DNA of 48,252 nt from the IMG/VR virus record IMGVR_UViG_3300037264_002810, positions 1-48,252 of that record. One strand, given 5' to 3'. Numbering within the stretch: the stretch's first letter is position 1; each line of letters begins with the position of its first letter. The DNA is from a virus. Positions 1 through 48,252 of this stretch are shown one piece after another. The notes beneath the pieces are model-generated. The model was not told the DNA's origin. It made no database searches and saw only the letters and a program-made list of their open reading frames with translations. A program made the position numbers and the translations under genes.

Positions 1-28
1 GTATCTACCTTTAAATATCACCTCAAAT

Positions 29-37
29 TGTGGATAA
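29..37 (-). other. DnaA-box sequence
   Basis: TGTGGATAA is the reverse complement of TTATCCACA, the canonical DnaA box, and is followed by a T-rich tract. Two further TTATCCC motifs lie at 137-143 and 163-169. With the copies at 48061 and 48127, this marks the gene-free junction as a candidate replication origin. Chance occurrence is possible, because one identical 9-mer also lies inside the gene at 37265. Confidence 0.5.
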
Positions 38-48
38 CTTTTTTTTAC

Positions 49-77
49 TTGACAGCGCCAGTCGCTATGGCTATAAT
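49..77 (+). promoter_or_regulatory. Consensus sigma-70 promoter
   Basis: TTGACA (49-54), a 17-base spacer and TATAAT (72-77) match the housekeeping consensus in every position. Transcription would start near 84 and run rightward. No credible rightward gene follows; the first genes there lie on the other strand, so the product is probably a non-coding RNA. The only difference between the two terminal repeats falls on the last spacer base. Confidence 0.85.
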
Positions 78-83
78 GTTGTT

Positions 84-312
84 CAAGGTCTTTACGATAA
101 ACTCTATCACCTTCCTTAAAGGTTTTGTAACTTTCCTTATCCCTTAGTTAAAGTACATATGCTTATCCCCTTACTAATCCCTGTTAAAGACAATACGTAG
201 TTACTCTCTTAATGGTGGATTAAGAAAACGTTCTTTAAGGTATTGACCGTCACTGGACGGACAGGGTCAATACTGTGTTTTCTTAATTTTAGCGCGCTTT
301 TTTTATTTTTTT
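84..312 (+). ncRNA. Candidate structured small RNA
   Basis: A consensus promoter lies just upstream. The downstream part folds well: an 11-bp outer stem pairs 219-229 with 277-287, and inside it 240-248 pairs perfectly with 265-273, with a further CGTC/GACG helix (248-251 with 256-259) near its apex. The segment ends in a T-rich tract (297-315), as in an intrinsic terminator. No reading frame on this strand looks genuine. The 3' end reaches the stop of the opposite-strand gene. Possible roles are a replication primer or copy-control RNA next to the DnaA boxes, an antisense RNA or a regulatory RNA; none is shown. Confidence 0.6.
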
Positions 313-617
313 TCATTCTTCCCGCCTTTCAGGGCTTGTTCAATAAACTTCATCTCGTCACGGGTAAGCATGCCCTTGGCCACTTTAAGTGCTTTTTTCA
401 TCCGCTTGTTCTCTTTGTAGTAAAGTTTCTTAAATTCCCTTTCGTTTTCGTACAGTTCTTTCAGCCGTGCGTTCTCGGCTCTTAGACTTTTCCCTTCGCA
501 CGCTGTATAAGGACAGTCGTGTAGTATTTGTTCGCTGATTGCAGTCATGTCAGATGTAGTCTGTTGAATAAAAGCATTTATTCCAACTCCGTTGTTAATT
601 TCGTTAATTTCACTCAT
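303..617 (-). CDS. Small coiled-coil protein, unknown function
   Basis: A 104-residue protein that I do not recognise. Its middle and C-terminal parts (about 45-100) are rich in Lys, Glu, Leu and Ala in a heptad-like pattern and probably form a coiled coil; two Cys lie near 35-40. Its start overlaps the stop of the preceding gene by four bases (ATGA type), so the two are translationally coupled. It is the last gene of the left segment of the leftward arm before the junction. Confidence 0.75.
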   Translation of the reverse strand: MSEINEINNGVGINAFIQQTTSDMTAISEQILHDCPYTACEGKSLRAENARLKELYENEREFKKLYYKENKRMKKALKVAKGMLTRDEMKFIEQALKGGKNEKK

Positions 618-940
618 TTTATTTTCCCTAAAGCCTTGACTAATTTTTTGTACATTTTATTGGCGTACTTTTTGAAACCATCCAAGTTTTCATTGTCCAA
701 CTCCACACACATTGAGTAAAACTCTGGAATACAAGCGCGACAATTTTTGCGTAGTGGACAAGTGCCTTCATCTGTATGTCTGGCGCATAATGCGCATCCC
801 CAAGTAGTATTGTCAAGAGTAGGCAATGATGATAGATTCCGCAAATAGTCATATTTCTTTATTGATATTTTAAGGGCTGCTCTATCTGATTTGACAGATG
901 CCGCTACTACTTCTCTTAGTGTTGGCATTTTACGTTTCAT
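614..940 (-). CDS. Cys-rich, probably zinc-binding small protein
   Basis: A 108-residue protein with six Cys between about 49 and 75, in C-x2-C, C-x5-C and C-x2-C spacing, followed by a lysine-rich C-terminal helix. The Cys pattern suggests zinc binding, but the fold is not recognisable by eye. It overlaps both neighbours by four bases and is part of the same leftward operon. Function unknown. Confidence 0.75.
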   Translation of the reverse strand: MKRKMPTLREVVAASVKSDRAALKISIKKYDYLRNLSSLPTLDNTTWGCALCARHTDEGTCPLRKNCRACIPEFYSMCVELDNENLDGFKKYANKMYKKLVKALGKIK

Positions 941-1542
941 TCTTCGCCGCCTTTCTCAAATAATTCATCTATATTTGGATAATCTGACCGCACAATATCT
1001 GCACATTGCTTTAATACACTGATTCTTCCGGCGTTGGCGGCGGCGTTGGCGGCGGCGTTGGCGGCGGCGTAGGCGGCGTTGGCGTTGGCGTAGGCGGCGT
1101 TGGCGGCGGCGTTGGCGGCGGCGTTGGCGGCGTTGGCGGCGGCGTAGGCGGCGTTGGCGGCGTAGGCGGCGGCGTAGGCGGCGTTGGCGGCGTTGGCGGC
1201 GGCGTTGGCGGCGGCGTTGGCGGCGTTCCGCACATCATTTATCGTCTTACCTTCACCAGTTGCCCAATTCTCCGCTGTCTCAATGGCCCTTAGTGGCCGT
1301 AGCTCTTCCTCTTTTACGTATTTTAGCGATAATCGTGCACATTTACAGGCAGTTAATGTCAGTTGTTTTCGTCGCTCATCACCAACATCACCAGCCAGTT
1401 TACCGATGAGCCATAACATCCAATCACCACGTTCGCATTTATCCCACAACTCTTGTGATGTTTCGTAGCTTAGAGCGTCTTTAAACGCTTCTTCACACGC
1501 TTCTAATTCTTTTATCTTTTTAATATATTCGTTGATTTTCAT
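937..1542 (-). CDS. Ala/Asn/Tyr repeat protein with immunity-protein-like N-terminus
   Basis: A 201-residue protein in three parts. Residues 1-100 are helical and contain WDKCERGDWMLWL, resembling the N-terminal region of putative immunity-type proteins common in phages and often followed by Ala-rich repeats. About residues 107-170 consist only of NAA, YAA, NAAA and YAAA units. A short acidic tail follows. The repeat is encoded by GC-rich 9- and 12-base units, so its length could change by slippage. The family's function is not established in phages. It overlaps the genes on both sides by four bases. Confidence 0.8.
   Translation of the reverse strand: MKINEYIKKIKELEACEEAFKDALSYETSQELWDKCERGDWMLWLIGKLAGDVGDERRKQLTLTACKCARLSLKYVKEEELRPLRAIETAENWATGEGKTINDVRNAANAAANAAANAANAAYAAAYAANAAYAAANAANAAANAAANAAYANANAAYAAANAAANAAANAGRISVLKQCADIVRSDYPNIDELFEKGGEE
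1029..1227. repeat. GC-rich 9/12-base tandem repeat inside a gene
   Basis: Units of the type GGCGGCGTT and GGCGGCGTAG are reiterated about twenty times, alternating 9- and 12-base spacing, in an otherwise AT-richer region. On the coding (minus) strand they give NAA/YAA(A) peptides. Every unit is a multiple of three, so gain or loss of a unit keeps the frame and changes only the protein's length. Confidence 0.9.
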
Positions 1543-1715
1543 TCTTTCACCTCTTTCTTAATATTAATCTTCCTTTTGCAACTCCAACACTTAACCTGTG
1601 TTGTATCTTGCGAGAAACCTTCTATAAGCACGCAGCAATCTAAATAAGGACACATCAACTGTAATGTGCGAATGGTTGTTATTACTTCTTCGGCCTTTGC
1701 AAATTTAATACTCAT
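1539..1715 (-). CDS. Small zinc-ribbon-like protein (58 aa)
   Basis: This short frame starts at an ATG preceded by AAAGGTGA and ends in a four-base ATGA overlap with the next gene, the same arrangement as its neighbours, which argues that it is real. The product begins MSIKFAKAEEVITTIRTL and contains CPYLDCC (22-28) and CWSC (43-46), two Cys pairs about 15 residues apart, as in a zinc ribbon. No further function can be read. Confidence 0.7.
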   Translation of the reverse strand: MSIKFAKAEEVITTIRTLQLMCPYLDCCVLIEGFSQDTTQVKCWSCKRKINIKKEVKE

Positions 1716-1728
1716 TCTTTCACCTTTC

Positions 1729-2109
1729 TTAATATCTTGACCCTGTCCAGCCGCACTTAGGACACTTAACTGGAATTTGTGGTGGATTCGATATTAAAGT
1801 GCAAAAATCATCACTATCGTGAAGTTCTTCACCACACTCAGGACAGGCTATGCCATTTCTACCTCTCGGAACAGCTTCATTAACCCACTTTTTTAACCCT
1901 TCGGCGTTATGTTCCTTTAACGACTTTAATTTCTTCTCTGGTGGTATGCCACAACCAGCATTTTTTAAGGCGTGATAGCCTATCGCCACATCATCTGGTG
2001 CTTTAATAGGATATGTCGGCTTAATATCATATCCTATATGTATGCGTACTCGTTCTTGTAACTCCGCAACGGCATACTTTAATTCATCTATTTCCTGTTT
2101 AAAGTTCAT
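1729..2109 (-). CDS. Protein with C-terminal zinc ribbon, unknown function
   Basis: A 126-residue protein. The first 25 residues look like a coiled coil. A C-terminal zinc ribbon is formed by CPECG (about 89-93) and CPKCG (about 115-119), with a further Cys between them. It overlaps the upstream Cas4-like nuclease gene by four bases, so it is co-translated with a recombination gene; a DNA-binding accessory role is possible but only inferred. Confidence 0.75.
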   Translation of the reverse strand: MNFKQEIDELKYAVAELQERVRIHIGYDIKPTYPIKAPDDVAIGYHALKNAGCGIPPEKKLKSLKEHNAEGLKKWVNEAVPRGRNGIACPECGEELHDSDDFCTLISNPPQIPVKCPKCGWTGSRY

Positions 2110-3107
2110 TCTTCAATCTCCTCTACCGCTGTGTTGATAATCTTTTTCTTCCAACCTGAACTTGCCTCAACCACAAATCCCTTCCTCGTAAAAGGTTTCC
2201 AGTCGATGATATAATTGCCGCAGACAGAGTTTTGCCCCTTGACCAGCATATTCTCAAGCTGCCTTTCAATCGACTCGTATTCCTTACGATAGGGGGCTAA
2301 TTCCTCGCGTCTTTCGAGCATCTCAAGCGTCTCCGGGGAGTCAATCTTCGTCGTCTCTGTTCCGAATTTCAAATCAGGAAGACAGATGTGTCCGTATTCG
2401 CATCTTCCGCAAACGTCAGGCCGGTTAATCTTTACCGGCGGAAGAGAACAAACAATGGAAAGGTTGACCATCTCGGCGGCGTTGATAAGTTCCTCGACGT
2501 ATGCGAAATTAAGCGTCCACATGATAACCTTAAAATCTGCCAAGTTGGTCTTATTGACGAGGATAATACAGGCCTCTGTAAGATTGTCCGCGAACGAGTA
2601 CAGACTGGCCTGTGCTATATATTTGGCCGTCCAGAAGTATTTCCTCAGGTCGTCAACCGTATTTAACTGCTGGTAGATATTAGGGTTGGAACTCTTAATG
2701 TCCACCCTTGCCACTGAATCCCATCGGTTCTCCTCATTCTGAATCTGGAGAAGACCGTCGGATACGCCGGAGATATTTGCCTTATCCATGCAGTTGTCTT
2801 TAACAAGGGCCTGAGTTCCAACTATCCTCATCTTCGGTTTCATTTCCTCGCCGACACTCAGGAAAAGTTTGTAGAATTCACGTTCCACAATATTGCCCGT
2901 GTGGAATATTCCCTGTGTGTAGGCTGAAAACTCTGTCGCCTTATCACCCTCAGTTCTCCCGTAGTAAAGGTATCTCTTGCAGGGGTGTCCGAGCTCACTT
3001 GCCCAGTTAGACCTGTGTATCTGCCGGGGACGTTTTAGGCTTTCAAAGTGTCCAGCGACACCTTTTTTAATCGAATCATTTAGGTATTCTTGGGTGATTA
3101 TATCCAT
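2106..3107 (-). CDS. Cas4/RecB-like PD-(D/E)XK exonuclease with Fe-S cluster motif
   Basis: A 333-residue protein with Cas4-family features: a Cys after the first helix (C43, in LGHPCKRYLYY), an active-site Asp in GVSDG (about 117), the D-x-K element VDIKSS (about 136-141), and three closely spaced Cys near 232-241 (CGRCEYGHIC). One N-terminal plus three C-terminal Cys is the usual ligand set for a 4Fe-4S cluster in Cas4 and AddB nucleases. No other Cas genes are present, so a recombination exonuclease paired with the upstream possible annealing protein is the likeliest role. Its start overlaps the previous gene's end by 32 bases. Confidence 0.8.
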   Translation of the reverse strand: MDIITQEYLNDSIKKGVAGHFESLKRPRQIHRSNWASELGHPCKRYLYYGRTEGDKATEFSAYTQGIFHTGNIVEREFYKLFLSVGEEMKPKMRIVGTQALVKDNCMDKANISGVSDGLLQIQNEENRWDSVARVDIKSSNPNIYQQLNTVDDLRKYFWTAKYIAQASLYSFADNLTEACIILVNKTNLADFKVIMWTLNFAYVEELINAAEMVNLSIVCSLPPVKINRPDVCGRCEYGHICLPDLKFGTETTKIDSPETLEMLERREELAPYRKEYESIERQLENMLVKGQNSVCGNYIIDWKPFTRKGFVVEASSGWKKKIINTAVEEIEE

Positions 3108-3405
3108 CTAAAGAATCTCCTTTCTTATTTTTCGGTACGAGCGTAAAAAGAGAATGGCCATCTTTTTCCTCTTCTTTAATTTCCCACGCCGTGTCAGCTG
3201 CCATTCCGACAAAGGCCAGTATCATTTTAAGGTTTTCTCTGTAAGTCTCAACAGGAACCACAAAAGAGAGAGTCTCTCTCAGTGCGTTAGCGATACTTCG
3301 ACAGAGAGGGTCATCGAGAGCGGCTATCACTCTTGAGTCACCAAGAAGAAACAATATCATTACAACCATAGACTCCGGCAGGGTCACGCCTTTTTCTTTT
3401 TCCAC
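3076..3405 (-). CDS. Hypothetical protein between annealing-type and nuclease genes
   Basis: A 109-residue protein starting at GTG one base after the previous stop, with AAGGAAAGGA as ribosome binding site. Residues 8-25 are hydrophobic, the rest mixed helix, and the C-terminus is lysine-rich. I recognise no family. Placement between a possible annealing protein and a Cas4-like nuclease suggests a recombination accessory role, by inference only. Confidence 0.7.
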   Translation of the reverse strand: MEKEKGVTLPESMVVMILFLLGDSRVIAALDDPLCRSIANALRETLSFVVPVETYRENLKMILAFVGMAADTAWEIKEEEKDGHSLFTLVPKNKKGDSLDGYNHPRIPK

Positions 3406-3406
3406 G

Positions 3407-4318
3407 TTATTCCTTTCCTTTTAGAAATTCTTCCCACATCTTTTTGGCCTTGGGAAGTATGAACTTTAACTGCTTATCTGACAATTCTATAACGCTCGAC
3501 TTGCCCATAATCTTTCTGCCATCACTGCCCGTGAAAGTTGAGAGGGATTCTACTGACAGTACTATGGCGACCTGTGCCTCCACGTCTCCACATTCGGTTA
3601 TTTCCGGGCCTTTTTCGCCGTAATCGAACACATAGCCTTCTCCGTGCATAGCAACCAGAAGATTGAAAAGTTCTCTTTGAACGCCTCTGTCAGGAGAAGG
3701 AAGAGGCTCTTTCTTTTCTTTGGTTTTGAATGTGTGTCCACCCATATTGCTTGTGCTCTTGCCAATTCCTATCTTTTCGAATTCCTCAACAGGAATGTTT
3801 CTCAGACCGAGCAGGGTCTTAATAGCCTCACCCCTCATCCGGTGGTAGGCGGCAGTCATAACGTTGGTTTCAGAAATATCTTCGACGAGTTTTAATTCGC
3901 CAGCTTCAACACCGAAGAAAGCCTCCCTTGTCGAATAAGCACCCTGAATAAATACTTCCCTGTCGCCGAGAGAAGCATTACCGGAATAGATATACCTGTA
4001 TCCCTTGCCCTTGTCGTCTTCAAAATCCACCTTTTCCCTTTTAACGTCCGTGATACTTATGGGGAAGTGGGCAGATATACGCTCTGCCCCTGCACTACTA
4101 AGACAGGCGTTCTTGCCTATTATTGCCCAGTCCTTTTCCCCGGTAAACGCGACAAGTATCTGGTTACGGAGTTGTTTTTCCTCGAGAGCAAGCTCAGCCT
4201 TTTCCCTCAGGGCTGTGATATAACTCCTTGTCGGAAGAGTTGATTTTATCTGAGCATCAATAGTCTCTATTGGAACGATTTCACCCCTTGTCTCAACATT
4301 ATCAATTTCCTTGTCCAT
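3407..4318 (-). CDS. Candidate single-strand annealing or recombination protein
   Basis: A 303-residue soluble protein. About residues 55-190 look like one globular domain, including DWAIIGKNACLSSAGAERI (about 64-82) and MRGEAIKTLLGLRNIPVEEF (about 161-180). A charged linker and a C-terminal domain follow. Phage annealing proteins of the RecT, Erf and Rad52-like groups are commonly encoded beside an exonuclease, and here a Cas4-like nuclease is two genes downstream. The family itself is not recognisable with certainty by eye, so the call rests mainly on context and general character. Confidence 0.5.
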   Translation of the reverse strand: MDKEIDNVETRGEIVPIETIDAQIKSTLPTRSYITALREKAELALEEKQLRNQILVAFTGEKDWAIIGKNACLSSAGAERISAHFPISITDVKREKVDFEDDKGKGYRYIYSGNASLGDREVFIQGAYSTREAFFGVEAGELKLVEDISETNVMTAAYHRMRGEAIKTLLGLRNIPVEEFEKIGIGKSTSNMGGHTFKTKEKKEPLPSPDRGVQRELFNLLVAMHGEGYVFDYGEKGPEITECGDVEAQVAIVLSVESLSTFTGSDGRKIMGKSSVIELSDKQLKFILPKAKKMWEEFLKGKE

Positions 4319-4320
4319 GC

Positions 4321-4524
4321 CTAATTTCCTTTCAATTCCATTTCGTCTGCTATTACTTCAATTCCTCTTTTAAGAGCCTTATTAGCGAACTCTCTAAAAG
4401 AACATCCATCCCCTGTTGTCTGAATGTACAAGCCAAAACACCTTGTTGACAAGGCGTCCACCTCACTTGTCAGGTGAAGCTGTCTCGTATTTCTGCGTTT
4501 TTGCTCTGTTACTTTCTTTGACAT
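4321..4524 (-). CDS. Small basic protein, possibly ribbon-helix-helix
   Basis: A 67-residue protein beginning with a basic stretch (KKVTEQKRRNTRQLHL) that could be a beta-strand, followed by helices ending in FREFANKALKRGIEVIADEM. This order recalls small ribbon-helix-helix regulators but is not diagnostic. The ribosome binding site AAAGGGA precedes the ATG. Confidence 0.65.
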   Translation of the reverse strand: MSKKVTEQKRRNTRQLHLTSEVDALSTRCFGLYIQTTGDGCSFREFANKALKRGIEVIADEMELKGN

Positions 4525-4535
4525 ACAATCCCTTT

Positions 4536-4886
4536 CTATTCTACAACTTTTAATGTTACACTTCCAAACACCAAATCCCTTTTCTTCTTGTCAGAGACGT
4601 TGCCATTAACAACAACTATGCTGTTGAGCAGGGCTTGAGAATACAGACTCTTGCCTTGTCTGTAATCACCCATCTTGGCATCGTTTTTCCATACCCGCGT
4701 GTAAATCTGCCCCCTTGTCAGGGAAACTCCGTACAAAGACAACAGTTTACTGGCTATTATATCGGCACTCAACCCCATTTTTGCCCAGTAAACACTCAAG
4801 GCGTTTATTGAGTTATCCCAAGCTATCCTTCCGTGTTCCAGACCTACCGTACTCTTATGGCTTCTTGTCTTTCTTGTCTTTAACAT
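4536..4886 (-). CDS. Putative helix-turn-helix DNA-binding protein
   Basis: About 116 residues from the ATG at 4886, chosen because AAAGGA lies nine bases upstream; an ATG two codons earlier sits too close to that site. A basic N-terminus (KTRKTRSHKS) precedes a segment, YWAKMGLSADIIASKLLSLY, that reads as a helix-turn-helix followed by a second helix. It may regulate the divergent early promoters, but no target site can be assigned. It overlaps the upstream gene by 32 bases. Confidence 0.6.
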   Translation of the reverse strand: MLKTRKTRSHKSTVGLEHGRIAWDNSINALSVYWAKMGLSADIIASKLLSLYGVSLTRGQIYTRVWKNDAKMGDYRQGKSLYSQALLNSIVVVNGNVSDKKKRDLVFGSVTLKVVE

Positions 4887-5040
4887 TGTCATCTTTCCTT
4901 TCAAAATTATCACAAACCATATTTTTCTCGCCCTTTATCCAAGCGGCGTTCCGTTCGCAAAAGATATGAGAATTGCAGTACCTACACTCTTCACAGCATT
5001 CCGCAGACCTATAAAAAGCCTTAATCAGATTAGCTTCCAT
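4855..5040 (-). CDS. Cys-rich small protein
   Basis: A 61-residue protein with Cys at about 15, 16, 19, 22, 28 and 43, including CCEECRYC, which suggests a small metal-binding knot, and a highly charged tail (KDKKDKKP). Function unknown. It overlaps neighbours on both sides (11 and 32 bases), in the tight leftward operon. Confidence 0.65.
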   Translation of the reverse strand: MEANLIKAFYRSAECCEECRYCNSHIFCERNAAWIKGEKNMVCDNFERKDDNVKDKKDKKP

Positions 5041-5374
5041 TCTGTATAAACCTCACTTGACCGAAGTTAATAGGTATTTCCAACAGACAGGGTACAAGAA
5101 TAGACTTTGTATCAGGCGTTATCACTTGCTTGCCCTTGTCCTTTTTGGTGTACTTACCGCTAAAGTGATAAGCACGTTTACTTTGCCCCAAACTTTTCTT
5201 TGATAGTAAATGGCGATATTCCTCTAAAGGACGGAGGTCATAGTCCACCCCTACTTTCGCCCCGTTATTCCCGTGCGTCCTTTTGTTGTGATTTCGAAGG
5301 CCTTGCTCTGTTAAACAGGCGAACTCGTCACAGTGAAGACAAACGCAAACCTCGTTGTAAACTTTTTTTGTCAT
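5030..5374 (-). CDS. C2H2-type zinc-finger protein
   Basis: A 114-residue protein and the first gene of the leftward arm. Residues 11-34 contain C-x2-C, then twelve residues, then H-x4-H (CLHC ... HNKRTH), the classical C2H2 finger spacing, including a Leu before the His pair. The rest is basic with no recognised domain. C2H2 fingers are uncommon in bacteria (Ros/MucR regulators) and phages. As the promoter-proximal gene it is a natural candidate for an early regulator or host take-over factor; that role is inference. Confidence 0.75.
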   Translation of the reverse strand: MTKKVYNEVCVCLHCDEFACLTEQGLRNHNKRTHGNNGAKVGVDYDLRPLEEYRHLLSKKSLGQSKRAYHFSGKYTKKDKGKQVITPDTKSILVPCLLEIPINFGQVRFIQNGS

Positions 5375-5448
5375 TTTTCCAACCTTTCAATTTTCCTTGT
5401 CTCGGTTTCCTTGTCTTTTATTAAAATTTCAAGCAGCCTATAAAATAT

Positions 5449-5477
5449 ATATTATATACATTCGCAACGGAAGTCAA
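5449..5477 (-). promoter_or_regulatory. Leftward early promoter
   Basis: On the minus strand TTGACT (5477-5472) is followed by TATAAT (5456-5451) with a 15-base spacer, or TAATAT with 17 bases. It lies in an AT-rich gap about 75 bases upstream of the first leftward gene and faces away from a second promoter only 35 bases further right, forming a divergent early control region. Confidence 0.6.
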
Positions 5478-5511
5478 GGAAAAAATAAAAAATAAAATAA
5501 ATAAAATTATC

Positions 5512-5538
5512 TTGACAACGCCGTATAATTTGTATAAT
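5512..5538 (+). promoter_or_regulatory. Rightward early promoter
   Basis: TTGACA (5512-5517) is followed by TATAAT at 5533-5538 after 15 bases; an earlier TATAAT at 5524 is too close. The spacing is shorter than the usual 17, as in the divergent partner. It is about 50 bases upstream of the first rightward gene. Confidence 0.65.
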
Positions 5539-5590
5539 CCGTATATCGTGTTGATTAACGTTTTTTAACATTTTTTTTAAGGGGTTTAGT

Positions 5591-5839
5591 ATGGATGGAA
5601 TAAGTTTAGTAGAGTCAAAATCGGTCAGTCGGCAGAAATACCTTTACAAGGGGGTAGCCTACGAAACAAACCTTGTGGGGCATAAAATCGCTATTTTGGC
5701 GGTCGAGGAAGATATTCTCGCGCCAACAAAAGAAGAGGCGGTTCAAATCGCTTCTATCAAAATGGCGGGCAAGCTCAAGACAACTATGGATGCAGACAAA
5801 ACCTTTATAGTTATTGCCCACAATATCCGGGCAGACTAA
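5591..5839 (+). CDS. Promoter-proximal small early protein, unknown function
   Basis: An 82-residue protein with no recognisable family. It alternates strands and helices: a strand-like IAILAVEEDILAPT, then a helix KEEAVQIASIKMAG, then another strand. It is preceded by AAGGGG. A strong intrinsic terminator begins eight bases after its stop, so unless transcripts read through, it is the only gene made from the rightward early promoter. That is typical of immediate-early products or of genes under antitermination control. Confidence 0.75.
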   Translation: MDGISLVESKSVSRQKYLYKGVAYETNLVGHKIAILAVEEDILAPTKEEAVQIASIKMAGKLKTTMDADKTFIVIAHNIRAD

Positions 5840-5846
5840 CCGAAGC

Positions 5847-5885
5847 GCCGGGGGTGGTCTAATCTATCCCCCGGCTGTTTTTTTT
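5847..5885 (+). terminator. Strong intrinsic terminator after the first rightward gene
   Basis: A perfect 8-bp GC stem, GCCGGGGG (5847-5854) with CCCCCGGC (5868-5875), a 13-base loop and a run of eight T. The T tract leads directly into GAGGGG, the ribosome binding site of the amidoligase gene. No promoter is apparent between it and that gene, which suggests regulated read-through. Confidence 0.85.
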
Positions 5886-5897
5886 GAGGGGAGTAAA

Positions 5898-7298
5898 ATG
5901 TCAGTTTACCGTCAGGTCGAATTAAAATCAGATTTAAAGCCCGAAGATATTTCAGGAAAGACAATTTCGGAAATACTGTTTTACCTTAAAGAAACAGAAG
6001 AGAACGCTTTTACTTGTTATCGGTGCGGAACGCTTTACAGTCGGACGATGGAACGCCGAATAATTACAAAAGACGAACCACTTCTTCCCTATCATATTCA
6101 AAGTATTTGCGACGCTTGTTTGGCTCATAACGTTCGGGAAAATTTTGCCCGGTCGGGAGTGAGGAAAGAAGTCTTTATCGAATGCGAGGTATGCAAAAAA
6201 TTTATCTTAATCGCTGGATTGTCTTACTACGAGAACGAAAGATTTAGGGATTATTTTATACGCCGGAGTAGTGATAGAATTGTTTATCTCGGCAGCACCG
6301 GCAAAGTGTCTTGTATTTGTAATGATTGTACAGAGCAGAGGATTAAAGAAATAGTCCCCTGCTCGAATTGTGGTAATGAAGGGGATGTTATACATAACGC
6401 AATCAGTCTAAAAAGAGGTGAAAAGATTTTCTTATGCTCCCGGTGCAATACGCCGGAACAACAATACCCGAAAGTAGAACACGTTATTTGCTCAAAGTTA
6501 ATGCCTTATTGTTACACGCCCGGAATATATTATCCCCGGAAATTAAGCACCGAACGCAATCCCCGCTTTTTCGGGGTCGAAATAGAGGTATCTTTTGACT
6601 TCGAACAAACCCGGCACGGATTATCGCTATTAAGTGATACAATATGGAATTTAATAAAATCCTCTCTCGATTATGACGGACAACCGTTTTTTTATTGCAA
6701 ATATGACGGCTCTTTAGGCAGTAGGGGAATTGAAGTTGTATCAATGCCTTTTTCGTGGTTGTGGTATAAAAAGAACCGGGGAATTTTTGATGCTGTATGG
6801 AACTTGAAAAAAATTGGCTACTCAGCAGACCATCGCCGGGAATGTGGCTTACATATTCACACTTCAAAAACAACAATTTCAAGCCTTACAGTTTACAAGT
6901 TGGGATGCTTTATTTTTAGAAATAAGAATTTTATCAATAAAATTTCTTCGCGCTTATCCGGGGGACTGAATAAATACTGTACCGATTTTCCGTCAGCAAA
7001 TTTAGGCAAGGGATTAAGTAACAGTAAATACGGGAAAACATACAGCAGCGACCATCATTTAGCATTGAGTACGTCAAAAAAAGATACAGTCGAACTAAGG
7101 ATATTTCAAGGGACGCTATCCCCGGTCATGTTCGAAGCAAATCTTGGCTTTTATAATGCCCTGATTGAATTTTGCGAAAATAGCCCTGTTCAGATATTCG
7201 CAAACCCCCGCAAAATGACGGGATTATTTAAAAAATTTGTCAAGGATAAAGCAGAGTATCAATGCCTAAACCATAAAATAAATTTCTTGAGCCTTTAG
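5898..7298 (+). CDS. Amidoligase (COOH-NH2 ligase) with N-terminal zinc ribbons
   Basis: A 466-residue protein from the ATG after GAGGGGAG. Residues 1-210 carry several Cys pairs (CYRC, CDAC, CEVC, CNDC, CSNC, CSRC), like a string of zinc ribbons. From about 220 an amidoligase domain appears: FGVEIEV (225-231), YDGSL then GIEVVS (about 274-287), CGLHIHTSK (about 315) and ELRIFQGTL (about 398). These match the glutamine-synthetase-like amidoligases described by Aravind and co-workers, which join carboxyl and amino groups using ATP. The next gene encodes a glutamine amidotransferase, a pairing reported for this class. Likely targets are peptide or protein side chains; the substrate here is unknown. 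Confidence 0.8.
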   Translation: MSVYRQVELKSDLKPEDISGKTISEILFYLKETEENAFTCYRCGTLYSRTMERRIITKDEPLLPYHIQSICDACLAHNVRENFARSGVRKEVFIECEVCKKFILIAGLSYYENERFRDYFIRRSSDRIVYLGSTGKVSCICNDCTEQRIKEIVPCSNCGNEGDVIHNAISLKRGEKIFLCSRCNTPEQQYPKVEHVICSKLMPYCYTPGIYYPRKLSTERNPRFFGVEIEVSFDFEQTRHGLSLLSDTIWNLIKSSLDYDGQPFFYCKYDGSLGSRGIEVVSMPFSWLWYKKNRGIFDAVWNLKKIGYSADHRRECGLHIHTSKTTISSLTVYKLGCFIFRNKNFINKISSRLSGGLNKYCTDFPSANLGKGLSNSKYGKTYSSDHHLALSTSKKDTVELRIFQGTLSPVMFEANLGFYNALIEFCENSPVQIFANPRKMTGLFKKFVKDKAEYQCLNHKINFLSL

Positions 7299-7312
7299 GG
7301 AGTGAGTGAGAA

Positions 7313-8089
7313 ATGTGCGTCATAATCTACAAGCCCGAAAATGAAAAAATAACGTATAAGAATCTTGAAAAATGCTTTACTCAAAACCCGGACGGTGCTG
7401 GCATAATGTTCCCGAACGCTGGCAAGGTTGTTATTGTCAAGGGTCTTATGTCGTGGAAAGAATTTAAAGATAAAATCGCCCGGCTCAATGCCGTTTACAA
7501 TTTTGAAGCCCGCCCGGTTGTGTACCACTTCAGAATAAAATCAGCCGGGGATAAAACAGCCGAAAACACTCACCCCTTTAGAATAAACAAAGAACTGGCT
7601 TATTGTCACAACGGGACTATTAACATCGAAACCAACAAAAAAGGCGAATCAGACACGTCAGCCTTTTGCCGGCTTGTCTTAAAACGCTTAGAACAAAATG
7701 TTTTTGAATCTCCAGCCGTCCGGTATCTTTTATCCGGGTGTTTGCGAACGGATAAAATGGTCTTTATGAATGGCCGGGGTGATATTTATATCGTTAATGA
7801 GAACTTGGGAACTAAACGCGGGGAGGTGTGGTTTTCGAATACCAGTTGGGAATACGAACGCCACAGCTACACTTGCACAACGCAGACTATTGGTATGATT
7901 TCCCGGCAAGGTAGATATGGGGAATACTGTTATTCTTGCGGCAGGTCTTTAGAAAGAGAAGAGTTAAAAATATACGAACACACTCCCTTTTGCTCTCAGT
8001 GTTATCAGCACCTAAATATCCCGGTGCTGAATTTAATATCTAAAATTGTCGAAGATTATTGGAAAACAAACTATGCAGAGTATTATTGA
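7313..8089 (+). CDS. Class II (Ntn-type) glutamine amidotransferase
   Basis: A 258-residue protein beginning MCVIIY, so Cys2 would become the N-terminal nucleophile. Further class II motifs are PDGAGI (about 28-33), HFR (about 71), THPF (about 86) and CHNGTI (about 98-103). A C-terminal zinc ribbon (CYSCG ... CSQC, about 206-233) is added. Such domains release ammonia from glutamine, or act as related N-terminal nucleophile hydrolases. It lies 14 bases after the amidoligase gene with a GGGAGTGAG ribosome binding site, so the two probably work together, either as ammonia donor and ligase or as maker and remover of an amide bond. Confidence 0.85.
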   Translation: MCVIIYKPENEKITYKNLEKCFTQNPDGAGIMFPNAGKVVIVKGLMSWKEFKDKIARLNAVYNFEARPVVYHFRIKSAGDKTAENTHPFRINKELAYCHNGTINIETNKKGESDTSAFCRLVLKRLEQNVFESPAVRYLLSGCLRTDKMVFMNGRGDIYIVNENLGTKRGEVWFSNTSWEYERHSYTCTTQTIGMISRQGRYGEYCYSCGRSLEREELKIYEHTPFCSQCYQHLNIPVLNLISKIVEDYWKTNYAEYY

Positions 8090-8101
8090 GGAACTTAAAA
8101 A

Positions 8102-8419
8102 ATGGGAAAAGAACCTGATTATACAATCACACTCCGGGTCATGTTAGCGAATCTCGAAACGATTAAGCAAAAAATACGAATAGCAACATCTTCACCGTCA
8201 ACGGATACCATCAGCACCTACGCAGACAATTTCGCGTCTTACGCTGAGACTGCAATTGTAAACATCAACCGGGCAATAAGCACCTGCCGGGATATAGATT
8301 TGCTATTGGATGAGTTTGAGAAAAACAGACTAAAAACTCTCAAAGAAAACAGAGAACGCAGCCCGGTTGTTAAAAATAGTTGGCCTATACACAAAGATAG
8401 TAGGGGTAATATATGTTAA
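8102..8419 (+). CDS. Hypothetical helical protein
   Basis: A 105-residue, mostly helical protein without a recognised family. It follows the amidotransferase gene by 12 bases and its end overlaps the next start by seven bases, so it belongs to the same transcript. Possible accessory of the amidoligase pair by position only. Confidence 0.7.
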   Translation: MGKEPDYTITLRVMLANLETIKQKIRIATSSPSTDTISTYADNFASYAETAIVNINRAISTCRDIDLLLDEFEKNRLKTLKENRERSPVVKNSWPIHKDSRGNIC

Positions 8420-8754
8420 AAATAATAGGACTATTCAATAAAGATAATGAAGCCGCTCCTGAAGAAATTCCCTCTTGTGTTATATGCGAATATGTCAACG
8501 GCAAGGCTACGGTTAAAATGTGCGAATATATAAAACAGCACGTTGATGCTGTAATCGACGCGCTTGCTAATAACAGCAAAACAGAACCGGCGGCGGGAAC
8601 TTATTCGACGCTCCGGCTTGCGGCTTGTCGGTGTGCAAAGTCCACCCGTCAAGCCTATCAGTTTAAACAGTCCGGGGACGCTGTTGCTAAGTTAAAATGG
8701 TACGATACAAACATTGTTAGAAAAAATAGTAAAATGCGCAAAGTTTATACTTGA
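8413..8754 (+). CDS. Hypothetical protein, last gene of the amidoligase operon
   Basis: A 113-residue protein with scattered Cys (CVIC near 22-25, then CEY and CRC) but no clear zinc motif; its C-terminal half is basic and helical. Its stop coincides with the -35 hexamer of the next promoter, which marks the end of this gene block. Function unknown. Confidence 0.7.
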   Translation: MLKIIGLFNKDNEAAPEEIPSCVICEYVNGKATVKMCEYIKQHVDAVIDALANNSKTEPAAGTYSTLRLAACRCAKSTRQAYQFKQSGDAVAKLKWYDTNIVRKNSKMRKVYT

Positions 8755-8779
8755 CAAGGGAGTATATAAAGTATATACT
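8751..8779 (+). promoter_or_regulatory. Promoter with overlapping palindromic operator
   Basis: TTGACA (8751-8756), a 17-base spacer and TATACT (8774-8779). The inverted repeat AGTATAT/ATATACT (8761-8767 and 8773-8779) covers the spacer and the -10, as expected for a repressor-blocked promoter. A second repeat, ACTGTTG/CAACAGT (8777-8783 and 8804-8810), could form a hairpin at the start of the transcript. Confidence 0.75.
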
Positions 8780-8829
8780 GTTGGGAGTGTATGAAACGTA
8801 TATCAACAGTTTAATTTAAGGAGTAGAAA

Positions 8830-9027
8830 ATGGGTATGCAAGCAAGTTATGACCTGAAGAGTAAAAAGTGTACTATCGTTATCGATGCCGAGGTTCAGGA
8901 TGTTGGCAATCCTAAGACCTTGCGTTTCTTTACGACGGGGGGGAATATATCGACGGGGATTATGGTCGATGCCGGGGGGAACAAAAGAGAAGTAATTGTT
9001 GGCTTGAACGGATATATAAAACGATAG
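8830..9027 (+). CDS. Small beta-rich protein, unknown function
   Basis: A 65-residue protein preceded by AAGGAG and by its own regulated promoter. The sequence alternates short strands with Gly-rich turns (TTGGNIST, DAGGNKRE), suggesting a small beta-barrel or sheet. No family recognised. A GC-rich hairpin starts two bases after the stop. Confidence 0.7.
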   Translation: MGMQASYDLKSKKCTIVIDAEVQDVGNPKTLRFFTTGGNISTGIMVDAGGNKREVIVGLNGYIKR

Positions 9028-9028
9028 T

Positions 9029-9200
9029 CCCCGGAACTATGTCCGGGGGGTGGTGCGGGGTCGATACTATCCAACGCTGAGGGCGAAGTAAGTAAGCTCC
9101 ATCTAAAAACTCTAGAGTAAGATGGATGATACTGAAAGAAGCCTGTTGCAAGGGACTTGTAAAGCCCATAAAACGCATTATAGCTCCCCGGACTTTTTTA
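9029..9200 (+). ncRNA. Structured leader or regulatory RNA candidate
   Basis: About 170 gene-free bases with strong local structure. CCCCGGA (9029-9035) pairs with TCCGGGG (9042-9048) over a six-base loop. A second copy of CCCCGGA (9186-9192) lies directly before six T, so it could compete for the same TCCGGGG partner and act as a terminator arm. In between are CCATCT/AGATGG (around 9101-9106 and 9122-9127) enclosing ACTCTAGAGT, and TTGCAAG/CTTGTAA. The T tract leads into AAGGATGGTG, the next gene's ribosome binding site. Alternative pairing before a terminator and a start codon is typical of attenuators and riboswitches; no known class is recognised. Confidence 0.5.
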
Positions 9201-9213
9201 AGGATGGTGAGAT

Positions 9214-9444
9214 ATGGTACTTATTGCGGTTGCTGTTGTTTGTTTGGTGATTATTGTTGCGTCAGTTATTGCGGCGGCTGTTATCCCCGGCGACCCGTTT
9301 TGGTTTGCTGTTGTTGCTGTTATAGCCCTGTTCGCTATCACAGCGGCTGTTATTGTTGGCATAATGCAAGGGGGGAGGAGAGAAAATGGCAGATATGCAC
9401 GACACAATCAGGAAATTACAAAGAAGTTTACGGATGAGCTTTGA
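9214..9444 (+). CDS. Small membrane protein with two predicted transmembrane segments
   Basis: A 76-residue protein: residues 2-24 and about 29-51 are hydrophobic and separated by a PGDPFW turn, giving a hairpin in the membrane; the basic tail would face the cytoplasm. It has a good ribosome binding site (AAGGATGGTGA) behind the structured leader. It could alter the host membrane, for example in exclusion of other phages, but nothing specific shows this. It overlaps the next gene by 59 bases. Confidence 0.65.
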   Translation: MVLIAVAVVCLVIIVASVIAAAVIPGDPFWFAVVAVIALFAITAAVIVGIMQGGRRENGRYARHNQEITKKFTDEL

Positions 9445-9616
9445 CCCGGAACAAAGAAAACGCTTGAGACTAATGTACCGGGACGCGGGAAATAGTTATC
9501 GCTTTACAGTTCAACACTCCCGGAGTGTTAAAGTTTACAATAAGACGCAGGAACGGCTGAAACAGTTGTGGGAACAATTTGATTATGATTACGAGTATAT
9601 AGAACGAAAGAGGTGA
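9386..9616 (+). CDS. Small basic helical protein
   Basis: A 76-residue protein with a strong ribosome binding site (GGGAGGAGAG). It is rich in Arg and Lys in the first half (IRKLQRSLRMSF, QRKRLRLMYRD), with a mixed helical C-terminus. No family recognised. The unusually long overlap with the preceding gene means the 3' part of that gene is read in two frames. Confidence 0.65.
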   Translation: MADMHDTIRKLQRSLRMSFDPEQRKRLRLMYRDAGNSYRFTVQHSRSVKVYNKTQERLKQLWEQFDYDYEYIERKR

Positions 9617-9620
9617 TAAG

Positions 9621-10007
9621 ATGAACAGTATAATGTTTAATTCGCTAAGGAGGCAGACGGCCTATTGTGAAGAGTTAATAAAGCTACTGAAAGAGTACGA
9701 AAACCGGGTGAATTATAAGGATGTTAGTATGGTAGTCTTAGTGGCCGAGTTACAATCCCGGATGAGGATTAAAGTTAAAGAAGCCTTTAGCAAAGTAGAT
9801 AAGATACAAAGTAAATCGGTCAGTGATTATGCCGAACAATTGGAAAAGGTTATGCGCGATGTTCAATATATGGCTAAACTAATGGGTTACTTAGAACGGC
9901 TTGACTGTATAGCGCAGTGGGAAATACAAGATAAGGTCGATAAGGTCGATGATAGAGATAAGGATGAGGATGATAGCGAAATAGAGGTGAACGATGACCA
10001 AGGCTAA
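9621..10007 (+). CDS. Helical protein with acidic tail
   Basis: A 128-residue protein: long amphipathic helices (about 10-100), then an extremely acidic tail (about 108-128). It is preceded by AGAGGTGATAAG and overlaps the next start by 14 bases. Acidic tails of this sort occur in DNA mimics and protein-binding regulators, but this is only suggestive. Function unknown. Confidence 0.7.
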   Translation: MNSIMFNSLRRQTAYCEELIKLLKEYENRVNYKDVSMVVLVAELQSRMRIKVKEAFSKVDKIQSKSVSDYAEQLEKVMRDVQYMAKLMGYLERLDCIAQWEIQDKVDKVDDRDKDEDDSEIEVNDDQG

Positions 10008-10458
10008 GAAATTGCGGGGATGGTTGAATAAGCTGATATTTGGCAAGGTTCGGCAGGTACGTCGAAATCAAACACCAGTACCGCTGGATGAGTTTTTAGG
10101 GGATGTTGAGAAAGCACTGGCCGGGGATGAGTTTAGATATATTCAACACACCGGAAAGAGTAAAGAAGATGAAGAACGGTATGGAAATAGTTATGTGAGG
10201 CCGGGGGAAAGATGGGTACAAAGGGGGGAGAATTGGGTTAAGACGGTTGATAAGGATGAGGATAAGAAAGACAATACATATTGTTGCTGTACAGAACCTT
10301 TACTCGGTATAAAGCCGGGAGTTGGGGTGAAGTGTAGGTTGTGTAATAAGTTGGTGTTTACAGAGACAGGAGAAACCTTTGAAGGGTGTTCGGTGGGTGA
10401 ACTTTTGAGAATTATCGAGAAAATGACAACAACCGAAAAACAGGATAAGAATGAGTAA
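9994..10458 (+). CDS. Zinc-ribbon-like hypothetical protein
   Basis: A 154-residue protein. The N-terminus is basic (TKAKKLRGWLNKLIFGKVRQ) and a zinc-ribbon-like element lies at about 109-136 (CCC ... CRLC). The start has GAGGTGA upstream, inside the end of the previous gene. No family recognised. Confidence 0.7.
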   Translation: MTKAKKLRGWLNKLIFGKVRQVRRNQTPVPLDEFLGDVEKALAGDEFRYIQHTGKSKEDEERYGNSYVRPGERWVQRGENWVKTVDKDEDKKDNTYCCCTEPLLGIKPGVGVKCRLCNKLVFTETGETFEGCSVGELLRIIEKMTTTEKQDKNE

Positions 10459-10560
10459 TTCAGTGGTAAAGTTTAGAAGTAAAGTATTTGAATAAGAGTA
10501 TATGTCTTATAGCTTAAGGGACATTATAATCACACTGTCAATAAAAAACAAGGGAAAAAT

Positions 10561-10827
10561 ATGACTATGAAAAAGAAAATAAGCAAAAAAAGCAAAATAA
10601 GCAAAAAAGTGTCTAAACGTAGCAAGATAATGACTAAATGTGGTAAGATGGGTAATATAGAGGGTAAAAAGAGGTGTAAAGTTAAGGGATGCGGCTCTAA
10701 TTCTACCAAACTAATTACCGCCCCGGACGTTATTAAAGCACTCAAAGACTTAATCCCGATAAAGCGTTTTTCGGCTTGCTGGTATGAACATAACAGGTGC
10801 TGGAATATAAACATATTTACAGATTGA
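10561..10827 (+). CDS. Lysine-rich small protein
   Basis: An 88-residue protein whose first 40 residues are mostly Lys, Ser and Ile in short repeats (KKISKKSKISKKVSKRSK), followed by a Cys-bearing part (CKVKGCG, later CWYEHNRCW). The strongly basic tail suggests nucleic-acid binding. AAGGGA precedes the start. The 100 bases before it hold AT-rich sequence without a clear promoter. Confidence 0.6.
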   Translation: MTMKKKISKKSKISKKVSKRSKIMTKCGKMGNIEGKKRCKVKGCGSNSTKLITAPDVIKALKDLIPIKRFSACWYEHNRCWNINIFTD

Positions 10828-11249
10828 TTATTCTCTCTTCTCCTCCTTTTAATAGGCGGGTTATTGAGTGACATGCTCTTTAGCCCGCCACTTCTTTTGC
10901 TTGTCTTGCTTGTCCCAATAGAACAACTAAACTGAGTGACTATGCTGTAAAGGCCTTAAAACAGGGCGTTTTAGTATAGGCGTTATTGAGGCAGGAATGA
11001 GTGAAACATAACATCTATACTCGGACGTTGTGGATTTTCAATGTCTTAAATGCGGATGGGGGTATGGGTGTAGGTATGCCGCTGCTTGGGAGTCCCGTTG
11101 CGTCGCGACCTCCCCTATATGACGTCTCTTTCCATCTATTTCCTTTTGGTTTCCAACGGTGACACGGTGTGTAAATTTAGAAAACGGTATTTTTTTTATT
11201 GATTTTGGAAAGGTTGTGGAAAAATTTTATAATTTTTATAATTTTGTTG
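10828..11249. other. Gene-free stretch with hairpins
   Basis: No convincing gene is seen. A GC stem GGCGGG (10855-10860) with CCCGCC (10884-10889) over a 23-base loop may be a weak terminator. GGGAG (11088-11092) with CTCCC (11110-11114), extended inward by TC/GA across a one-base bulge, forms another hairpin without a T run. The last 30 bases are very AT-rich and lead into a promoter. Confidence 0.5.
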
Positions 11250-11278
11250 TTGACGTGCGAGTGTATATTTTGTATATT
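11250..11278 (+). promoter_or_regulatory. Middle promoter upstream of a small basic-protein gene
   Basis: TTGACG (11250-11255), a 17-base spacer and TATATT (11273-11278), behind an AT-rich upstream element. It sits about 34 bases upstream of the preferred start of the next gene. Confidence 0.6.
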
Positions 11279-11311
11279 CCAAATAATAATGATTTAATGA
11301 AAGGGAAACAG

Positions 11312-11512
11312 ATGTTAAATAAGGAATTGGGGCATTTAGCTAAATTCTCTTCTTTAAGCAGGGAAGATTTGGACTGTTTAGATGGATTATGTGCCTCTGG
11401 CAAAATAAAAGTTCCCTCTCGTCGTATTGGTAGAAAGGGGTTTTCGGTCATGCTGGAACATCATATTAAAGATTGGGTACGGAAGGCGAAGAAGAAGGAC
11501 GGGGGAATATAA
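11312..11512 (+). CDS. Small basic, possibly DNA-binding protein
   Basis: A 66-residue protein from the ATG at 11312, chosen because AAAGGG precedes it and a promoter lies just upstream; an in-frame ATG at 11297 is an alternative. Features are REDLDCLDGLCASGKIKVPS, which could be a helix-turn-helix core, and a basic C-terminus (WVRKAKKKDGG). It is a candidate regulator, not assignable to a family. Confidence 0.6.
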   Translation: MLNKELGHLAKFSSLSREDLDCLDGLCASGKIKVPSRRIGRKGFSVMLEHHIKDWVRKAKKKDGGI

Positions 11513-11739
11513 TGGCAGAGGACTACGTTCTTTTTAAAAGTTAATAAGATAGTAATAGTGGTGTTAATAGCATCAGGGTTAATTAAGGGACGGGTCGGAC
11601 CGTAATCCTTTTTAGCGAAGAGTGGTTTAACTGTCTATTAAGCGGGGACAGGTAGGAGCGGGGTGGGGAATCCTGCCTATTGCTATCTTTTAGAAGTTAA
11701 TAATGGTGGGACTATTAGTTAAGTAGAAAGGAAAACACA
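11513..11739 (+). other. Gene-free stretch with hairpins before the sponge-like gene
   Basis: ACGG/CCGT (11590-11593 and 11600-11603) is followed closely by CCTTTTTA and could be a weak terminator. AGGTAGGA (11650-11657) pairs with TCCTGCCT (11671-11678) with one G-U pair. The motif CTTTTAGAAGTT occurs near 11686 and again just after the next gene, near 12088. Function unknown. Confidence 0.45.
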
Positions 11740-12087
11740 ATGGAAACAGTAAGAAACGGGGAGTATTTAAATGTGTTAGTGTTAGACGAGGCGTGGCAGG
11801 AGCATGCCTGTCATAAGTACGAGATTGTGCTTGCTGAAAATCGTAACCAAGTTGCTTGCACAATAGACTTTCAAAATGGCCCTATTCAAGAGAGGGGCGT
11901 GAACGGTGTGCAGAATGAGGATTTATTGGCCGTAGTTATTCACAGGCTACAAGGCTTTCAGTCTGGCAGTTTCTCCTGTCGAGAAAATGCTATTGCTCTG
12001 ACTAAGATTCAAGAGGCTTTGATGTGGCTCGAGAAGAGGACTGCTGATAGAAAAGCAAGGGGCGTTGAAGGCAAAAACATATTATAG
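11740..12087 (+). CDS. Acb2/Tad1-like cyclic-nucleotide sponge candidate
   Basis: A 115-residue protein. The C-terminal half resembles phage proteins that I recall being grouped with the Acb2/Tad1 hairpin domain: IDFQNGPIQERGVNG, then a helix LLAVVIHRLQGFQSG, then CRENAIALTKIQEALMWLEK, and RGVEG near the end. Acb2 and Tad1 bind cyclic di- and trinucleotides or cyclic ADP-ribose isomers and so block CBASS or Thoeris defence. The T4 Acb2 homologue has a similar helix (tiAktKLkEAsMWa). The match is from memory of motif style, so the activity is inferred. AAAGGA precedes the start, and structured non-coding stretches flank the gene. Confidence 0.6.
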   Translation: METVRNGEYLNVLVLDEAWQEHACHKYEIVLAENRNQVACTIDFQNGPIQERGVNGVQNEDLLAVVIHRLQGFQSGSFSCRENAIALTKIQEALMWLEKRTADRKARGVEGKNIL

Positions 12088-12113
12088 CTTTTAGAAGTTC
12101 TTTGAAATATTAC

Positions 12114-12354
12114 GGTGGCAGTGGCGGAAGTCGACGCGGTAAGTGTGCGTGCACTGCACTATAAATTGTAGCATGCCACCACCCAAGCCACGGAGTGGGC
12201 TGGATTTTCTTCTCCTCCTCCAAGTTGTGGTTATATCATTTCCCACGACGACTTTTTCGCTACGGTCTTCCCCGGTTGCCGTTCCTCAAAGAACACCGGA
12301 AGACATATCTTCAAGTTTTTCAGAGATTCTCCATTACGCCTTCCGGCCCACTCC
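12114..12354 (+). ncRNA. Candidate structured RNA downstream of the sponge-like gene
   Basis: About 240 bases without a plausible gene contain two long-range stems: GGTGGCA (12114-12120) with TGCCACC (12174-12180), and a 12-bp stem pairing 12192-12203 with 12343-12354 (one U-G pair). Inside the second lie GTTC/GAAC and an imperfect CTTCC-CGGT/ACCGGAAG helix around 12270-12305. The density of complementary segments exceeds that in nearby coding DNA. No known RNA family is recognised and no promoter is obvious, so it could be a leader, a processed RNA or a decayed gene. Confidence 0.45.
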
Positions 12355-12392
12355 ATTTTGCAATTATCAATATATTCTTGAAAGGGTTTGTA

Positions 12393-12602
12393 ATGAGTAT
12401 TGTAGAGAAGTTGAAGCAGAACTTAGCGAAGTTTGATTGTTTATCTTTGGAGGAGCAGCAGTTTTTAGATGAATTACAAAACACTGAAGGCATGGTTCAG
12501 TTTCTTGGAAGCGACGGTGTATGGCGTCCAAGCACGGGCGGTAGCGGTTGTTACCGCAAGTTTCGTTATCGTCTCGCTCCCGAGGTCAAGGATTTATACT
12601 AA
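12393..12602 (+). CDS. Small hypothetical protein
   Basis: A 69-residue protein starting at the ATG after GAAAGGG; the longer open frame upstream overlaps the structured segment and lacks a good start. An N-terminal amphipathic helix (VEKLKQNLAKFDCLSLEEQ) precedes a Gly/Tyr/Arg-rich end. Function unknown. Confidence 0.6.
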   Translation: MSIVEKLKQNLAKFDCLSLEEQQFLDELQNTEGMVQFLGSDGVWRPSTGGSGCYRKFRYRLAPEVKDLY

Positions 12603-12622
12603 TTTCTTAGAAAGGGTTGGAT

Positions 12623-12913
12623 ATGTGTACGAACTGGTGGATTGTATTGCTTATTTTATCAGTGGGGATAGTTCTCTCTATCTGGATTGTCTGGGAGTTG
12701 AAGGATGAGAAGAGTGTTTTAAGGGACGGGCCAGACGATAAAGACCTGAGGTTTTGGCATTACTTAAAGTTTATTTACTTAGTGTTTGCAATAGTATTCG
12801 TCGTGACCACGGTGGCCGGGGTAGTCGCTCTGTTGGCGGCGTTCAGCGTCTTTACTTTGTTTATAACGGTTCCTACTATCGTCGCGGCGATTGGGTATTT
12901 TTCTCCAGATTAA
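12623..12913 (+). CDS. Small membrane protein with three predicted transmembrane segments
   Basis: A 96-residue protein from the ATG seven bases after GAAAGGG. Hydrophobic segments lie at about 5-24, 48-70 and 72-90, with a charged loop (KDEKSVLRDGPDDKDLR) after the first. Its place beside a putative anti-defence gene would suit a membrane-acting host-interaction protein, but nothing specific supports this. The GAAAGGGTTGGAT leader is shared with the next gene. Confidence 0.65.
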   Translation: MCTNWWIVLLILSVGIVLSIWIVWELKDEKSVLRDGPDDKDLRFWHYLKFIYLVFAIVFVVTTVAGVVALLAAFSVFTLFITVPTIVAAIGYFSPD

Positions 12914-12927
12914 GAAAGGGTTGGATT

Positions 12928-13440
12928 ATGACGTCGAAGCAGTGCTTAAAATGCGGGATGACGAAGCCATTGACAGATTACTACAAGGACAAGCAGAATA
13001 GGGACGGCCTGAAGGGTGCTTGCAAGACGTGCATAAACCTGTACTCCAAGCAGTATTGGCGTGACCATACAGAGAAGGCAAGAGAGCGTAACAGGAGGTG
13101 GGCGAAGAAACCTCTGTCTAAGCTCAGTCACCACAAGCGGATGGTTAAATATCTCTCTAAGGAAGAGAATTTCATAAAAGTTCGGGCGAGAAACATCGTT
13201 AAAGGCGGGGTCAGGTACGGTCGTATCATCAAGCCAGACGTCTGTTCCCTGTGTAAAGAGAAGGTTCCAAGGCGAAACCTTCATGCCCATCACTCGGACT
13301 ACACAAAGCCTCTGGAATTTATTTGGGTCTGTCCATGTTGCCATAGCCTAATCGAACACCAGCAGCATGATTCACAGCAAAAAACGTCTTCCCCTCATTG
13401 TGAAGGTTGTAACACGCCCGGCACAGCCGCTTGCCTTTGA
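12928..13440 (+). CDS. HNH-type endonuclease or zinc-binding HNH-like protein
   Basis: A 170-residue protein. The N-terminus has CLKC ... CKTC (about 6-34), a zinc ribbon frequent in phage HNH proteins. A basic linker leads to CSLC ... HAHHSDYTKPLEFIWVCPCCH (about 109-145), in which HHSDY and two Cys pairs correspond to the HNH core. Such proteins nick DNA, either as homing enzymes or in DNA processing. The C-terminal 25 residues are atypical in composition and overlap an opposite-strand reading frame. GAAAGGG precedes the start. Confidence 0.75.
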   Translation: MTSKQCLKCGMTKPLTDYYKDKQNRDGLKGACKTCINLYSKQYWRDHTEKARERNRRWAKKPLSKLSHHKRMVKYLSKEENFIKVRARNIVKGGVRYGRIIKPDVCSLCKEKVPRRNLHAHHSDYTKPLEFIWVCPCCHSLIEHQQHDSQQKTSSPHCEGCNTPGTAACL

Positions 13441-13510
13441 CCTCTACCCACGAATCACCGTGTTCAGGGTTATTTTGACAGTGGTATGTATATTTCTTAT
13501 TTTTTTCCAT
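13319..13510 (-). CDS. Possible opposite-strand small zinc-binding protein
   Basis: A 63-residue frame with a natural-looking sequence: YHCQNNPEHGDSWVEV, then KRLCRACYNLHNEG. The Cys/His spacing suits a small zinc module. It lies opposite the 3' end of the HNH gene and would be the only leftward gene in the rightward arm; its ribosome binding site (GGAAGGG) is about 15 bases from the start. Either this frame or the odd end of the HNH protein could be the artefact. Confidence 0.35.
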   Translation of the reverse strand: MEKNKKYTYHCQNNPEHGDSWVEVKGKRLCRACYNLHNEGKTFFAVNHAAGVRLGYGNMDRPK

Positions 13511-13615
13511 AATTTATATGGACACCCTTCCGTATTTGTCGTATTTTAAATATATGATTTATTTCATGGAAATAGAACGATTGAAATTATTATACCAAGA
13601 CGGAGAACCGAAACA

Positions 13616-13900
13616 ATGCTCGACTTCCACAAATTACACTCTGCCTTTACGGAATTGGAAAAAAGTGAGACCGTTCTTCACCATTTGGCGAGTAAAGGGG
13701 TCATTATCACACTTAGGGGTAACTTCGACCAAGTTGAGATTGCGCTTGAAAACGTCGATGGTACGGCTGAGTGCGTGCTTCTGAAAGAAATAGCCAAGGC
13801 ATTCGAGGCCTACCGTTCGACTGCTCTGCGAGCATTGACTTATGAGTTGGATAGACAACTGAGGCCCGTGAATGTACCGGGCTTTTTTACCAAACCGTGA
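13616..13900 (+). CDS. Hypothetical protein, last gene of the early rightward block
   Basis: A 94-residue protein with helices flanking a central strand region (GVIITLRGNFDQVEIALENV). GGAGA lies upstream of the start. It is the last gene before a strong terminator. No family recognised. Confidence 0.65.
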   Translation: MLDFHKLHSAFTELEKSETVLHHLASKGVIITLRGNFDQVEIALENVDGTAECVLLKEIAKAFEAYRSTALRALTYELDRQLRPVNVPGFFTKP

Positions 13901-13940
13901 CGCTAACCTCTTTATCGGTCCAACCTTTTAGGGTTAGCGA

Positions 13941-13972
13941 GGGGCCAGACTGACCGCTGGCCCCGTTTTTTT
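13941..13972 (+). terminator. Intrinsic terminator ending the early block
   Basis: Perfect 8-bp stem GGGGCCAG (13941-13948) with CTGGCCCC (13957-13964), an eight-base loop, then G and seven T. It separates the early genes from the virion genes. Confidence 0.95.
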
Positions 13973-13983
13973 AAATATTTAGT

Positions 13984-14013
13984 TTGACATATACATAACT
14001 GAATCTGTATTTT
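13984..14013 (+). promoter_or_regulatory. Probable late promoter
   Basis: TTGACA (13984-13989) lies directly after the terminator. The best -10 is TATTTT at 14008-14013 with an 18-base spacer; TAATAT further on is too far. It is about 50 bases before the first virion gene. The -10 is weak, so activation by a phage factor is conceivable. Confidence 0.5.
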
Positions 14014-14063
14014 GTAATATATATTAGTAAATTGCTGTGTTTTTAATTCGAAAGGAAAGTAAC

Positions 14064-14399
14064 ATGGCCGATTCATTATATGCAAACGCGGTTTCAGCGA
14101 AAGTGTCAACGGGCGGGGGAGTGGTTCAGACAACGTGTGTGGCGGTATCAACGGGCGCTCAATGTAATGGTGGAACATCAATACCCTGCCGGACTGTCAT
14201 GCTGAACGTCAAGGCCGGAGGCAATGCCGCGGGAGTAACATGTGCCCTCAATCCTTCAACTGTCGCTGCTATTTCACTCGGAGTTTACATTCCAGCCGCG
14301 TCAACCGGAGGTTATCTCGAAATACCGATTGACAATGTCAATAAGTTATGGTTTGCCGGAACAGCCGGGGATTTAGTCAACCTTACTTACAGGAATTAA
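14064..14399 (+). CDS. Small virion-type protein, paralogue A
   Basis: A 111-residue protein starting after AAAGGAAAG. It is Gly/Thr/Ala/Val-rich and beta-type, with SLYANAVSAKVSTGGGVVQ at the N-terminus and GDLVNLTYRN at the C-terminus. The same opening and ending occur in the next gene, so the two are tandem duplicates. First in the late operon ahead of terminase, it is probably a head-associated or other minor virion protein; no catalytic motif is visible. Confidence 0.7.
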   Translation: MADSLYANAVSAKVSTGGGVVQTTCVAVSTGAQCNGGTSIPCRTVMLNVKAGGNAAGVTCALNPSTVAAISLGVYIPAASTGGYLEIPIDNVNKLWFAGTAGDLVNLTYRN

Positions 14400-14409
14400 G
14401 AGGTGCATT

Positions 14410-14784
14410 ATGACTAATACTCTTTATGCTAATGCCGAATCAAAACTGGTATCGACTGGGGGTGGCGTGGTGCAAGTGGAATTTGCATTCATCACGGAAG
14501 GGGCTGATTCTAAAGTAGAGGGCAATACGAGAACGTCGTATCCTTGCAGAGTATGCTATATTACTGCCGAGGCAACTGCTGGTCCTAATATAAGAATGCT
14601 GATAGACAAACAATTAACGGCGGCTGAATTTATCGCCGACTTTCTTGCCGGGACTGAACAGGGTATTGAAGTTCCAACCTTTGATTCTGGTAAATATCTT
14701 GAAGTTGCCATTGATGATGTGTCAAAACTATGGTTTTACAGCACACTGGCCGGGGATTTAGTCAATATTACTTATAGGAATTAA
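14410..14784 (+). CDS. Small virion-type protein, paralogue B
   Basis: A 124-residue protein sharing its first 22 residues (TLYANAESKLVSTGGGVVQ style) and last ten (GDLVNITYRN) with the preceding gene, while the middle has diverged and carries a small insertion. Predicted all-beta. Its stop (TAA) abuts the start of the small terminase gene. Likely a structural protein from a gene duplication. Confidence 0.7.
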   Translation: MTNTLYANAESKLVSTGGGVVQVEFAFITEGADSKVEGNTRTSYPCRVCYITAEATAGPNIRMLIDKQLTAAEFIADFLAGTEQGIEVPTFDSGKYLEVAIDDVSKLWFYSTLAGDLVNITYRN

Positions 14785-15462
14785 ATGGATACAGAACAAG
14801 ATAAATCCGAAAACCAAATAGAAACCAAACAGAGAACAAACCGAGACTGGAATACGGCTGTAATTGCCGATGCAATCCAGAATCTTGCCGCCGAAGGATA
14901 TAAGAAAGCCGAAATAGGACATCTTCTTGGTATAAGTTCAGGCCATATGAGGGAGGTCATACTCCACAACCCGGAACTTGAAGAAAAATTGCTCGCAGGA
15001 AAGGCGCAGGCGACTCGTGCGGTCGTAAGAACCGCACTTCGAGTAGCAATAGGGGGAACCGAGTACGAGGAAATTACGATAAAAGAGACAGCGAAGGGAA
15101 TAGAAAAGACAATCGTCAAAAAAACATCGCCGCCAAATCCGACGATGATAATTTTCTGGCTCACCAATAGAGATAACGCGAACTGGAAACATATAAGAGA
15201 AATACTTAAAACTACAAAGTTAGATATTACCAATGAAAAGCCCGAAGCAGATAAAATTGCCGGACTCTTCGGCGAAGTTTCACGAGATGATTCCTACCGA
15301 CCCGGAAGCGAATGTAGCGTTCCGCCAAAAACTACACGAGTTTCTGTCAAAAAACGAATCCGCGAGACAGACGTTTCTGGGGATGTGTGTGGAAAAACCG
15401 TCGATAACATTCAAAACGATGCTATGGACGTTTCAGCCGAAGAGGGAACAGAGCATTCGTAA
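14785..15462 (+). CDS. terS: Terminase small subunit
   Basis: A 225-residue protein. Residues 22-55 form a helix-turn-helix (VIADAIQNLAAEGYKKAEIG, then LLGISSG), the DNA-recognition part of small terminases. Residues about 72-125 carry an Ala/Arg-rich helix and the PNPTMIIFWLTNRDNANW element typical of this family before the oligomerisation region. The last 76 residues are encoded inside the large-subunit gene in another frame and look low in structure. It binds the packaging site and presents DNA to the large subunit. Confidence 0.85.
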   Translation: MDTEQDKSENQIETKQRTNRDWNTAVIADAIQNLAAEGYKKAEIGHLLGISSGHMREVILHNPELEEKLLAGKAQATRAVVRTALRVAIGGTEYEEITIKETAKGIEKTIVKKTSPPNPTMIIFWLTNRDNANWKHIREILKTTKLDITNEKPEADKIAGLFGEVSRDDSYRPGSECSVPPKTTRVSVKKRIRETDVSGDVCGKTVDNIQNDAMDVSAEEGTEHS

Positions 15463-17239
15463 GCATCTGCCGTTCATCACTTGGCCGGTACAGGACGAGT
15501 GTATTGACTGGCTGATTCAGGGCATACGTCATGGCGGAGACCGGCTCGTTGACAAGAGCAGGGAGATGGGCGCAAGCTGGATTATTCTCGGATGCTTCTT
15601 TAATGAGTGGCTTTTAGTGCCAGACTCTACCCTCATGGTAGCGAGCAGGAAGGAAGAGTACGTATGGAAGAAGGGGAACCCGGATACCCTGTTCTGGAAA
15701 CTTCTCTATATGCACAAGAACCTTCCGGTATGGTGCCAGCCGCCTATGCGGGCCGGTTTTGAACTGACAGAAAGACATATGTTGAATCCTTGGAATAACT
15801 CGGTTATAGACGGCGAATCGACGAACGCGGACGTGGGCGCGGGCGGGCGAAGACAGGCTGTCATGCTCGACGAGTTCTCGAGGGTTGAGGCCGCTGTTGC
15901 CGAATCCATTCAGGATGCGATAAGCGATACCACGCCGTGCAGAATCTTCAACTCTACTCCTACCTCTCGAGGCCATCCCTTTGGAAAGATAAGATTCAGC
16001 GGCAAGGTTCCTGTCTTTACAATGCCATGGTGGAGACACCCATGGAAAGCTCAGGGTCTTTACCGGACGCCGGACCTGAACCTCATAGAGATATACGATT
16101 TGGACTATTACAATCAGGTATGCCCAGAGGTTTTCAGTAAGATTCAAAAGGGCGAAAGGTATAGATGGAGCGACCTTGAGAAAGAATTGATGACCAAGAC
16201 GCAGAACGCCGCTCAATACGGGACTATTTCCTTTGTGGCGAACGGCGAGACCAGTATGAGTTCCGGCTGGCGAAGCCCTTGGTATGACAGAGAAGAGAAG
16301 AGAAGGTCTCCCCGGGATAAGGCTATCAATATAGATATTGACTACATCGGTTCCGGCGACGTGGTATTTAACCCTATGCTCCTAAAGAAATGTATCGAAA
16401 AGGACGTCAAAAAGCCGCTTTTTCAAGGCGAAATACGGTTTATCGTCAGGGACGACAAAATTAGTCAGGCACGGTTTTCAGATATTGATTCCGGCTACAA
16501 ACGCCTAAGCTGGTGGGGAGAACTGTTTGGAAGGCGACCCGCACAAAACCATAACTATATAATAGGATGCGATATTTCTCTCGGAACCGGAGTGAGTAAC
16601 TCGGTCGCATCAGTCTTTGACTGCGACCTGAATATGAAAATCGGTTCTTACGTCAACGCCAATATCAGTCCAACCAGTTTTGCTGAGTACGCCTACGCTC
16701 TCGGCCAATGGATAGGCGGCAGTACAGGCAAACCCTTCCTTATATGGGAGGCTCAGGGCTGCGGTGGCGTTTTCAGTCGAAGGATTGTGGAACTCGGGTA
16801 TGAATTCCTGTACCACTCCCGGGAAGAGAAGGGTATGGGGAGAAGAAGAAAGATGGCCTTGGGCTGGTATCCGTCAGGGGATAATAAACTGAATATGCTA
16901 TCATCTTATGAGTCTGCTCTTGATGCGAGGTTCAAACAGAACTCCGACCACCCATTCATCAATCCCGATGAATCATCACTTAGAGAGGCAGAGGATTACG
17001 TCTTTTATACCGGGGGGTCAGGAATAGGGCCGTCGTCAAGCCAGTCCGAAGAGGGCGGGGCCAAGATGACGCACGGAGACCGTGTTATAGCCGACGGACT
17101 GTGCAATCTTGCGAGATTCGACCAGCCCAGAGCGGCCACAGAGTTCTCGAGACGCATTGTTGATGAATCAAACTTCGCATACAGGCGACTGTTGCGGGGC
17201 AGAAAAAGCAAGGAGCAGAGCAATTTATGGCTGATGTAA
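15233..17239 (+). CDS. terL: Terminase large subunit
   Basis: The DNA-packaging ATPase and nuclease, 668 residues. The ATPase part shows the variant Walker A KSREMGAS (108-115) and Walker B AVMLDE (209-214). The nuclease part has an RNase H-like strand IIGCDIS (about 442-448) and the late motif THGDRVIAD (about 612-620). Residues before Walker A (WTFQPK ... LPFITWPVQ) also match large terminases, so the frame is genuine throughout, although the exact start is uncertain: there is no strong ribosome binding site, and the first 230 bases overlap the small-subunit gene. The portal gene starts 13 bases before its stop. Confidence 0.93.
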   Translation: MKSPKQIKLPDSSAKFHEMIPTDPEANVAFRQKLHEFLSKNESARQTFLGMCVEKPSITFKTMLWTFQPKREQSIRKHLPFITWPVQDECIDWLIQGIRHGGDRLVDKSREMGASWIILGCFFNEWLLVPDSTLMVASRKEEYVWKKGNPDTLFWKLLYMHKNLPVWCQPPMRAGFELTERHMLNPWNNSVIDGESTNADVGAGGRRQAVMLDEFSRVEAAVAESIQDAISDTTPCRIFNSTPTSRGHPFGKIRFSGKVPVFTMPWWRHPWKAQGLYRTPDLNLIEIYDLDYYNQVCPEVFSKIQKGERYRWSDLEKELMTKTQNAAQYGTISFVANGETSMSSGWRSPWYDREEKRRSPRDKAINIDIDYIGSGDVVFNPMLLKKCIEKDVKKPLFQGEIRFIVRDDKISQARFSDIDSGYKRLSWWGELFGRRPAQNHNYIIGCDISLGTGVSNSVASVFDCDLNMKIGSYVNANISPTSFAEYAYALGQWIGGSTGKPFLIWEAQGCGGVFSRRIVELGYEFLYHSREEKGMGRRRKMALGWYPSGDNKLNMLSSYESALDARFKQNSDHPFINPDESSLREAEDYVFYTGGSGIGPSSSQSEEGGAKMTHGDRVIADGLCNLARFDQPRAATEFSRRIVDESNFAYRRLLRGRKSKEQSNLWLM

Positions 17240-19023
17240 AAAAAGAAAGCATATACGAAGGCGACAAGAAGACAAAATTTCCCGTTCGCGTACAGACCGC
17301 TACCGAAGACTGGTACACAATGACAAAGGACATACGCAAGGCAAGGTATCGAATGTTGAAACACTACGCCGCCGGGTTCTATGAGAATCAGGATGTCAGT
17401 CAACCCCTGAATCTGGTGGATAGAGGAGTTCAGATTATCGCTCCGTTCCTCGTAACCCATAACCCTAAAGTTCTGATTGACGCAAAACGGGACCTTCCTG
17501 CCCTTCGGGGTTTTGGAAGAACTTTTGAACTGGCAATAGAACACCTCTTGAAAGAGATAAACTTTGCTGATTACACTCTCAGGCCCGCCGTACTGAACAG
17601 TCTGTTTAGTATGGGTATTGTCAAGACCGGGATTATGACGTCGCACGAGGTGGAAATATTCGGGTACCTGCACGACGTCGGACAGCCATACTGTGACAAT
17701 GTTGACTTTGAGGATTACATCGGAGACATAAAGGCTCGCAATAGACAGGAATGTGAACTCGAAGGGCACTGGTACACTCTGCCGGAAGAGTATGTGAAGA
17801 CAAGCGGACTGTATAAAAATTACGACGAACTGACTTGCGAGTACGATTTATTCGGACCTGACCGCACTAAACCGGAAGGAATAGCCAAAAAGGGTACGCA
17901 GTTCGCTCGAAGCAGAGAGCTTAAGAGGTCTGTCCGTTTATCTGATGTTTGGATACCGGATGAGAACATAATAATTACAATAGCTCCCAAAGGTCAGGGC
18001 GACAAGATAATGAGAACTGTAAGCTGGGATGGTCCGGAGTCCGGTCCGTTCGATGTCTTGGGGTACAGATATTTCCCAAACAGTATTATTCCCATCCCGC
18101 CCGTATATACATGGATGTATCTTAATAATATCATAAACAGGCTGCTCGCCAAGATGACGCGGCAGGCTGAGCGAGAAAAACATCTGATGTTGTACGACTT
18201 GGGTATGGCCGAAGATACCAAGCGAGTTCTCGACGCAGAAGATGAGGGTGCAGTTGGGGTCAGGAGCACCGACGGATTTAAGGAAATGCAGTTCGGCGGC
18301 TTCAACGACCAGTCCTTCCCCTTTGTTCAATATCTCGAACAGCAGTATTCCATAACCGGAGGCAACCTCTATACCATAGGCGGGCGGACAACGGGTGCGG
18401 ATACGCTGGGACAGGAACAGATGCTTCAGGCTAATGCCAGTAAGCAACTCGACGATATGGTTAATCAGGTTCACAACTTCACAAAACGTATCCTTGAAAA
18501 ACTGGCGTGGTTCCTGTGGACGGACCCGATGATAAACCTTCCGTTAATCAAAAGAGATAAGGGTCAGGAATTACAGACCTCTTTCAATGCAGAACAGAAA
18601 GAGGGAGACTGGCTGGACTTCGGAGTTGATATTGAACCTTACTCAATGTCTAAGAAGAACCCTGACATCAGATACCAGCAGTACCTTCAATTCCTGTCTC
18701 AGGTTGTACTCCCGACGGCACAGATAGCAGCTTCACAAGGTTCAATGCTCAACGTAGGGGAAGCTGTGAAAGAAGCGGCAAGGTTCCTCGATATTAGGAA
18801 CATAGACAACTGGTACCAGTTCGCCGTTCCGCAGGACACGCAGAACAATCCATACCAACCCCAGCAGGAAAAGGCCAAGGGTGGTCAGTCCGATGGACGC
18901 TTTGGCGGCGGGGATAATATGGCGAGCAATATGAATAACTTATTACAAAATCAAGCCAGTAAACCGCCGGGGCAGGGTGCGCCCGGAGCGGCTCCTGCTG
19001 GCGCAACTACTAAGGGGATGTAA
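17227..19023 (+). CDS. Portal protein
   Basis: A 598-residue protein directly after the large terminase, the usual place and roughly the usual size for a podovirus portal. The central part (LGYRYFPNSIIPIPPVYTWM, then NNIINRLLAKMTRQAERE) and the repeated long helices (about 320-480) fit the stem and crown of portals. The C-terminus is Gln/Gly/Pro-rich and disordered. It would form the dodecameric channel at the head vertex, bind terminase and later the tail. Confidence 0.85.
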   Translation: MADVKKESIYEGDKKTKFPVRVQTATEDWYTMTKDIRKARYRMLKHYAAGFYENQDVSQPLNLVDRGVQIIAPFLVTHNPKVLIDAKRDLPALRGFGRTFELAIEHLLKEINFADYTLRPAVLNSLFSMGIVKTGIMTSHEVEIFGYLHDVGQPYCDNVDFEDYIGDIKARNRQECELEGHWYTLPEEYVKTSGLYKNYDELTCEYDLFGPDRTKPEGIAKKGTQFARSRELKRSVRLSDVWIPDENIIITIAPKGQGDKIMRTVSWDGPESGPFDVLGYRYFPNSIIPIPPVYTWMYLNNIINRLLAKMTRQAEREKHLMLYDLGMAEDTKRVLDAEDEGAVGVRSTDGFKEMQFGGFNDQSFPFVQYLEQQYSITGGNLYTIGGRTTGADTLGQEQMLQANASKQLDDMVNQVHNFTKRILEKLAWFLWTDPMINLPLIKRDKGQELQTSFNAEQKEGDWLDFGVDIEPYSMSKKNPDIRYQQYLQFLSQVVLPTAQIAASQGSMLNVGEAVKEAARFLDIRNIDNWYQFAVPQDTQNNPYQPQQEKAKGGQSDGRFGGGDNMASNMNNLLQNQASKPPGQGAPGAAPAGATTKGM

Positions 19024-19025
19024 TT

Positions 19026-19292
19026 ATGAGTAATCCAAGTTTTGAAGAATTCAAAGGATATGTTGAAAAACACCACAAGAGGGTAGGGCTTAGAATGCTC
19101 TATAAAAAATTCGACACCCCTGATTCCGATAAGGAAAAGTTCAGGAAGATGTGGGATTTGTTGGAGACAGAAAAAAATGCCAGCGAAAAGCAAAGCACAG
19201 AGACGCCTGATGGCGATGGCGGAACACCAGCCGGGGAAGTTGTATGCGAAGAACCGGTCTGTTTTATCAATGTCGAAGAGCCAGTTGCATGA
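19026..19292 (+). CDS. Small hypothetical protein after the portal
   Basis: An 88-residue protein with a helical first half rich in Lys and Phe and a disordered acidic second half (DGDGGTPAGE). It starts three bases after the portal stop. Unknown; perhaps a minor head component. Confidence 0.7.
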   Translation: MSNPSFEEFKGYVEKHHKRVGLRMLYKKFDTPDSDKEKFRKMWDLLETEKNASEKQSTETPDGDGGTPAGEVVCEEPVCFINVEEPVA

Positions 19293-19363
19293 TTACGCAA
19301 CTACGTCAGAAAAAGGGTTAGTTAGAAAGAAAAAGGTCTTAAAACGCAGAAAGTGAGGCTAAC

Positions 19364-19753
19364 ATGGCCGCAGAATTACAGGTGATGATAGATGCCCAAG
19401 TTACGGGAATTGGCAATGATTTGTTTGTCAGAAATAAAAAGGTTGATTCCGAAACACCTGATGGCGTCATAAAAGTTATGCCTATTATAGAATCCGAAAA
19501 AATACTGTCTGTATTGACACAGATAGGCAGTTCTTTAATGATGGGAGTGTATATTAAGGCAATTTTAAGCACAGTTTACGCCGGTCAAGTAGCGGCAACT
19601 GCAACGGTATCTTTGGCGGGTGCAAGGCTCGACCAAGACGAAGCCATGTATGTTCCAATAAACTCTTTAACAGTTGGAGATACATACAAGTTTTATTTAA
19701 CTGCAAGTACCAGCGGGCAAGCTGAAATAGCGTGTTTTTTGAGGGCAACGTAA
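19364..19753 (+). CDS. Probable minor virion protein
   Basis: A 129-residue beta-rich protein (Val, Thr and Ala in alternating strands) ending in STSGQAEIACFLRAT. Its general style recalls the two small proteins ahead of terminase, but no direct sequence match is evident. A leader with GAAAGTGAGG precedes it. It is placed between portal and scaffold. Structural role by position. Confidence 0.65.
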   Translation: MAAELQVMIDAQVTGIGNDLFVRNKKVDSETPDGVIKVMPIIESEKILSVLTQIGSSLMMGVYIKAILSTVYAGQVAATATVSLAGARLDQDEAMYVPINSLTVGDTYKFYLTASTSGQAEIACFLRAT

Positions 19754-19754
19754 T

Positions 19755-20072
19755 ATGCCTATTTACCGATACTGCTGTGAAAAGAATCACGAAGCGGAAG
19801 AATTCTGCCATATCACTGACATTCAGGAGAAGATTAAATGTTCAACCTGTGGCTCTTGGGCTTTCCGGCAATTTCGTTCGGGACCCTTTAATACGGACAT
19901 TGGTCACAAAGAGAGGTATTCCGAGTCGATGGGAGTAAATCCCGAACAAATCGACCTTGCAAAAAAAACGTTCCCGGGAAGCGAGTACACTCCAGACGGA
20001 AGGCTTATAATCAAAAACCGTCGCCATAAACTTTATGAGGCAAAAAGAAGGGGGTACGCAGAAATTGAATAA
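19755..20072 (+). CDS. FmdB-type zinc ribbon protein
   Basis: A 105-residue protein beginning MPIYRYCCEKNH with a later CSTCG (about 34-38), the pattern of FmdB-like zinc ribbons (MPxYxYxC...). The C-terminal part is basic. Such ribbons occur as small regulatory or unknown proteins in bacteria and phages. Its place amid head genes gives no clear task. One base separates it from the preceding stop. Confidence 0.75.
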   Translation: MPIYRYCCEKNHEAEEFCHITDIQEKIKCSTCGSWAFRQFRSGPFNTDIGHKERYSESMGVNPEQIDLAKKTFPGSEYTPDGRLIIKNRRHKLYEAKRRGYAEIE

Positions 20073-20142
20073 ATTTTTGTTGACATAAAAACAAACAACG
20101 CTAAAAGTGATATGAATAATATACAGAAAGGGGATGCAAAAC

Positions 20143-21207
20143 ATGAGTAAGGACTTAGAATCCATATATAAGGAAGTTATTGGCGGACCCGCACCAGCCG
20201 CGGCAACCGAATCCGATTCACCATCAGACGAAGGAGATTCCAGCGAAGCTCCAGCTTCAAAATCAGTAGGCGATAAAGCCTACAAACAGCCGAAATATGA
20301 CGGCACGAGCGGAGAAAGAGACCCTCGTGAAGACTTTATAGAAGATGAAGGGGACGATAAGCCGTGGCAGGAGGGAGACCCGGAACCAGAAGATGAAGGG
20401 GATAGCAAAAAAAGTAAGAAGTCATCCAAGCCCGAGGGCAAAGAAGATGACTTTGAACCTATTCCAGACCACTTAGTTGAGGCTGGAAGATTGAATGGCC
20501 TGTCAGATGACGAGATAGTTAAGCTGGCAGAGGATAATCCAAGGTATCTTGAGGTGCTTGCGAGGAATGTTGCCGACCTGCGCTCCATTTCCAAGTCTGG
20601 AGTACCGCCAAAAGAAGAGGACAAAAAGGCTGAGGCCGACAAAAAAGAGACTCTTCCCGATGCGAACTTCGAATTCGACGAGGATTTAGCTGACGAATCC
20701 ACTGTGAAGATGGCTAAGTACATCAAATCGGTGGTTCCTTCGCTGACTAAGAAAATTGAGGCACTCGAAGGACAACTGAAAGCGCAAGAACAAGACCTTG
20801 GCGGAGTAAAAGAAGTAGCACGGGCTGAGGCCATAAGAAGAGTTGATGGCTATTTCGACCAAAGAGTTGCAGATTTGCCAGTTCTTGGCGAAACGAAGAC
20901 CCTTACGCAATCGCAGAAAGAGGCGAGAATCGCCGTTCATGCTACTGCGATGATGCTTCAAAAGGGTTCTGATGGCAAAATCGGCGACGAACAGGCACTA
21001 TCCATGTCTATTGATATGTTTAGAGGCCGAATCACCGACAGTAAGAGCAAAGCCAAGTTGATTTCTGACCTGTCGGCCCGTAAACAAAAGTTTACGGCAA
21101 GGCCTTCCCACGGGAAAAAGCCGCTTCTCGAAAGACAAAGCGGAAAACAAAGTGAGGAAGACCGAGTGCTGGAAGTTGTTGAAGAACATTTACAGAAAAT
21201 CCGATAA
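20143..21207 (+). CDS. Scaffold protein
   Basis: About 354 residues, starting at the ATG nine bases after AGAAAGGGG (an ATG at 20134 touches that site and is less likely). The first 100 residues are acidic, Ser/Pro/Glu-rich and disordered. Residues 190-240 form a coiled coil with KIEALEGQLKAQEQDLGGVK, and the C-terminus is basic (KQKFTARPSHGKKPLLERQ). A disordered acidic arm, a coiled coil and a basic capsid-binding tail just before the capsid gene is the usual scaffold layout. It would guide procapsid assembly and be lost at packaging. Confidence 0.85.
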   Translation: MSKDLESIYKEVIGGPAPAAATESDSPSDEGDSSEAPASKSVGDKAYKQPKYDGTSGERDPREDFIEDEGDDKPWQEGDPEPEDEGDSKKSKKSSKPEGKEDDFEPIPDHLVEAGRLNGLSDDEIVKLAEDNPRYLEVLARNVADLRSISKSGVPPKEEDKKAEADKKETLPDANFEFDEDLADESTVKMAKYIKSVVPSLTKKIEALEGQLKAQEQDLGGVKEVARAEAIRRVDGYFDQRVADLPVLGETKTLTQSQKEARIAVHATAMMLQKGSDGKIGDEQALSMSIDMFRGRITDSKSKAKLISDLSARKQKFTARPSHGKKPLLERQSGKQSEEDRVLEVVEEHLQKIR

Positions 21208-21223
21208 TTAAAGGAGTATATAA

Positions 21224-22327
21224 ATGGACGGTATTACAATTACCCAAGCTATCGACTTAGGTAAAGCTACGCTTGAGGCCTTCGAGCAAGATGGTTTAGC
21301 GATGGCCCTCAAGCACCAGTCTTACGAAGTCGTAAATACATGGTTTGGTGGTGATAAAGTACAGACCGACGGAGGCGACCGGGTTGAGAGACACATCAGT
21401 CTCAGAGATACCGGCAATGCCCAGCACGTCAGGATGTACGAGACCGATACGCCAAACGTATCGAACGTGGATGAGACCATAAAGGTCGAGTGGACCCACG
21501 CCCAGACCAGTTTTTCATATTCGACCAAAGAACTCGCAATGAATAAGGGCAATAGTCGCAGGGTTTACAGTCTGCTCAAACAGAGACGCGACAACTGTTA
21601 CAGAGAATTCGCCGATTTGCTGGAAGAAGCGGCATGGGCCGTTCCATCTGGCTCGAGTGATGACCGAGTTCCTTTCGGTCTTCCCGGCTGGATTACCAAG
21701 GCAACGACTGACCCGACAGGAGCCGCCGGAGATTTCACGGCTTATACCGCTAATTATCTGGCTGCGGCATCGGCATTCAATGTTGGCGGAATCAGTTGTT
21801 CGGCAACTGCGAACCCGAGATGGGCAAACTATCAAGAGGACCACGACGGCGTTCTTAATGATACCCTTCTCAAGAGACTTGCGCGCTCGTTCAGGAAGAC
21901 AAAGTTTCAGTCTCCTATGTTCGCAAGCCAGTCTATCGACCCGAAGAGTTCTTTCAGCAATTTCAGGATGTACACCAACAGTGCCGTTCTGGATGCGATT
22001 GAGGAACTTGCAAGAAAAAGTGACGACCGACTCGGAGCCGACCTCGGGAAATATGCCGGGGCGACAATCTTCAAGGGTATTCCCTTTAGATATGTCGATA
22101 TTCTCGATACTGCCTCAGTGTACAACTATGGCACCGACCCGATTTTCGGGATTAACCACAGTCATTTCTATCCCGTCGTTCTTGATGGCGAAGTCTTCAA
22201 GGTCAATGACCCGATGACAAAGGTCGGACAGCACAACGTCCTGACTGTTTACATCGACCTGACCTATGCCTACATCTGCGACAACAGAAGGACTGGTGGA
22301 TTTCTGGTTACAAACCAGACTGTTTAA
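21224..22327 (+). CDS. Major capsid protein
   Basis: A 367-residue protein right after the scaffold, of standard length for an HK97-fold capsid protein without a large delta domain. The order is N-terminal helix (about 1-30), E-loop-like strands (HISLRDTGNAQHVRMY), a long spine-helix candidate (SLLKQRRDNCYREFADLLEE, about 108-127) and a final domain with ITNSA- and P-domain-like strands ending TGGFLVTNQTV. Identification rests mainly on position and size. Confidence 0.85.
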   Translation: MDGITITQAIDLGKATLEAFEQDGLAMALKHQSYEVVNTWFGGDKVQTDGGDRVERHISLRDTGNAQHVRMYETDTPNVSNVDETIKVEWTHAQTSFSYSTKELAMNKGNSRRVYSLLKQRRDNCYREFADLLEEAAWAVPSGSSDDRVPFGLPGWITKATTDPTGAAGDFTAYTANYLAAASAFNVGGISCSATANPRWANYQEDHDGVLNDTLLKRLARSFRKTKFQSPMFASQSIDPKSSFSNFRMYTNSAVLDAIEELARKSDDRLGADLGKYAGATIFKGIPFRYVDILDTASVYNYGTDPIFGINHSHFYPVVLDGEVFKVNDPMTKVGQHNVLTVYIDLTYAYICDNRRTGGFLVTNQTV

Positions 22328-22346
22328 TTTAAAAGTAAATAATGGC

Positions 22347-22375
22347 GAACTGAGCGGAGTGATTCCGTAAAGTTC
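22347..22375 (+). promoter_or_regulatory. Intergenic hairpin after the capsid gene
   Basis: GAACT/AGTTC (22347-22351 with 22371-22375) encloses CGGA/TCCG (22355-22358 with 22364-22367), separated by symmetric three-base internal loops. There is no T run, so it is more likely a processing or stability element than a full terminator. It may help make more capsid mRNA than downstream mRNA. Confidence 0.5.
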
Positions 22376-22431
22376 ATAATGGTTAGGTAAGGAAAAACGT
22401 AACTTGCCACAGCCAGAAAGTGAGTTTTAAA

Positions 22432-23424
22432 ATGGAAGATGCTATTCATGGTGGAGGCTTAGCCCCACAGCATACAATGAGAGTGTACTACACCGGGAGC
22501 GATAAACTTCTGGAAGGTTACGCTCTTTGTTTTAACTTCGACGCTATCGACGTGGTAGCCGAAAACCTTGCGGTTTCTACGGGCGATACAACCTGTGCGG
22601 CAAGAAGGTTACAGGTCGAAAAACCCAATGCTTATAACTCTTTGCACTTCGCTGGCGTTGTTGCGGCGAGGTCACATGGGGTTACTGGCCCATGCTGGGT
22701 AGAAATAAACAGACCGGGAAGTGTCTGCAATATCTACACTCAGGCCGACTGTGATGAAAACGCAGTCACGCCCGCAACAGCGGAATCCGGCCAGATGCTT
22801 ACATTCACCACCGACTGTTACAGTTTCAGATTTGCAGGTTTGTCTGGGTCCGGTTCCGCAATCGTCCTTGGCGATGTTGACCGAAGTTCAACCGGTGGCG
22901 TCGTTATGGCAGAACTGTTGACTGGAACACCTTCCGGTGGAGTTCAGGAATTTGTCATGGGTTCCATAAACATAACCAGAACAGGTTACGGCGGTACAAG
23001 TCTGGTTCTTCCGGCCACTAACTGGATTAGTGGTACTGCAACCGGAATTTCGTCTGGCGGAAGTGTTTATACTTCGCCCGCCGGTGTTACCTTCTTCAAT
23101 AGCTTTACTTTGGCGGCAACGGTTACAATTAGTACCGCTCTCAATAAAGCCAAAGGAAGATGGGTAGGCCAGACAAAGGTATTCAGAGCACATTCTCTCG
23201 GAGTAGGTGGCGCGGATAACGTGCAGCTTACTTTGTCCACTGTTCAGAGAAACATGACAAGTCTCACGACTGGCATCGGAATACTTCCCACCGAGGCCAC
23301 AATCTCTCTCTGGTCCAGTGTAGCGGCTACGATAGGTCCGTATCAATCCATGACATTTGTCTGGACTGGAAGTAGCTGGCTATTGACCTGCATCACTGAC
23401 TCTCTCACTGTATTAACCACGTAA
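22432..23424 (+). CDS. Head-decoration or minor structural protein
   Basis: About 330 residues from the ATG seven bases after AAAGTGAG; a GTG four codons upstream is an alternative. The protein is rich in Gly, Ser, Thr and Val with little charge and is probably all-beta, ending in repeated strands (TGSSWLLTCITDSLTVLTT). It follows the capsid gene and is closed by a terminator, the place where decoration or head-fibre proteins are often found. Confidence 0.65.
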   Translation: MEDAIHGGGLAPQHTMRVYYTGSDKLLEGYALCFNFDAIDVVAENLAVSTGDTTCAARRLQVEKPNAYNSLHFAGVVAARSHGVTGPCWVEINRPGSVCNIYTQADCDENAVTPATAESGQMLTFTTDCYSFRFAGLSGSGSAIVLGDVDRSSTGGVVMAELLTGTPSGGVQEFVMGSINITRTGYGGTSLVLPATNWISGTATGISSGGSVYTSPAGVTFFNSFTLAATVTISTALNKAKGRWVGQTKVFRAHSLGVGGADNVQLTLSTVQRNMTSLTTGIGILPTEATISLWSSVAATIGPYQSMTFVWTGSSWLLTCITDSLTVLTT

Positions 23425-23438
23425 AGATTACTACTGGA

Positions 23439-23475
23439 TACCGGGGTGGGCACTCTGCCCCGGTATTCTTTTTTA
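23439..23475 (+). terminator. Intrinsic terminator between head genes and sugar cassette
   Basis: Perfect 8-bp stem TACCGGGG (23439-23446) with CCCCGGTA (23458-23465), an 11-base loop, then TTCTTTTTT. The T run merges into AAGGGG, the ribosome binding site of the next gene, so cassette expression depends on read-through unless a cryptic promoter is used. Confidence 0.9.
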
Positions 23476-23486
23476 AGGGGATGTAA

Positions 23487-24731
23487 ATGAAAAAGATTTT
23501 GATGTTGCTCCATATGCCCGGCAGAGACAGCGGATTTGATTCAATGTTAGCTCACGAATTAAAGACGAGGGGCCATATGGTATGGCTAAAACAGTTCTTA
23601 ACTCTGGACAGACAATCAATCTGCATAATAAAACCGGATATTTTGTACGTACCGGAAATCAGAAATGAATACACCAGAGATATATGTAATCTCGTAAGGC
23701 AATGGGGAGCACAGGTAGTAATTAAATTGTGCGAATTTACAATAACAGAAGAATCAATACCTTTTATATCAGAAGAATACAAGAATGCTATTTTTGGGAA
23801 TATTAACTTTAACCCATCTTGCGACCTTGTATTAGGTTGGGGCAAGAAGAGCGTTGAACTTGTAAGAAAATACTGCCCCGTTAGTGCTGAAAAAGTTGTC
23901 CCTTGCGGGGGAATAGCTTTTGACCAGTATTTTACTCCTATCCCACCAATGGAACGAAAGCCAGAAAAGTCGATTATGTTTGCGACAGGTTTTGCTTACG
24001 CCGACAGAAGTCCTGTTTATTCGGTTCCAGAGGCCAAACACGGGGAAGCCATTCACCGTCAATTCGTCGAAAGCGATAGGACGGGCCGTTCGGAATGGAT
24101 AAAAATGATAAGGGCCTTTCTTGCGGACGAACGTTTCAAAGACTGGTTTATATATATCAAACCACACGCGGGAGAGAAGCAGCAGATTTATGATACTATT
24201 TTCAGGGAAAGAGTTGCCCATGTGTCACCAATAATGCCAGCTTTTGCAATACTGGAAACGGTCGATGTTCTTATCCATGCCGGTTCCACTATGGGATACG
24301 AAGCCCATTTAAGAAATAAACCAGCTTTTAATTATTTCAACAACTGTCAAGATAGAATTGTGGCTGCAATATCTCCGAATCATAATTGTACTTCCGATTT
24401 ATTTAATGCTATCGAAACTGTCGAACTCGGCAAAAGTAACGCCAACCCTGAAATAATTAAAAACATGGATGATAATTATTATGGCCCTGTTGATGGAAAG
24501 GCTTACATCAGGGCGGCCGATGCCATAGAGTTGTTGCCACCTTGTAATCCCAATATACCTGATGCTTGGCCGCCTATGACACAATTTAGGTATCCAGATA
24601 AAGATGTGTTACAGACTTGCCATCAGTGGAGGTGTGATGGATGTAACAATATTTATTACGTGACAGCCGAGCGGGAGATGGTAAAATGCCCATATTGCGG
24701 TATTGCTAACGTAAGAATAGTAGTAACCTAA
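23487..24731 (+). CDS. GT-B-like surface-glycan glycosyltransferase with C-terminal zinc ribbon
   Basis: A 414-residue protein. The N-terminus (KKILMLLHMPGRD) and a second Rossmann-like part with KPHAGEKQQIY (about 228) and HAGSTMGYEA (about 261-270) match the GT-B style of surface-carbohydrate biosynthesis proteins, where HxGST binds the sugar nucleotide. A zinc ribbon CDGC ... CPYC is added at about 384-407. As first gene of the cassette it is the best candidate for transferring the activated nonulosonic acid to an acceptor, perhaps a virion protein or cell-surface glycan. Donor and acceptor are inferred. Confidence 0.65.
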   Translation: MKKILMLLHMPGRDSGFDSMLAHELKTRGHMVWLKQFLTLDRQSICIIKPDILYVPEIRNEYTRDICNLVRQWGAQVVIKLCEFTITEESIPFISEEYKNAIFGNINFNPSCDLVLGWGKKSVELVRKYCPVSAEKVVPCGGIAFDQYFTPIPPMERKPEKSIMFATGFAYADRSPVYSVPEAKHGEAIHRQFVESDRTGRSEWIKMIRAFLADERFKDWFIYIKPHAGEKQQIYDTIFRERVAHVSPIMPAFAILETVDVLIHAGSTMGYEAHLRNKPAFNYFNNCQDRIVAAISPNHNCTSDLFNAIETVELGKSNANPEIIKNMDDNYYGPVDGKAYIRAADAIELLPPCNPNIPDAWPPMTQFRYPDKDVLQTCHQWRCDGCNNIYYVTAEREMVKCPYCGIANVRIVVT

Positions 24732-24753
24732 ACTTATTTTAAGGGGATGTAAA

Positions 24754-25902
24754 ATGAGAACAGCAAAAGAGTTAAGAAGGTGCGTCAAGTGCCTGATGGC
24801 CGAAACCAAACCCGGTATTATCTTTGATGAGGTGGGCGTATGTCAGGCCTGTCGTCATCACGAAGCGAGAGATTTAATCGACTGGGACTTACGGGAAGTC
24901 GAATTTGCCAGAATGCTCGATGCTCACAGAAGCAAGGCTGGCAACTACGACTGTATTATTCCCGTCAGCGGGGGCAAGGATAGCTACTTCCAGACGTGGC
25001 TATTGAAGCGAAAGTACAAAATGAACCCGCTTCTGGTAACTGTAAGCGACCCGTTTAGTCATACAGGCGAAGGCCATGAAAATCTCAGGAAGATGGCGAA
25101 GAATTTTGACTGCGATATTATCGGGATGCAGACGGCGGAAGATACAACGATAAAACTGATAAGGACGGCTTTCGAACAGTACGGCAGTCCGACATGGCCT
25201 ATTGATAGGGCAATCTACTGTTTTCCAGTAAATCTCGCCTCTCAACTCGGAATACCACTGGTTTTCTACGGAGAGAACGTGAGCTATGAATACGGCGGGG
25301 TACAAAACGAAGAATCTCCATCGGCTAAAAAACAAGTATTGAATACGGTCGCACTGGATGTTCTGCCGGAAATAACGGAGTGTGCCGGTGTTCCACGTGA
25401 AACATTGAATCAATACTTTTACAATCCGAGTGTCGCAGTCAATCCTCAATACCTCAGTTATTACTTTCCGTGGAGCGGCTCGAGAAACCTGCTCGTCGCA
25501 GAAGCCCATGGTTTTCAAGCACTCTGTTACTGGGATAGAAAAGGATATGTCGAAAACTACGACCAGATAGATTCTATCGGATACCTATTCAACGCATGGA
25601 TGAAATATCCAAAGTTCGGGTTCCAAAGAGTTACCGACGTCGTCGGATACTGGCTCCGGGATGGTTTGATTACCGTCGAAGAGGGTAAGAAGATGATTGA
25701 GGAAAAAGATTATCTTCTTGACGAACAGATTTATGAAGACTTCCTTCGGGTTACAGGCTATAAGGAACCGGAGTTTTGGAATATCGTTCGAAAACATCAA
25801 CGCTTTGAAATAGGAGACCAGCCATGCAAAAACAGAATGCTCTCTGTATCATCCCCGCACGAGGCGGTTCTAAGGGAATACCCGGGAAAAACCTCAGATT
25901 AG
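24754..25902 (+). CDS. N-acetyl sugar amidotransferase (PseA/WbuX family)
   Basis: A 382-residue protein. The N-terminal zinc site is CVKC ... CQAC (about 9-32), followed by the PP-loop SGGKDS (72-77) that binds ATP, and conserved GENVSYEYGG (about 173-182). This matches the N-acetyl sugar amidotransferase family, which turns an N-acetyl group into an acetamidino group. In Campylobacter, PseA acts in acetamidino-pseudaminic acid synthesis. Partners of WbuX-type enzymes (HisH/HisF-like) are absent, so ammonia must come from elsewhere, as with solo PseA. The end overlaps the CMP-sugar synthetase gene by 79 bases in another frame. Confidence 0.85.
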   Translation: MRTAKELRRCVKCLMAETKPGIIFDEVGVCQACRHHEARDLIDWDLREVEFARMLDAHRSKAGNYDCIIPVSGGKDSYFQTWLLKRKYKMNPLLVTVSDPFSHTGEGHENLRKMAKNFDCDIIGMQTAEDTTIKLIRTAFEQYGSPTWPIDRAIYCFPVNLASQLGIPLVFYGENVSYEYGGVQNEESPSAKKQVLNTVALDVLPEITECAGVPRETLNQYFYNPSVAVNPQYLSYYFPWSGSRNLLVAEAHGFQALCYWDRKGYVENYDQIDSIGYLFNAWMKYPKFGFQRVTDVVGYWLRDGLITVEEGKKMIEEKDYLLDEQIYEDFLRVTGYKEPEFWNIVRKHQRFEIGDQPCKNRMLSVSSPHEAVLREYPGKTSD

Positions 25903-26600
25903 TTGCGGGCAGGCCACTTATTTACTGGTGTATAAAGGCCGCTCTGGACTCCGGGGTATTTAGGGAGGTTGTCGTTTCGACCGATTCAATCGAGATAGGC
26001 GACTACGCCCAAGAGTGCGGGGCACTCGTTATGATAAGACCGTCAATGTTGGCAACTGATACGTCCCCGGTCAAACTTACCTACCAGCATATTCTCAAGG
26101 TCTTTGAAAAGGCTAACCCGGGCTTTGAGTATGTTCAACTTCTTCAACCGGTAACGCCGTTGATAGAGGCTGAACACATCCATACTGGATTTGACCTGCT
26201 TCTGGGAACAAAGGCCGACATAGTAGTAAGCGTCTGCCAGTCAACTGAGGGATTAGGGGTAAGTAAGACCCTGCCAGCCATGAGGTCGCTTCAAGGATTT
26301 TTGCCGAGGTCGTTTAGGAGTAAGCCGAGACAACTTCTTCCAAAACGATACCACTTAAACGACTGCATTTTTGTTGGCAAGACCCACGTATTCAGGGATG
26401 GACTGGATTTTTACAGTTCGGCGGTTAAGAGTTTTGCTTATATTATGCCTAAAGAGGTATCAGTCGATATTGACGATGAACACGATTTATTTATTGCCGA
26501 CGCATTATTAAGGAGAAAACATGGCGAAGCGTCAACACCATCCAGACAATCCTTTTGGCGAAGTATTCAGAATGTGTGGAAGAGGGGAAGACCGATATAA
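25824..26600 (+). CDS. CMP-nonulosonic acid synthetase (NeuA-like cytidylyltransferase)
   Basis: A 258-residue protein. The CTP-binding loop IIPARGGSKGIPGKNL lies at about 9-24; VVVSTDS (about 50), LLQPVTPL (about 109, for the usual LLQPTSPL) and SVDIDDEHDLFIA (about 220) are the other family motifs. It activates a sialic-acid-like sugar with CMP. The last 27 residues are encoded within the next gene and are basic. This specificity belongs to nonulosonic acids (neuraminic, legionaminic, pseudaminic); which one cannot be decided by eye. Confidence 0.85.
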   Translation: MQKQNALCIIPARGGSKGIPGKNLRLVAGRPLIYWCIKAALDSGVFREVVVSTDSIEIGDYAQECGALVMIRPSMLATDTSPVKLTYQHILKVFEKANPGFEYVQLLQPVTPLIEAEHIHTGFDLLLGTKADIVVSVCQSTEGLGVSKTLPAMRSLQGFLPRSFRSKPRQLLPKRYHLNDCIFVGKTHVFRDGLDFYSSAVKSFAYIMPKEVSVDIDDEHDLFIADALLRRKHGEASTPSRQSFWRSIQNVWKRGRPI

Positions 26601-27417
26601 GAAAAATCATCCCCTGCGATTTCCTCGCTGCATAGATATTGAACTGACGAATACCTGCAACTTTACCTGTAAGATGTGCCCGACCGGGCAACACGCTGTC
26701 AAGAGACCGCTTGGGTTTATGACGAAAGAAACCTATCGCGAAATTCTTAAACAGATAAAAGAATACAAAACTCCTATTCGATTTGTCAGGTTTGGCGAGC
26801 CGACTGTTCACGCTGACCTTGAGAAGTTTATCGTGATGGCGCATGAGCAATACTCGAAAGTTCACATCAATACTAATGGCTTTTATGTTCTTGAGGGTAT
26901 GATGAAGACTTTTCTCGACATTCATCTTGATAGTATAAAATTCTCGTTTCAGGGATGTAACTATAAGGAATACAATTTCTGGAGAAATAAGAACTTTTTT
27001 AATGACTTAATTTTTAATATCAGAACCTTTCACAGTATGAGGGAAAACGGTCAGTTCGAACTTCCATTCATTGTTATTGGAACCACGATAACAAGCGAAA
27101 CTGAAGAAGATGTGGCTATCTTTAAATCGAAGGTTGAGAAATACTGCGACCTCTTTCTCGTTGGCAAAACCGAGGATTTAACTGCCATTAGGTCGTCTCC
27201 CAAGGCCTGCCCGGAAGTATTCGACAAACTCAGCGTGAACTGGGATGGCACGGTTTCCGCCTGCTGTGGTGACTATGATAATAAAATGCTGGTCGGGGAC
27301 ATAAAAGAAGAAACGCTGCTGGATATATGGTTTGGGGCTAAACTGGCCTATTATCGTGAAATGATAGTTGGTAAACAGCACTCAGAACTCGAATTATGTA
27401 GGAGTTGCATAAGATGA
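26521..27417 (+). CDS. Radical SAM/SPASM domain protein
   Basis: A 298-residue protein. C46-x3-C50-x2-C53 (CNFTCKMC) is the radical SAM 4Fe-4S site, and FGEPTVH (about 97) is the usual glycine-rich follow-up. Near the end, CC at about 247 and CRSC at about 292 are reminiscent of a SPASM auxiliary cluster. AAGGAG precedes the start inside the synthetase gene. Similar proteins sit in surface-polysaccharide gene clusters; here the enzyme may modify the sugar or a peptide acceptor. Reaction unknown. Confidence 0.85.
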   Translation: MAKRQHHPDNPFGEVFRMCGRGEDRYKKNHPLRFPRCIDIELTNTCNFTCKMCPTGQHAVKRPLGFMTKETYREILKQIKEYKTPIRFVRFGEPTVHADLEKFIVMAHEQYSKVHINTNGFYVLEGMMKTFLDIHLDSIKFSFQGCNYKEYNFWRNKNFFNDLIFNIRTFHSMRENGQFELPFIVIGTTITSETEEDVAIFKSKVEKYCDLFLVGKTEDLTAIRSSPKACPEVFDKLSVNWDGTVSACCGDYDNKMLVGDIKEETLLDIWFGAKLAYYREMIVGKQHSELELCRSCIR

Positions 27418-27896
27418 GAGTAACATCTGAATTTGTGAAGGTTTACAATCATATCTTCAACTATATCCATTACAAATACGGGGCCGAGGCTTATGATGAT
27501 TTTCTGAAAGCTCTGGCCCCGGTAGTCCTGCACGACCTCGATGAGCTCGTTAAAAAAGAAGGTATAGCGGGGTGTTTGATATATTGGGGTTGCATTTGCC
27601 AAGACGAAGGAATCCCCCGCAATGTTCTTTTCAGCGGAGACATTATTGAATATACTTTTAAGAGATGTCCCAGCAGGGAAAGCCTGTCTAATGAAAATCG
27701 TTGCAATTACTGTCATCACTGCGAAGTGATATATTCAGAAATACTGGGCAAATATGGAATGGAATTCAAAATATTCCCGCCAATGGAGGAACCTGCGGTA
27801 TGCCAGTTCATAATAACTCAAAAGCCGTCCTCATTGGGTCAGGAGGACACGCAAAATCTATCAGGTCCGCCATCGTCGGAACAGACATCAAGATAG
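27414..27896 (+). CDS. Cys-containing protein of unknown function in the sugar cassette
   Basis: A 160-residue protein from the ATG overlapping the radical SAM stop (ATGA). Residues 1-55 are helical; the second half has CRYC-like pairs (RCNYCHHC, about 98-105) and an ending motif VCQFII. The pattern weakly recalls the L-2-amino-thiazoline-4-carboxylic acid hydrolase-like fold. Its last 97 bases also encode the start of the next gene in another frame. It may be a partner of the radical SAM protein. Confidence 0.6.
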   Translation: MRVTSEFVKVYNHIFNYIHYKYGAEAYDDFLKALAPVVLHDLDELVKKEGIAGCLIYWGCICQDEGIPRNVLFSGDIIEYTFKRCPSRESLSNENRCNYCHHCEVIYSEILGKYGMEFKIFPPMEEPAVCQFIITQKPSSLGQEDTQNLSGPPSSEQTSR

Positions 27897-28435
27897 GTCT
27901 TGTGATACCGGACAGTCGCAAGCTCACCTACGACGACTGGTTTAATCTTTTTTGGAAATATCGAAATTTTATTATCGGTGTAGGCCAGATATATGATTAC
28001 AGACCGAGAATGGAGATATTCAAACAGATTAAAAAGGGCCGCTGGAAGAATGTATTGACCGTTATTGCCAAAGATGCGTTTGTTGCGAATCCTCGTGCTA
28101 TTGAAGAAGGAACGGTAATAATGCACAATGCCGTCATCAACGCAGGAGCCTCAATCGGTCGAGCCTGTATAATCAATACAGCAGCAATAGTCGAACACGA
28201 CGCTTCGGTGGGCCAATACACTCACATTTCGACGGGAGCAGTTGTAAATGGCGACGCTTTAATAGGAAAGTTCTGTTTCGTTGGAAGTAATGCGGTTGTA
28301 TTAAACGGGATAAGAATCGGCGATAATGTGATGATAGGCGCTGGAAGCGTAGTGACTCACGACATACTTGAACCCGGTATTTACGTTGGCAATCCCGCAA
28401 AGTTTTTAAAGGAGATACCATGTCCGTCTATATAA
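27800..28435 (+). CDS. NeuD-like sugar O/N-acyltransferase
   Basis: About 211 residues from the ATG after GGAGG; upstream codons in this frame overlap the previous gene and do not fit the family. The N-terminus AVLIGSGGHAKSI (about 9-21) is the Rossmann start of the NeuD/PglD family. From about 95 on, hexapeptide repeats (VIMHNAVINAGASIGRACII and following) form the left-handed beta-helix, ending in IYVGNPAKFL. It would acetylate the nonulosonic acid or a precursor. Its stop overlaps the synthase start by 16 bases. Confidence 0.85.
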   Translation: MPVHNNSKAVLIGSGGHAKSIRSAIVGTDIKIGLVIPDSRKLTYDDWFNLFWKYRNFIIGVGQIYDYRPRMEIFKQIKKGRWKNVLTVIAKDAFVANPRAIEEGTVIMHNAVINAGASIGRACIINTAAIVEHDASVGQYTHISTGAVVNGDALIGKFCFVGSNAVVLNGIRIGDNVMIGAGSVVTHDILEPGIYVGNPAKFLKEIPCPSI

Positions 28436-29208
28436 TCGCAGAAGCAGGATGTAACCATATCGGCAAAATTGATTTTGCGGTCGAGATGATTCAGGAAGCC
28501 GCGCGCATAAAAGCTGACGCCATTAAGTTTCAGGCCTATATCACGGAAAAGATTAACGACCCTGCACTGCACGAAAGACTTGCCAAATGGCGTTTCGATA
28601 AAGAACAGTTCGCATTTTTAAAAAGAGAATGCGAGAACAACGGAATAGACTTTTTGTGTTCATCGTTCGATATTGAAAGTGCCAAGATGCTCGAATCGCT
28701 GGATATTATTGCTCACAAAGTTCCAGCCGGACAGGTTCATAATACTGAATACTTAAAATATATCGCCAGCACCCACAAACCAGTCTTCATGTCAACGGGA
28801 ATGTGTACTTTTAATGAGGTTGTAACTGCGGCCCGAATTTTAAAAAAGAGCAATCTCTATATAATGCACTGTACCACCGGGTATCCAATTCTCACTGTGT
28901 ATGCTAACCTGAACTGCATCAAGGAATATCAGCGGATGGGATATTTGACTGGTTTCTCTGACCATACGATGTCTGGCCGGGCGGCCATTGCCGCTGTTGC
29001 TTTGGGCGTGAAAGCCATTGAACACCATTACACCGTCAATCAGCTTGATACACCTGATATGCCAGCTTCGATAGATGTCAGTATGTTTAAACAATATATA
29101 CACCATATACGAGAGACAGAATGTATATTAGGAGACGGAGTAAAAAAGATTGAGGAATGTGAAAAAAAACATTTACACCGTAGAGATTATGATATAATCC
29201 AAACGTAG
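28420..29208 (+). CDS. Nonulosonic acid synthase (NeuB-like), lacking the SAF domain
   Basis: A 262-residue protein with the TIM-barrel motifs of NeuB/LegI/PseI: IIAEAGCNHIG (5-15), AIKFQAY (about 34-40), MSTGMCTFNEV (about 126), MHCTTGYPI (about 147), GFSDHTMSG (about 178-186) and AIEHHYT (about 201), where the SDH and EHH histidines correspond to metal ligands. It condenses phosphoenolpyruvate with an N-acetyl amino sugar. Family members are normally about 340 residues with a C-terminal antifreeze-like (SAF) domain that caps the active site of the dimer partner; here the protein stops after the barrel. Confidence 0.85.
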   Translation: MSVYIIAEAGCNHIGKIDFAVEMIQEAARIKADAIKFQAYITEKINDPALHERLAKWRFDKEQFAFLKRECENNGIDFLCSSFDIESAKMLESLDIIAHKVPAGQVHNTEYLKYIASTHKPVFMSTGMCTFNEVVTAARILKKSNLYIMHCTTGYPILTVYANLNCIKEYQRMGYLTGFSDHTMSGRAAIAAVALGVKAIEHHYTVNQLDTPDMPASIDVSMFKQYIHHIRETECILGDGVKKIEECEKKHLHRRDYDIIQT

Positions 29209-29223
29209 TATAAGGAGTTTACA

Positions 29224-29400
29224 ATGTATAGTGATGATAACATTAAGAAGGCGGTTGAAACTGTAAGACAGGTTTTATCACAGGTTAAGGCCGACCTAAA
29301 CACTCATATTACAATTCAGCAATCTATGGATTTAATAGATAAAGAATTGCAGAAGGTGGACAATGGCGACATTCCAAAAGACATTTCAGGAACTATATAA
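29224..29400 (+). CDS. Small helical protein (58 aa)
   Basis: The short frame starts 15 bases after the synthase stop, behind AAGGAG, and begins MYSDDNIKKAVETVRQVL. It is mostly one amphipathic helix (about 5-45) and overlaps the next gene by 38 bases. The good ribosome binding site argues for a real gene. Function unknown. Confidence 0.6.
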   Translation: MYSDDNIKKAVETVRQVLSQVKADLNTHITIQQSMDLIDKELQKVDNGDIPKDISGTI

Positions 29401-30100
29401 TGCGGTAAGTGATTTTCTTGGAACCTATGGCTCTTCCGGGCCTTCTGGTGCAGACCTTACTGACGCCAAGTCCATTGCAAACAGCGGTTATCTTAAATTT
29501 TTACTTTCTCATCCGTGGTCATTTCGACGAAGATATACGACCCTCTCGATAGTGTCGGGAGAGTGGCTATACGAACTTCCCGTTGACTATACCGAAATGA
29601 TTACCAAGTTCAGTTATGCCCTAAATACGGGTTATCCGCCCATAGAGGAAAGAGCGATTGATACGCTTATGCAGTTGAGGGCAGAGCAGAGCACGACCGG
29701 ATACCCGATGTACTATGCAACTCAGGTTGGAAGTTACGCGCCTGAGACCGGGCAAAGAAACGAAGTCGCTTTCTGGCCTACTCCAAACGCAGACTTCACG
29801 CTGCACTACGGGTACAAAATCATTCCCAACAAGCTGGTCAATGCGACGGACGTGTGTATGGGCGGGCCTGAGATGTCAGAGTGCATCGAACAGTTCTGTC
29901 TCGCTATGGCTGAAACCAAGCGGGACGAAAAGGATGGTGTTCAAAGCAAGATGGCTATGGATTCTCTCCGAAGCGCAGTTGCCGCCGATAATGCAAAGAA
30001 TCCGAAGTTTCTCGGATATGGATATGAGACCTCACGTGCCACGAATTACGAGATGGCACGAGGTTCGTACAGAATTAACGATGTAAATTATACACCCTAA
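29363..30100 (+). CDS. Head-tail connector (tail tubular protein A-like)
   Basis: A 245-residue protein with features of the adaptor below the portal of T7-like phages: a helical first 50 residues ending in LLSHPWSFRRRY, the strand YELPVDYTEMI, then Tyr/Gly-rich strands ending in helices (about 170-215). The segment around HPWSFRRR followed by YxLPxDY is common in this family. It is placed as the first tail gene after the sugar cassette. It probably forms a ring that links portal and nozzle. Confidence 0.7.
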   Translation: MATFQKTFQELYNAVSDFLGTYGSSGPSGADLTDAKSIANSGYLKFLLSHPWSFRRRYTTLSIVSGEWLYELPVDYTEMITKFSYALNTGYPPIEERAIDTLMQLRAEQSTTGYPMYYATQVGSYAPETGQRNEVAFWPTPNADFTLHYGYKIIPNKLVNATDVCMGGPEMSECIEQFCLAMAETKRDEKDGVQSKMAMDSLRSAVAADNAKNPKFLGYGYETSRATNYEMARGSYRINDVNYTP

Positions 30101-30117
30101 TATTAAGGAGTTTTAAA

Positions 30118-30399
30118 ATGTCACAAGGTAATGTAGCTTTTGAAATGGGGCAGGGAATACCATTTGATTTACCGGCAGATACTAAAATTGTCGAATGTGT
30201 CAACATATATAATGCCACGTATGGTCGCGTTTGTATGTTTGGGATTGTTACAGGCACACCCCCTACGACCGCGGGCAAATATGGGCCGGGTTGCATGTTA
30301 GTATCGACCAATGGAACGAGTTCGATTACACACGCTTATACTAATGTCGGTACCGCCGCCGCTCCTTCTTGGGTAGGCGTTGAAAGTACAGCAACTTAA
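30118..30399 (+). CDS. Small virion-type protein
   Basis: A 93-residue, Gly/Thr/Ala-rich beta protein ending in GPGCMLVSTNGTSSITHAY and a short AAAPSWVGVEST tail, a style seen in small head-fibre or structural proteins. AAGGAG precedes the start. Role inferred from position between connector and nozzle genes. Confidence 0.65.
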   Translation: MSQGNVAFEMGQGIPFDLPADTKIVECVNIYNATYGRVCMFGIVTGTPPTTAGKYGPGCMLVSTNGTSSITHAYTNVGTAAAPSWVGVESTAT

Positions 30400-30411
30400 T
30401 CGAGGTGCATC

Positions 30412-30645
30412 ATGGCGAATCTTGAATTACCTTTTCCGTATAAGGGAAAGAATGAAAATTGGTCCGCCTCAAGACAGCCGCCTCTCACGAGTCCCAGTCT
30501 AAATAACGTCAGGGTTTATGACGTTTTAAAGAACAGGGCCAGAGGCGGTCAACGTCCGGGGTTGGATAAATGGGGTGCTGGCGTTCAAATCGGTGCATCA
30601 GAACAACCAATTGTGGCCCTAACTACAGTAGCGGCGGTGGTGTAA
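30412..30645 (+). CDS. N-terminal part of nozzle-like protein (possibly split gene)
   Basis: A 77-residue protein: SLNNVRVYDVLKNRARGGQR looks like the N-terminal arm of large podovirus nozzle or tail-tube B-type proteins, which normally continue straight into a beta-propeller. Here it stops after IVALTTVAAVV. The propeller-like sequence resumes only 1.1 kb later, in the second gene downstream. It may work as a separate subunit or be one piece of a gene interrupted by the Fn3-like gene. Confidence 0.6.
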   Translation: MANLELPFPYKGKNENWSASRQPPLTSPSLNNVRVYDVLKNRARGGQRPGLDKWGAGVQIGASEQPIVALTTVAAVV

Positions 30646-30646
30646 A

Positions 30647-31774
30647 ATGGCAGTTACAGTGGTGGCAGTTGGTACAGGTTCAGCTAATCGTCCAAGCGAT
30701 GGACAACTCAATGTTTCTCAGTTTCCTACGTCAATACATCATCATATTTTATTGGATAACGATGGTGAGTTTACTAATCTTACTGTAAATAAGACCACTT
30801 CTACTTTAATATGGAATGGTGTTGTTTATGTTGGTGATTTAGGTGGAATATTTGAATTAAAAAGCCAAATAAATCCGCCGCCCCCTAATAGATATTTGTT
30901 TGATATAACCACTTACAGCACTAACCCAAATATAGTACAAGTGGCTGGCCAATTCGTTACATGGTCTATGCAGTTAAGAAATTCTACTGGGACTCTATTG
31001 TGGGGTTCTCCAGAATATACTTATACTGTTTATACGACAGCCCCTGACAAGGCCACGAACCCGGACCCTACCGATGACGCTGTGAATAAACAGAATTTCA
31101 GCGACCTTAAACTTGAATGGACTAATGGCGCAAGAACGGTTAGTGTTGAAGTTTGGATGGGAACGGGTGGAAGTTTAACAAAACTGGCCGAAGGCGTTAC
31201 AGATGAATTTTACGTTGTCGATTTAGCCAGTGTTCCCAAAGAGGCAGTTGTGCAGTGGCAGATAGTTTCTGTTAATACGGCAGGTTCAACCGATGGTGAT
31301 GTTTGGGAATTCGACCCCCGACCAGATAAGCCGACAGACCCCGAACCTGCTAATGGTGCAGACCCGGTTGGCCTTAATCATACAATAAGCCTCAGTTCGG
31401 GTTTTGAACACGGAGCAAATCCGGGTACAAGTTACAAATTTTACGAAGGACTTGCTCCGGGCAGTCTTACTCTTAACCTTGAATTCGAAGACCCTTTTAT
31501 AGTTTTTTGGCATTTAAAACTTTATAGTACTCCGTATTATTGGCGACTTGACGCCGTAAATGAGTTCGGAACTACCGAAGGAACAGAATGGTCTTTTATG
31601 ACCTTAGTTTTTGTTCCCCCTTATGGCTTTGGCGGAGTCGATGGTTCGGGTGGCGGTCCGGGTGGTGGAATAAGCGGCGGCGTTGGTGACGGCGGCTTCG
31701 CAACAAATAAAATATTAGTGGCCGTCGCAACGAACAGCGTGCCCGGTTCATCTAAAGTATATTACGAGACATAA
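30647..31774 (+). CDS. Fibronectin III-like domain protein within the nozzle region
   Basis: A 375-residue protein. Two repeats of about 95 residues (around 130-225 and 225-320) read as fibronectin type III-like domains: PDKATNPDPTDDAVN ... LEWTNG and PDKPTDPEPANGADPVG ... YYWRLDAVNEFG. A Gly-rich hinge (GFGGVDGSGGGPGGG) follows, and the end NKILVAVATNSV ... KVYYET resembles the opening of the next protein (KLLVAVGNDTVYYED). Such domains bind carbohydrates or act as spacers on phage tails. Confidence 0.65.
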   Translation: MAVTVVAVGTGSANRPSDGQLNVSQFPTSIHHHILLDNDGEFTNLTVNKTTSTLIWNGVVYVGDLGGIFELKSQINPPPPNRYLFDITTYSTNPNIVQVAGQFVTWSMQLRNSTGTLLWGSPEYTYTVYTTAPDKATNPDPTDDAVNKQNFSDLKLEWTNGARTVSVEVWMGTGGSLTKLAEGVTDEFYVVDLASVPKEAVVQWQIVSVNTAGSTDGDVWEFDPRPDKPTDPEPANGADPVGLNHTISLSSGFEHGANPGTSYKFYEGLAPGSLTLNLEFEDPFIVFWHLKLYSTPYYWRLDAVNEFGTTEGTEWSFMTLVFVPPYGFGGVDGSGGGPGGGISGGVGDGGFATNKILVAVATNSVPGSSKVYYET

Positions 31775-31775
31775 T

Positions 31776-33434
31776 ATGGCCGTTGACCTTGAAGAACTTG
31801 ATATAGCATTAGGCCGAGATTTCGGAACTAAATATGACAAATTACTGGTTGCAGTTGGAAACGATACAGTTTATTACGAGGATTCTACCGTGCCCGGAAC
31901 AATGACAGCAATTACAGGTGCGACCGACATCGACACCACGGACCAGTTGGTAATATTCGAGGCTTACTCGAAGGTCTTTGTTATCAACGGTGCTATCTTG
32001 AGGGTTGCAGATTTCGGAAATACAAAAATAACAACGACGGACATAAAAACAACCGGCTCTACTTATCCAACCAGAGGGATGATTCTTGAGGGTTCCATAA
32101 CAACCACCGATAGGATGTTAGTTGATTTCTGCACAGTCACCGATGGAGCGGGTTCAGTATATGGAAGAATGCTATCAGGTGCCTTTGATAGTGGGGATAC
32201 GGTAGTGGCGTCCGCCGCCGACGGAGGTGCCACGGCAGTATCTTTTGTTTTATCTGTTGCACCAGCAGAAGCTACAACTATGCCGCATTGGTACACATAC
32301 ACGGCTTATGCCGGGAATGGTGGCTCTTATGGTTCTTTACCCAATAAAGCATATCTTGGTTGTCTTTACCGGGGTAGGGTAGTTCTCGCAGGCGACCCCG
32401 TCTATCCTCATCAATGGTATATGTCGAGACAGGCAAATCCGTGGGACTGGGTATATGCAGCGAACGATGCGCAATCTCCGGTTGCTGGTAACAATGCCGA
32501 CGCCGGAGAAGTAGGTGACGTTATAAGATGTCTGATTCCTTATAAGGATGATTACCTTATATTTGGATGCACAAATACAATATCGGTATTGAGAGGTGAT
32601 GCCGCCGCGGGCGGTTCTATCGACGCCATCGACCTGACTACGGGCATTTATGGCCCCAATAGCTACTGTTGGGACAATGCCAATAACCTGTACTTCTGGG
32701 GAACTGGCGGAATATATAAAATGACTTCCGGTTTAAAAGTGGAAAATCTCAGTGCCATAAATCTTCCGAATCTTTTAGAGGACTCGGCGGCGACTCCAAC
32801 TACACATCGAATAACAATGGCTTTCGACCGGGACAGACAGGGTGTCATTATAGCTGTAACGACAATAGCAGACGGGCATAATTCAAATTTCTGGTACGAC
32901 CTGAGAACTGGTGGTTTCTTCCCTGAATCATATCCGCACGAATGCGGCCCTTACAGTCTGTTTTATTACGATTCGAATACTCTTGCCAATAAAGGTCTTC
33001 TGGTCGGTTGCAGGGATGGATATATCAGGACATATAAAGATACCACAATGCACGACGATATAGGCGCAACTAATGAAGCGATAGATAGTTACGTCGTTCT
33101 TGGTCCGATAAAAATAGCCAGAGACGATGATTCGTATGGAAGGCTTCAATCTTTCACTGCCGTACTCGGAAATCCTACGGACACTGATGATGTTATTGAC
33201 TACGTTATCAAGGTGGACGAGATAGCGGAAACGGTGATTACTGATATTAGCACATCCCCTCCTACCCCCCCCGTGCTCTTTACTGGAACTATTGTAGGCG
33301 GTGGTCGCGTACAGAAATACAGGACGAGGGCGCGGGGGACTTATTTAGGAATAAGGTTAGGCAACGATGTAATCGACAAGACATGGGCATTTGAAAAACT
33401 TATAGGCGAAGTAGTAGAAGCTGGAGGTATATAA
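31776..33434 (+). CDS. Nozzle/tail-tube B-like protein
   Basis: A 552-residue, beta-rich protein whose repeats suggest a propeller: YRGRVVLAGDPVYPHQWYMS (about 205-224), then DYLIFGCTNTISVLRGDA and NNLYFWGTGGIYKMTSG, followed by further blades. The element R-x-V-x-A-G-D ... W-Y-x-S and the order connector, arm, propeller match the nozzle genes of podoviruses. It would form the distal end of the short tail. It lacks the N-terminal arm, which is found in the gene at 30412. Confidence 0.75.
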   Translation: MAVDLEELDIALGRDFGTKYDKLLVAVGNDTVYYEDSTVPGTMTAITGATDIDTTDQLVIFEAYSKVFVINGAILRVADFGNTKITTTDIKTTGSTYPTRGMILEGSITTTDRMLVDFCTVTDGAGSVYGRMLSGAFDSGDTVVASAADGGATAVSFVLSVAPAEATTMPHWYTYTAYAGNGGSYGSLPNKAYLGCLYRGRVVLAGDPVYPHQWYMSRQANPWDWVYAANDAQSPVAGNNADAGEVGDVIRCLIPYKDDYLIFGCTNTISVLRGDAAAGGSIDAIDLTTGIYGPNSYCWDNANNLYFWGTGGIYKMTSGLKVENLSAINLPNLLEDSAATPTTHRITMAFDRDRQGVIIAVTTIADGHNSNFWYDLRTGGFFPESYPHECGPYSLFYYDSNTLANKGLLVGCRDGYIRTYKDTTMHDDIGATNEAIDSYVVLGPIKIARDDDSYGRLQSFTAVLGNPTDTDDVIDYVIKVDEIAETVITDISTSPPTPPVLFTGTIVGGGRVQKYRTRARGTYLGIRLGNDVIDKTWAFEKLIGEVVEAGGI

Positions 33435-33435
33435 A

Positions 33436-34245
33436 ATGACACTAATGAATTTAAATCTTGGAACAACATCAAAAACTCTTCCGAGTTACGAAGTAAACTG
33501 GGGTGCGACGCCGAATGTCATCCAAAACTCTTACGGTTTAAGTGGTGGATATGGTGCTCCCGTAAAAACAGCGGCAACGCCAACGCCAACGGCGGCCAAA
33601 CCAGTTCAGCCCGTCGGCTCTACGAAGTCAGTGGCACCGTCTTCAAGTTCCGGTTCGGGATGGTATGGTGGCAGTAGCGGTTATACTCCCTCGTATGGTA
33701 CGGGCGGAAGTGGTACATCTTATTCGACAACTCCTACCAGTAGCGGTGGCGGGTACAAGGGTTTCCTTAACAATTTCCAGCCTTATACAAGAACTACTTC
33801 CAACAACTCCGGTTCTTCTTACCGTAATTCTCTGTTGCAACAGTATGCCCAGATGATGATTAAAGCTCAAAATGAGGCTAATGCCGCAAACGAAAAACGG
33901 TATAAAGAAGGCATGACTGGCTACCAGAATATAGCGGATATGTACGCCCCCGGAGGCTCTTTTGGACAGGGTGCGAATGCCATGTACGAGAGGGGCAAGA
34001 CTAAGAATTTAGCGACGGCTGGGCAAAATCTGATTTCGAGTGGTCTTGGTGGGACGACGATTTCGGCTGGTTTACCGAGTAAGTACGAAGAGGAAGTTGG
34101 AACTCCCTTTAAACTTCAATTACAGGATTTAATGACGAGTAAGTACGCAGAGGCAATGGGTAATAAGCTCGGATTCTTGGAAAGAAAGACTGAAAAGGGT
34201 CCTGATTTCAGCCAAATTGCACAAATACTCGCGAGCATGGGATAA
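33436..34245 (+). CDS. Gly/Ser-rich internal virion or tail protein
   Basis: A 269-residue protein. Residues 30-130 are low-complexity Gly, Ser, Thr and Tyr. The second half is helical (about 135-170 and 210-255), with KRYKEGMTGYQNIADMYAPG. Small proteins of this build between nozzle and fibre genes are often ejected or internal core proteins. No family recognised. Confidence 0.6.
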   Translation: MTLMNLNLGTTSKTLPSYEVNWGATPNVIQNSYGLSGGYGAPVKTAATPTPTAAKPVQPVGSTKSVAPSSSSGSGWYGGSSGYTPSYGTGGSGTSYSTTPTSSGGGYKGFLNNFQPYTRTTSNNSGSSYRNSLLQQYAQMMIKAQNEANAANEKRYKEGMTGYQNIADMYAPGGSFGQGANAMYERGKTKNLATAGQNLISSGLGGTTISAGLPSKYEEEVGTPFKLQLQDLMTSKYAEAMGNKLGFLERKTEKGPDFSQIAQILASMG

Positions 34246-34250
34246 ATAAG

Positions 34251-37055
34251 ATGTCAAGCACTGGTGGATTCGGACATTCATTCAGAGATGGCGACTGGAA
34301 AAGGCTTAGGCAGATTGTCCAGAATCTATCCTCTAACAAACTCGGTCCGCACGCTGACGCTATATTTAAATCTCTCACTCTGGACAGTCTTAATCTCGGG
34401 CTTCTTAATCTTACTGGTACAACCCTTCCTCAATTAACTGTCGGGTATGACGCCACCCATAAACTTACTCTGGCCGTTGATGCCGCAGGCGATGTCGATA
34501 TTGGTGTAAGTGGCGGGAATATAGACTTTGGCACTGTCAATCTTCTGACGACTGGAACTTTAACCGCAGGAGAAACGTCTATTCAGCCCGCATTATCCGG
34601 CACTGGCAAGGGTCATTTGGTTATTCATAACCACGCGGCAGAGATAGGGTGGTACCATTATAACGTAGGAACAACCGTACACGGTGGGTCTTTAATCCTG
34701 ATGGGTGATGATTCCCTGCAACTGCTCACCGGGGCAGGCTTAGCATTAGACCAAGGGTTTAATATAACCACCGCTCTGACGACTCTTACAATGCCGCTTT
34801 CGGTTACTGGCGCAGTTACCGGAACGTCCCTTAATCTCAAAGCCGCTACAAACCAGATTGTTCTCGATAGTGATGGCACTTATACTGGCACGATTACGAT
34901 GGAGTCTTTAACTGTCTCAAGTAAGACGTGGACTTTCCCCAATACTTCTGGCACGGTTGCCCTTACGAGCGCACTTGCTTCTTACGTCCCTTATTCTGGC
35001 GCAACAGGTGATGTTGCGCTTGGCGCTCACACTCTAACTGCCACTGGGTTGATTAGTTCCACAACAAATATTGTTGGCATGAGTGGTACAAGCACAAATA
35101 GTTATGGTGTATTTGGCGACAGTACAAATCTTTATGGTGTATTTGGTAAAAGTACAAATTCTTCCGCAGGAAGGTTTTTTGTATATCCAGCCGCCAACTC
35201 AACTATTACAGAAGTTCTTAGTCTGGGCAAAGGGACATCTCATGTCGCCTATGGTGCTGATGGAATTGGCGGTTCAATAAACTGGACTATATATAATGAT
35301 GCGGGTACCAGTCTTTATTCCGCTTCTATTGCAGCATTATTAACAGATGTGTCCGATGGAGCGGAAGTTAGTGCCTTAGTATTTTATACCAAAGCAGCTA
35401 TTTCTGCACCTGCTGAAACGATAAGGCTTAGCAGTGTCGCCTTAGTTCCTGCTATTAACAATACGGTTGATTTGGGTTTAACGGGACAGAGATGGAAAGA
35501 TTTGTGGATGCAGGGCGACGCCACTATCGGGGGAACACTTACTGTTGACGCCGCTGAGATAGGCGGTACTTTATTCTTACAGAGCGGCTCAATTACCGAT
35601 ACAACTGGCACAATAGACTTCGACAGTGAGAATTTGACTACCACAGGCGACATCACTGGTTCAACCTTAAATCTGCCCACCACGAGTTCAACCGTTGGCA
35701 TTATCAATATAAACGCCAAGAGATTTCTGCACGCCTACGGCACTGAAAATATATTCATCGGTGAAGATTGCGGAAATTTCACATATCTCGGAACTGGTTT
35801 TAATGTCGGTATTGGCACAAGGGTTCTCGACCACTTAACCTACGGTCACAGTAATATGTGCTTTGGTTGGTCTGCCGGAACTGCGCTTACCGGAACAGAT
35901 GGTTCTGCTGACGCTGGTTCTAATAATATTCTGATAGGCCGTAACGCTGGATTGGCCATGACTACCGGCTTTAAAAATGTTGCACTCGGTTCTTTTGCTC
36001 TTAATGCCGTAACGACAACTTCAAATAATGTAGCTATTGGCTACGGCGCATTAACGCTTTGTACGGGTGGGACGAATATTGGAATTGGCAGTTCAGCGGG
36101 AGTTGCACAAAGCACCGGAAGCAGTAACACTTTTATCGGATACGTTGCCGGCGGACAGATGACTACTGGAAGCGGCAATATTATGATAGGTTATGCCGCA
36201 GGATACAGGCAAGTTGGAGCAACGAGTAACTTACTTATTATAGATAATCAAGATAGAGGCGCAACCGCAGGAATTGAGGCTATTAGCTGTCTATTATATG
36301 GAGCGTTTTCTGCTACTGTTGCAAGCCAGACTCTCACTATCAACGCCAATACCACGATAGGCAACGCAACGACCGCACAACCCTTGACGGTTACAGGCCT
36401 TTCAACGCTGACCGGAGGAGCTACGATAGGTGCTTCTGGTGGTATCACGATGACCACCAACGACCTGACTATAACTTGTGCCGCAGACAAAACTATCGTA
36501 TTATCACCTGTCGTTTACGAAGATTTAAGAGTACCCCTTACTGCAACCAAACTCGGTGGAAATGACCCGGGCTTTGCTGTGTTTAAAAAAGATTCCGGTG
36601 GAACATCAACTGGAGTTTTCATTTACTGGTTCGATAAAGCGGCCATTGAAGAAGTATTCTTCTGCTGTCAGATGCCCCACTCTTGGTCAGGTGCAGCTAT
36701 TACTCCGCACGTTCACTGGGTACCCAAGACGAATGGTGCGCTAAATGCCACCGTTGAATGGGGACTGGAATATACTTGGGCGGCAATAGGTGGAACTTAT
36801 GGTACGACATCAATAATTTATACCAAGACGACAACGTCCGGAGATGCTACGCTTGTTGCAGATAAACATTATATGTCTAACTTTGCAACTATAACTCTGC
36901 CGACACCCGGAGTCAGTTCAATGCTTATATGTCGGTTATTCAGAAACGCTACGGATGGCACAGATGATACATATGACGACGACGCTGGTGTTTTGGAAAT
37001 TGACTTTCATTACCCGATAGACACTATCGGCTCAAGAACAATAGCTGGCAAATAA
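34251..37055 (+). CDS. Tail fibre with YadA-head-like repeats
   Basis: A 934-residue protein. The N-terminus (about 1-60) is probably the tail-attachment part. Strand-rich repeats follow, including a tandem STNSYGVFG/STNLYGVFG unit (about 282-305). About residues 497-665 carry repeats of the NNVAIGYGAL, GTNIGIGSSAG and SNTFIGYVAG type, like the left-handed head of trimeric adhesins such as YadA. Then comes a C-terminal beta-sandwich with ITPHVHWVPK (about 822). It would form a trimeric fibre for host-surface binding. Confidence 0.8.
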   Translation: MSSTGGFGHSFRDGDWKRLRQIVQNLSSNKLGPHADAIFKSLTLDSLNLGLLNLTGTTLPQLTVGYDATHKLTLAVDAAGDVDIGVSGGNIDFGTVNLLTTGTLTAGETSIQPALSGTGKGHLVIHNHAAEIGWYHYNVGTTVHGGSLILMGDDSLQLLTGAGLALDQGFNITTALTTLTMPLSVTGAVTGTSLNLKAATNQIVLDSDGTYTGTITMESLTVSSKTWTFPNTSGTVALTSALASYVPYSGATGDVALGAHTLTATGLISSTTNIVGMSGTSTNSYGVFGDSTNLYGVFGKSTNSSAGRFFVYPAANSTITEVLSLGKGTSHVAYGADGIGGSINWTIYNDAGTSLYSASIAALLTDVSDGAEVSALVFYTKAAISAPAETIRLSSVALVPAINNTVDLGLTGQRWKDLWMQGDATIGGTLTVDAAEIGGTLFLQSGSITDTTGTIDFDSENLTTTGDITGSTLNLPTTSSTVGIININAKRFLHAYGTENIFIGEDCGNFTYLGTGFNVGIGTRVLDHLTYGHSNMCFGWSAGTALTGTDGSADAGSNNILIGRNAGLAMTTGFKNVALGSFALNAVTTTSNNVAIGYGALTLCTGGTNIGIGSSAGVAQSTGSSNTFIGYVAGGQMTTGSGNIMIGYAAGYRQVGATSNLLIIDNQDRGATAGIEAISCLLYGAFSATVASQTLTINANTTIGNATTAQPLTVTGLSTLTGGATIGASGGITMTTNDLTITCAADKTIVLSPVVYEDLRVPLTATKLGGNDPGFAVFKKDSGGTSTGVFIYWFDKAAIEEVFFCCQMPHSWSGAAITPHVHWVPKTNGALNATVEWGLEYTWAAIGGTYGTTSIIYTKTTTSGDATLVADKHYMSNFATITLPTPGVSSMLICRLFRNATDGTDDTYDDDAGVLEIDFHYPIDTIGSRTIAGK

Positions 37056-37066
37056 AGGAATAAATT

Positions 37067-37255
37067 ATGGCAGATACATACTCAAAATCAGGTTCGGAAA
37101 TGGCGATAACAAGTCAGGTTGTCAGAACGGTCAGCTATAAAGAGCTATTATTTGAAAAAGAAATATTGCAGCGTCAAGTTGAGGGCTTGCAAAATGAACT
37201 ATTAAAAATCAACGCCTTGATTGTCGAGGCTGACAAATTAGGGCTTAAACCGTAA
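37067..37255 (+). CDS. Small coiled-coil protein
   Basis: A 62-residue protein; residues 24-60 form a coiled coil (ELLFEKEILQRQVEGLQNEL). It follows the fibre gene by 11 bases and may be a minor tail component or a fibre helper; neither is shown. Confidence 0.65.
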   Translation: MADTYSKSGSEMAITSQVVRTVSYKELLFEKEILQRQVEGLQNELLKINALIVEADKLGLKP

Positions 37256-37264
37256 GGAGAAACA

Positions 37265-37516
37265 ATGGCTATTAAAAATGGCGACTTAGAGGATTATTAT
37301 CCACAGTATTTAAAAGATGTGGGCAGGCGTGGTCTTAAAGCTCACAAGAGAGCAATAGCGACCAAGAAAGAATTTGATGACAATGATATGGGTAGATTTT
37401 ATAGGCCCAAAAGATTGTCAGCAGAACAGCTTGCCAACCGTGAAATGGGGCGAAAAATAGGCGGAGGTTCCTATGGTGATTATTTTAAAGGAACTGGCGG
37501 AACACAAGGTAGATAA
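37265..37516 (+). CDS. Small basic hypothetical protein
   Basis: An 83-residue protein with a basic helical core (RRGLKAHKRAIATKKEFDD) and a Gly-rich end (IGGGSYGDYFKGTGGTQGR). AAGGAG lies before the start. Unknown; probably a virion or assembly protein by position. Confidence 0.6.
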   Translation: MAIKNGDLEDYYPQYLKDVGRRGLKAHKRAIATKKEFDDNDMGRFYRPKRLSAEQLANREMGRKIGGGSYGDYFKGTGGTQGR

Positions 37517-37527
37517 GGAGCAGTAAA

Positions 37528-38610
37528 ATGCCGATTGTAGTAGATTATACCCCGGCTGGGGCGATGATGGGTACGGCTTATGTGGCTGGCCAACAGAGAC
37601 GAGCCGATACTCAGGCCGCGATGGACCAAAAATATAACTTCGAACGAGAACAGGCTCAACTTAATCGTGGGCACGAAATAGCCATGCAACGTACCAATAA
37701 CGAGATGAAACTGCTGGACGAACAAACTCAGATGCAGTTTGCGGTTGCGATGCAGCAGCAGAAGGTACAGGCCGCTATGCAGATGGAACTCAGTACATGG
37801 CAAAGAGAACAGCAAAAACTCGATATGGCCATACAGTCCATTGAGGAATCGGACGCATGGACGCCGGACGAAAAATCAGAGTTGGTTGCGAGAGCTAAGG
37901 CTAAATGGGCGGGAGCAGACATACCCGATAAATACGGTCAGCAGAGTTCGACCATATCAAATCTATTGGAGAAAGGTCAATACTTTAACGGACTTGTAGA
38001 GCAGGGCAAGCAGATGATTGCGGGTGGAATGTCGATTTCTGACGCGCAGACCGTTCTTTCCGCTCAGGGCGTTCCTAAGTACATACTCGATAAACTCGAC
38101 GTTGGAGCACAACAAACCGAGAAGGTTGCAAAGCTGAACGCAAAACTCGAGACCGTTCAGAAACAACTGCAAAATTATCAATATAAAGCACCGTGGCTCA
38201 AGGGTAATTACGAAGGCAGATACAATCCCAAGACAAAGAAGTGGGATAAACAAACCCCGGAAGATGAAAAGAGAGTTGCCAGTTTAAAGAAGTCCGAAGA
38301 GGACCTCTTGATGAAAATTGAGCAGGCCCAGTCAGAAGAAGCGGACATGGTCACACAAAATCTTGGCAATACAGTTGTGAATGAAACCTCGAGTCGCATT
38401 AAACAGGTCGGAGACTTTTTTGACGAGCAGATGATTACGAACCCTGAGTTCCAAAAAGAGACTTGGGAGAAGTATGGCGGCGACGGCGAAGCGCACAAGA
38501 AAGCATACATAGAGGATACTCTGCGGAAAGACGCTGAGGACGAACAAAAGAAGAGAGTTGGGGGCGTTGCGCCCGCTCCTAATATGATGGGTTACACAAC
38601 GGGGATGTAA
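37528..38610 (+). CDS. Internal virion (ejection) protein, coiled-coil type
   Basis: A 360-residue protein. After a short hydrophobic start (PAGAMMGTAYVAGQQ) it is a Gln/Glu/Met-rich coiled coil (about 25-115), then shorter helices and a charged C-terminus. Long helices in front of a giant polyprotein-like gene are typical for the core proteins that T7-like phages eject to span the cell wall. Two bases separate it from that next gene. Confidence 0.65.
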   Translation: MPIVVDYTPAGAMMGTAYVAGQQRRADTQAAMDQKYNFEREQAQLNRGHEIAMQRTNNEMKLLDEQTQMQFAVAMQQQKVQAAMQMELSTWQREQQKLDMAIQSIEESDAWTPDEKSELVARAKAKWAGADIPDKYGQQSSTISNLLEKGQYFNGLVEQGKQMIAGGMSISDAQTVLSAQGVPKYILDKLDVGAQQTEKVAKLNAKLETVQKQLQNYQYKAPWLKGNYEGRYNPKTKKWDKQTPEDEKRVASLKKSEEDLLMKIEQAQSEEADMVTQNLGNTVVNETSSRIKQVGDFFDEQMITNPEFQKETWEKYGGDGEAHKKAYIEDTLRKDAEDEQKKRVGGVAPAPNMMGYTTGM

Positions 38611-38611
38611 A

Positions 38612-41600
38612 ATGGAACCGAGTTTATTCGAAAAATACTATATTCCAAAACCAGTGCCGGAAGCCGAGAAGAATCTATACCGCCAGAACTCAGAACTGAT
38701 ACAAAAAGCAGTTAGGGTATTCGGTCTTCAAAGCGAGCAGGTAGCCAGTGAAATCCCACCGGAAAGCCTTAGGTACGGAACAAAGTCACTCACAGGGCAA
38801 CTCCGGTACGAACTGGAGTTGATGGATAGAACTGAAAAGAGAGGAAACCCGTACAACCCAGATTACGATATTGACCCGAGAGCTACTCCCGAGTATTCGA
38901 CGGCAAAACTTGTTTCTAAATCCCAGAACAGGCCCATGTCAGAACTTGAAGAAAAGGAGTTGGCTACTAAAATACAGAGTAAGTACGACACTTCTAATCC
39001 CGAAAATCTTCTTGATGAAAAAGTATTCAGGTGGGCATTATACAGAGAACCTACGGAACAGGGGCAGAGAGCCATAATAGACGCCAGAAATAATACTTTT
39101 ATTCAATCGTGGACTGATGCCCAGAAAGAACAATTTCTGGCTCAGGAGGCGGCCAAATCCATTGAAGAAGCGAAAAAGGCTTCTTTTTTCAGTCTTAATT
39201 CGAGATTCGCAAAAGCTCTTGGTAAAGGTACGATGACTGCGGCGGGAGGTTTCAGGAGAACACTGGAAGAAGTTTATGGAGTAGAAGGTGGGAAGGCGTA
39301 TGCGAACAAGATGGCTGAATATGCCAATTCTGCCGGGCTGACCACTTCGGAGGCTGATGGAGTTTTATCTTTTGCCGCAGACGTTATTGGTTCCGCCATC
39401 CCATTTGCGGTTGGCGCGGCGACGGGAGGAATTTTTGGATTTATACCCGGATTACTAACTTTGGCCGCAACGTCTTTTTCCATGGAGGGCGAGAATGCTT
39501 ATCAGGAAGCTATACAGGGTGGAGCAAAAGAAGATGAGGCTCAGAACATCAGGATAAACGTCGGCTTTATTAACACTGCCATCGAAGGACTTCAACTCGG
39601 CACGATATTTAATTTTGCCAAAGCAGGGCGAGGAAGTAGGCAGGCTTTAATCGCTGGAATACTAAACAAGGCGAGAAAGCGAGGCCTTAAAAAATTCACA
39701 GGCGAAACAGCCAGAATGCTTTTTGACGAAGGAGTTCAGGAGTTTGCCCAAGAAGTAACCTCTGTTGGAGTGCCCGGATTTATGTACGGCAGATGGCCCG
39801 CGAATAAAGACGGCTCTATTGATATGAAGGCGATAAGGAACCGACTTGGTGCGGCATTTCTGGGTGGCGTGACCATGGGTGCGGTTCTCGGTTCCGGCGG
39901 CAGAATGATGAATCGGATACTATATGGGAAAGCACCTGATTTCGTAGGCATGAATACTGCCCCGGTACACGACTGGAAATATGCGATACGGACTCCGGAG
40001 GAACAGGCCGCAGATAAACCATATCTCGACATTCTGAACACACCAAAAGAAAACGAAAAAGGTACGGGATTTAAACCTTCTAAATTTGTCACCGCAGCCG
40101 TAGCCAAAGGCCAAAGAATGGGTGAGAATTTCGGAAATAAAGTTATAATATTCGACGACCCATTGCAGGAATATCAGGAAGGCTTCATGTTCGAAGGTGC
40201 ACCCGGAATTATATATTTGAGTAGCAATGCAACGGAGGCAGCTTCGAGAACGGTAGGGCATGAATTTGCTCATATAGTCAAGATTTCTGACCCGGAAGCA
40301 TATATGGCTATTGCAGCAATAGCTAAAAAGAATACAAAGCGAGCCGATAAATTACGAAAGTATTACAGTGAACTTTTTACGCATTCTGAAATGGCCGAGC
40401 GAAGAAGCAGGGCTATTAAGGACTTGGTCAACGAGGACGTTGAACGGTCTATTGCCGAACAAATGGTTGATGAGCAATTTAAGGCATACGGAGCCGATAA
40501 AATCGAGGCAGAGGCCCGTGCTAAAACAGAGGCGTCAGTTGATGACGAACTTGTCTCGGAATTTGTCGGTTCACTGTTTGAGAATACCAAGATAGCCGAG
40601 CAAATCGGAAAGGCGAGTCCGAATTTCCTGTCGAAAATAAACGACTATATACAGGATACCATCGACCGGATGGTAGGCCTTCAAAATATGATGGACATTG
40701 ACGAGTACCGGGTAAACTGGCGAGAGTCAATGTATAAGGTTGCGGAGATTTTAGGGAATCTGCAACAGCCTACGGCAGTGGAGCCAGCGAGTGAGATGGG
40801 CAAAAAGGCCGCTTCGGTGAAGAAGCCGAGCATAAGGAAACCGCAAAAACCCGAAGGGGTGAAAAAACAGGCAGGCATTGTCGTTAAGAGAAAATTTGGT
40901 AAACAGAGTCAACCTTACCAGCAGACGTTCGGACAGTTCTTTAACCGCATTGAAGCAGGAGAGACGGAATACGGAGTAGGTAACGCATGGACTTCACATA
41001 AGGAGGCCTTAAAAGAATGGCTGGCTGAGGTACGGGGTTCCATCAAAGAAGGCAGACCTCTGCGTCCGGCGGTTCAGGATTCACTGGCTACCAACGAACC
41101 TGCTTTATGGATTGACACTTTCAGGACGAGACCCGAACTCCTCGAAGGGTATATCCCTATGGAGATTATCAGGTTCGACGTGATTTCCGAACAACAGTTA
41201 TTGGAATATAAGCGAAAGGCGAAGGAATACAGGGGACAAAAACGTCCGAGCATCCGAAAGGAGATTGCTGCTCAGCAAATTAAGGCTGTAAAGACCGAGG
41301 CCACCGCTAAACTCAAGGCAAAATTTAAATCCGCTACCGGAACAGACAGCCTGTCGGGAGATAAGTATTTGGTCACGCCGGACGGCTACGTAGTGAAGGT
41401 TCTCAAGGAACACAATGTCACTGGACACGATGCGGGTACAACGCTTGGCGAAATGATGGGCGAGCAAATTCTCTACGCGAGTCGGTATAGAGGGAATCTT
41501 GCTATGCTCGCGAACGGTCCATTATCATCTGAACAGAAAATATGGCTCGAGCAGTATATCGCTTTCAACAGCGTCAATTACTTGGACCTTACGTTTTGGT

Positions 41601-44600
41601 CTGGAGAAAAGAAAAACTACGAAAGATTTCCCGTTGATTTTTCAACTTCGACAACGATAAGAAAAGGAGTTAATACTATTCAGGGTTATCTCGATGGCAC
41701 AATCGCTCCCACTGTCAGAGAATTGCCGAGGGGATTTATGCCGTCTATCCGCAAGGGTAAGGCAAAGCAACTCGTTAAAACCAAGATAAGGGCACAGATT
41801 TATGCGGCAGTCGAGGGCAGGTCCGGTCAACCCGCAAAGATGGTGGAAGAATCGGTTGCTTTAAAATCCAAGCTAAAGGCCATGCAGAAAGCCTCGATTG
41901 ACGGGTATAAGGCCGGAGCAGAGGCAGTAAAACTGGTTCTCGAAGAATACAAAAAGGGAATAAAAGAGGGTAAGGCAATCAGAAAGTTTTTGAGAAAGAC
42001 GGTACAAAAGTCTCTACCCCTGAAGGAACGTGGACGAATGCTTCGTCTCGTTGAAACAACAGAGACCGACGAGGCTCTTATAAAATCCCTTGAGAAATTA
42101 AAGGCCTACTATGAAAAACATCTGAAAAATATTCAGAAGGCCAGAATCAAGAAAATCCTCCGACTTCTAAGCAAGTACAAACGAAGCGGCAAAGGCGGCG
42201 GAGCGGGATACAGGATGCTACCGGACATTGAAGAGGCTGTTCGGGCGATAGTTGATGGCTTCCGCATGACCACTCCTTCGGTAAAGGCGGCGGAAGCGGC
42301 TGTTGACCTTTACGAAATGGCCCAGACGGTTGCCGACACCGCAAAAGAAAGGGGTATGTCTGACCCGTTTACTCAGTTCGAAGTTTTTGATTTCCTCAAG
42401 AGACTTGAAACGACCATGAGTAAAGTGCCTGTTGATATGATGTCATCAGAAGAACTGGAAAATCTCGCCAACTCCCTTTTGATACTCATCCATCAGCACG
42501 AGACTGAAATGGCCGTGATGTCCGATGAAAAAATCAAACGACAGGACGAAATGAGAGAGGTTATAATTGAGGAGATACGAAGCGGCTGGAGAAAAGAACA
42601 GCCGGTACAGGATAAGTATTCGACGAAGGACAAAAAGCCGAGATGGAAATGGTGGACAGGATTGTTTGGGCGACATTCTATGAACCTTGCAACTCTGTCC
42701 CGCATAGCGGCAGGGATGAAAAAAGACTCTATCACAGAAGAGGTCTTTTCTGAAAATCTTGTTCGAGGGGTAGAGACTACGCTCGAGCACTTTTACACGA
42801 TTCAAGACCTAATACTCGACCTGATGAAAGAAAAGGGAATTACTGAAGATGACATAAGGTCTTGGAGTAAGTACACTAAGAGGTCTCCGGGATTCCTCGG
42901 CTTTGCCAACTGGATAGAAAGAAAGACCGGGGCTACGCTGAATATACTAAAGAAATTCGACCCCGATACGATGTATGTAACCGTCAGACTTAAAGAGGGT
43001 AAGGAGTTGATGGTGACGGTGGGCGAGGCTCTCGATATTTATATGCACACCAAAAATGCCTACAACTACAAGGTTCTAACGGGAAAGAACGGAGTTGAAA
43101 TATCCGGTATCAAGGTTCCGCAACTGGCACACGACGACATAAATAATATCATCGCAGAACTGGACAGGGTAACAGAAGGGAAGGCTACTCTGTTTGCAGA
43201 CATACTTACTGAGGCCATAAAGGTTCAGGCTGACGCAATAAACGAAGTATCCTTGAGAATTTATGGTTATGAGTTAGCAAACAGGCCGGGATACTGGCAT
43301 ATCAGACGAAAACTTCCGCCGCAGGCAAAAGGTCCGCAACAGGAATTTGCGTATGAAACCATCGAAAGCCGCAGTCACTTCAAGGAAATCACAGGCGGGG
43401 TGCAACCGCTGTATATTGGCGATGCACTGAATAATTTTGTGGATACTTTGAATGTGGGAAGCGATTTTATCGGACTTGCCGAGCCGATGAGAACGGCGAG
43501 GATGTTCATTGGCGATACGGGAATACAGGACATGATGACCAAGAAGGGTTACGAGTCCTATATACACGAGATTATTGCCAAACTCAATAATATTGAATCG
43601 AGATATGCCAAACAGGGCGTCTTGGCGAGAATGGTAGGCAAACTCCAGAGGAATCTTACACGCGCCTTCTTTTCGTACAGTCCGAGACTTGCCGTTCAGC
43701 AATACTTTTCTATCACGCTCGCACAGGATGAACTCGACTGGAAGTATTTAAAGGAAATTCGTTTCTTTATGGATAAGGAAACCCGGGCTGAAATTTACTC
43801 CCACTCATACTATTTCAGACAGCGGTTTGAGGGTAATATCAGCAGGGAGATGGGAGATGTGGCCCATTCCGGGTCCGTATTGCAGTTCTTTACCAAGAAA
43901 GAGTTATATGCCAACCGACCTACGGCGATGGTTAGGAACTGGGATATGAGGGCGGTTTTTGATATATGGAGAATGTCTAAGGCAGTAATTTATGACGAGC
44001 AGGTTGCGACGGGCGAGATAGTGCAGGGTTCGGTCCGATACTGGGAAGAAGTAACAAAACTTGCCGAGCGAATCGTCCGTAAGACGCAACCGACTTGGCA
44101 TAAAGTTGACCGTTCCATGCTCGGCTCTACCGAAGACCCTATTTCGAAGAGTCTTACCATGTTCCATTCTCAGAGAGAGAAGATGATGCAGATGGTACAC
44201 GAGGCGAATTCTCGGTATGCTAACAGCAAGAGAACCCCGGCTGACTTTCTGAGACTTTCAAAGACGTATGGAATAGTGCTTATGAATCTTGCCTTGGTCG
44301 ATATATGGAATGAGGTTTACAAATGGGTGGTTCTTGGTGCCGACGAGGACCCGGCGGCAATAGTGGAAACCTTCATCGGGGATATTCCCGGACTCATCTA
44401 CTTTGTCGGACCAGTCTCAAGGGACGCTCTAATAGGTGCCATTCGCACATTCAGAGGAAAACAGACGTTTGCCCGGGGCGAACTCTCGTTCCCGCCGAAC
44501 AGGGTGGCGAAACTTACGGCAGAATCTGCCGTCGCGTGGGCGAGGTGGTTTAATTATGCTGTAAATGATACGGGCGACGCCGACGCCGCTATCGCGAAGG

Positions 44601-44701
44601 CTATGGGCACCACCTTCGAACTGTCTAACTATATGTTCGGACTACCTTTCTTGGAGATTACGAAAACGTTAAAAGCAAACTATAAGAGATTTTCAGAATA
44701 G
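38612..44701 (+). CDS. Giant multidomain ejection protein with zincin motif
   Basis: 2029 residues, built like the large polyvalent proteins of phages. Hydrophobic segments lie at about 250-290 and 415-430. A zinc-protease motif HEFAH is at 550-554. Three PSIRK linkers (about 739, 879 and 1044) separate small globular modules. Long basic and acidic helices fill about 1045-1330, and the last 700 residues carry the helical C-terminal domain seen in such proteins (MFHSQREKMMQ, about 1850). It is probably packed in the head and injected with the DNA; the protease-like module could cut the linkers, the cell wall or host proteins. Confidence 0.75.
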   Translation: MEPSLFEKYYIPKPVPEAEKNLYRQNSELIQKAVRVFGLQSEQVASEIPPESLRYGTKSLTGQLRYELELMDRTEKRGNPYNPDYDIDPRATPEYSTAKLVSKSQNRPMSELEEKELATKIQSKYDTSNPENLLDEKVFRWALYREPTEQGQRAIIDARNNTFIQSWTDAQKEQFLAQEAAKSIEEAKKASFFSLNSRFAKALGKGTMTAAGGFRRTLEEVYGVEGGKAYANKMAEYANSAGLTTSEADGVLSFAADVIGSAIPFAVGAATGGIFGFIPGLLTLAATSFSMEGENAYQEAIQGGAKEDEAQNIRINVGFINTAIEGLQLGTIFNFAKAGRGSRQALIAGILNKARKRGLKKFTGETARMLFDEGVQEFAQEVTSVGVPGFMYGRWPANKDGSIDMKAIRNRLGAAFLGGVTMGAVLGSGGRMMNRILYGKAPDFVGMNTAPVHDWKYAIRTPEEQAADKPYLDILNTPKENEKGTGFKPSKFVTAAVAKGQRMGENFGNKVIIFDDPLQEYQEGFMFEGAPGIIYLSSNATEAASRTVGHEFAHIVKISDPEAYMAIAAIAKKNTKRADKLRKYYSELFTHSEMAERRSRAIKDLVNEDVERSIAEQMVDEQFKAYGADKIEAEARAKTEASVDDELVSEFVGSLFENTKIAEQIGKASPNFLSKINDYIQDTIDRMVGLQNMMDIDEYRVNWRESMYKVAEILGNLQQPTAVEPASEMGKKAASVKKPSIRKPQKPEGVKKQAGIVVKRKFGKQSQPYQQTFGQFFNRIEAGETEYGVGNAWTSHKEALKEWLAEVRGSIKEGRPLRPAVQDSLATNEPALWIDTFRTRPELLEGYIPMEIIRFDVISEQQLLEYKRKAKEYRGQKRPSIRKEIAAQQIKAVKTEATAKLKAKFKSATGTDSLSGDKYLVTPDGYVVKVLKEHNVTGHDAGTTLGEMMGEQILYASRYRGNLAMLANGPLSSEQKIWLEQYIAFNSVNYLDLTFWSGEKKNYERFPVDFSTSTTIRKGVNTIQGYLDGTIAPTVRELPRGFMPSIRKGKAKQLVKTKIRAQIYAAVEGRSGQPAKMVEESVALKSKLKAMQKASIDGYKAGAEAVKLVLEEYKKGIKEGKAIRKFLRKTVQKSLPLKERGRMLRLVETTETDEALIKSLEKLKAYYEKHLKNIQKARIKKILRLLSKYKRSGKGGGAGYRMLPDIEEAVRAIVDGFRMTTPSVKAAEAAVDLYEMAQTVADTAKERGMSDPFTQFEVFDFLKRLETTMSKVPVDMMSSEELENLANSLLILIHQHETEMAVMSDEKIKRQDEMREVIIEEIRSGWRKEQPVQDKYSTKDKKPRWKWWTGLFGRHSMNLATLSRIAAGMKKDSITEEVFSENLVRGVETTLEHFYTIQDLILDLMKEKGITEDDIRSWSKYTKRSPGFLGFANWIERKTGATLNILKKFDPDTMYVTVRLKEGKELMVTVGEALDIYMHTKNAYNYKVLTGKNGVEISGIKVPQLAHDDINNIIAELDRVTEGKATLFADILTEAIKVQADAINEVSLRIYGYELANRPGYWHIRRKLPPQAKGPQQEFAYETIESRSHFKEITGGVQPLYIGDALNNFVDTLNVGSDFIGLAEPMRTARMFIGDTGIQDMMTKKGYESYIHEIIAKLNNIESRYAKQGVLARMVGKLQRNLTRAFFSYSPRLAVQQYFSITLAQDELDWKYLKEIRFFMDKETRAEIYSHSYYFRQRFEGNISREMGDVAHSGSVLQFFTKKELYANRPTAMVRNWDMRAVFDIWRMSKAVIYDEQVATGEIVQGSVRYWEEVTKLAERIVRKTQPTWHKVDRSMLGSTEDPISKSLTMFHSQREKMMQMVHEANSRYANSKRTPADFLRLSKTYGIVLMNLALVDIWNEVYKWVVLGADEDPAAIVETFIGDIPGLIYFVGPVSRDALIGAIRTFRGKQTFARGELSFPPNRVAKLTAESAVAWARWFNYAVNDTGDADAAIAKAMGTTFELSNYMFGLPFLEITKTLKANYKRFSE

Positions 44702-44710
44702 GGAGTTGTT

Positions 44711-44968
44711 ATGGCCTCGAAAAAAGATGACTGCAACCACGTTTTGAGTGTGGACTGTGTACAGTATTTCGACGTTAAATTTAAAGACTTGGAAGAAAAA
44801 CTGGATATGAGGGCCAAGCTTGCGGACTCGTTGCTCGTTGGCAAAAAGGACCTCGAAAACCAACTTACGGAAATTAAAAGTGATTTAAGTGTGCTGACAA
44901 AGGTGGTTTATGTTGGGATGGGCGTTATCGCCGCATTACAAGCGGCGTGGGATTATATTAAAAGGTAA
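44711..44968 (+). CDS. Holin-like (XhlA-type) small membrane protein
   Basis: An 85-residue protein: a charged N-terminal helix (about 20-60, coiled-coil character, KDLENQLTEIKSDLSVLTK) followed by one membrane segment (VVYVGMGVIAALQAAWDYI) and a basic end. This is the layout of haemolysin XhlA-type and similar single-span holins. Its place at the end of the late operon, before a small lipoprotein, supports a role in lysis. Confidence 0.6.
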   Translation: MASKKDDCNHVLSVDCVQYFDVKFKDLEEKLDMRAKLADSLLVGKKDLENQLTEIKSDLSVLTKVVYVGMGVIAALQAAWDYIKR

Positions 44969-44987
44969 TTTTTTTAAGGAGACTCAA

Positions 44988-45416
44988 ATGAAGTACACAA
45001 AAAAGAAGCTTAAACCATGTCTGATTGCACTGGTAGTGATAATTCTCTGCCTTTGCGGATGTCAGGGGACAGAACAGGGCACAGTCGCGCCGATAATTAA
45101 GGACGCGGCAACGGCGGTAACAAACACTCCACTACCGGCGGACAATACGGCGGCCATACTGGAAACAGTGAGGGTGGTAAATGCCGCAACCGCACCGCTT
45201 AATCCATACTCGCCTTTTATTGAAGTTGGTCTGGCAATAGCGACTATTCTTACGGGTTTTATTGCTAAAAAGAAAGCTGACGAAGCGGCGGCTTCTGATT
45301 TAAAGTACAAGAGTATGAAACAGGGTACGGAGTCATTTAAGGTAAATAACCCGACTGCTGCACCTACATTATACGCCGCTATCGGCGATGCAAGAGCCGC
45401 TCTTGGAGTTAAGTAA
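44988..45416 (+). CDS. Small lipoprotein, possible spanin component
   Basis: A 142-residue protein from the ATG behind AAGGAG. A basic start, a hydrophobic stretch and the lipobox LCGC (22-25) predict a lipoprotein. A second hydrophobic segment (about 86-104) precedes a Lys/Ala-rich tail. It follows the holin-like gene, so outer-membrane disruption (Rz1-like) is a reasonable guess, but it is longer than typical Rz1 and not proline-rich. Its end overlaps the opposite-strand resolvase gene by 48 bases. Confidence 0.6.
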   Translation: MKYTKKKLKPCLIALVVIILCLCGCQGTEQGTVAPIIKDAATAVTNTPLPADNTAAILETVRVVNAATAPLNPYSPFIEVGLAIATILTGFIAKKKADEAAASDLKYKSMKQGTESFKVNNPTAAPTLYAAIGDARAALGVK

Positions 45417-45896
45417 CACTTCTGCCGTTGTAATCGCTACCGCAAGGGCCGAAAATATATCACCCTTCAAACCGTAAAGGGGGCCGGGATTCTTCTTGGT
45501 CCCCTTTGCAGTTTTGACATCCCCGCCATAACGATTACAGATGGCGGCGCGGACTGCCCCATCATTGGGTTTTCCTTCGGGGCATAGATGAGCAAAGACA
45601 TCCTTTCTGCGATAGACTTTTATCCAAGGTTTACCAGAGTGCTCTTCCCAAGCCTGAATGAATCGTCCTATCCACACGCAGGTCTCGAATACACTCTGCC
45701 CGACCCGTTGTCCATAACTCGCAACCGTTTCGATACTTAGTGAATCAGCCGTTCCGACTGCATAGGCCCTTACAAACTTCACCATTAACTCATTTATACA
45801 TTTTCCTGCATGGTCGAGTAGTGGCTTCTTCGTTTCGGTGTCGTACACTATATAGGCAGACTCAGAGGTGCCGGGGTCAATGGACAAGATTAGCAT
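45369..45896 (-). CDS. RuvC-like Holliday junction resolvase
   Basis: A 175-residue protein of typical length. The RNase H-like core shows SIDPGTS (5-11, catalytic D7), SIETVASYG (54-62, E56), KPNDGAVRAAI (D112) and GPLYGLKGDIFSALAVA (D146): the four acidic residues of RuvC-type resolvases found in phages. It would cut branched DNA before packaging. It is the last gene of the leftward arm; its 3' end overlaps the last rightward gene convergently. Confidence 0.88.
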   Translation of the reverse strand: MLILSIDPGTSESAYIVYDTETKKPLLDHAGKCINELMVKFVRAYAVGTADSLSIETVASYGQRVGQSVFETCVWIGRFIQAWEEHSGKPWIKVYRRKDVFAHLCPEGKPNDGAVRAAICNRYGGDVKTAKGTKKNPGPLYGLKGDIFSALAVAITTAEVLLNSKSGSCIADSGV

Positions 45897-46080
45897 CTTG
45901 AATCTCCTCTGGCATATTATTTAGTTCTGTTCCGCCACTCACAGGAAAAACCTGTAATCGCATCTCGTACTTCTTAGTGAGAGTAGCAATTTCGGCTATC
46001 AGTCCTATGGTGTTCAGTATCAAGAACACTATGATTCCACCTAAAATTAACACCACTGCTAAATTGTTATTCGTTTTCAT
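45877..46080 (-). CDS. Small single-span membrane protein
   Basis: A 67-residue protein with one membrane helix (about 8-30: VVLILGGIIVFLILNTIGLI) and a polar tail. It overlaps the resolvase gene by 20 bases and the lipoprotein gene by four. Function unknown; possibly a second lysis or membrane-modifying protein. Confidence 0.65.
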   Translation of the reverse strand: MKTNNNLAVVLILGGIIVFLILNTIGLIAEIATLTKKYEMRLQVFPVSGGTELNNMPEEIQDANLVH

Positions 46081-47528
46081 TCAATATCTCCTTTCAGCCA
46101 ACCCGCACCGAATACGATTACATCGAGAACATCCGGGTTGGCGTTAGCTAATGCGGCAAAGTCCTGCAAATCGACTATGCCGTCAATATTAAAATCCACC
46201 GAAGGGATTATCTGCATTGAATATCCCTCTGGTACAGTAAAACATCTGTAAACCTTACCCCTTAGATTAAACACGCCAGACAGACTTCCTTCCTGCATTG
46301 GTACCAGTCGGTCAGAACAATACCATGCCACTCCTTCAATGGGCGGATAATTGCCGTAATAGTCCGCTCTCCACATAGTGACAGGCATTCTTTCGACGGT
46401 AACACCGTTCGTATTTTTAATGTCGAGGCTCACCATCAACCTGTTCGGGGCACCGTCAATATCTCCGCTGTAATAAGTCCAGTAAACATAAGGACTTGAA
46501 AAAGTAGCAAGCGTCCGCAAATCAGACAGTCCGGGGCAGATGTAGGTACTCATTTGTGTTAAATCTTCGTGACCATAGGTAAGCCAAGACCAATGTTCAT
46601 ACCCATTCCTTACCTCTAAATACAGCCAGTCCCACCATCCTACTGCGGTAGCAACACCGTCCATCATCGAAAACATCGGAGACTCTACTTCGTAGTATCT
46701 GGGCCAGACAGGTTCAATGTCGTTCGGCTCGATGACGGGAGACTGAGGATGTTCCGGATAGTTTGAATCTGGCGGTGATGTTTCTTCTGGTAAAACTTCG
46801 AGTCCGTTCACCGGAACAGCGTAACCATTACCGCTTGTGCACGTTGACATTCTGTAAAAACCATTGGTGTCTTTGAATTTCTGCCCCTGATACCTCAAAA
46901 AATTGCAGGTTATTTGCTGAGGCTGCACACAATCCTCGAATCCCGGTATGCTTACTTTTATTTTGACCTTAGTATCGACCCTGCCCAACCTATTGGTAAA
47001 ACTCGTTATAGCCTTACTTGGCCGAAGTTTAAACTCCTCGTTTTTGCCATAAATAGTGTCGTCGCCTAAAATTACGAGAAATTTCAAGTATCCCTCGTTT
47101 CCCGTCCTCGCATAAACTTTACCACCTTGGGTGTAGTTTACATGATTACCCGCCTCGTCGTAGGTAGCTATTTTACCCAACGTCTCCCACACATCGACGG
47201 TTCCTGAGTGTTCGAGAACTTCGATGCGAACAGCTACCCCTGCCGGAGACATACCGTCACAGTCCAAGCGTCCCTGATATTCAAATGCGACCGATGACTG
47301 TATTTCACCGTGTGGTATCAAAAACAGGCCACAGGGGTCAGGATAGTCGTGGTCCATGCAGTTGTTATAGCAATACCTGTCGAGTAGTGGCCCATAGTCA
47401 CTATTTGGGTTCATTGAGAATACTGATAAATTTGTTACATATCGGGCATTTGGACTCTGTCTGCCCTCACAAGAGTAAAGCGCAAGAACAATTAAAAGAC
47501 AGGTGGTCGTGATAGTTTTGGTTTTCAT
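46077..47528 (-). CDS. Secreted lipoprotein with dockerin-like calcium loop
   Basis: A 483-residue protein. The start is a signal peptide with lipobox-like LYSC (C20). The middle is beta-rich with many Tyr and Trp and several Cys, without a recognised enzyme motif. Near the end (445-456) D-x-N-x-D-G-x-x-D-x-x-D forms a perfect EF-hand loop in the context DFNIDGIVDLQDFAALA, the form seen in dockerin-type repeats that are common in Planctomycetota secreted proteins. It would sit on the host cell envelope, perhaps blocking further infection or altering the surface. It is the largest gene in its segment. Confidence 0.7.
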   Translation of the reverse strand: MKTKTITTTCLLIVLALYSCEGRQSPNARYVTNLSVFSMNPNSDYGPLLDRYCYNNCMDHDYPDPCGLFLIPHGEIQSSVAFEYQGRLDCDGMSPAGVAVRIEVLEHSGTVDVWETLGKIATYDEAGNHVNYTQGGKVYARTGNEGYLKFLVILGDDTIYGKNEEFKLRPSKAITSFTNRLGRVDTKVKIKVSIPGFEDCVQPQQITCNFLRYQGQKFKDTNGFYRMSTCTSGNGYAVPVNGLEVLPEETSPPDSNYPEHPQSPVIEPNDIEPVWPRYYEVESPMFSMMDGVATAVGWWDWLYLEVRNGYEHWSWLTYGHEDLTQMSTYICPGLSDLRTLATFSSPYVYWTYYSGDIDGAPNRLMVSLDIKNTNGVTVERMPVTMWRADYYGNYPPIEGVAWYCSDRLVPMQEGSLSGVFNLRGKVYRCFTVPEGYSMQIIPSVDFNIDGIVDLQDFAALANANPDVLDVIVFGAGWLKGDIE

Positions 47529-47542
47529 CTTAGCTCCTTTCG

Positions 47543-47866
47543 TTAAAAAGGCAGGTTATCATCATCTAATTCCTGTATTGGCGGTATGTGTGTCGGCTTA
47601 ATATCAAGCTGCTTCTCTTCTTCGTCCCATTTTGCCAGTTCATCCTCAAACGTCAAGGCCTTTTTTTGCGAACTGGGCTTTGGCGGCTGGGCTTTCTCAG
47701 CTAAAAGGGTCTGACGTGCCCTTTGCTCGATTATGAGCCATCCAGCGGCCTCTGGGTCAATCATACGGTACGACGTGGAAAGTTTCGCAAGCTGCATACG
47801 CTCTTCCCGCGTTCCTTTTGTTTTTGTGTACTCGTAATGTTTTTTAGCAGAAGTGTTTATGTCCAT
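47543..47866 (-). CDS. Small protein with SSB-like acidic C-terminal tip
   Basis: A 107-residue helical protein whose last residues, DDDNLPF, copy the acidic tip of bacterial SSB (DDDIPF), which recruits many replication and repair proteins. No OB-fold can be seen, so it is probably not an SSB itself but something that docks onto, or blocks, the host proteins that bind that tip. In a phage without its own replisome, capturing host factors at the origin would fit. Its start overlaps the upstream gene by 23 bases. Confidence 0.65.
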   Translation of the reverse strand: MDINTSAKKHYEYTKTKGTREERMQLAKLSTSYRMIDPEAAGWLIIEQRARQTLLAEKAQPPKPSSQKKALTFEDELAKWDEEEKQLDIKPTHIPPIQELDDDNLPF

Positions 47867-48035
47867 ATTTCTTTTCAGCTTTCCTTTTTAAATATTTATT
47901 TACCTCTTGCCGTCTTTTTGCCTCATGTTTTTCAGCGCATAACCTCGTGCAAAATACCCCGCCGCCCTTAGAAATGGCCATTTGGGACTCTCTAAACTCC
48001 CTTTTACACTTTAAACATACACATTTTACAAACAT
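47844..48035 (-). CDS. Small zinc-finger protein
   Basis: A 63-residue protein: CVCLKC (6-11) and CTRLC (about 29-33) are spaced like a treble-clef or zinc-ribbon finger, with a strongly basic helix after them (KHEAKRRQEVNKYLKRKAEKK). Probably nucleic-acid binding. It is the first leftward gene after the gene-free junction, so it may depend on a promoter there or on the leftward arm's transcript. Confidence 0.7.
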   Translation of the reverse strand: MFVKCVCLKCKREFRESQMAISKGGGVFCTRLCAEKHEAKRRQEVNKYLKRKAEKKYGHKHFC

Positions 48036-48098
48036 AAGACCCCATCTAACAAGATTTCATTGTGGATAACTTTTTTTTTATTTTTATAACTCTTTGTT
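48036..48098. other. AT-rich junction segment with DnaA-box sequence
   Basis: Gene-free. It contains TGTGGATAA (48061-48069), the DnaA-box reverse complement, followed by nine T, the same arrangement as in the terminal repeat 66 bases further on (48127-48135). Regularly spaced DnaA boxes next to AT-rich DNA are a feature of origins that use the host DnaA protein. Confidence 0.5.
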
Positions 48099-48252
48099 GT
48101 ATCTACCTTTAAATATCACCTCAAATTGTGGATAACTTTTTTTTACTTGACAGCGCCAGTCGCTATGGTTATAATGTTGTTCAAGGTCTTTACGATAAAC
48201 TCTATCACCTTCCTTAAAGGTTTTGTAACTTTCCTTATCCCTTAGTTAAAGT
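48099..48252. repeat. Right copy of the 154-bp terminal direct repeat
   Basis: Matches the first 154 bases with a single difference (T at 48169 for C at 71). It carries a second DnaA-box sequence and a second copy of the consensus promoter (TTGACA 48147-48152, TATAAT 48170-48175). Confidence 0.95.

Follow-up and report, generated by a model that had tools for sequence, protein, structure and literature searches.

A phage amidoligase and class II glutamine amidotransferase, both with zinc ribbons, as a probable amide-forming pair

An amidoligase paired with a glutamine amidotransferase (GATase) is a long-noted feature of phage genomes, and the locus described here raises the question of what such a pair does, and to which target, when both proteins carry zinc ribbons. 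The window, i.e. the whole stretch of 48,252 nt that was analysed (IMG/VR virus record IMGVR_UViG_3300037264_002810), holds one such pair, and we suggest that its two enzymes probably use ATP and glutamine to add amide bonds to some target. The features on which the argument draws are:

5843..5885, + strand: strong terminator-like hairpin and U run immediately before the ligase start codon (z -2.6 and -24 kcal/mol for the fold; consensus scan)
5898..7298, + strand: amidoligase (GS-fold carboxylate-amine ligase), 466 aa (PF12224 above cut-off; Foldseek YbdK, GS, PafA, Dop)
6015..6446, + strand: N-terminal zinc-ribbon array of the ligase, C40/43+C71/74, C96/99+C141/144, C155/158+C180/183 (from CxxC positions; knuckle pairing inferred)
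6561..7181, + strand: ligase catalytic domain, residues ~222-428, with E228xE230, D270, E279, H319xH321, R352 and E399xR401 (alignment of relatives)
7313..8089, + strand: class II (Ntn) glutamine amidotransferase, 258 aa (PF13230 above cut-off; profile to GlmS E 4.5e-12; Foldseek GlmS, PurF, EgtC)
7313..7849, + strand: Ntn domain with Cys2 nucleophile, H72xR74, H87PF, H99-N100-G101 and D114 (41 aligned relatives)
7928..8002, + strand: C-terminal zinc ribbon of the amidotransferase, C206/209 + C227/230 (CxxC positions)

Both ORFs were found where the preliminary description had placed them, 14 nt apart on the + strand; the ligase starts with ATG, with GAGGGGAG upstream. The central claim of that description, a glutamine synthetase (GS)-fold amidoligase beside an Ntn amidotransferase with zinc ribbons on both, is borne out by profiles, predicted folds and CxxC positions. 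The HMM searches it had proposed gave PF12224 (Amidoligase_2) at 22.6 bits against a cut-off of 22 (E 1e-4) for the ligase and PF13230 (GATase_4) at 30.7 bits against a cut-off of 23 (E 2e-7) for the amidotransferase, and the catalytic residues are present in the alignments.

The ligase further matched the PHROG 'amidoligase enzyme' (E 6e-9), and 45 of the 46 aligned ligase members match Amidoligase_2 at E 0.01. Its catalytic residues are invariant or nearly so in these 46 relatives, and all eight that were tested are retained in 82/86 clusters. The acidic and His motifs (ExE, E, HxH, ExR) are present in the window ligase, where we take them to have the metal- and ATP-site roles that they have in GS. 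AlphaFold models were built on alignments of the window and locus proteins; for the ligase the ribbon region was weak and the core had a pLDDT mostly about 90. Foldseek matched this model to YbdK (E 6e-5) and GS (3e-4) with low TM-scores (0.35/0.45), to plant GCL, and to PafA and Dop, which were among its few significant structural matches. A search of solved structures by ligase sequence returned zinc-finger-like noise only; the GS-like fold is one predicted by the model.

For the amidotransferase the catalytic residues of the Ntn domain are likewise invariant or nearly so (41 aligned relatives), and all eight tested residues are retained in 75/86 clusters. Gaps at the N-terminal Cys account for 11 of the 13 missing cells and look like alignment failures, several of these proteins plainly beginning MC. 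The profile search aligned the H-R-THG, HP and HNG motifs with those of GlmS (E 4.5e-12), and only GlmS/PurF-type chains appeared; R74 and HNG thereby have counterparts in GlmS, and D114 is conserved in the relatives. The best PDB matches of the model (pLDDT 87) were GlmS, GFAT, PurF and EgtC by Foldseek, with GlmS closer than EgtC. The protein, with Cys2 following Met, is a predicted glutaminase of the class II fold.

The ligase has six CxxC motifs, starting at residues 40, 71, 96, 141, 155 and 180, which is enough for three ribbons and compares with a mean of 0.8 and a maximum of 4 in 2000 shuffles. The amidotransferase has two, starting at residues 206 and 227 and making one ribbon; as 2.9% of shuffles reach at least two, this ribbon rests mainly on its recurrence at the same place in relatives. 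Across the clusters at least two CxxC were found on the ligase in 83/86 and on the amidotransferase in 41/86, with 460 of 486 ligase motifs preceding the catalytic domain and 117 of 125 amidotransferase motifs following the Ntn domain. Ribbons are on both proteins in 39/86 clusters and on the ligase without any on the amidotransferase in 44/86, so ribbons on both are not required. It should be noted that the 86 clusters are not independent; among them ribbon presence on the two proteins showed no significant association (Fisher's test), and ribbon counts a weak rank correlation (rho 0.33). On the ligase tree the amidotransferase ribbon changes about 8 times, at least 5 of these on well-supported branches, and far fewer times than shuffled labels do; ribbons are therefore gained and lost while the enzymes persist. 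That the arrays recruit a target shared by both proteins is plausible.

To follow the pair beyond the window we ran four scans of viral contigs and of bacterial and archaeal genomes, with one genome per prokaryote species. When a window protein was used by itself to scan viral contigs, no relatives came up; the scans were seeded with small alignments, the wide alignment A3 being too divergent as a seed. The amidotransferase-seeded and ligase-seeded viral scans each contributed their 80 best-ranked loci, which are not a random sample, and together with phage records and the window (counted twice) make up 167 records. Both genes were present in 159 of these, close on one strand in 158, with the ligase first in 156. 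Among the 80 best-ranked loci of the bacterial and archaeal scan the genes were adjacent in 78 and the ligase first in 77; a further viral scan, the third, shares loci with the first two and gave 72 and 69 among its 78 best-ranked loci. The exceptions include contig ends (e.g. L118, L138), and loci with a solo gene are few (L107, L047, L019). The last of these carries four tandem amidotransferase-like ORFs (3923-7172) in a locus without amidoligase.

Ligase and amidotransferase distance matrices are correlated (r 0.47, against at most 0.16 in permutations), as is expected of any two co-inherited neighbours. None of 16 other window genes, immediate neighbours included, has a relative in the fetched loci, and the two genes therefore form a unit. 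Recurrent third genes in viral loci are replication genes or ATP-grasp, the ATP-grasp of LUZ24/RIO-1-type cassettes being found in 15/86 clusters and absent from the window. Fused ligase–GATase ORFs were searched for and not found. Judged from gene order, the near-invariant pairing is strong evidence that the two proteins would act together.

In Clostridia the pair can sit outside obvious prophage genes (genome loci L167-L246). A short serine recombinase (~185 aa) was seen in 35 of the 80 best-ranked genome loci, nearly all clostridial and mostly just downstream (e.g. L201 8075-8632, L233 8831-9319, L186 3156-3713). Some genomes hold several copies of the pair, Butyricicoccus pullicaecorum at least five. 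A pair with ribbons on both proteins also occurs on a contig labelled Lokiarchaeota (L167 5713-7743), which could be an archaeal virus or mis-binning.

The pair type itself is already known in phages, and the window holds a two-gene variant of it with ribbons on both proteins. Amidoligase–GATase pairs are reported in LUZ24-like phages, Pseudoalteromonas PSA-HP1, RIO-1 and OM43 phages, and some of the reports suggest cell-wall modification against superinfection, citing Iyer et al. 2009 (PMC10580990, PMC5498523, PMC3890496, PMC3517423). The published precedent to which the preliminary description appealed thus exists, as Iyer 2009 is cited in PMC10580990 and others. Further, phiEco32 is among the phages with an amidoligase/GATase 'peptidoglycan modification cassette', where the modification of peptidoglycan is a suggestion only (PMC5498523, PMC3890496). 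In phiEco32, RIO-1, LUZ24-like phages and PSA-HP1 this cassette likewise combines an amidoligase and a glutamine amidotransferase, among non-structural genes, and the UFV-P2 amidoligase belongs to PF12224 like the window ligase. The RIO-1/LUZ24-type cassette adds an ATP-grasp ligase, a second ligase and sometimes a gamma-glutamylcyclotransferase, whereas the window has the pair only, with ribbons on both proteins: searches for PF14395 (COOH-NH2 ligase), for ATP-grasp homologues and for a gamma-glutamylcyclotransferase / GGACT domain all found nothing in the window, an IMG/VR record that may be incomplete. Judging by title and abstract, none of the papers found on phage amidoligases and zinc ribbons is evidently about the ribbons of such pairs, and the literature examined gave no experimental target or product of amidoligase–GATase pairs.

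Close relatives among sequenced phages are few, namely MEP401, MEP402 and ctgrD200, with StenR_269 more distant; each has both genes nearby. MEP401 and MEP402 (Zobellviridae on OM43 bacteria; PMC10580990) and ctgrD200 have the same two genes in the same order, overlapping or nearly so, and Cys knuckles precede the ligase domain as in the window. Their ligases are only 20-28% identical to the window ligase, and their GATases, unlike that of the window, have no CxxC ribbon. In relatives such as MEP401/402 the pair adjoins primase, helicase and polymerase. The preliminary description had also put the window pair in an early phage block, and early expression is at most a possibility here: the pair stands at the head of a series of rightward genes that leads on to those for terminase, capsid and tail. 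It diverges from genes on its left that point the other way, a Cas4-type exonuclease among them. The hairpin at 5843-5885 sits between an 82-aa ORF (5591-5839) and the ligase start codon; given this hairpin, a possible attenuator, the pair may be expressed only by readthrough or from a promoter of its own. PADLOC gave no credible defence match and Rfam no match in the window.

From these data we infer which way the reaction runs, that the enzymes are coupled, what the ribbons do and what is modified. With a probability of about one half, the pair is a split glutamine-dependent amide synthetase steered by its ribbons to an envelope precursor or a protein. The Ntn enzyme, its Cys2 freed by removal of Met, would hydrolyse the gamma-amide of glutamine, and ammonia, or less likely another amine, would be handed to the GS-fold ligase, a transfer that the folds suggest. 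The ligase would phosphorylate a carboxylate of the target with ATP-Mg and then make the amide, and the ribbons, N-terminal on the ligase and C-terminal on the amidotransferase, may tether the proteins to the target or to one another. As targets, a cytoplasmic envelope precursor (e.g. a muropeptide carboxylate, compare MurT/GatD-type amidation in hosts) or a host protein would be likeliest. MurT/GatD, a Mur ligase and a class I GATase, is likewise a two-gene system for glutamine-dependent carboxylate amidation; its folds are unrelated to those of the window pair, and the likeness holds if this explanation does. Within the structural-gene region of the window lies a surface-sugar block (23487-29208, +) of glycosyltransferase-like, PseF-like CMP-sugar transferase, radical SAM/SPASM, NeuD-type acetyltransferase, NeuB and WbuX N-acetyl sugar amidotransferase genes (the last TIGR03573, E 1e-86). 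The block fits surface remodelling and is no proof of an envelope target for the pair.

We favour the split synthetase because both enzymes retain their catalytic residues over very wide divergence, because the genes are nearly always adjacent with the ligase first and their distance matrices correlate, because no other tested window gene recurs in the loci, because the amidotransferase best matches the glutaminase domains of GlmS and PurF, the ammonia feeders of synthetases, and because the ligase model matches carboxylate-amine ligases. Against it, the modelled amidotransferase is also a good match to EgtC, a gamma-glutamyl hydrolase, and the two proteins were not found fused. GS-fold enzymes can also take free ammonia without a glutaminase. 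The main rival, which we hold possible but unlikely, is a gamma-glutamyl ligase and hydrolase, where the gamma-carboxyl of glutamate would be joined to an amine and the Ntn enzyme would later remove or transfer the glutamyl group, as in EgtA/EgtC of ergothioneine synthesis and, by analogy, PuuA/PuuD. EgtA is a GS-superfamily ligase and EgtC a class II Ntn enzyme, here without ribbons, unlike the window pair, and the Foldseek matches of the ligase to glutamate-cysteine-ligase-type enzymes (YbdK, plant GCL) point the same way as that of the Ntn protein to EgtC. The Arg and Asp by which glutaminases hold the glutamyl group should be present in gamma-glutamyl hydrolases alike, and since glutamine and gamma-glutamyl groups are bound by the same residues, the pair may yet be of this kind. 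Published phage cassettes do include a gamma-glutamylcyclotransferase (PMC5498523; PMC10945688), but the window has no such domain match, and GlmS is nearer than EgtC in structure and, with PurF, the only type of chain in the profile search.

The presence of PafA and Dop among the ligase matches, along with ribbon arrays as typical macromolecule-binding modules, would suit Pup-ligase-type tagging, with isopeptide bonds made on ribbon-chosen proteins and trimmed or removed by the Ntn protein; we consider this improbable, as the Ntn protein resembles glutaminases and not isopeptidases, and no small partner gene recurs among linked ORFs of at least 60 aa in the fetched loci. Hosts commonly have their own GS and GOGAT, and enzymes that act on free metabolites would hardly each need a ribbon array. 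Both points make it very improbable that these are auxiliary nitrogen-metabolism genes aiding host ammonia assimilation during infection. Such a role was put forward in eLife for Phage-ZRK32 (PMC10945688), where genes for an amidoligase and a glutamine amidotransferase occur along with a glutathione synthase-like gene and one for a gamma-glutamylcyclotransferase. Further, we speculate, as a rather doubtful idea, that the pair could be a portable weapon or shield that modifies macromolecules outside wall cassettes, its fast-changing ribbon arrays steering amidation or tagging to one particular protein of a host or competitor, and that its carriers are phages and, in Clostridia, chromosomal cassettes with the short serine recombinase.

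With just two genes, the form that bears ribbons is the smallest of these systems and recurs in phages, in Clostridia and on the Lokiarchaeota-labelled contig, and so offers a tractable way to learn what such enzymes modify during infection; its ribbon arrays could serve as bait to pull down the target.
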